Source: a virus
Direction: 5' to 3' (one strand)
IMG/VR virus record: IMGVR_UViG_3300044627_000060
Coordinates: 1 to 29,564 of that record
DNA length: 29,564 nucleotides
Under the pieces are notes generated by a model. The model saw only the letters and a program-made list of their open reading frames with translations. It searched no databases and was not told the DNA's origin. Of the stretch, positions 1-29,564 are shown piece by piece; position 1 is the first letter of the stretch, and each line of letters starts with the position of its first letter. The position numbers and the translations under genes are program-made.

Positions 1-3000
1 GTAGTGTAAATAGAAGGGGCTTCCATTGGGAGCTCTGTCTTAATTTCTGGAACTACCTCTGGCTCCATCTTAGGTGGTGGAGTGAAGGAAGCTTCAGCTT
101 CTGATACCAGCTTCTCCATCTCAGCATCCACTGGCTTAGGCTCAGACACAGCAGGACTAGCCTTGCTCTTAACAAAAGGCTTCTTAGCAACAGCTTCTTT
201 AACTACTGGTGTAGGAATTATTTCTGCTGGTGCTTCTTTTACTGCAGCCTTAGCTGCTGCATCCTGCATCTCTTTTAACAAAGACATTGAACTCTTCATC
301 ACAGCAGAAGAGCCAGCTTCTTTAGCTATTTGTTTAGCAGCTAAGCCACCAACTTGATAACCAACAACACCACCAGTAGCTTTCTCTGTTGGTTTCTGTA
401 CAGCAACAGCATTTTTCTTCAGATTTTCAGCCAGTTTTAAAGCAACTCCATACTTCTTAAAGTCATCATCGCTTTCAAAAGACTTGCCTATGTTTTGCTT
501 ATAAAAATCTAAAGTTACTCTGCGTAATTTTGGAGGAAGAGCTTCAAATTCTTTCTGCTCAATAGGAGGAACTTTCTCCATGTTATAGAACTTTTGAATT
601 GATTGAGCTTTAGCTACTTTCTTAGCGTTACTTTGAAGGGCTGATAAAGAATTTGTCAATTGAATTGTTTTACCTTCATCGGTAGCATTCTTATACACAT
701 CCATATTAATAATAGGAGTTATAAACTTATCAATGTTGTTAGCCATAAAGCTTCTAGCTTCAGCATCCACTGTCTTATCACCAGTGGTAGAAAAGATTTT
801 ATTAAATGGAATATTTCTAGCTTCAATCTCAGTTTCAATAGCATTCTTTGGTGGCACTAAAGCTAAGCCAGTCATTTGTTTCAATGGTCCTGTGTCACGG
901 AAAGCTGCTTCTGTTCTTGTAGCTGGCTGATACTCAGGCAAAGCTTGCTTCAAGAGTGGGATACCTTTTTGAATGTTCTTGCCAACAGCGGTTAGGAAGG
1001 TTCTATCTTCTTCTGGCTTAGTAACATATATGTCTCTAGGCAAAGCTTCGTTGCTATCAAATGCACTGATGATGTCACTAATCTGATTGAGAGGAACAGT
1101 GGCTCTTCCAAGCCAAGCACCAATTAAATCACCTGCAGACCTAGACACTTTGTTAAGGGCTGTCTGATCTGTCTCTTGTTCTCCCCCACTAGATACCATA
1201 GAAGAAGCAACTTCTTTAATTCTTTCTAATGATTCTGAAGTTGAGCCAACAGCTTTAAAACCAGTAAGGGCTTCAACCAAATCCATAGCTTTAAAGTCTT
1301 CTGGTGTTCCATTACCTATCTTGTAATAGAAGTCAGCCAAAGCAAACGGGACATTCATTGGAAATAGATATTTAATATCTACATTAGTTCCATCATCACT
1401 CTTCATTACATTCCAAGGACTGTCTTGATTTTCTTTTCTGTAAGCATAAGCTGCTAACAAAGTAGCCATACCTGTAGCTTGCTGTGCTATTCTTTCAGAG
1501 CCTTGCAATAGTAGTTGAGAACCCGCTTCATCACCATTCTTTAAAAGTCTAACACCTTCAATGGCTTCAGCAGCACCCTTACCTGCATACCAAGGGTTGT
1601 AATGTTTAGCTGTCCACTGTGTAGCATTAACTAAGAAACGAGCAAAAGGAAATACTGCTGTACTAATTGGTCTTGCTGCTTCTACACCTTTAACAAAGGC
1701 TAAGCCCATTCCTTCAGTAGGTGTCTTACTGAATGTGAATGTAAGGGCATCATCAACACCTTGTCTCAGTACATCAATAGGAATGTTCTTATCTTGTGCA
1801 ATTAGATCAACTAAATTAAGACCAGTCTTTCTGAGGTTGTTATCAATAGAAGCTGAGAAGATAGCTCTTCTTACATAGTTATCCATTATCACAGCAGGTG
1901 TATTTAAGATACGGATAGGGGCTATGAGGTCTGAGTTCTTCATGTCCTCTGCTGTAGCCAACATCTTGCTCATCAGCATTGGATTGTTCTTGAGAGCTTC
2001 TTCTGTTATCTCTCTTGATAGATCGCCCTGTCCTAGATAAAAGTAACCACTTACAGTGTCATCAATAACACCATTAAATCCTTTACCAATATCTCCAGCC
2101 ACAGGAGATCCCCGCATCTTTCCAGCTATCTTTCTTCCTGTGTTAAAGATGAGAGACTCAAGACCTTCCTCTGCTGCACCATAAGTTAAGTTTGTACCAA
2201 CACCAAAGGCATTACGCATAACTGTACTCATGTTGGTTGTCATGGCTGTAATCATGTTTCTATCAGCCTTGTCAATCCATCCTTTGAAGGTCATCATTGG
2301 ACCAGCCACTGGATCTTTCTTACCAAACAAAGCATCAACTGCTTTAGATGCTTCTGGATCTACCTCTTTCATCTTGTTAAGCATTCTGCTAATAACAGAC
2401 TTGCTTTGCAATGTACGAGCAGCATCACTAGTAGATACTCCATACATAGAAGAGAATTTCTTCAAGGCATCTTCATCTAAACCAGCAGCCGAAAGCCTTG
2501 TCATAAAATTAGGCAAGTCAGTACCAGCATCTGCCATAGATTGTTTAATGACATTGTCAGGCAGCTTATCAAAACTATCTAATGTTCTTTGAACAGCTTC
2601 AAATGTTTTCTCTCCTGCTTTAGGAGCATACTCTGGTATCTGTTTCCAAATGGAAGCAGCAATAAGATCGGCTTGCTTATCAATGGAATTCTTAACCTGC
2701 ATCTGTGCAATGCTGGTAGGTGATCCTTGCATGTCTAACAAATCACCACCATCATAGATGTTTGTTGTAGTGACAGACACATTGTCAGCAGCTTCATCAC
2801 CAGTTAATGTGGCTGGTTTCTTAGATGTTGCTAGTTGTTGCTTTCTGGCATCAGTTAAATCTTTAAGTGTTAAGTTGTCACCCTTAAGAAACTTTGTACC
2901 TTTTGTAGCAGCAAGTAAAAGAGGAGCAGTTTCTAACAAACCAAAAGGAGCTTGAATAGCTCCCATTGTTAAGGCTTCTGAAACACTAATACCTTTATCT

Positions 3001-3920
3001 ACCTTAGCTTTTTCTGCTTCTAGTTTAGGAAGTAGTTTGTTTTGATCTTCTTCAGACAACGATGGAAGAATCTTTTCCATCTCTCTCACAGTGGCATCAG
3101 CCACAGCCAGTTCTCTTTTCTGTTTAAAGACATTGGTGGTAGTTCCACTAGCACCTTCAAATAATAATGGTGATGCTGCAGCAGTAGCACCAATCTTAGT
3201 TGTTAATGCCTTCTTAATACCATACTTAGCAGCTTCTTTACCTACAATATTTACAGCCACCTTACCTACACCTAAGCTGGCATATGTAAGGGGATTGGAT
3301 AGCATTAATCCAGCATAGTCTTTCAATGCTGATAAAGGAGCTTGGCCTCTTGGATCTAAGAAGGAAGCTGTGTTCTGAAGAATGTCATAAGCTTCACCTG
3401 CTTTAACAACATCTTCAGGTTTTGAATTGTTAATCCATTCTTGTTCTGCTGTAACACGAATAGGATTGGGATCTTCAGTGACGCTTCTTATGTGACTAAC
3501 AACCCTATCAATATATTGCTGTGGAGTTTCTTTATCTTTAGGAAGACCATTCTTACCAAGACGAGCACCACCATAAGCTGTTAATTTATTTAACAACTCT
3601 GGGTTTGTATACAGATCTTTGTATGCATATTGAGCAGCTTCATCTGCTTTAACTTTAACTGCTCTTTCCTGTAATGCTACAGCTCTTTGCTTAGGAGCAA
3701 TGAAAGCTGGCTTAGATACGTCTGCTGTCTCAGCAGCAGCTATCCTCTCCCTTTGCTGTGGCGTAAGAGGAAGAGCTTCTGGTGTAGTGGTTTGTGTTTG
3801 TTGTGTAGGTGCAGATGGGCGTGGTGGAAGCTTTTGTAAAGCTGCAAACATATCCTCTTGAGACATTCCATCTGGAAACTCTACAGGGCCATATCCTTTT
3901 ACATCAATAATCTGTGCCAT
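1..3920 (-). CDS. Giant internal virion / DNA-ejection-type protein, C-terminal end outside window (>1306 aa)
   Basis: An open frame runs from the ATG at 3918-3920 to the window edge with no stop, over 1306 codons. It begins MAQIIDVKGYGPVEFPDGMS; the GYGxVEFPDGMS segment is a short N-terminal motif I associate with many large phage virion proteins. Residues about 10-130 are charged and helical. Weakly hydrophobic stretches lie near residues 325-345. A long alpha-helical body follows, including PFARFLVNATQW near residue 770. From about 1213 onward the protein is rich in Ala, Lys, Pro and Glu, like a disordered tail. A GYQVGGLAAK motif sits near residue 1190. It starts 3 nt after the stop of the 458-aa gene and ends the chain of presumed ejection proteins. 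Size and position fit a T7 gp16 / P22 ejection-protein role, but no lytic transglycosylase or peptidase signature is evident. Role is inferred from context. Confidence 0.75.
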   Translation of the reverse strand, partial: MAQIIDVKGYGPVEFPDGMSQEDMFAALQKLPPRPSAPTQQTQTTTPEALPLTPQQRERIAAAETADVSKPAFIAPKQRAVALQERAVKVKADEAAQYAYKDLYTNPELLNKLTAYGGARLGKNGLPKDKETPQQYIDRVVSHIRSVTEDPNPIRVTAEQEWINNSKPEDVVKAGEAYDILQNTASFLDPRGQAPLSALKDYAGLMLSNPLTYASLGVGKVAVNIVGKEAAKYGIKKALTTKIGATAAASPLLFEGASGTTTNVFKQKRELAVADATVREMEKILPSLSEEDQNKLLPKLEAEKAKVDKGISVSEALTMGAIQAPFGLLETAPLLLAATKGTKFLKGDNLTLKDLTDARKQQLATSKKPATLTGDEAADNVSVTTTNIYDGGDLLDMQGSPTSIAQMQVKNSIDKQADLIAASIWKQIPEYAPKAGEKTFEAVQRTLDSFDKLPDNVIKQSMADAGTDLPNFMTRLSAAGLDEDALKKFSSMYGVSTSDAARTLQSKSVISRMLNKMKEVDPEASKAVDALFGKKDPVAGPMMTFKGWIDKADRNMITAMTTNMSTVMRNAFGVGTNLTYGAAEEGLESLIFNTGRKIAGKMRGSPVAGDIGKGFNGVIDDTVSGYFYLGQGDLSREITEEALKNNPMLMSKMLATAEDMKNSDLIAPIRILNTPAVIMDNYVRRAIFSASIDNNLRKTGLNLVDLIAQDKNIPIDVLRQGVDDALTFTFSKTPTEGMGLAFVKGVEAARPISTAVFPFARFLVNATQWTAKHYNPWYAGKGAAEAIEGVRLLKNGDEAGSQLLLQGSERIAQQATGMATLLAAYAYRKENQDSPWNVMKSDDGTNVDIKYLFPMNVPFALADFYYKIGNGTPEDFKAMDLVEALTGFKAVGSTSESLERIKEVASSMVSSGGEQETDQTALNKVSRSAGDLIGAWLGRATVPLNQISDIISAFDSNEALPRDIYVTKPEEDRTFLTAVGKNIQKGIPLLKQALPEYQPATRTEAAFRDTGPLKQMTGLALVPPKNAIETEIEARNIPFNKIFSTTGDKTVDAEARSFMANNIDKFITPIINMDVYKNATDEGKTIQLTNSLSALQSNAKKVAKAQSIQKFYNMEKVPPIEQKEFEALPPKLRRVTLDFYKQNIGKSFESDDDFKKYGVALKLAENLKKNAVAVQKPTEKATGGVVGYQVGGLAAKQIAKEAGSSAVMKSSMSLLKEMQDAAAKAAVKEAPAEIIPTPVVKEAVAKKPFVKSKASPAVSEPKPVDAEMEKLVSEAEASFTPPPKMEPEVVPEIKTELPMEAPSIYT

Positions 3921-3923
3921 TAG

Positions 3924-5300
3924 TTATTTCCATGTTTTTGTAGCTGGATCGTAACTAGGCATCCTTGCTTGTGGTGCTAATGCTGGAGCTTCTCTAGGGG
4001 CAGGAGCTGCTGGTGCAGGGGCTGGTCTAGGACCACCTAAACGAGGGCTACTTGCAGCGGGTGCGGGTGTTTCACCTCCACCACCATAGTTAACTTTAGG
4101 ATTAACAGCATTGCCATCTTTATCAAACTGAACACCAGCAGTCATTAATGCATTTTTATGCATCTCAGATTTAGGTTTACCGTTGATAGTCATCTCTTTA
4201 ATCAACACTTCTCTACCAGCAGACTGGCCTTTAGCTGCCTTGTCTGAGGAGGCTAAGTCTTTAATTTCAATGTTAGTTGTACCATCAAAATTAGTTGTTG
4301 TAATAAAGCTACCGGGTGGTAGGTAGTTCTTAAGCGTAGACTCCATTGTTTTAGAAGCAGCAACAATAAGGTTGGCCTGAGAAATCTTATCAGCATCTGT
4401 CTTAACATTCGTAGTAGCAGGATTAGCCACAAGCTTCTGCCATCTTTTAAGTTCAGCTTCCATTTCAGCAGCTTCCTTAGGCTTACCTTCTTTTTGTAGC
4501 TTGATAACTTTGTTAGCATACTCAGCTTCAATTATATTCTGTGTCTTATCTTTCTTTTCGCCAAAATCTTTAATGAATACAATGTGACCTAAGTTAGCAG
4601 CAGCTTTAGCTTGTTCATCTTCTGTACCAGATTGTCTAGCAGTGAGCATAGCAACTTGTGCATCAGACTCAATCTTCTTGAAGTCTGGTTTATCTTTGAG
4701 CTTAGCATAGTCAACTTCAAGAAGTGCTGGGAATGACTTAGAGCCTTTAGCTGCACCAACATTGTACAATTCTTCAGCACTAACACCATACTTAGCAGCA
4801 GCGTTTCTAATCTTAGTTACATTATTACCATACACCAGCTTATTCAAGAAGCCATCTTGTTTGCTAGAAGCAGCTTGTTCAAACTCAGTAGCATCCATCT
4901 TAGCCACTTTGCCATATTGATTAACATAGTCATTGAAGGTCATCCCCTCAGGTATGTTACCTGCTGCTTTAATGAATGACTTAGACAGTCCTTCAAGCTT
5001 CTCAGGATTCTTTCTAAATTCTTCAGCAATAGATTTAGCTGTTGGTAAATCAGAAGCAAGAGCAATAAGCTCCTTCTCATCTAAAGCACCATCAGCAAAT
5101 TTAAAGGAACGAAGAGAACCTACTGTTTCTCTAATCTCTTCCTTCTTCTTATCTGTTTCTTTTCTGTACTCAGCATAGTTGTGGTACATGTTTTTAATAC
5201 TGTCTTTAATCTGAAGAGCATTCTCTTTCTCTCTCTCTTCAATTAATTCTGTAGCACCTTTAGCAGCACCACCAAGAAATGAACTAAGTCTAAATGCCAT
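3924..5300 (-). CDS. Probable internal virion protein, helical, 458 aa
   Basis: The protein starts MAFRLSSFLGGAAKGATEL, a short Gly/Ala-rich amphipathic N-terminus, followed by a strongly charged helical segment (residues 20-60, many K/E/R) that could form a coiled coil. Residues about 60-390 are predominantly helical by composition. The last 60 residues are Pro/Ala-rich and start after a GGGG run, so they are probably disordered. No enzyme motif is visible. The start ATG shares one base with the stop of the upstream 156-aa gene (TAATG), indicating translational coupling. It sits between the 156-aa protein and the giant left-edge protein. By analogy with the gp14/15/16 block of T7-like phages I infer a virion-internal or ejection protein. 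Sequence alone does not prove this. Confidence 0.7.
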   Translation of the reverse strand: MAFRLSSFLGGAAKGATELIEEREKENALQIKDSIKNMYHNYAEYRKETDKKKEEIRETVGSLRSFKFADGALDEKELIALASDLPTAKSIAEEFRKNPEKLEGLSKSFIKAAGNIPEGMTFNDYVNQYGKVAKMDATEFEQAASSKQDGFLNKLVYGNNVTKIRNAAAKYGVSAEELYNVGAAKGSKSFPALLEVDYAKLKDKPDFKKIESDAQVAMLTARQSGTEDEQAKAAANLGHIVFIKDFGEKKDKTQNIIEAEYANKVIKLQKEGKPKEAAEMEAELKRWQKLVANPATTNVKTDADKISQANLIVAASKTMESTLKNYLPPGSFITTTNFDGTTNIEIKDLASSDKAAKGQSAGREVLIKEMTINGKPKSEMHKNALMTAGVQFDKDGNAVNPKVNYGGGGETPAPAASSPRLGGPRPAPAPAAPAPREAPALAPQARMPSYDPATKTWK

Positions 5301-5770
5301 TATGCTACTCCTTTAGCCATTAAACCTTTACGCTCTACAATAGCTTCAGGATTCTTCTCTACTTTTTTCTTTGCTTCATCAATCAATTGCTTAATGATTG
5401 CAGGGTTTACAGTGTTTTTCTTACCTGCATCTTCAGCAGTTACTGTGTACATAACATCATTCAAATCTGCTATTGTTTTAATAATCTCTACAATGATTGG
5501 TGTCACTAAGAAACCTGTATCAACAGTGTGGTAGCCCTTCATGATAGATGCCTTTACCATTGTATTAACAATAGTAAGAATGGGTATACCCTTTTCAAGC
5601 AAAGACATCAACTCAAAGATAGCTTCTGGATTATCCAGCTTATCAGAATAGAAAGAAGCTACATCATCTATAGTGACATACTGAGGTGGCTGTTCCCAAG
5701 GACCACTGCCCGGCTCAATCGTTAATGATTGACCGGGGATAGGTGCAGTAAACAAGATATCATCTGTCAT
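5300..5770 (-). CDS. Conserved podophage protein of unknown function, 156 aa
   Basis: The N-terminus carries the phrase APIPGQSLTIEPGSGPWEQP, which I recall from uncultured aquatic podophage proteins of similar size. Residues 30-100 are helical with a hydrophobic core (SLLEKGIPILTIVNTMV, then a GYHTVDTGFLVTP turn). The C-terminal 40 residues are basic (EAKKKVEKN, VERKGLMAKG). There is no signal peptide and no clear membrane segment. The ATG overlaps the end of the upstream 70-aa gene by 11 nt, and the stop shares a base with the next start, so it belongs to the ejection-protein operon. It could be a virion component or a chaperone for its large neighbours. I cannot choose between these. Confidence 0.7.
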   Translation of the reverse strand: MTDDILFTAPIPGQSLTIEPGSGPWEQPPQYVTIDDVASFYSDKLDNPEAIFELMSLLEKGIPILTIVNTMVKASIMKGYHTVDTGFLVTPIIVEIIKTIADLNDVMYTVTAEDAGKKNTVNPAIIKQLIDEAKKKVEKNPEAIVERKGLMAKGVA

Positions 5771-5972
5771 TCATCAACTCCTCTTTTTGTTTTCTAATTG
5801 CTGCCATGTAGTTGGCTACTTTAGCAAATACATCTTTAGAAGAAGATGTTGATACCTCTGATTCTGTAGATGTTTTAGATAACAAACCTTTACCAGTATC
5901 TTTCTTTGGTTTAGATAGTTTAGCACTTGCCATACCATCCACTTTACTATAATAGTTTTTAAAGTTTTTCAT
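5760..5972 (-). CDS. Small Ser/Lys-rich protein, 70 aa
   Basis: A 70-residue basic protein with a Ser/Thr-rich centre (TSTESEVSTSSSKD) and a helical C-terminus ending KQKEELMNDR. No domain is recognised. The ATG at 5972 is preceded by a weak TGGAT purine stretch. An internal ATG giving MASAKLSKPKK has a GTGGATGG stretch before it and could be the real start, making a 57-residue product. It lies 3 nt after the 833-aa gene and overlaps the next gene by 11 nt, so co-translation is likely. A small structural or assembly factor is the simplest guess. Confidence 0.55.
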   Translation of the reverse strand: MKNFKNYYSKVDGMASAKLSKPKKDTGKGLLSKTSTESEVSTSSSKDVFAKVANYMAAIRKQKEELMNDR

Positions 5973-5975
5973 AGA

Positions 5976-8477
5976 TTATCCAATTAGAACACGGGCAACA
6001 AACGCACCAATGGCTGCTGAGCTATCACCATCTGCTTTAATATTTGCACCTTGAATTGCAGCAGCAGCAGAAATCTCTGAAGCAGCAAGAGTGGTTGCCC
6101 TGTTAGCATCATTCTCAGCAGACTGCCAAGCATGTGTTACAGCATCACGATACATCTGTATCTCATTATTATATTCTGTCAAGGACATCTGCTGTGAGAG
6201 CTGAGCATTCTGTAGATTTATTAAATTAGTAGCTGCTGTGTTAGCTGTAGAAATTTCTCTCTGCCATTGAGCATTAGACTGATCAATCACCAATCGTTGC
6301 TGTGCATTGAATTGTTCTCTTTGATTAGTAACTTCAGCATTAAACTTCTTAACAGAGTTTGCTTGGTCAACTTTAAATTGTTCCATACCATTACTCTGTG
6401 CAGAATTAAACTGACTCACTTGTGAAGACAAGGTAGCAAAGAATTGATTTGTTTGATTTGTGCTGGTAGCATTAAATTGTTTAGCAGCATTATCAGCAGC
6501 AGCATCAGACAAAATAGCCTGTGCTGTAAGCTGTGTCTTAAGAACAGTTGTTTGCTGCTCATAAGACATGTTAGTTAAGTCAATCTGCAAAGCAGCCTGA
6601 GCATTAACAACAGCGGCTTGCTGTCTGTTATTTAAACTAGCTGTCTCAAGGGTAGCTGTCTGTGCAAGCTCAGCCATGAAAGCAGCTTGTCTGCTACTGA
6701 GATTGGCTAAGTCTACAGACTGAGCAAGCCTTGCATTCTCAAGAGCCACCTGTTGTTTAGCATTGAAGTTTAAGTTGGCAATTTCAGAAACACGGGCAGC
6801 ATTAATAACACGGGTCTGAAAGTTCTGATCAAACTCTTGACCTAAGAATGTAGCTCTTTGTTGTGCTGTAAGAACAGCTATCTGTTGTTTGTTAGACAGG
6901 TTCTGTGAAGCAAATTGCTGATATATAGCAGCATCAGCAGAAGCAATTGGTAAAGCTTTCTCCATAGCAGCCTGTACCAAAGCAGCACCCGCCAAGCTAG
7001 AAGCACCTAAGCCCCTAGCAGCCATCTCTGCTGTCACAGCTCTTAATGCACCAGCCGCCCAAGGAGGAGGATTGGTAGCATCAAAGTTGCTAGTTAGTTT
7101 AGCAAGCTGTCCCTGTACAGTCATGTCTTCAGTGACAGTGCCTTGTGCTGCTTCAGCCTTAGCAAGCTCTGTACCCACCTTGGTCATGTCTACGGCAGAT
7201 CCCGCTAATGTCTCACCTGTAAGTAAAGTTCTTTCTGGAACAACTGCCACTTTTTGAGCAGTATCTATCTGTGGAACTTTCTCTCTAGCAGCAGTTAAAG
7301 CAGTAGTCCACAATTCTTCAGCAGCAACTGTAGCATCTGCAGTTAATGTACCAGTTGCAGAAGAAACTTTATCAAGTTCAGTTTTTAAAGGAGTAGCAGC
7401 AGTAGTTGCTGACATTGTAACTGCTGGTGTTGTTGTAGGAACACTTGCTAATGTAGCAGCAGCAGGAGTAGTTCCTGTAATAGTTTCTACAGTTCCAGCT
7501 CTTTCGTCTGTGCCAATCTTTTGAGCTTCAGTAGAACCAATAGTTGCAATTGTTGCTACCTGAGCAGCATCAGCAGCTTGAGGAACACCTGTTGCTGAAT
7601 AAGTTACAGGCGAGCTAGTCTGTGTTGCAGCGGTTCTTGTAGCTATAGCTGCTGCTTGCTCTGCTGGAGATAGGGTTACACCCGGTGCTCTTGTAGTGCC
7701 GGGGATTGTTGTAAGGGGAGCTGTTGTTATTGGTCTAGTTGTTATTGGTGCTGTAGTTATTGGCCTAGTTGTAATAGGTAATGTAGTAGGAGGTACAGTG
7801 GTAACAGGTCTAGTTGTTATGGGTAATGTAGTTCCCGGAACTGTTGTTCGTGGTACAGTTGTAGTTGGTGCTGGTGTAGTTGTTACTGGCGGTGCTGTAG
7901 TGGGTGGTGCTGTTACTGTAGGAGGTTTGTATGCTACACCAGTAGGAGGAGTTCTTCCCTCATTAAAACCATAATTATTATAGTGGAAGGCAGCATAGTC
8001 AGCCGCAGACATGCCATATGTGTTAGCCTCAAATTCATCAGCAACATCTGAATTATTTGCAAAATATTGATTTGCTGGAGCTGTTTCATATCTAGATGAA
8101 ATATCAACAGCAGTAGCTTCATTAGCACCAATAGCCCTAGCAAACTGCTCAGGACTAACACCCTCTTGAAGCATGAGTTCTTTAATCTGAACATCACTTA
8201 ATGCTTGGTTTGCGGGGTTGCTCCACCAAGAAGCTATTTGGTCATCTGTATATTTTGGGGCTTCTGTAGTTACATATCCTCCAGCCGGATAGCCTCTGGG
8301 CTTCATCTTAACCAGCCCACCATTAGCCATACGCTGAGAAAACTTACCAGTGATGGAAGCATACTTAGCTTCTAGCGAAGGAGAAGACGCTAGGAACTCA
8401 TCAAAGCCCTGCATAGGTCCGTCATAGCCAAGCTTTCTAGCTACGACTTCTTTTTGCTGTGATGTAAAATCTTTCAT
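5976..8477 (-). CDS. Large virion protein with Thr/Pro-rich linker and hendecad coiled-coil repeats, 833 aa
   Basis: The protein is modular. Residues 1-75 carry two A-x-G-G motifs (RMANGGLV at 49-56, YPAGGYV at 63-69). Residues about 139-176 match a recurrent DVA-x-x-F.../HYxxYGxxEGR-type module (NNSDVADEF, AFHYNNYGFNEGR) seen in secreted and phage proteins. Residues about 185-269 are a Thr/Pro repeat (TTLPITTRPVTT-like units), probably an extended linker. An Ala/Thr-rich region follows. Residues about 569-660 show 22-24-residue repeats with a Q-Q-A centre. Residues 668-723 have Phe at exactly every eleventh position (668, 679, 690, 701, 712, 723). Hendecads favour right-handed coiled coils. 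It starts inside the upstream stop (ATGA). An ejection/internal virion role, possibly a helical conduit, is inferred; a tail appendage is the alternative. Confidence 0.75.
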   Translation of the reverse strand: MKDFTSQQKEVVARKLGYDGPMQGFDEFLASSPSLEAKYASITGKFSQRMANGGLVKMKPRGYPAGGYVTTEAPKYTDDQIASWWSNPANQALSDVQIKELMLQEGVSPEQFARAIGANEATAVDISSRYETAPANQYFANNSDVADEFEANTYGMSAADYAAFHYNNYGFNEGRTPPTGVAYKPPTVTAPPTTAPPVTTTPAPTTTVPRTTVPGTTLPITTRPVTTVPPTTLPITTRPITTAPITTRPITTAPLTTIPGTTRAPGVTLSPAEQAAAIATRTAATQTSSPVTYSATGVPQAADAAQVATIATIGSTEAQKIGTDERAGTVETITGTTPAAATLASVPTTTPAVTMSATTAATPLKTELDKVSSATGTLTADATVAAEELWTTALTAAREKVPQIDTAQKVAVVPERTLLTGETLAGSAVDMTKVGTELAKAEAAQGTVTEDMTVQGQLAKLTSNFDATNPPPWAAGALRAVTAEMAARGLGASSLAGAALVQAAMEKALPIASADAAIYQQFASQNLSNKQQIAVLTAQQRATFLGQEFDQNFQTRVINAARVSEIANLNFNAKQQVALENARLAQSVDLANLSSRQAAFMAELAQTATLETASLNNRQQAAVVNAQAALQIDLTNMSYEQQTTVLKTQLTAQAILSDAAADNAAKQFNATSTNQTNQFFATLSSQVSQFNSAQSNGMEQFKVDQANSVKKFNAEVTNQREQFNAQQRLVIDQSNAQWQREISTANTAATNLINLQNAQLSQQMSLTEYNNEIQMYRDAVTHAWQSAENDANRATTLAASEISAAAAIQGANIKADGDSSAAIGAFVARVLIG

Positions 8478-8782
8478 ATGTTTCTTGGTTTCTCTATTGC
8501 TTCAGTTAAATAAGCAAGCATATCTCTGTTATCTCTAAGTAGTGCTAACACTCCTACAGCTAAACAATACACTTGTCTCTCTGACAGTTTTAATTGGAAG
8601 CAGTCGTCTATAGCGTGTATACATTCATGTAACAATGTATCTGCCTCCGCTAAGGGGTGCTGACCAGACTTAATTTTAATTGCATAATCGTCATAGTTGT
8701 ACTCTCCTAGTTGTTCTGGGAATACATCTACAACTCTAATCGGCACTTCTCTGCCAATAATACTTAGAGAAGCTGGTAACAT
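8474..8782 (-). CDS. Small HExxH zinc-metallopeptidase-like protein, 102 aa
   Basis: Residues 52-56 are HECIH, matching the HExxH zinc-binding and catalytic motif inside TLLHECIHAIDD. E68, twelve residues further on, is a plausible third zinc ligand, as in ImmA/SprT-like and other small zincins. The flanking helices (VYCLAVGVLALLRDN) and a short N-terminal beta region (IIGREVPIRVVDVFPEQ) fit a minimal zincin fold. The ATG at 8782 has a good AAAGG Shine-Dalgarno about 6 nt upstream. Its stop overlaps the start of the 833-aa virion gene by 4 nt. Position between endolysin and ejection genes is suggestive of a role in processing virion protein or in host-envelope attack, but no substrate can be assigned. 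A non-peptidase metal-binding protein remains possible. Confidence 0.7.
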   Translation of the reverse strand: MLPASLSIIGREVPIRVVDVFPEQLGEYNYDDYAIKIKSGQHPLAEADTLLHECIHAIDDCFQLKLSERQVYCLAVGVLALLRDNRDMLAYLTEAIEKPRNI

Positions 8783-8800
8783 TATATACCTTTAAGCCTT

Positions 8801-8829
8801 GTCATACCACAAATAGCTGGTCTAGTCAA
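8801..8829 (-). promoter_or_regulatory. Candidate sigma70-like promoter for the ejection-protein genes
   Basis: On the minus strand TTGACT (8824-8829) is followed after 17 nt by TATGAC (8801-8806), preceded by TGG, an extended -10 signature. It lies in the 43-nt gap between the endolysin stop and the HExxH gene. It shares the layout TTGAC-W ... TGGTATRAC with the stronger promoter before the major capsid gene. The -10 match is only 4/6, so this is a moderate call. Confidence 0.35.
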
Positions 8830-9440
8830 CCACCTAATACATGTAAGGCATGTTCAATATGCTTCTTACGATCTTCAAGTCCGATAGTACCACCATTGAT
8901 ACGCTTTGTCATAGTGAGGATGTCACCACTATCAGCATACTGGTTGAGCCTGTGAGTCTGCCAGAACCACCCGGCAGTCTGGGCAGCATACATAGGTGTA
9001 CGCACCAGCTCAGGCTGCATAATGAAATCAACTCCCAAGGCTTGTCCAGCGTGGTAGAAATTATTCATGCCAGTTAGCTGTAAAAAGCCGGAGCCACGGA
9101 ACCTGAATCCATCCCCTGATGCTTCGTCCCTGTTGCCCATACGATTGCCATAGATTCTATTAGCAATCTTCTGTGGCTGCTTCTCATAGGCAGCAGCACT
9201 TTCTGGTGTAAATCCCCAAGCTCTCTTAGGAGTTTGAGGAAACAGCTTAAGCAGGGTGGGTGCTCTGTAGTTTAAGTTCTCTTCCATGATGCGGAAGTTG
9301 CCACACTCATGCCCACATTGACCGATCCATGAAGCCTGTTGTGCTGGTGTAACAATACCAAACCTCTCAAAGGTTTCATTAAAAGGATCTACTAAAGCAG
9401 TATCAATTTTAAGTTGTCTTAGTTGTTCAGCGTTTACCAT
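8826..9440 (-). CDS. GH19-type endolysin (chitinase-like muramidase), 204 aa
   Basis: This single-domain protein matches the GH19 phage-lysin pattern throughout: IGQCGHECGNF (residues 39-49, with the candidate catalytic Glu45 after His44), ENLNY (54-58), IANRIYGNRMGN (91-102), DEASGDGFRFRG (104-115) and GFLQLTGMNNF (117-127). Glu105 is the candidate second acidic residue. It should cleave the glycan strands of peptidoglycan during lysis. There is no N-terminal signal or anchor helix, so it needs a holin to reach the wall. The ATG at 9440 overlaps the 3' end of Rz by 14 nt, placing it in the lysis operon. Length is typical of globular Gram-negative phage GH19 lysins. No separate wall-binding domain is visible. 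Confidence 0.92.
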   Translation of the reverse strand: MVNAEQLRQLKIDTALVDPFNETFERFGIVTPAQQASWIGQCGHECGNFRIMEENLNYRAPTLLKLFPQTPKRAWGFTPESAAAYEKQPQKIANRIYGNRMGNRDEASGDGFRFRGSGFLQLTGMNNFYHAGQALGVDFIMQPELVRTPMYAAQTAGWFWQTHRLNQYADSGDILTMTKRINGGTIGLEDRKKHIEHALHVLGG

Positions 9441-9897
9441 TAACCAGCTCCCTCATTTCGTTGTAGGCTGCGACACAGGCTGTGTGTTTGACGATGGCTT
9501 TGTCTCCTTCGGCAACGATGTCGATAAGAGTGTTAATAGTCTGTCGCTCAAGTTCGCTTGCATCGGCTCTGCTATCTCCTGTGGCAGGGGTGGAACCTGT
9601 GCTGGTTTGTACACAACTGGTGGTGGGGAGGCGCAACCTGCCAGTGTTAGCAAGCTCACGCATAGCAGACTGTTTGTTAGATATTTCATTCTTTGCCTTT
9701 CTTAATGCTGTTTCTTTATCAGCAAGCTTAGTAGTCATGTTCTTCTCTAGCTCACGGGCTTCTTCATTCTTCTTAGCTATCTCTGCTTGCATATCAGCAT
9801 CACGCTCAAGCCAGCCATAGTGATGACCAGTTTGATATGTACCAAATAGTGCAACTATTGCACCAATGATTAGCCAAGGAAGTGGTATGGGAAACAT
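9427..9897 (-). CDS. Rz: Rz-like inner-membrane spanin subunit (i-spanin), 156 aa
   Basis: The N-terminus holds one membrane segment (about residues 6-24, PLPWLIIGAIVALFGTY) followed by a long charged periplasmic helix (AEIAKKNEEARELEKN and onward) typical of Rz. Two later cysteines lie in a Thr/Ser-rich stretch and near the C-terminus. I chose the ATG at 9895-9897, because it lies 7 nt after a GAGG Shine-Dalgarno; a TTG one codon upstream is spaced worse. That ATG overlaps the stop of the 183-aa gene. A complete Rz1-type lipoprotein is encoded inside it in another frame. Rz and Rz1 join across the periplasm and fuse or disrupt the outer membrane at the last lysis step, so the host should be Gram-negative. 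Confidence 0.88.
   Translation of the reverse strand: MFPIPLPWLIIGAIVALFGTYQTGHHYGWLERDADMQAEIAKKNEEARELEKNMTTKLADKETALRKAKNEISNKQSAMRELANTGRLRLPTTSCVQTSTGSTPATGDSRADASELERQTINTLIDIVAEGDKAIVKHTACVAAYNEMRELVNGKR
9453..9689 (-). CDS. Rz1: Rz1-like outer-membrane lipoprotein spanin subunit (o-spanin), nested in Rz, 78 aa
   Basis: The frame encodes MKYLTNSLLCVSLLTLAGC: a basic start, a hydrophobic stretch and a lipobox LAGC with the lipidated Cys at residue 19. The mature part is about 60 residues and opens with a proline-rich run (ASPPPVVYKPAQVPPLPQE), the hallmark of Rz1. It ends in a Ser/Thr/Pro tail. The ATG has an AAAGG stretch 6 nt upstream. The whole gene lies inside Rz in a different frame, the embedded arrangement known for lambda and relatives. 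It is predicted to sit in the inner leaflet of the outer membrane and bind Rz through its C-terminal region. Confidence 0.88.
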   Translation of the reverse strand: MKYLTNSLLCVSLLTLAGCASPPPVVYKPAQVPPLPQEIAEPMQANLSDRLLTLLSTSLPKETKPSSNTQPVSQPTTK

Positions 9898-10448
9898 CAA
9901 TCCACCTCTTTTCTAGCTGCTGCTATCTCTTCTCTATCTTCGTCAGGCTCCATGTGTTCTGGAGGGGTTGTTGGTGGTGGACCGGGAGTCCAGCTTTCAT
10001 CCAGCTCTGGGTTCTTCCACACAGGCATAGCACCGAAAGGCTGGCTAGGAAGGCCATAGGCAGACTGTGGGGAGGCGTAGCTGCTGTTAGGCATACCATA
10101 GCCACCACCACCGCCATATCCATTACCACAGCCCTGCATTGGAGGCTGTGGTCTGAAAGCATTCTGTGCTGAATTAACAGCCCTCTTACCTACAATGCCA
10201 CCAATACCACCCACAATAAGTAATACTATATCATTAAGCATCTTGGTATATGCTTGGTCAATTGGAGCCATGCTCTTGATTGGTTGTGTTACAAAAGTAA
10301 CAGAATATAGTAAGGCAAACACAATGCCAAATAGGATGACTGTGATTGCAACAACCACAAATCCCCAAACTCTAACTTCAAACTCTTCAGTTGTTAGCTT
10401 TGGTTTGGGCTGGCTTGGTGTCATCATTTTTGTTAGCAGTTCTATCAA
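9897..10448 (-). CDS. Two-TM membrane protein, holin candidate, TTG start, 183 aa
   Basis: Two membrane segments are visible: about residues 28-53 (VWGFVVVAITVILFGIVFAL and onward) and about 72-92 (DIVLLIVGGIGGIVGK). A soluble tail follows with a glycine-rich patch (GGGGGYG) and a Pro/Glu-rich acidic end. The frame opens with TTG at 10446-10448, supported by a GGAG Shine-Dalgarno 7 nt upstream. The next in-frame ATGs (giving MMTPSQ) have no such site. It overlaps the 75-aa lipoprotein gene upstream and meets the Rz start at its stop. Position directly before spanin and endolysin suggests a holin or lysis regulator, although the 90-residue cytoplasmic-looking tail is longer than usual for a holin. 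Confidence 0.75.
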   Translation of the reverse strand: MIELLTKMMTPSQPKPKLTTEEFEVRVWGFVVVAITVILFGIVFALLYSVTFVTQPIKSMAPIDQAYTKMLNDIVLLIVGGIGGIVGKRAVNSAQNAFRPQPPMQGCGNGYGGGGGYGMPNSSYASPQSAYGLPSQPFGAMPVWKNPELDESWTPGPPPTTPPEHMEPDEDREEIAAARKEVD

Positions 10449-10614
10449 TTTGTTTCTCCAAGATGGGGGCTACTAAATACTCAGGGCATGTCTGTGTGAA
10501 TTGACATCTAGGTTTCTGGCATGGCTCAGCATGAAAGTTGTCAGGGTTTTGACAGAAGTATCTGTACCTATCCTCACAACCAGTGAGCAGCAATAACAAT
10601 AACAAATATTTCAT
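10387..10614 (-). CDS. Small cysteine-rich lipoprotein, 75 aa
   Basis: The sequence begins MKYLLLLLLLTGCEDRY, a very short lipoprotein signal with lipobox LTGC and the lipidated Cys at residue 13. The mature part has four more Cys (YFCQNP, EPCQKP, PRCQFT, QTCPEY), enough for two disulfides, then a polar charged tail. The residue after the lipidated Cys is Glu, not Asp, so outer-membrane sorting is expected if host Lol rules apply. The ATG overlaps the stop of the 53-aa gene and the 3' end overlaps the 183-aa gene. It could be a second envelope-lysis factor or a superinfection-blocking lipoprotein. No family was recognised. Confidence 0.7.
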   Translation of the reverse strand: MKYLLLLLLLTGCEDRYRYFCQNPDNFHAEPCQKPRCQFTQTCPEYLVAPILEKQIDRTANKNDDTKPAQTKANN

Positions 10615-10772
10615 ACCATTACATCCACAGAATTTGCTTTAACCCACTGAGCTTTAATAGTTTCTTGAGTTTGACGTTCTAGTTTCTGAAGGTCTTTAAG
10701 ATGTTGTTGATGAAGTACCCTCTGGTATTCACGCAACATGTTTGCATTATGTTGATAAGGTGTTACTTTCAT
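10611..10772 (-). CDS. Small Gln/His-rich helical protein, 53 aa
   Basis: Reading the gap between longer genes gives a clean 53-codon frame starting MKVTPYQHNANMLREYQRVL and ending KANSVDVMV. It is almost entirely a charged, Gln-rich helix with no membrane segment. An AGGAAAGG Shine-Dalgarno lies about 8 nt before the ATG. Its start overlaps the previous stop and its stop overlaps the next start, both as ATGA. This chain of coupled ends on both sides is the main argument that it is a real gene. Function is unknown. Confidence 0.6.
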   Translation of the reverse strand: MKVTPYQHNANMLREYQRVLHQQHLKDLQKLERQTQETIKAQWVKANSVDVMV

Positions 10773-10918
10773 AAGCCAACCTTTCCTAATAACAAGTTCA
10801 CAATCTTGTCAGACAAATCATCAGGCAAGAACTTCAGGAAGCCTAAGAAGTACAGAGCCACACACCCATAGACAAATATTTTTATACATAAGTCGAAGGT
10901 CTTCTGATATTCGTTCAC
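10769..10918 (-). CDS. Tiny single-TM protein with GTG start, 49 aa
   Basis: A GTG at 10916-10918 opens a 49-codon frame: a short polar start, one hydrophobic segment (about residues 11-31, CIKIFVYGCVALYFLGFLKF), then LPDDLSDKIVNLLLGKVGL. A GAGAGAA stretch lies a few bases upstream, and the stop overlaps the next ATG (ATGA). It begins 17 nt after the stop of the 164-aa gene. One membrane helix followed by an amphipathic tail suits a pinholin, antiholin or small membrane regulator, but no family was recognised. Confidence 0.55.
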   Translation of the reverse strand: MNEYQKTFDLCIKIFVYGCVALYFLGFLKFLPDDLSDKIVNLLLGKVGL

Positions 10919-10934
10919 GATGTTCTCTCAATGT

Positions 10935-11429
10935 TCACCGCCCACACCTTCTAGTGGCTTCACAGAACTCCATCAACTCATAAATACCAATTCCAACCAA
11001 GAACAAAACAAAAGCACAACCACCAAGAATAATTCCTAGTTCATTCATCTCTTGTTCTTTTTGTTTAGCCTTCTTCTCTGCTCTCTCTAAAGAGCGAAGC
11101 TCTCTTGCATCATCAACATCCATTTGTTCTTGACGGGCTTTAATCTTATTCCAAACATCAATCTTGCCTGTTGTCATGAAGAGCATCTTCAGCTCTTCCT
11201 CAAAAGCTCTGGCTTGTTCAAGTGCCATCTCAATCTGAAGAGCAGTTCCCATGTTGGAACCTTTACCCTTCTTCGTTTCAATCAGAGCTTTAGTGGCAGT
11301 TGATTTAGCGTCAAATAACTTTCCAATCATTGGGGCTAAAGACCCAAGATCAGATGCCACAGCACTGGCCTTCTTGACCATGCTGATAGCACTCTGTATG
11401 CCAGCTAGGGCGGTGATAGGATCAATCAT
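10935..11429 (-). CDS. Helical membrane-anchored protein with C-terminal TM, 164 aa
   Basis: Residues 1-55 are hydrophobic, Ala/Ser-rich helix (ITALAGIQSAISMVKKASA). Residues about 60-128 are a highly charged likely coiled coil (EQARAFEEELK, RELRSLERAEKKAKQKEQE). Residues about 131-152 form a membrane segment (LGIILGGCAFVLFLVGIGIY). The protein ends in a short basic, Cys-containing tail. The ATG overlaps the stop of the 54-aa gene by the ATGA arrangement. A tail-anchored coiled coil in a lysis island could be a holin partner or an inner-membrane assembly factor. I cannot decide between these. Confidence 0.7.
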   Translation of the reverse strand: MIDPITALAGIQSAISMVKKASAVASDLGSLAPMIGKLFDAKSTATKALIETKKGKGSNMGTALQIEMALEQARAFEEELKMLFMTTGKIDVWNKIKARQEQMDVDDARELRSLERAEKKAKQKEQEMNELGIILGGCAFVLFLVGIGIYELMEFCEATRRCGR

Positions 11430-11590
11430 CGCTCAACCTTTTTCCATTCAATGCATACAACTTTTCTGTTATACACATCTCCAGTCCATGTCCATCGGAC
11501 ACATCTATATTTCTCCTCTTTGGACCCGATAGGGAAAGATATTAATAATAAAAGTATTACTGATGCAGCTTGTTTTCTATAGCCAGCCAT
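11426..11590 (-). CDS. Small exported or membrane-anchored Trp-rich protein, 54 aa
   Basis: A frame of 54 codons starts inside the 3' end of the holin-like gene, overlapping it by 34 nt. Residues 1-23 look like a signal peptide or anchor (MAGYRKQAASVILLLLISFP then IGS). The exported part is compact, with two Cys and three Trp (YRCVRWTWTGDVYN, VVCIEWKK), which suggests a small disulfide-bonded beta structure. The stop overlaps the next ATG (ATGA). A GGGG stretch about 5 nt before the ATG could serve as a ribosome site. The non-random signal peptide plus a Cys pair, and coupling to the next gene, make a real gene likely. Its target could be periplasmic. Confidence 0.6.
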   Translation of the reverse strand: MAGYRKQAASVILLLLISFPIGSKEEKYRCVRWTWTGDVYNRKVVCIEWKKVER

Positions 11591-11784
11591 ATAGCCCCAC
11601 AGAAAGCACCAATAATTAAGATGGGCTTCACTGCTCTAGCAAGCCATTCAAGAACAACAAAAGCACCAGAAGCAGCATTGAATGCTGTCACCACTGCTTG
11701 TGTGTTCTTATCTAAGTTATCAACCTTAGCTTCAACAGCGCACAGACGCTCATAAATCTGTGTGTGTGTTACTTCATCAGCCAT
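11557..11784 (-). CDS. Holin-like protein: coiled coil plus C-terminal TM, 75 aa
   Basis: I start the protein at MADEVTHTQIYERL (ATG at 11782-11784), 2 nt after the upstream stop; a longer frame would overlap the upstream gene with no ribosome site. Residues 10-35 are a short amphipathic coiled coil (LCAVEAKVDNLDKNTQAV). A hydrophobic region from about residue 37 to 70 follows (FVVLEWLARAVKP, then ILIIGAFCGAIWLAIENK). This layout resembles XhlA-type or cyanophage-type small holins. It is the strongest holin candidate in the island. An antiholin is the alternative. Confidence 0.65.
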   Translation of the reverse strand: MADEVTHTQIYERLCAVEAKVDNLDKNTQAVVTAFNAASGAFVVLEWLARAVKPILIIGAFCGAIWLAIENKLHQ

Positions 11785-11786
11785 GA

Positions 11787-12008
11787 TTATGCAGAAGCGG
11801 CTTGCAATGGTGCAAGGTTTTCTGTTGTCCAAAAGTCTTTAGCCAACATGATTGTCAGATGCTCTTTGTTGCGTGACAAGCAATCAGCCCAGTCTTCGGC
11901 AGTCATGAGTTCTGGTTTACCTGCATTGATCAGGTTTACTGAGTCCATTGCTGCACTGTAGTGCTTAGCAATTTGTTCTGCTGTGAGAGTTTGAGTTTCG
12001 ATAGTCAT
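11787..12008 (-). CDS. Small soluble protein of unknown function, 73 aa
   Basis: An acidic helical protein (TAEQIAKHYSAAMDSVNL, MTAEDWADCLSRNKEHL, then KDFWTTENLAPLQ). There is no membrane segment or signal. The ATG has AAGGA about 6 nt upstream, and the gene lies 17 nt after the tail-fibre stop. Two other positions have been proposed by analogy in phages: a fibre-assembly chaperone, because short helical proteins often follow fibre genes, or a regulator of the lysis genes that follow. Neither is supported by a motif here. Confidence 0.65.
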   Translation of the reverse strand: MTIETQTLTAEQIAKHYSAAMDSVNLINAGKPELMTAEDWADCLSRNKEHLTIMLAKDFWTTENLAPLQAASA

Positions 12009-12025
12009 TTTAGTTTCCTTTAAGT

Positions 12026-15000
12026 TTAAAGATTAGCGGCATCCAAACGTGCCTTGAGTGATTCAATGATTGCTTGTTGTTCTTGGATAGCCGCAGTCAA
12101 TGTAGCCACCAAGAATGATGTATCAATGCCTTGGTAATTAGGACTGCCATCAGCATCTACTGCATCTTTTTGACCTGTTACGCATTGAGGCACAACTTCA
12201 GCAAGTTCGTGGGCGATAAAACCCTGCCCGTTTGAGCCATCAACATTCCACTTGTATGTGCAAGGCTTGAGCAATGCTACTTTAGCCAATGCACCTGTCA
12301 TTGGTGCAATGGTGTTCTTCAGGCGGTAGTCAGATGAAGTGTTAAAAGAAGTACTAGTGTTGGCATAACTTATAGAACCAACTATACCTGCATTATTGTA
12401 AAAAGTTAGAGGAAAACTACTATTAGCCGTGTCTGCTCTATTAAATGATATTTCGGCTGCACCTTCAGTAACATTTGGTCTAATAAAAACTCCACCATTA
12501 CCTAATCTGGCAAAACAACCAATGCCAATATAACCACTATTGTCACTAATTAGTCTAGCGTTACCATCTCCATCAGACAGCACGATGTAGTTACCTGCTG
12601 TGCGAATGTCTAAGCCACCTTGGTTGCCACTGTATGAGCCAATGATGGTGTTCTTGGAGCCAGTAGTCATCGCCCTACCACTGCCCGTTCCATAAAAGGA
12701 ATTTCCGCTTCCAGTGGTAACAAGTTCACCACAAGCACCCCAAACTCCAGACCAATCATTTCCAACAAATGTATTTGCAAGACCTGTGGTTACACTGACA
12801 CCAGTGCCATACCCAATACCAATATTTGACGTTCCAGTAGTATTGCTACGAAGTGCGCTTTTTCCTAGTGCAACGTTTCTAGCACCAGTGGTATTGGAGA
12901 GAAGTGCTTCATGTCCTAATGCAACTAAATAATTGCCAGTAGTATTACTGTTCCCCGCCTGATAACCTACAGCCGTGTTGTCTGAGGCTGTGGTACTGTT
13001 TGGTAAAGATTGAAAACCAACCGAAGTATTGTTTGACCCAGTGCTATTTGTAATAAGTGCCTGCAATCCAACCGCAGTATTGCTACCTCCTGTGGTATTT
13101 GTCCCTAACGCTTCTGCACCCAGTGCAGTATTGTAATTTCCTGTGGTGTTAGCATCTAGCGTTGTCCACCCAAGAGCCGTATTTCTGTCCCCCGTTGTAT
13201 TAGCATAAGCCGCCTGATAACCTACGGCAGTGTTGCTATTTGCTGTGGTGTTAGTTGCAAGGGCTTGATAACCTATAGCTATGTTGTAGCTACCACTTGT
13301 GTTTGCCTCCATAGCAGACATACCAATAGAAATGTTTCTAACACCTGTATTGTTGCTGTACAAAGATGTGTAGCCTAACGCAACATTTCGCTCACCAGTG
13401 GTCATGCTATAAGCAGAACGCTCACCAACAACAGTGTTGTATGAGCCTGTGGTTGCTGAATACAACGCTAGATAGCCAAGTGCAGTTTGCCCTGTTCCCG
13501 TTGTATTAGCATACCCCGCATGATAACCAACTGCCGTATTGTTTGATGCTGTAGTGCTGTTGAGGAGTGCTTGAAACCCCATGGCTGTGTTATTGTTACC
13601 TGTGGTGTTGCCCTCAAGTGCTCCCAACCCATTGGCTGTGTTCTGTACGCCTGTGGTGTTGAAGTAGAGTGCGCCATGCCCACTGGCTGTGTTGTAGTTG
13701 CCTGTGGTGTTGGCTTGTAATGCTAATGCACCCAATGCCGTGTTGTTAATGGCTGTGGTGTTGGCTTTAAGTGCCTGATAACCAACAGCGGTGTTAGCAG
13801 ATGCTGTGGTGTTGTTGGAAAGTGCATTAGCACCAACTGCTACGTTGTTTGAACCAGTCGTGTTTAAATAACCAGCGGCAAAACCTGATGCGGCAGACTC
13901 AGAACCAATAAATACGTTGGCATTACCAGTTGTATTGCTGTAACCAGCGTATTTACCAAGAGCCGTGTTGTTATTGGCATTGTTGGTATACAAAGCACCA
14001 TAACCAATAGCCGTAATGTTTGCGCCTGTTGAGTTTGTATATGCAGATTGATACCCAACAGCGGTGTTGGAATTTGCTGTGGTGTTGGCTTGTAAAGATT
14101 GTGAACCAATGGCAGTATTGCTTGAGCCAGTGGTGTTTGTGTACATTGCATTACTTCCAACTGCAAGGTTATCGCTTCCAGTTGTATTGACTCTTAAAGA
14201 AACATCTCCAAAAGCGGCATTTCTTACGCCCGTGGTGTTGGCATTTAATGATGTGTGACCAACAGCAGTGTTTTGCGAACCTGTAGTATTTGCATTTAAA
14301 GACGCATAACCAACGGCAGTTATAAATGCGCCAGTTGTATTATAGTAAGCCGCCCCAGACCCTACCGCAGTGTTGTTGGAGGCTGTTGTATTTGAAGATA
14401 AAGCATCTCCACCAATAGCCACATTGCCTGAGCCTGTGGTGTTTGAAGCAAGCGCAGTGTTGTTACCACCTTGCCCGATAGCTACGTTGTAACTACCAGT
14501 AGTGTTTAGACGAAGTGTGTTTAAACCAACGGCAATGTTTGCCGCACCAGTTGTGTTGCTATACAAAGCCCCATAACCAAAAGCAGTTACGCCACCAGTT
14601 GTATTACTATACCCTGCCTGATAACCAACAGCTACGTTGTTAGCGGCTGTGGTGTTAGAGTAGAGTGCTTGCGAACCCAAACCAGTGTTATATGAACCTG
14701 TAGATGCAATTCCATTTGGCCCAGTGGCATATCCAACATATGTGTTTTCTACGCCCGTGCTTACTTCAAAACCTGTATACATCCCTAAAAATGTGTTTTT
14801 ATTGCCCGTAGTGTTGTTAAACCCCGCCTGATAACCTACGCTTGTATTTCTACCAGTGCCACTATTGCTTGCTTGCAAAGCACTAACACCCACCGCAGTA
14901 TTGGTAGCCAAAGCACCTGCACCAAGACCAACAGTTAAACCTTGAACAACTGCACCACCAGTTAAGGTGGATACACCAGTTACTCCAAGAGTTGTAGATG

Positions 15001-16978
15001 CTGTAAGTGAAGTGAACGCACCAGTAGTAGCTGTAGTAGCACCCACAGTGCCGTTGATGTTAATAGAGGCTGTACCAGTTAAATTTGTTACAGTACCACT
15101 AGAGGGAGTACCCAACTGAGGGGTTGTTAATATTGGGCTTGTAAGAGTTTTGTTTGTCAGGGTTTCAGTGCCTGTCAAAGTAGCAAAGCTACCAGCAGTC
15201 AAAGCTGCCTGAGTCCATGCTGAGCCAGTCCACAAATACAACTCATTGCTTGTGCTGTTCCAATACAATGCACCAACTAAAAGAGTATTGCCATCATTGT
15301 CAACAGAAGGAGCAGAAGCTTTGCTTCCTAAGTAACGATCATCAAAACTGTCATAACTAGCAGCAGCATTTGTAGCTGATGTAGAAGCAGCAGAGGCAGA
15401 GCTAGAAGCATTAGATGCTGATGTAGAAGCATTGCTTGCACTAGTGGCAGCATTAGAAGCAGAGGTGGCTGCAGCAGAAGCTGAAGCAGCAGCAGCAGTG
15501 GCAGAGCCTAAGATGCCATCAACATACAATTTAGTTGTAGCATCAGCATTATCTGTTGGAGTACCCAAGCCTGTAATCTTGGAAGTACCCATCGCAATGG
15601 CTCCAGACATTGTGCCACCTGATAAGTTCAGCTTCAATGCATCGGCAGTGTCTACATAGGTTTTAGTAGCAGCATCTTGATTTGCTGTGGGATTGCCAAG
15701 ACCTGTAATCTTAGAAGTACCCATAGCGATAGCACCACTCATAGTGCCACCAGCAAGATCTAGTTTTAATGCATCTGCTGTATCAACATAAGTTTTAGTA
15801 GCTGCATCTTGTGCAAGAGTTGGATTTCCTAAACCAGTAATTTTACTAGTACCCATTGCAATAGCACCACTCATAGTGCCACCAGCAAGTGCTAGTTTAG
15901 TTGCAATGGAGTTGGTAACTGTGGTGGCAAAGTTGGCATCATCACCTAAAGCAGCAGCAAGTTCATCCAGAGTGTCTAACGCTCCGGGAGCAGCAGCTAC
16001 TAAGTTGCTGATAGATGTATCAACATAAGTTTTAGTGGCAGCATCTTGTGCAAGAGTTGGGTCACCTAGTCCAGTGATCTTGCTAGTACCCATAGCTATG
16101 ACACCAGACATTGTGCCACCAGACAGATTAAGCTTAAGAGCATCTGCTGTGTCAACATAGCCTTTGGTAGCTGCATCGCCAGAGTTTGTAGGAGAAGTTA
16201 AGTTGGTGATGGTGGCAGCAGTGCCAGCATCCATGTTCAAACCACCATTGATGGTGACATCATTGAATGTTGATGTGCCTGTAGAGGCTGTAACATTACC
16301 TGTTAAGTTTCCTGTAACATTACCAACAACAGCACCAGTGTGTGTTCCTGCAGTGTTACCAGTGACAGCACCAGTAAGACTACCAACAAAGCCAGTGGTG
16401 GCTGTAACTGTAGTGCCTGTGATGGCTAAAGCAGAAGAGCCACCAATCACAGCACCATCAATAGTACCTGCATTGATGTCAGCAGTGGCTGCAACTAAAG
16501 AGGTGTTGGCAGTGAGGGCAGTGAATGTACCAGCAGCAGCGGTGCTTGCACCAATCACAGCAGCATCAACTGTTCCACCATTAATGTCAGCAGTGTCAGC
16601 AACTAAGCTGTCAATGTTGGCTGTGCCATCAATGTGTAAGTCTTTAAATTCTAAGGAGCTAGTGCCTAAGTCAATGTCATTATCTGTTACTGGAACAATA
16701 GCACCATCTTGAAAGCGTACCTGCTCAACAGCAGCAGCAGCTACTTCAACAAACACACCATGTCTATTATTACTAGTGTCTGTAGCAATCTTGTTTAATA
16801 AGTCAGCATCTCCAATAACAGGAACAGGATGACCCTCAGCAGCAGTGCCATCATGTCTATGACCAGCAGCAGTAGCAAAAGCATCACGCAGAGCATTAAG
16901 CTCATTGTTAATTGGAGCTGCACGAACTACACCCGTTGGTACAATATCAGCAGCCGACTGTCTTACATAACCTGCCAT
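12026..16978 (-). CDS. Tail fibre / spike with about 44 YadA-head-like repeats and S74 intramolecular chaperone, 1650 aa
   Basis: Residues 1-95 form the virion-proximal head (VPTGVVRAAPINNELNALRD). Residues about 97-260 are a beta-rich stalk beginning DNDIDLGTSSLEFKDLHIDG. Residues about 263-487 hold four full and one degenerate copies of a roughly 41-residue unit (AMGTSKITGLG..., DAATKTYVDTADALKL...). Residues about 490-547 are an Ala/Ser coiled-coil tract. Residues about 688-1455 contain about 44 copies of a 17-residue unit, consensus xGYQALxxNTTGxxNTA, close to the beta-roll repeats of YadA-type adhesin heads. The C-terminus, from SDYRLK at 1549-1554, is a Peptidase_S74 chaperone that trimerises the fibre and normally self-cleaves before the motif's Ser. 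It should bind the host surface. The ATG has a GGGG site 7 nt upstream. Confidence 0.93.
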   Translation of the reverse strand: MAGYVRQSAADIVPTGVVRAAPINNELNALRDAFATAAGHRHDGTAAEGHPVPVIGDADLLNKIATDTSNNRHGVFVEVAAAAVEQVRFQDGAIVPVTDNDIDLGTSSLEFKDLHIDGTANIDSLVADTADINGGTVDAAVIGASTAAAGTFTALTANTSLVAATADINAGTIDGAVIGGSSALAITGTTVTATTGFVGSLTGAVTGNTAGTHTGAVVGNVTGNLTGNVTASTGTSTFNDVTINGGLNMDAGTAATITNLTSPTNSGDAATKGYVDTADALKLNLSGGTMSGVIAMGTSKITGLGDPTLAQDAATKTYVDTSISNLVAAAPGALDTLDELAAALGDDANFATTVTNSIATKLALAGGTMSGAIAMGTSKITGLGNPTLAQDAATKTYVDTADALKLDLAGGTMSGAIAMGTSKITGLGNPTANQDAATKTYVDTADALKLNLSGGTMSGAIAMGTSKITGLGTPTDNADATTKLYVDGILGSATAAAASASAAATSASNAATSASNASTSASNASSSASAASTSATNAAASYDSFDDRYLGSKASAPSVDNDGNTLLVGALYWNSTSNELYLWTGSAWTQAALTAGSFATLTGTETLTNKTLTSPILTTPQLGTPSSGTVTNLTGTASININGTVGATTATTGAFTSLTASTTLGVTGVSTLTGGAVVQGLTVGLGAGALATNTAVGVSALQASNSGTGRNTSVGYQAGFNNTTGNKNTFLGMYTGFEVSTGVENTYVGYATGPNGIASTGSYNTGLGSQALYSNTTAANNVAVGYQAGYSNTTGGVTAFGYGALYSNTTGAANIAVGLNTLRLNTTGSYNVAIGQGGNNTALASNTTGSGNVAIGGDALSSNTTASNNTAVGSGAAYYNTTGAFITAVGYASLNANTTGSQNTAVGHTSLNANTTGVRNAAFGDVSLRVNTTGSDNLAVGSNAMYTNTTGSSNTAIGSQSLQANTTANSNTAVGYQSAYTNSTGANITAIGYGALYTNNANNNTALGKYAGYSNTTGNANVFIGSESAASGFAAGYLNTTGSNNVAVGANALSNNTTASANTAVGYQALKANTTAINNTALGALALQANTTGNYNTASGHGALYFNTTGVQNTANGLGALEGNTTGNNNTAMGFQALLNSTTASNNTAVGYHAGYANTTGTGQTALGYLALYSATTGSYNTVVGERSAYSMTTGERNVALGYTSLYSNNTGVRNISIGMSAMEANTSGSYNIAIGYQALATNTTANSNTAVGYQAAYANTTGDRNTALGWTTLDANTTGNYNTALGAEALGTNTTGGSNTAVGLQALITNSTGSNNTSVGFQSLPNSTTASDNTAVGYQAGNSNTTGNYLVALGHEALLSNTTGARNVALGKSALRSNTTGTSNIGIGYGTGVSVTTGLANTFVGNDWSGVWGACGELVTTGSGNSFYGTGSGRAMTTGSKNTIIGSYSGNQGGLDIRTAGNYIVLSDGDGNARLISDNSGYIGIGCFARLGNGGVFIRPNVTEGAAEISFNRADTANSSFPLTFYNNAGIVGSISYANTSTSFNTSSDYRLKNTIAPMTGALAKVALLKPCTYKWNVDGSNGQGFIAHELAEVVPQCVTGQKDAVDADGSPNYQGIDTSFLVATLTAAIQEQQAIIESLKARLDAANL
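12612..14915 (-). repeat. Tandem 51-bp coding repeats (about 44 units of 17 aa) in tail fibre
   Basis: In the coding strand each unit encodes a G-Y/S-x-A-L/G-x-x-N-T-T-G-x-x-N-T-A/V pattern with a 17-residue period. A few units are longer, for instance with a 3-7-residue insertion near units 4, 9, 20 and 42. Copies differ at synonymous and variable positions, so the array is old or under diversification rather than a recent amplification. Confidence 0.9.
15520..16190 (-). repeat. Tandem roughly 41-residue repeats in tail-fibre stalk
   Basis: Four full units share the phrases GGTMSGAIAMGTSKITGLG and DAATKTYVDTADALKL. A fifth degenerate unit opens the array (TNLTSPTNSGDAATKGYVD). One spacer carries a unique helical insert (APGALDTLDELAAALGDD). 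The repeat type is common in phage fibre stalks. Confidence 0.85.
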
Positions 16979-16989
16979 TTAGTTTCCCC

Positions 16990-18546
16990 TTAGCGTCTGT
17001 CATTCATCGAATAATTCAAGACCAAGCCCTGAATTGTGTGACTAGCATTCTGATCATTAGTCACATATTTGAAAGCAATGGAGAATCCAGAGCCTTCAAT
17101 GTTTGTTTTCTCTACTGGTGATGGATTACCATCGTAAATTGCTGAAGCATCATAGATGGCTTCATTGTAATAAGCAGCAGCACCAGTTGTTAAAATGTTA
17201 TAGTTGGCTGGATTGAAGACATTAACAGAGTCATCAAAGTCATACGACACACCCATCACAATACTAGTCGATCCCTCACTACGCAAGAATGTAGAGATGT
17301 TATAGAAGTTTTTACGGATTGAAGGATCTTGAAAATAGTAGAAAGGTGTTTGGTAAACACTCAGGATTTCTGTACTATTAAAAGAACTTCCTGTCTCTTG
17401 TTTATACACCTTACCAGTAGAGTCCCCATGAATAACAATCTCATCTACACCAACATATCCACTAGAAGCACATGTAGCTGGAAAGCCAAAAAGCTGACTA
17501 TACTCAAAAGACACACCACCTTCGCTGGCCCTAAGACCACCTAACAAACCAAAGGTTCCTTCGGCTGGTAAGAACAATCTAAACTGTGACTTCTTACGAA
17601 GCACTACAGAGCTTAGTGTTTCTGGATCAATAGAACCAGCTACAAGTTCTTGTAAGATTGATGTAATGGTGAATTGAATTTGTTTTGAAATTGTTTCCAA
17701 TTCCACATCACCAATCTTACTTGTTCCAGCCACTGGTCTAAAACCATCAGGACCAAGGAACACTAAACTGCCACCCAGTTCTATCACACTATCTGGAACA
17801 ACACAACCTAAATTTGTTGTCACTTCACCAACCACAAAGTCAGCAATGTTAGTTCCTGTCAAACTCTTAATGGCATTCTTACCAAAGATGTACAACGTAT
17901 CTCTAAACTGTTTAATCTGAACAATTTCAAAACCTACATTGATAACAGCAGCACCATTTGCTGGATTAAAGTTTGTCTCTGCCAAAGGAGAAGAAATATA
18001 TAAGTTGTAAGGATCTGTTGTATCACCAGCTAAGAACAAATGATTCTTAAAGGCAGCAGAATACTTAGGACTATTAGGAGCATTAGCATCTGTAATTTGT
18101 GTATAGGTAGTTCCATCATACACAGCAGCCGGATTGATTCCATCAGTTAATGCAATCTTAGGAGCACCCCAATTAAATCTAGTAAACCTAACCTTCTTAA
18201 CTCCCACCATTGTAACACCTGCTGGAGTTGTAATGGCTGACCAAGTGGAAGAAGAAGCTACCCACTTATAAAAGTAATTTGTACCAGCAGAGGGTTTGCG
18301 ACAAGCAAAGATGCCATCATTTAAACTCTCTGAAACCATAACACCAAGTACACTACCTGTGCCAGTTACAGTTCCATAACTATTAGCATATCCACTAATC
18401 CGTCTATAGCCGCCAGTAATAGCTGGCTCATAATTAATTAGCTGTGTGGCTGACCCTTGATATATCTCACCTTGAGATAGTACATCCCTATTGGTGTTCA
18501 TTCCACCAATACATGTAACCTTAAAGCCACTAATTCTGTCTGCCAT
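16990..18546 (-). CDS. Head-to-tail stopper/hub beta-propeller protein (P22 gp10-like), 518 aa
   Basis: The sequence is beta-rich with repeated blade-like strands (FACRKPSAGTNYFYKW, VKKVRFTRFNWGAPKIALTD, AAFKNHLFLAGDTTDPYNLY, IKQFRDTLYIFGKNAIKSL, LGGSLVFLGPDGFRPV). This is the pattern of the phage stabilisation proteins represented by P22 gp10. The N-terminus (FKVTCIGGMNTNRDVLSQGE) and a beta-sandwich-like C-terminal region fit that family. It would assemble under the adaptor and carry the fibre encoded next. It overlaps the end of the adaptor gene by one base and lies 11 nt before the fibre gene. Length is close to P22 gp10. Assignment rests on fold-like pattern and context. Confidence 0.8.
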   Translation of the reverse strand: MADRISGFKVTCIGGMNTNRDVLSQGEIYQGSATQLINYEPAITGGYRRISGYANSYGTVTGTGSVLGVMVSESLNDGIFACRKPSAGTNYFYKWVASSSTWSAITTPAGVTMVGVKKVRFTRFNWGAPKIALTDGINPAAVYDGTTYTQITDANAPNSPKYSAAFKNHLFLAGDTTDPYNLYISSPLAETNFNPANGAAVINVGFEIVQIKQFRDTLYIFGKNAIKSLTGTNIADFVVGEVTTNLGCVVPDSVIELGGSLVFLGPDGFRPVAGTSKIGDVELETISKQIQFTITSILQELVAGSIDPETLSSVVLRKKSQFRLFLPAEGTFGLLGGLRASEGGVSFEYSQLFGFPATCASSGYVGVDEIVIHGDSTGKVYKQETGSSFNSTEILSVYQTPFYYFQDPSIRKNFYNISTFLRSEGSTSIVMGVSYDFDDSVNVFNPANYNILTTGAAAYYNEAIYDASAIYDGNPSPVEKTNIEGSGFSIAFKYVTNDQNASHTIQGLVLNYSMNDRR

Positions 18547-19256
18547 TAAAACACTCTTGGATTAAAGGAAGGCTTAACAATCATTGTTGAACGCATATAC
18601 AAAGGCTCATCTAACAAAAGCCTACGCATTGTTCTGATACCTGTCTCAAACTTTTCTTTATACATTGTTGCTCCCTGTTCATTAGATCTGAACATAAGCA
18701 TGTAGAACATAGCACCATCAAGCAACACACCATTAAACCTATCAGGAATAATAGCTACGTCTGTATCAGCAGACAGGGCAGCAGGAAAAGACCAATACTT
18801 ATACTCAATCTCATAAGCCTGATCGGGTTTTGGAGTCACACCAAACTTAGCTTCTTGTGTTTGATAAACAGCAATAGAAGGACCACGGCCTCCAGTGCCA
18901 TTTACATCTTCACCGGGACGATAGTTGTCTAAGTAGTCAACATATGTAAGAACAGGTAAACGAGCCGGATCATTATTTGCTGCTGTTAGCTGCTTGAGAT
19001 AGAAACTTTCCCAATCAACACTAGACAAATCAGCGGGGAAGGAATATGTTCCCGTACCCGCTGTCATTGTTTGTGTATAAGTAGTAAGAGCAAAGGGCCA
19101 TTCTTGAGCACCATGCATCAATTCTCTAATAGATGAATTGATAGCATTCTTGGCTAGAGCTTGAATGTTTCTAGCTCCAGCGAATTCGGTGGTGTCTAAA
19201 ACAACCTCCCCCATTCTTCGCAGCAATTCATTTGTTAAAGAAATAAATGTAGACAT
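18546..19256 (-). CDS. Head-tail adaptor (P22 gp4-like / connector), 236 aa
   Basis: The protein has an N-terminal helical region (LTNELLRRMGEVVLDTTEF, IQALAKNAINSSIRELMHG) followed by mixed beta strands (TYTQTMTAGTGTYSFPADL, YEIEYKYWSFP). A C-terminal helix-loop follows (LLDGAMFYMLMF, KFETGIRTMRRLLLDE). This order is typical of podovirus adaptor proteins that bind under the portal. It sits between capsid genes and the beta-propeller gene, the expected place. The ATG at 19256 has no clear Shine-Dalgarno and lies only about 12 nt beyond an intrinsic terminator, so expression is probably low and by read-through. Confidence 0.8.
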   Translation of the reverse strand: MSTFISLTNELLRRMGEVVLDTTEFAGARNIQALAKNAINSSIRELMHGAQEWPFALTTYTQTMTAGTGTYSFPADLSSVDWESFYLKQLTAANNDPARLPVLTYVDYLDNYRPGEDVNGTGGRGPSIAVYQTQEAKFGVTPKPDQAYEIEYKYWSFPAALSADTDVAIIPDRFNGVLLDGAMFYMLMFRSNEQGATMYKEKFETGIRTMRRLLLDEPLYMRSTMIVKPSFNPRVF

Positions 19257-19267
19257 AATTTTTAAAC

Positions 19268-19298
19268 AATAAAAGGGAGAGGCGGTTAAGCCCCTCCC
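19268..19298 (-). terminator. Intrinsic (Rho-independent) terminator after capsid genes
   Basis: On the minus strand a 24-nt hairpin (coordinates 19275-19298, starting GGGAGGGGC and closing GCCTCTCCC, one G-T wobble, 6-nt loop) is followed at once by TTTTATT. The stem is nine pairs and GC-rich. It lies directly behind the decoration-protein gene and before the adaptor. Confidence 0.85.
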
Positions 19299-19313
19299 AG
19301 TATTAACTAGCTA

Positions 19314-19802
19314 TTAGGCCAGTTGCTCACGGTCAACGGAAGCACGAGCTGGGCGACCATCAACATTCATCAAGACAGCCCACACACGCAACTCACCAGA
19401 GGTGGGAGCAGTAGTAGCAGCTTGGATGAGCAAGTCGATAGTGTCAGCAGTAGCAATCACTACTGGCTGGAAAGCAGCAGCGTTCTGGGCATAAGCACCA
19501 GCAGCAGCAGCATCACCATCAAAGCCATCAACGAATACGTCAGCGTCTACACCAGTAACACCCAAGTCAAGAGCTGTATCGTTTGACTCACCACCCAAAA
19601 CGGTGATAACTTCAAAACCAGCATTCAAGATGAGGGTGTTGGCGGGAACATTGATACACTCAATAACGTCAGCAGCAGCCAAGGCAGAACCTTTAGCTGT
19701 AGCTGCGGCAGCGAAGTCAATAGTAACATCGACCAAGTAAGGGATAGCACCAGCGGTGCGACCAGCGGAGGCTGAACCAGCCAAAGTTGTAACAGTTGCC
19801 AT
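19314..19802 (-). CDS. Probable capsid decoration/stabilisation protein, 162 aa
   Basis: An Ala/Gly/Val/Asp-rich protein with no lysines in its first 35 residues. It has a beta-strand pattern (VDVTIDFAAAATAKGSAL, ADVIECINVPANTLILNAGF, DTIDLLIQAATTAPTSGELR, VWAVLMNVDG), consistent with a compact beta-barrel. It follows the major capsid gene with an 11-nt gap, shares its promoter and is closed by a terminator. A high-copy capsid accessory such as a decoration or head-stabilising protein is the best inference. I recall similar small proteins next to coat genes in aquatic podophages but cannot name a family. Confidence 0.7.
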   Translation of the reverse strand: MATVTTLAGSASAGRTAGAIPYLVDVTIDFAAAATAKGSALAAADVIECINVPANTLILNAGFEVITVLGGESNDTALDLGVTGVDADVFVDGFDGDAAAAGAYAQNAAAFQPVVIATADTIDLLIQAATTAPTSGELRVWAVLMNVDGRPARASVDREQLA

Positions 19803-19813
19803 TATCGTTCTCC

Positions 19814-20884
19814 TTAAGCAGCGTTGTATTTAGCAGTGACGATGCCTTCAGGACGCAAGATTTTGCGACCATAAAGATGCATACCACGCACGATGTCAGC
19901 GAAGCTGTCTGGATCACGATATGTCTCGGTCTTAGTGATTTGCTGAGCAGTTGCAACAGCAGAGTCATGACCAGCAACAATCACACCAAAGTCAGTGTTT
20001 TGGTTTGCAGTACCTGCAGTACCAGCACCAGTACCAACTTTAGGTAGGTTGTTAGAAACATATACACGGAAGCCATGCAAGTTGTTAATGACCAAGCCGT
20101 TCTGCAAACCAGAACCACCAAAGTCACCATTCAACAAACGGCTGTCTTCGTCCTTCAGCATTTCGATGAAGATAGGATCAACCACCAACCAACGACCACC
20201 AGAGTCAACAAACTGTTGATCCAGCAAGCGACCCATACGAGCAATCACCATCAAAGGAGATGCTGTAGCGGTAGGCAAAGCTGTTGCACCGGGCAGACGG
20301 GGAGTCAAAGGAATGGAATGCTCACCAGCAGAGGAAGTGGTGATGTTACCAAAGCTACCTTTTTTCAGCTTCATAGTAGCCAACAACTCATCAGCACCAG
20401 CGGCAGTAACTGCCTTAGTACCAGCGGCTGCTGTACGAGCTGTATCAGGATTCACATGCTTTGCAGACTGTGAGAAACCAGACAAGTAACCCAAGACATC
20501 TTGGTCATACTGATCACGCAAACGATACGCTGCACGATCAGAAGCCATCTGCATGAAGTTCACATGTGAGTGAGCTGCTTCGATGTCATCAATCTTGAAA
20601 GCGTAGTAGTTAGCTTGGTCAACAACCAAGGTGAAGTCTTCATCATTCAGATCTTGAGCAGTGATTTGTGTACCACGAGCATAGCTCTGTACAGACACTT
20701 CAGGTTCTTTAATGATTTTGACACTGTCGCCCATGTTTGCGATTTCACCAAAGTAATCATTATTGGTGATGTCTTCAACAGTAGACGCTTTACGGAATGC
20801 AAGTTGAACTTGCTTTGAATAGATTACGGGGCTAAAATTACCATTAGGTAAATTGCCGTAACCTGCAGCACTTGGAAAAGCCAT
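19814..20884 (-). CDS. Major capsid protein (P22-coat / HK97-fold type), 356 aa
   Basis: The N-terminal phrase (FSPVIYSKQVQLAFRKAST, then a DYFGEIANMGDSVKI strand) and the later helix (AAHSHVNFMQMASDRAAYRL, YDQDVLGYLSGF) match coat proteins of the P22-like set. C-terminal pieces (RWLVVDPIFIEMLKDE, GLVINNLHGFRVYVSNNLP, ATAQQITKTETYRDPDSF) resemble the P-domain and A-domain strands of HK97-fold coats. It lies directly after the scaffold, as expected. It has the best ribosome site in the window (TAGGAGGA, 7 nt before ATG) and its own promoter, fitting the most abundant virion protein. Confidence 0.9.
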   Translation of the reverse strand: MAFPSAAGYGNLPNGNFSPVIYSKQVQLAFRKASTVEDITNNDYFGEIANMGDSVKIIKEPEVSVQSYARGTQITAQDLNDEDFTLVVDQANYYAFKIDDIEAAHSHVNFMQMASDRAAYRLRDQYDQDVLGYLSGFSQSAKHVNPDTARTAAAGTKAVTAAGADELLATMKLKKGSFGNITTSSAGEHSIPLTPRLPGATALPTATASPLMVIARMGRLLDQQFVDSGGRWLVVDPIFIEMLKDEDSRLLNGDFGGSGLQNGLVINNLHGFRVYVSNNLPKVGTGAGTAGTANQNTDFGVIVAGHDSAVATAQQITKTETYRDPDSFADIVRGMHLYGRKILRPEGIVTAKYNAA

Positions 20885-21121
20885 TTTAATATCCTCCTAG
20901 ATATGTGTTAGGCATATAATTAAATACGCTGAACATCACCACAGAGGCTGTATTTGATGGGTGTGTATAGAACAGGGATGCCTCCACTTGTCTATACAGG
21001 CCAACAAACTTCAGGTTGTTCTGACAGTTTATTGTTTGCGTGACAGATAACTCTATGGGGTAGGGTAGCTAGCATTGTTACGGCCCATAGGAGCAAGACT
21101 AGATACCTAGTCCTGCTTAAA
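20885..21121 (-). promoter_or_regulatory. Structured 5' leader of the capsid mRNA
   Basis: About 230 nt separate the predicted transcription start (near 21115) from the capsid ATG, and no ORF is seen in it. Inverted repeats: 21092-21117 (six perfect pairs GACTAG/CTAGTC around a 4-nt loop, extended by four more pairs past one mismatch), 21053-21090 (CTATGGG/CCCATAG), and 20964-20998 (TGTATAGA/TCTATACA). None has a following T-run, so they look like stability or processing structures, not terminators. Confidence 0.55.
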
Positions 21122-21149
21122 GTTATACCAGTTGTTTCAGATTTGTCAA
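21122..21149 (-). promoter_or_regulatory. Strong sigma70-type promoter for the capsid unit
   Basis: On the minus strand the consensus -35 TTGACA (21144-21149) and -10 TATAAC (21122-21127, 5/6) are separated by 16 nt, with TGG directly before the -10 (extended -10). It lies at the end of the intergenic gap nearest the scaffold stop. The match is close to Escherichia coli consensus, so host RNA polymerase can be expected to use it. Confidence 0.7.
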
Positions 21150-21152
21150 TAC

Positions 21153-22013
21153 TTAACGAGCACTTCCGCTAACATCGTATACAAACTTACCTGATTGTAA
21201 TGCTTTAGCAATAGCTTCTTGGTTCTTTTCATACTCAAAGGTAGACATTTTACTTACCTCTGACTCATAAAAGACACCGTCTTTACTCTCACCTGTAGGT
21301 GCAGAACGACTACCACGGGTGTTTACGCTTTCAGCAGCACCCTTATCTGAGACAGTTTTCTTAGTCTTAATACCTTTATCAGCTTTGTATAAGTCGATGG
21401 CACGGGCAGCAGACACGGCATCACTCTCATTATCATACAAAGCATCTTGAATCCATTTAGGTTGTTCTTCAACCCAGCTATGGAATTCATCATCATCACG
21501 GATTCTATCAAAGTCTGGATGTAGGCGTGTCAAATCAGCTTCTGCTTTTTCCTTAGCTGTCTGATGCTCACGCTCATCTAGCTGTTTAAATCGTTCATCC
21601 AAGGCTTGAGTTTGTTCCTTAGCCTTTTTAATTGCAATGGTTTCAACAATCTTTGCAACATCAGGATAGGCTCTAGCCCACTCATTAAGTTCTTCTTCAC
21701 TCTTAGGAAGCTTGATTTGCTTCTCTGTGCTGCTCTGTAGCTGTGAGCGAAGATCATCAATCTGCTTCTGTAAAGTTACTTGTTGTTGCTGAGAATGTCT
21801 ACGCAGATCTCCATAACGCTTCTTAAAGCTCTTCTCTTCTGCGCTTAAGTTGCTGTCCTCACCATCCTGTGGTTCTTGAGGATTGCTCTTATCTTCAGCC
21901 AATTGTTTCAACTCAGCTTCTTCTTGCTCAATCCTATCCTTGTTAGCATTACGCTTACCAAATGGAGAGAAAGCCTGAGCTTGTTGATTCTGATTAACTA
22001 CTGCTTCTGTCAT
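21153..22013 (-). CDS. Scaffolding protein, 286 aa
   Basis: This is a highly charged, helical protein with few hydrophobics. It has Gln/Glu/Lys-rich coiled-coil stretches (RRHSQQQQVTLQKQIDDL, DERFKQLDEREHQTAKEKAE) and a basic C-terminal region, typical of phage scaffolds that bind coat through a C-terminal helix. It lies directly before the major capsid gene, the canonical position. The ATG has an AAAGGT site 5 nt upstream. The middle contains a more ordered patch (RLHPDFDRIRDDDEFHSWVE) common in scaffold-like proteins. No protease motif is present. Confidence 0.85.
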   Translation of the reverse strand: MTEAVVNQNQQAQAFSPFGKRNANKDRIEQEEAELKQLAEDKSNPQEPQDGEDSNLSAEEKSFKKRYGDLRRHSQQQQVTLQKQIDDLRSQLQSSTEKQIKLPKSEEELNEWARAYPDVAKIVETIAIKKAKEQTQALDERFKQLDEREHQTAKEKAEADLTRLHPDFDRIRDDDEFHSWVEEQPKWIQDALYDNESDAVSAARAIDLYKADKGIKTKKTVSDKGAAESVNTRGSRSAPTGESKDGVFYESEVSKMSTFEYEKNQEAIAKALQSGKFVYDVSGSAR

Positions 22014-22122
22014 AACATACCTTTAAGTTGGGGCTAACTGTAGCTGCATAGCAGGGAGATAGGTAGCCATATGGTGGGAAATTGTTGACACTCACCAGCC
22101 CACCTCTGGTTTGAGTATGCTA

Positions 22123-22150
22123 ATTATATAGTATTATTTCTTAGAAGCAA
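22123..22150 (-). promoter_or_regulatory. Candidate promoter before scaffold gene
   Basis: On the minus strand TATAAT (22123-22128) is preceded after 16 nt by TTGCTT (22145-22150), a half-matched -35. It lies at the end of the upstream gene, and the 120-nt gap to the scaffold contains a GGTGGG/CCCACC inverted repeat (22073-22104). A perfect -10 in an AT-rich stretch can arise by chance. Confidence 0.35.
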
Positions 22151-23279
22151 TGCCTCTTTTTTGAGCAAGTGTTGGTTTCTTTGTACGCTTTGCAACAAGG
22201 CCACCTTTAGCCCAACCGGGGGAACCACTTGTTGCAGCACCAGCAGAACCATCATTACCAGTACTGTCACCAGCAGCAGCAGAGGCAGCAGCAGCAGCAT
22301 CAGCAGCGGCAGCAGCAGCATTATTGGCAGAGACAGCAGCAGCATCAGCATCAGCAGCAAGTCCTTCTGCAATAGAAGCATCATCAACACTTAAAGCAGC
22401 AGCGTTAGCTGCTAGTCCTTCAGTCGTGGCTCCTGTATTACCAATACCTGTTGCAGTTGTTTCAGCAATATTGCTAACAGGTGCATTAGGATTTGTAACT
22501 GCTGAAATGGCATTAGCAATGGCTCCAATAGCAATACCAATTGCAGAGTTACCTATGCCAGTGCCAGACACTCCAGTGCTACCTCCCACAGAAGGACCAC
22601 CCCCTACACTAACACCATCACCACCACCACTAGTATCAACTGTCCCTGTAGCTGTAACAACTTCTTTCTTGTCATCAGTCTTCTTAGTCTCTGCAATAAA
22701 TTGACCAGCAGAACCAGCAAACTCATATCCAGCAGGAATGGCAATGGATGGCTTATCGTTGAAGAAAGTGATATACATCACCCTACCTTCTTTATTCTTG
22801 TATGCTCTAACATCTAATGCTGGATTGGTAAGAGATGTTTTAGGAATGTTATATTTATTAAGAAGGTCTACACCGGGTTCAGCAAAACCACCAGCAGCAA
22901 ACTTCTTCTCCCCCATCTGCTCACCTTCAACTTCTTTCATGATGTCATCAATCTCAGAATTAAAGCCTTCTTCATCTTCATGTAGAGCTTCTGGATTTTC
23001 TACCTCTTGAGCATTACCCATCTGACCAATCTCTGCCATGCGAGACAAGCCCTGCTTAGCTTCATCACGAAGCTTCATCAATCTTTCAAGACCAATGTAA
23101 CGAACAACATCAGCAGGAATGACAAACTCACCTTCACTTATTTTTACATCAATGTCATCTCTCACTTCATTCTGCAAAGAACCGGGAGGTACATCATTGC
23201 CTGACACAGGATCTACTGTGCCTCCCTGATCATTCATACCACCCTCAGCAAACAGTCTATCCATATTATTTGTGTACAT
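22134..23279 (-). CDS. Conserved podophage virion-associated protein with Ala-rich tail, 381 aa
   Basis: The N-terminal region includes LFAEGGMNDQGGTVDP and a well-conserved-looking segment (VPPGSLQNEVRDDIDVKISE, FVIPADVVRYIGLERLMKL) that I recall from aquatic podophages and similar phages, always near portal or scaffold. Residues about 195-230 hold a Gly/Val low-complexity stretch, then an Ala/Asp/Ser-rich tract, and the end is basic (WAKGGLVAKRTKKP). Three A-x-G-G motifs are present. I prefer the second ATG (23277-23279), because AAGGA lies 8 nt upstream; the first ATG, three codons earlier, is too close to it. A structural accessory protein is likely; enzyme activity is not suggested. Confidence 0.7.
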   Translation of the reverse strand: MYTNNMDRLFAEGGMNDQGGTVDPVSGNDVPPGSLQNEVRDDIDVKISEGEFVIPADVVRYIGLERLMKLRDEAKQGLSRMAEIGQMGNAQEVENPEALHEDEEGFNSEIDDIMKEVEGEQMGEKKFAAGGFAEPGVDLLNKYNIPKTSLTNPALDVRAYKNKEGRVMYITFFNDKPSIAIPAGYEFAGSAGQFIAETKKTDDKKEVVTATGTVDTSGGGDGVSVGGGPSVGGSTGVSGTGIGNSAIGIAIGAIANAISAVTNPNAPVSNIAETTATGIGNTGATTEGLAANAAALSVDDASIAEGLAADADAAAVSANNAAAAAADAAAAASAAAGDSTGNDGSAGAATSGSPGWAKGGLVAKRTKKPTLAQKRGIASKK

Positions 23280-23478
23280 TAACTTCATCCTTAAGATAAC
23301 TTAGTCTGCGTAAAGCAGCAATGGCTCCTTGAGCCTTTCCAATTTCACGGGCATCAGAAGCTTGTTCTAAGTTTTTATGCTGCTGAGCAATCTCAGCATC
23401 AATCAAATCTAGAAACGCATCCCATGTCACATGCGTGTTTACAAAGCCTTTAAGCTTGGGGAGGTACGGCTTGGACAT
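23266..23478 (-). CDS. Small helical protein after portal, 70 aa
   Basis: Starting at MSKPYLPKLKG (ATG at 23476-23478), the protein has an aromatic helix (WDAFLDLIDAEIAQQHKNLE) and a second helix (EIGKAQGAIAALRRLSYLK). A longer frame would begin deeper inside the portal gene with no ribosome site. It overlaps the portal 3' end by 29 nt and the next gene start by 14 nt. Short helical proteins at this position are common in this phage type; the function is unknown. A connector or packaging accessory is possible. Confidence 0.65.
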   Translation of the reverse strand: MSKPYLPKLKGFVNTHVTWDAFLDLIDAEIAQQHKNLEQASDAREIGKAQGAIAALRRLSYLKDEVNVHK

Positions 23479-25540
23479 TACCAGCAAATCCTTGTTCACC
23501 CGGCACTGGTGCAGCACCAATACCAATATTTCCACCACCACCACCAGTCATATCAGCCACTGGAGGAGGACCACCTTCTGGACCAGCAACAGGAGGAGCA
23601 CCCTCTGCAGGAGCTGTAGCTTGTTGCATCAGCAAAGCTTGACGCATAGCTTCATCCATGTTGTTAGTCACCTTGTCTGGATCTAAGTCCATGCTCTTAG
23701 CAATCTCACGAATGATGTAAGGAAACTTAGCAAACGGCATCAATGCAGGAGAACTTGCAATCTGCAAGAACTGCATCAATCGTTGACTCCTCACCTCATT
23801 AGCCATCAAGCTCTCTGTACCTCTGGCTGTAACTTCTAAGTCACCTTTAATGCTTTGATCGAAATCAAACTGCATGTTGAAGCTAAAGAAAGCCTTACCC
23901 AAAGGAGCTAACAAATAATCATCCACATTCTTGATGATGGTTTTAACACTGCCTGATGCAGCATTCATCAACATAGAAATGCCAGAGGCTGTCCTACCCA
24001 CACCACTCACACCTGTTTGTCCATGTGCAAACGATGGCATGCCTGTTGATTCATCAGCAAGCTGTCGTGCTTTGTCAAACAGTTGTAGGTTCTCAGCAGC
24101 CACGTTAGGAAACTTAGTTCCAAACAAGCTTTGACCGGGAGCACCACCCTGTCGCCTAAACACTTTACCGGGATAGACAGTCATGTCCTGTCCGGGAACG
24201 AGGTTGGTTTCATCAACCTCAAACACAAGGTTGCCAGACAACACTGCATTATCTACAGCCATACGCATAAAACCATTCATGAGGGTCTGGGTGTCGTCCA
24301 TGTTTTCGGCAACACCAATACCAAATAGAGAGTAGGGGTTTAATTCGCAAGGAGCAGCGTAATACGGAATGTTGGCTGGCTTAAACGGATTCAATACTAA
24401 ACGAATCACTTTGTTGTTACAGAACCATACATTGGCTTGTAACTCCTTAGCTTCCAACAAAGCATTAGGAATATCAATGTCGTTTTCTTTGAGCATGTCA
24501 ATATCAACATTGCCCCAATATTCCAACACTTCAAATCTATCTACTCCCAAGTTGGGAGCATAGTCTCTCAAGTCATCTTCCCAATACTTCTTAGTATAGG
24601 TGGCTCCCATGTCAATAACATCTTCAATGACATTGGCTCTAAACAAAGGACGATTCTTCAAAGCCCTTAGTTGTGTAGCACTTAGCTTGTGACGCTCAAT
24701 AATGTATTGAGCTTCTTCCATGTTAGTAGCATCAGGATCGGGATAGAAGTTCCAGATGGACACATGTGATGTCTCTGGTACTGTCTTCATCTCAGGTTTG
24801 TATGTACCCTCTTCATCCCAGCTAGGATATTCTTTAGTCTTAGCAAATGGACCCTTCATGATGCCTGTACCAAACAGAGCCATCTCAAAGGCAGTGGAAC
24901 GCAGGTGCTTATTAGCACCACTCTCATCCAACTGGTCATGTATCTTCTTCTCCATCTTCTTAGCTGCAACCATTGCAGGATGGAACGTAATGGAAGAGGG
25001 TGTTACACCCGGACCTTCCTTAAGATTTTCTTGAGAGCCTAGCTGACCCTTCAAAGGACCAAGCCTGTCCATCAAAGAAGAAAGTGTAGCACCCGGTGCT
25101 AGGTCTTTACCATCACCTTTGTAACCAAATGGAGAAACTATCTCTGCTTCTGCACCTTCTGGTGCTTTAGGATCTATATGTACTGTATCTACTACACCAT
25201 CTGGTAGCACAGTGGGGTCAACACTCAGAGGAAACTTGTTATTAGCAAATAACACATCAGTGATTTGACCATATGCTGCAAGCACCTTGGTCTTTGTCAC
25301 CTTAATAAATACACGGCTCTTCTCTGTCTCTGTAAATTTAACATCTGGTCCATAAATACCACGATAGTTTCTATAAGCCTTGAGCCAACGCTGTTCGTCC
25401 TGTCTACGACTCTCTTCAGACTTTGTATATCTGTCATTTAGAAAGACTAAAAGACTATCACCAGTGAATGATGTAGTCTCATTCTTTTTTTTGTCTTCTA
25501 AACCAATGGACTTGTCATCCATGAAATTGTTTGTCGCCAT
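23450..25540 (-). CDS. Portal protein (P22 gp1-like size), 696 aa
   Basis: The sequence shows portal-type features: an N-terminal region with RVFIKVTKTKVLAAYGQITD, a beta-rich middle (VSIWNFYPDPDATNMEEAQY, VDRFEVLEYWGNVDIDML, NIPYYAAPCELNPYSLFGIG), and a long helix (DDTQTLMNGFMRMAVDNAVL) like the portal stem. A Gly/Ser-rich SGVGRTASGISMLMNAAS loop follows, and a Pro/Gly-rich C-terminal tail closes it. It should form the 12-mer ring at the DNA-entry vertex. It follows the large terminase by 9 nt and precedes capsid genes. Length is near P22 portal (725 aa), larger than typical HK97-type portals. Confidence 0.9.
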   Translation of the reverse strand: MATNNFMDDKSIGLEDKKKNETTSFTGDSLLVFLNDRYTKSEESRRQDEQRWLKAYRNYRGIYGPDVKFTETEKSRVFIKVTKTKVLAAYGQITDVLFANNKFPLSVDPTVLPDGVVDTVHIDPKAPEGAEAEIVSPFGYKGDGKDLAPGATLSSLMDRLGPLKGQLGSQENLKEGPGVTPSSITFHPAMVAAKKMEKKIHDQLDESGANKHLRSTAFEMALFGTGIMKGPFAKTKEYPSWDEEGTYKPEMKTVPETSHVSIWNFYPDPDATNMEEAQYIIERHKLSATQLRALKNRPLFRANVIEDVIDMGATYTKKYWEDDLRDYAPNLGVDRFEVLEYWGNVDIDMLKENDIDIPNALLEAKELQANVWFCNNKVIRLVLNPFKPANIPYYAAPCELNPYSLFGIGVAENMDDTQTLMNGFMRMAVDNAVLSGNLVFEVDETNLVPGQDMTVYPGKVFRRQGGAPGQSLFGTKFPNVAAENLQLFDKARQLADESTGMPSFAHGQTGVSGVGRTASGISMLMNAASGSVKTIIKNVDDYLLAPLGKAFFSFNMQFDFDQSIKGDLEVTARGTESLMANEVRSQRLMQFLQIASSPALMPFAKFPYIIREIAKSMDLDPDKVTNNMDEAMRQALLMQQATAPAEGAPPVAGPEGGPPPVADMTGGGGGNIGIGAAPVPGEQGFAGNVQAVPPQA

Positions 25541-25549
25541 AAATACCCT

Positions 25550-27145
25550 TTAATACCCAAATGTGGGGTCTGCCATCTTCATCCCAGAGCCAGCAGAATT
25601 TAATGGATTGTAATCGAACAAACTACTTCTAGGTCTGCTCATCACACCATAACGAATAGCATCATATAAGTGATCTTCAGCCTTAGTATCAATGTCCTCT
25701 GGGTTTCTTTTGTCCAAAGGTATGACAGGTAGCTGAGCAATCGTGTTCACACAGTTGCTTGTTATAACCAGTCTTGGCTTTTCTGTAAAGGGGTCTAGCT
25801 GAAAGCGTCTATGCAGCTCATTTTTACCAGACACCCTACTTCCAGCACTTCTATCAGATGGCCTCCACCTACAACCCTCTGCAATCATCTGTTCTGCCAG
25901 TGATGGACCTGTATCACCACGCTTATGCCAGCAACTACTGTCCAATACACCATATCTCATAGGTCCATCGTTCTCTTCAGCCCTCATCACCATGTGAGCG
26001 AGGTCTTTGGCAAGCACCTTGCTAACATATAGTTCACGATAGACCACCAATTGTTCACTTGGAGACACAGCAAACCACACCACAGCACTAAAACTTCCGT
26101 ATCCATAGTCACAAGCCCTAAATTTAGTCCAATTACTTGGTATGTGGAACGGTTCCACTACATGTATCTGTCTATTAAACTCAGGGAATGCTGCACCTTC
26201 AGCAATATCCCAATTACCTTCTAACAATTGCTTGCGTTGATGCTCAGGAAGGGACAACAACATGGTTTCGTAGTCACCTGTCTGCATCAAATAGGGGTTA
26301 TCCGTTAACATAGCAGGGATAAACCTACGCTTAAACAGTGGTTGCCCCTCTTTACTGTGTCCTTTTGGATAAACTAGGGTGGTTCCACTCTCAATATCAG
26401 TGGCATCAAACGCTTTTCCTGCTGGAGAAGGGTCAATAAACATCTTCTTCACCCAAGCATGACCCGGACCACCCGGATTTGTCGTAGCTCTCATGAAAAT
26501 TGGTAGGTCTGACGCTGCTGTACGCAGTCGAGAACGCATATAGTTCCACGGAAATGGCGTATGCCACTGCGTCAACTCATCAAAACCAATCCAGCTAAAC
26601 GCCAAACCCTGATATCTCAATACGTCTTCATCTCTATCAAGGTAAGACATCCACAGTCTTGCCCCTGATGGAGCTTCCCATTGCATCTTGCGTTCACTCC
26701 ACTTGATGCCGGGGTAAATCTTTGGATAAAGCTCTTGACTCTTCCAAATAAGTTCTCGAAGTTCCTCTGTTGTATGACGAAGAAGCAGTCCAGAAAACTG
26801 TGGATGTACCATATACCTCAGTGGATCAGCCAACATAGCGTAGCTTTTACCACCACCAGCAGCTCCACCATATAACACCTCCCTCTCTGAGGAAGCTAAG
26901 AAAAATGTTTGAGGCCCAGCATTGGGCTTAAACAATACTTCCCTATCATCAGGTGTCGCTAGAGGAGTCTCTGGCGAGTTTACTATCGATATATTCGGTG
27001 AGCTTGCTGTACTGTTCTGACTCGAAGTATCCTGTTTGGTCTTCCCTGCCGAGCCTCTTGGATTTTTCTTCGTACCTTTCCGCTTGCTCAAGGGCTTTTT
27101 TGAGCCTTGTGGCAAGGTTGCGGTAAGTAGCGGATTTTCGTCCAT
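25550..27145 (-). CDS. terL: Terminase large subunit (ATPase/nuclease), 531 aa
   Basis: A Walker A motif, GGAAGGGKS, lies at residues 93-101 in VLYGGAAGGGKSYAML. A Walker B with catalytic Glu (IGFDE, D189-E190) lies in LAFSWIGFDELTQW. The C-terminal RNase H-like nuclease has metal-ligand candidates in RACDYGYGSF, GVLDSSCW and DHLYDAIRYG. It packages DNA into procapsids through the portal. Residues 1-65, including a Lys/Arg/Ser-rich disordered stretch (KKPLSKRKGTKKNPRG), are read in another frame over the end of the upstream HTH-like gene. The ATPase core begins only after that overlap. There is no other in-frame ATG before Walker A, so the ATG at 27145 is the best start, though its ribosome site (AAAGA) is weak. 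Confidence 0.95.
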   Translation of the reverse strand: MDENPLLTATLPQGSKKPLSKRKGTKKNPRGSAGKTKQDTSSQNSTASSPNISIVNSPETPLATPDDREVLFKPNAGPQTFFLASSEREVLYGGAAGGGKSYAMLADPLRYMVHPQFSGLLLRHTTEELRELIWKSQELYPKIYPGIKWSERKMQWEAPSGARLWMSYLDRDEDVLRYQGLAFSWIGFDELTQWHTPFPWNYMRSRLRTAASDLPIFMRATTNPGGPGHAWVKKMFIDPSPAGKAFDATDIESGTTLVYPKGHSKEGQPLFKRRFIPAMLTDNPYLMQTGDYETMLLSLPEHQRKQLLEGNWDIAEGAAFPEFNRQIHVVEPFHIPSNWTKFRACDYGYGSFSAVVWFAVSPSEQLVVYRELYVSKVLAKDLAHMVMRAEENDGPMRYGVLDSSCWHKRGDTGPSLAEQMIAEGCRWRPSDRSAGSRVSGKNELHRRFQLDPFTEKPRLVITSNCVNTIAQLPVIPLDKRNPEDIDTKAEDHLYDAIRYGVMSRPRSSLFDYNPLNSAGSGMKMADPTFGY

Positions 27146-27431
27146 GAGTTCTTTCAGTCTTTATTCTCTTTAACAATCCCACATGGCTTATTGTTCTACC
27201 TGTTGTGGTGGTAAGCCAAGCTGCTACCTGCCTAGAGCTATATTGTTTTAAATGTTTCTTAGCTAGTTCTAACGCTTCAAGCTCTGTAGGTATTGGCTGC
27301 AGAAGGTTAGGATCTTCTTCATCTTGTCTGTAACCAAATGGTATAGTTTTTCTAATTTTTGGAATAGGTACATATGTTTCCTTTGCTTTGGGCTGTGGCA
27401 ATATCCAAGCCCCTAAGTCTCTATCACTCAC
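26949..27431 (-). CDS. HTH-like DNA-binding protein preceding terminase, 160 aa
   Basis: Residues about 30-95 carry IPFGYRQDEEDPNLLQPIP, then LEALELAKKHLKQYSSRQVA and AWLTTTTGRTISHVGLLKRI. The YSSRQVAAWL...TGRTISHVGLLKRIK segment has helix-turn-helix character and resembles the DNA-reading part of recombinase-like and phage regulators. The C-terminal half is a charged helix (LATRLKKALEQAERYEEKSK). It overlaps the small terminase end by 8 nt and the terminase large start by 197 nt. Roles could be packaging-site recognition, transcription control or a terminase accessory. No resolvase catalytic domain is present. Confidence 0.75.
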   Translation of the reverse strand: MSDRDLGAWILPQPKAKETYVPIPKIRKTIPFGYRQDEEDPNLLQPIPTELEALELAKKHLKQYSSRQVAAWLTTTTGRTISHVGLLKRIKTERTHGRKSATYRNLATRLKKALEQAERYEEKSKRLGREDQTGYFESEQYSKLTEYIDSKLARDSSSDT

Positions 27432-27792
27432 CGCTGTCTTTGGCTGGCAAAATCATGATGCCGTTAGGTGCTGTCACCTGAACTTTCTCTGTCTTCACCA
27501 AACCAGCCCTGTCTAACAAATCTTTAGCAGCGTTAAGCTTTTCTTTCAAGCCTAGCTCTGTAGGGTCAGCAATGCCGCTGACAACAGCCATAGCTGCTCT
27601 AGGAGCATTCATAGCGATGTAAAGCTGTGTAGCCTCAATCACTTCTTCCTTAAGAACTTCCATGAGTACCTTGGTATTGTAGCCTTCGCTATAGCCAGCA
27701 AGCTGCCTTGCCTTGGAAGGATTGCCTCCAGCCTCAGCAAATAACACCTCAATGAACTTCTTCTGTTGTTCGCTTAGTTCTCTTTTAGCCAT
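27424..27792 (-). CDS. terS: Terminase small subunit, 122 aa
   Basis: The N-terminal 50 residues (LSEQQKKFIEVLFAEAGGN, SKARQLAGYSEGYNTKVLM) have the pattern of the helix-turn-helix of Terminase_2-type small subunits. Helices for oligomerisation follow (VLKEEVIEATQLYIAMNAPR, LKEKLNAAKDLLDRAGL) and then a short hydrophobic tail (VQVTAPNGIMILPAKD). It should recognise the packaging start and load the large subunit. Length is typical. It sits 2 nt after the upstream gene and overlaps the HTH-like gene; the large subunit follows that gene. Confidence 0.85.
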   Translation of the reverse strand: MAKRELSEQQKKFIEVLFAEAGGNPSKARQLAGYSEGYNTKVLMEVLKEEVIEATQLYIAMNAPRAAMAVVSGIADPTELGLKEKLNAAKDLLDRAGLVKTEKVQVTAPNGIMILPAKDSGE

Positions 27793-27794
27793 GA

Positions 27795-28142
27795 TTAAAA
27801 TAGTCCTTGTTCATAATATTCTTCAACAGTGATGGTGGCATCCATAGTTGAACCAGCCTCTGGTGTGACAATGACAGTGTCACCGGGATTAAGAACAAGA
27901 TAGCTACCATCAAGTTTGAGGTAGGCATTAGCTGCCAAGCTATATCCACCAACAATATGATAGGTTCCACTAGCACTAATATCATTCCATTGAACCTGAA
28001 CAGTCTTGTTATTACCTGCATGATTGGCAATAAATAACAACACCATCTTAGCTACAAAATTCTCAGGACAAGTGTAGATAGTGTTAGCAGATCCCGCTGT
28101 TAACACTTTCCCTAAACTTCTAACCTTAGGCTCTTTGTTCAT
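27795..28142 (-). CDS. Small beta-rich putative virion protein, 115 aa
   Basis: The sequence is beta-strand rich with the conserved-looking segments TIYTCPENFVAKMVLLFIAN, GNNKTVQVQW, GGYSLAANAYLKLDGSYLVL and NPGDTVIVTPEAGSTMDATI. The pattern suggests a compact beta-sandwich of the kind found in phage decoration or appendage proteins; I recall relatives in aquatic podophages. There is no signal or membrane segment. It overlaps the DUF6496-like gene by ATGA and precedes the small terminase. A minor virion protein is the best inference. Confidence 0.7.
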   Translation of the reverse strand: MNKEPKVRSLGKVLTAGSANTIYTCPENFVAKMVLLFIANHAGNNKTVQVQWNDISASGTYHIVGGYSLAANAYLKLDGSYLVLNPGDTVIVTPEAGSTMDATITVEEYYEQGLF

Positions 28143-28297
28143 TTCTTCTTCGGCTTCACTTTAGCTTCAGACAAGGCAATGGCAATGGCTTGCTTGGGGT
28201 TTGTAACAACCTTGCCACCTTTACCACTGTGCAAGCCTTTGTCCTTAAACTCACCCATCACCTTAGCCACTTTAGCTGTTTGCTTTTTAGTAGCCAT
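28139..28297 (-). CDS. DUF6496-like small basic protein, 52 aa
   Basis: Reading the gap gives MATKKQTAKVAKVMGEFKDK, then GLHSGKGGKVVTNPKQAIAI and ALSEAKVKPKKK. The MGEFK...GLHSGKGGKVVTNPKQAIAIALSEA pattern is one I recognise as DUF6496, a small lysine-rich protein found in phages and bacteria, of unknown role. It overlaps both neighbours: its ATG shares two bases with the stop of the 68-aa gene, and its stop overlaps the next ATG. A nucleic-acid-binding role is possible from charge only. Confidence 0.8.
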   Translation of the reverse strand: MATKKQTAKVAKVMGEFKDKGLHSGKGGKVVTNPKQAIAIALSEAKVKPKKK

Positions 28298-28503
28298 TAT
28301 TTCTTCTTAGCTTTCATTGGTGCTTTAACAGCACCACCCTTAGCCATCTTGCCTTTTCCGTCAGCAGCAAAAGCTGGTACTTTCATTCCACCCTTTTCAA
28401 CCATAGGCATACCACCAGCAGCATAGCCCTTCTTAGCCATACCTCCAGCAGCATATCCTTTTTTAGTCATACCACCAGCAGCCATCATTTTTGCTTTCAT
28501 CAT
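28297..28503 (-). CDS. Short Gly/Lys/Met repeat protein (KKGYAAGGM), 68 aa
   Basis: The protein is almost all low complexity: a decapeptide repeat around GYAAGGM (residues 8-32), then MVEKGGMKVPAFAADGKGK and a lysine-rich end. It carries several A-x-G-G motifs shared with other proteins in the window. It has no membrane segment and little predicted fold. The ATG overlaps the stop of the 224-aa gene and its stop overlaps the next start, so the frame is maintained in an operon. Function is unknown; similar short repeats are common in uncultured aquatic phages, by memory. Confidence 0.65.
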   Translation of the reverse strand: MMKAKMMAAGGMTKKGYAAGGMAKKGYAAGGMPMVEKGGMKVPAFAADGKGKMAKGGAVKAPMKAKKK

Positions 28504-29174
28504 TTCACACTCTCCATGTATAGGTTATTAAAAGTAACATTAGCATCCATGTACGAATCATCTTGTTCCGCACAATGCGCCCACTGACTGGGACGGAAGT
28601 CGGGTGCTCCTTCTCCAGTGTTCCAATACGCTGGACTGGTAACTCTAACTCTATTGTTAGGTAGAGCTACTATATTACCTGTCCATTCCCCTGCGTCCGT
28701 CAACATCAACACATGACTTTGTTTATGCTGTGAAGGATCTTCTGACACCTCACTCTCGGCATAATCAACTGTAAATAAATACCGCCCTGTGTGAAACTCA
28801 TTATTAATCTTGCATAGCCAAGGAGAAGGCTGTGCTCTATCAATACGAATAATACTGTGGTTGTAACTACTACAATCCCAAGGTTGTGCTAAGTGAGTCT
28901 TCATACGCTCAGGCCACACTTCCAAAGGGATGTCTCCAACTAAAGCTGTAATGGGCATCCTCGCCCACATAGCACCACCATGTACATTAGGTTGACTACC
29001 ATCATCCGCTTCACAACCAGTGAAGATAACTTGAAAGCTCAAGCTCCTATCTGGAATGGTGGTGACAGCCACTGCTAATGCATGTATGTATTCCCCATGA
29101 TAGTTTTGATGTCCATTTGTAAACTCTTTTCTAACCCAACATTTAAAATATGGGATGTTACTTGTCAGATACAT
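28500..29174 (-). CDS. Conserved aquatic-phage protein of unknown function, 224 aa
   Basis: A globular protein, rich in Trp, Cys and His, with beta-type segments (FTNGHQNYHGEYIHALAVA, FQVIFTGCEADDGSQPNVHG, MWARMPITALVGDIPLEVWP, NEFHTGRYLFTVDYAES, THLAQPWDCSSYNHSIIRID, GNIVALPNNRVRVTSPAYW). It resembles a hypothetical I associate with aquatic podophages near the terminase, but no functional family is known to me. There is no signal peptide. It starts 16 nt after the upstream gene and overlaps the repeat protein by ATGA. An enzyme or metal-binding protein is conceivable from the His/Cys content, without proof. Confidence 0.75.
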   Translation of the reverse strand: MYLTSNIPYFKCWVRKEFTNGHQNYHGEYIHALAVAVTTIPDRSLSFQVIFTGCEADDGSQPNVHGGAMWARMPITALVGDIPLEVWPERMKTHLAQPWDCSSYNHSIIRIDRAQPSPWLCKINNEFHTGRYLFTVDYAESEVSEDPSQHKQSHVLMLTDAGEWTGNIVALPNNRVRVTSPAYWNTGEGAPDFRPSQWAHCAEQDDSYMDANVTFNNLYMESVK

Positions 29175-29190
29175 TGAACAATCTTTCTAT

Positions 29191-29460
29191 TTACTTCTTC
29201 TTTTTAGGGGCTGCTTTAACAGGCGGTTTCTTCATGGGGGCTTTGGCTGGCTTACCAACACCAATCATGATGGCAAGCATAGGCTTCTTAGAAGCAACAC
29301 CACCTTTAGCAAGCTTCTTCTCAGGAACCTTAGTGGCTTCAAAGGCTTTACGCTCTAGCTCATTGGCTCTGTCCAAGTAGGTGTTACGCACCTCTTGAGG
29401 GACAGAAGTGTCCTTAGCCTTCTCACGGTACATCTTAACTTTTTCTGCATCGGTAGCCAT
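29191..29460 (-). CDS. Small lysine-rich protein with KLAKGG motif, 89 aa
   Basis: Residues 1-45 are a charged helix (DAEKVKMYREKAKDTSVPQE, TYLDRANELERKAFEATK). KLAKGGVASKKPM follows at about 49-61, then a Lys/Pro/Ala tail ending KKKK. The ATG has a strong AGGAG Shine-Dalgarno 6 nt upstream. It is one of several small basic proteins upstream of the terminase. A role in nucleic acid or capsid-interior binding could be guessed from charge alone. Confidence 0.7.
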   Translation of the reverse strand: MATDAEKVKMYREKAKDTSVPQEVRNTYLDRANELERKAFEATKVPEKKLAKGGVASKKPMLAIMIGVGKPAKAPMKKPPVKAAPKKKK

Positions 29461-29475
29461 AGTTTCTCCTTTTAG

Positions 29476-29564
29476 TTACCACTTAACCTTGTCTGCCCAA
29501 TATGCAGCAGACATCTTACCCTTGTTAATATTCTCAGCATGACGAGCTTTGAAGCTCTTCTGCC
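29476..29564 (-). CDS. Truncated small conserved protein, C-terminal 28 aa
   Basis: The frame is open at the right window edge and ends at the stop at 29476-29478. The visible residues include FKARHAENINKGKMSAAYW and ADKVKW. A KGKMSAAYWADKVKW-type ending is one I recall in small phage proteins. The start is outside the window, so nothing can be said about the rest. It is followed after 15 nt by the 89-aa gene. Confidence 0.6.
   Translation of the reverse strand, partial: QKSFKARHAENINKGKMSAAYWADKVKW

Follow-up and report, generated by a model that had tools for sequence, protein, structure and literature searches.

The stretch analysed here (hereafter the window) comprises all 29,564 bases of virus record IMGVR_UViG_3300044627_000060, which consists of one contig. 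The terminase shares 73.8% identity with its counterparts in Roseobacter phage CRP-1 and Puniceispirillum phage HMO-2011 and, on the strength of this relationship, the virus is assigned to the HMO-2011/Roseobacter-CRP-like phages. The minus strand carries a long open reading frame (ORF) for a tail fibre, in which the following parts were delineated:

12026-16978, minus strand: tail fibre ORF, 1650 aa (matches to PHROG virion structural, tail spike and tail fibre families)
15197-16978, minus strand: conserved stem, aa 1-594, presumed virion-proximal (DNA identity to the relatives L003 and L005; stem homologues)
15488-16120, minus strand: four collar-fibre-like 44-aa repeats within the stem, aa 287-497 (repeat search, phmmer)
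14921-15196, minus strand: linker, aa 595-686, the start of the variable distal cassette (comparison with relatives)
12620-14920, minus strand: 44-unit array of 17-residue layers, aa 687-1453, a predicted left-handed beta-roll (array statistics; the model covers the last turns)
12335-12619, minus strand: distal domain from the array to the cleavage site, aa 1454-1548, which presumably forms the tip of the mature fibre (low-confidence model)
12026-12334, minus strand: Peptidase_S74 intramolecular chaperone, aa 1549-1650, plus the stop codon (Pfam PF13884; fold match to MyRF ICA, 7dc3)
12332-12334, minus strand: codon of Ser1549, predicted self-cleavage residue (dyad as given in passages of PMC3742443 and PMC4690869)
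12317-12319, minus strand: codon of Lys1554, predicted partner of Ser1549 (Ser/Lys spacing)

The assignment of this ORF to a phage tail fibre, already made in the initial annotation of the window, is supported by the PHROG families, by the Pfam match to S74 and by cultured phages with the same layout. The gene upstream of the fibre (16990-18546, 518 aa) matches a PHROG family labelled 'amidase' over nearly its whole length and, more weakly, virion structural and head-closure PHROG families, and has no Pfam family at E 0.01; judged by these profiles, the 'amidase' label appears doubtful. In CRP-1, too, the gene directly before the fibre gene is a structural gene of comparable size (512 aa). Elsewhere in the window, two long ORFs, one of 833 aa with a Thr/Pro-rich repeat (5976-8477) and one of 1306 aa that is cut by the record end (3-3920), have no PHROG match at E 0.1, and short tandem repeats are present at 22271-22359 (a CAG-type run) and 28404-28482 (a 30-bp unit in 2.6 copies).

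The central part of the fibre had been described as about 44 repeats of 17 residues at 12612-14915, and both the count and the period are confirmed, with boundaries refined to 12620-14920. Within the originally proposed boundaries, residue identity at lag 17 is 0.409, whereas 500 shuffles never exceed 0.162 across lags 5 to 39. A unit profile recognizes 41 units at 18 bits or more, and counting a degenerate unit at the start and two units of 16 residues brings the total to 44 over 767 residues, interrupted by insertions of 1, 2, 4, 7 and 7 residues. At the same threshold the profile finds no unit in the 16,541 aa of the other open stretches of at least 60 aa in the window, and a mean of 0.385 (maximum 4) in 200 shuffles of the array residues. 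Across 3,451 distinct units, position 11 is Gly in essentially all, a result that is partly circular because the profile used to pick the units rewards that Gly, and six positions (5, 6, 12, 13, 16 and 17) have an entropy of 3.1-3.8 bits while the others are more conserved, a contrast likewise inflated by the picking. Furthermore, coupling between units is strongest for immediate neighbours: position 15 covaries with position 9 of the next unit with an excess of 0.263 bits, which falls to 0.086 bits two units on. Stronger covariation between neighbouring than between distant units is what is predicted for stacked layers, and this observation is independent of any structural model.

A second and more conserved type of unit has Ala in place of Gly at position 4 and a tighter consensus, NTTASNNTAVGYQALYS. 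Units of this type tend not to adjoin one another: across 80 dereplicated viral arrays they occur as neighbours 57 times against 157 expected, with a lag-1 correlation of -0.238 (compared with -0.031 +/- 0.020) and an excess at spacings of 2-4 units; in 27 bacterial arrays there are 2 such neighbours against 6.4 expected, albeit in small numbers. In the fibre studied here the Ala-type units start at aa 775, 863, 965, 1056, 1073, 1141, 1243 and 1328, of which those at 1056 and 1073 form an adjacent pair, against the general rule. Ala-type units were considered as joints for DNA recombination, an idea that found no support. Third-position identity is 0.353 for Ala-type and 0.336 for other units between arrays, and 0.459 and 0.396, respectively, within arrays; synonymous identity being barely higher, these units appear to be conserved mainly as protein rather than as DNA.

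Comparison with 58 stem homologues, six of which are copies of this fibre, separates a conserved stem from an exchangeable distal part. The stem DNA is 90.6% identical to that of L003 and 88.9% identical to that of L005 (L numbers denote the viral loci retrieved in our searches), and in both cases the similarity stops at ORF nucleotides 1783-1786. Beyond this point, stems that are 93.6-95.1% identical to the present one carry different cassettes, with 49 array units in L003, 16 in L005 and none in L004; the truncated L006 also contains no array units, and nor does CRP-1, a relative in the stem. Within the stem, aa 299-368 match the tail collar fibre protein gp4 (9d93; phmmer E 6.4e-6), and the first and second copies of the 44-aa collar-type repeat lie 79 aa apart. 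The number of these stem repeats (44 aa, 132 bp) itself differs among closer relatives, with four here, three in L013-L017, and six in L007 and L120. The comparison thus supports replacement of the distal cassette as one way in which array length changes among relatives.

A different mode of change was put forward in the initial annotation, namely that recombination between tandem 51-bp units can alter fibre length. The array would then be a length-variable repeat that grows and shrinks by slippage or unequal exchange. The tandem layout is indeed present, but the likeness of the units as DNA is weak: the 34 directly adjacent unit pairs share on average 0.533 of their bases, exact repeats in the array DNA reach at most 19 bp, and Tandem Repeats Finder picks up just two short stretches of it, with 73-76% match. 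At fourfold degenerate third positions, all unit pairs taken together agree at 0.344 and adjacent pairs at 0.387; random choice among the codons of Ala, Gly, Thr and Val would give 0.29-0.44. Nor does the array vary where the same gene recurs, since two other virus contigs, from samples that may not be independent, carry the whole 4,953-base fibre gene without a single difference, and the 4,787 bases of it present in a third are identical as well. Across six sets of near-identical but non-identical arrays (L107/L118, L153/L155, L097/L098/L121, L162/L164, L111/L119 and L149/L151/L152, with L155 and L119 cut at their ends) no change in units was found. L171 and L174 differ by one counted unit, and a gain is not claimed for them, as their matched units keep a constant offset. 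The assemblies in the searched collections are presumably mostly short-read, and the negative result carries less weight for fresh duplications, since very recent long repeats would be hidden by such assembly.

In favour of slippage or unequal exchange, one pair of phages, L126 and L127, agrees at 99.2% over some 6.4 kb that extends into the array, and beyond this the homologous units are shifted by whole layers, exactly three and then two: units 13-16 of L127 correspond to units 16-19 of L126, and units 22-27 to units 20-25. Addition of layers has also been speculated on for the adhesin BpaC, in a passage of PMC9543794. Units 43-62 of L127 mostly match L154 at 0.82-1.0, and the arrays of L126, L127 and L154 are mosaics in near-identical phages, rearranged in whole-unit blocks. 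Blocks of about four units at 94-100% identity are also shared between otherwise differing arrays (L102/L147, L108/L157 and L114/L161); some of this block rearrangement could be mimicked by chimeric assembly. In the pair L126/L127, then, a change of length by whole-unit block rearrangement is seen in the aligned sequences. In the lineage of the window, by contrast, the diverged units and the gene found identical, where present, in three other contigs speak against recombination between 51-bp units, and we regard slippage or unequal recombination as a quite improbable account of the array. Repeat number, whose comparison was suggested at the outset, is unchanged in the recurring copies of this gene as far as they are present, and differs among relatives through cassette replacement and, in one pair, block rearrangement.

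The array is not confined to this virus, fibres of this type being common among aquatic viruses. With 357 aa of the array (aa 1039-1395) as tblastn query, 102 of 50,697 phage records were matched, compared with 311 for the whole fibre. The loci examined further were chosen by similarity, and therefore describe the family rather than phages at large. All of the best 80 of 411 confirmed viral loci obtained with the array query contain an array, with a median of 32 units among the 56 complete ORFs; 15 of the 56 have at least 41 units, including two copies of this fibre and two others that are near-identical to each other. Among 80 loci found with the whole protein, 14 carry an array of at least four units. 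One further relative, L046, has an ORF from base 4448 with an open stretch of 3109 aa, 146 counted units and an S74-like motif. The rod of the present fibre, at 44 layers of 4.8 A, the rise per layer given for BpaC in part of PMC9543794, would measure only about 21 nm and is thus not extreme; together with the frequency of long arrays among complete ORFs, this leaves the earlier impression of a repeat run of unusual length without support. A further 52 loci, with 4-50 units each, lie in bacterial genome assemblies, 28 of them in Bacteroidota by record title. Some of these bacterial proteins, including those on two Hymenobacter plasmids, are annotated as 'tail fiber domain-containing protein', and they may be cellular or belong to prophages. 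Cyanophage P-SS2 ORF073 (1627 aa), which is tabled with structural proteins in a part of PMC2784084, was considered as an example of an array protein in virions and discarded, having no such units. Predicted proteins of giant viruses in BFVD, namely a Tupanvirus S74 protein, a Bodo saltans virus FhaB-like adhesion protein and a Gaeavirus S74 protein, match the model of aa 1243-1650 with E 2e-16 to 9e-13, the matched part being unspecified. Among the open-access papers listed, surveyed mostly by title and the start of the abstract, we did not find NTTG arrays of phage fibres described as YadA-type rolls.

The fold of the layers was approached through profile searches and two AlphaFold models. 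The initial annotation had likened the repeats to the beta-roll of YadA heads, a likeness that is supported at the level of the fold by the better of the two models, but not by the YadA_head sequence profile. Pfam YadA_head (PF05658) matches neither the window at E 10 nor the fibre protein at E 1; among the 61 related array segments it has weak matches to 3 (best E 0.0048). The period of 17 departs from the 14-15 residues per layer of YadA-like head repeats. A PDB search with the array profile yielded only a chance-level match (CA3, E 0.19), and a search of NCBIfam nothing useful. The first model, of an isolated 10-unit stretch with 61 ungapped rows, was weak (pLDDT 61.7), and its best superpositions were with beta-helices of the right-handed kind (Z up to 12.6); YadA was missing from its superposition list, which excludes nothing. 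The second, a monomer of aa 1243-1650 whose array part is the last 211 array residues only, has a mean pLDDT of 77.4, with 80-92 over the first 160 of these residues and about 60-80 over the last 50, and places a strand at positions 8-10 of the unit in each of ten consecutive layers. We prefer the second model because of its higher pLDDT in the array and because it includes the natural C-terminal cap, while the disagreement with the first stands.

The array of the second model superposes best on the adhesin CbpF (Z 17.5, 2.3 A over 172 residues, 20% identity), followed among adhesins by YadA (Z 14.6, 2.5 A over 141 residues), BpaC (14.1, 4.3 A), AtaA (13.0, 2.7 A), BoaA (12.7, 4.9 A) and UspA1 (12.3, 2.4 A), scores to be read with the caution in the VIA notes that for repeats a Z below about 13 says little. 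These heads surfaced only when Foldseek's candidates were realigned with VIA; Foldseek itself placed no adhesin head among the best 50 of its 66 matches for this model. Left-handed hexapeptide helices reach similar values, GlmU with Z 14.5 and LpxD with Z 13.7, about as high as YadA, so that the margin is clear for CbpF and not for YadA alone. The array might then be a three-sided helix of the hexapeptide type (LbH) with a turn of 17 instead of 18 residues, rather than a two-sided adhesin roll, and the nearness of the two periods and the weak matches of Pfam LbH_EIF2B to 17 of the 61 array segments (best E 1.6e-4) would fit such a helix. CbpF, however, lies 3 Z units above GlmU, with a lower rmsd (2.3 versus 2.8 A) and higher identity (20% versus 10%), both models have at most two short strands per turn, and the segment from the window has no LbH or Hexapep family match at E 1. 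Hexapep matches just one of the 61 segments (E 0.35), and the array thus has neither the hexapeptide profile nor the 18 residues per turn of such helices, which we consider improbable here. The left-handed adhesin-type beta-roll is the best-supported prediction for the fold, with a weaker model dissenting.

At the C-terminus, PF13884 matches aa 1549-1600 with E 2.2e-9 and 37.9 bits, above the curated cut-off of 22. The match includes Ser1549 and Lys1554, five residues apart, the spacing of the self-cleavage pair described for endosialidases, T5 pb1 and MYRF in sections of PMC3742443 and PMC4690869, and their equivalents are invariant in 36 of 36 aligned C-termini, rows that were chosen for similarity to this C-terminus. 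The chaperone part of the second model matches MyRF ICA (7dc3) with a Foldseek E of 1.4e-4 and a Z of 9.4 over 95 residues. Of the C-terminal segments lying behind such arrays, 118 in all, 84 have an S74 match at E 0.01 and the other 34 do not, indicating that array and cleavable chaperone usually travel together. By analogy with the S74 family, the fibre would be trimeric, self-cleaving and receptor-binding.

In T5, the binding site has been proposed to lie at the terminal end, unmasked by cleavage of the chaperone (a section of PMC4690869), and a corresponding role of the tip may be envisaged here. The array itself could instead be the receptor-binding face, positions 5, 6, 12, 13, 16 and 17 of each layer forming a long multivalent surface. 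The high entropy of these positions in the profile-picked units agrees with this, and CbpF uses a loop on its roll to bind the receptor, according to a portion of PMC13432900; the T5 precedent and the spread of such arrays over phages with many different hosts and over bacterial genome assemblies point the other way, and we hold direct binding by the array to be possible, if rather unlikely.

Taking these lines of evidence together, we consider it likely that the gene encodes a trimeric HMO-2011-like tail fibre composed of a stem, an exchangeable beta-roll cassette, an S74 chaperone and an exposed tip, in which the array acts mainly as a spacer. The conserved stem would fix the fibre to the virion, and the exchangeable distal cassette would carry a rigid rod, each of the approximately 44 units forming one YadA-head-like layer of a left-handed parallel beta-roll; beyond the rod would come a small distal domain. 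At the C-terminus, the S74 chaperone would drive trimerization and folding and then cut itself off before Ser1549, its removal exposing a host-binding tip. The array would serve chiefly as a rigid spacer and display scaffold, and swapping of cassettes would change host specificity. More tentatively, the 17-residue arrays might constitute a distinct branch of adhesin beta-rolls, present in phages, bacteria and possibly giant viruses, that evolves without slippage by exchange of whole-layer blocks (of about four) between otherwise unrelated fibres, with a grammar of two layer types, such that length and surface pattern are recombined. The proposed reading gives structural meaning to a repeat that in the phage records seen mostly bears no more than the label 'structural protein', 'tail fibre' or 'hypothetical protein', and it tells apart two modes of change in phage fibres, of which distal exchange is supported and stepwise change in repeat number is not in this lineage.

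Among cultured phages, the closest parallels are gp48 of CRP-7, gp48 of HTVC112P and PSSM2_298 of P-SSM2, in which 17-residue units of the same consensus (21, 27 and 22, respectively, compared with 41 by the same count in this fibre) precede an S74-like motif whose Ser and Lys are five residues apart, as in this fibre. With the endosialidase-type chaperones of K1F (3gw6), T5 pb1 (4uw8) and MyRF ICA (7dc3), the fibre shares PF13884, the fold match and the Ser/Lys spacing; unlike in those proteins, the chaperone sits behind a predicted beta-roll, and its cleavage is predicted. The resemblance to the heads of trimeric adhesins lies in the predicted fold, the stacking of layers, the Gly in each layer and the richness in Asn and Thr, as in BpaC (part of PMC9543794); adhesin rolls have 14-15 residues per layer and an invariant layer Gly, according to the same part of that source, and in CbpF 14 strands are packed into 64 A (a portion of PMC13432900). 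The differences are the layer of 17 residues, the lack of a PF05658 match and the S74 chaperone at the C-terminus in place of the YadA anchor of trimeric autotransporter adhesins, Pfam at E 1 finding Peptidase_S74 alone. The type of fibre is thus widespread and its parts are known, the variant being a 17-residue adhesin-type layer in a phage fibre.
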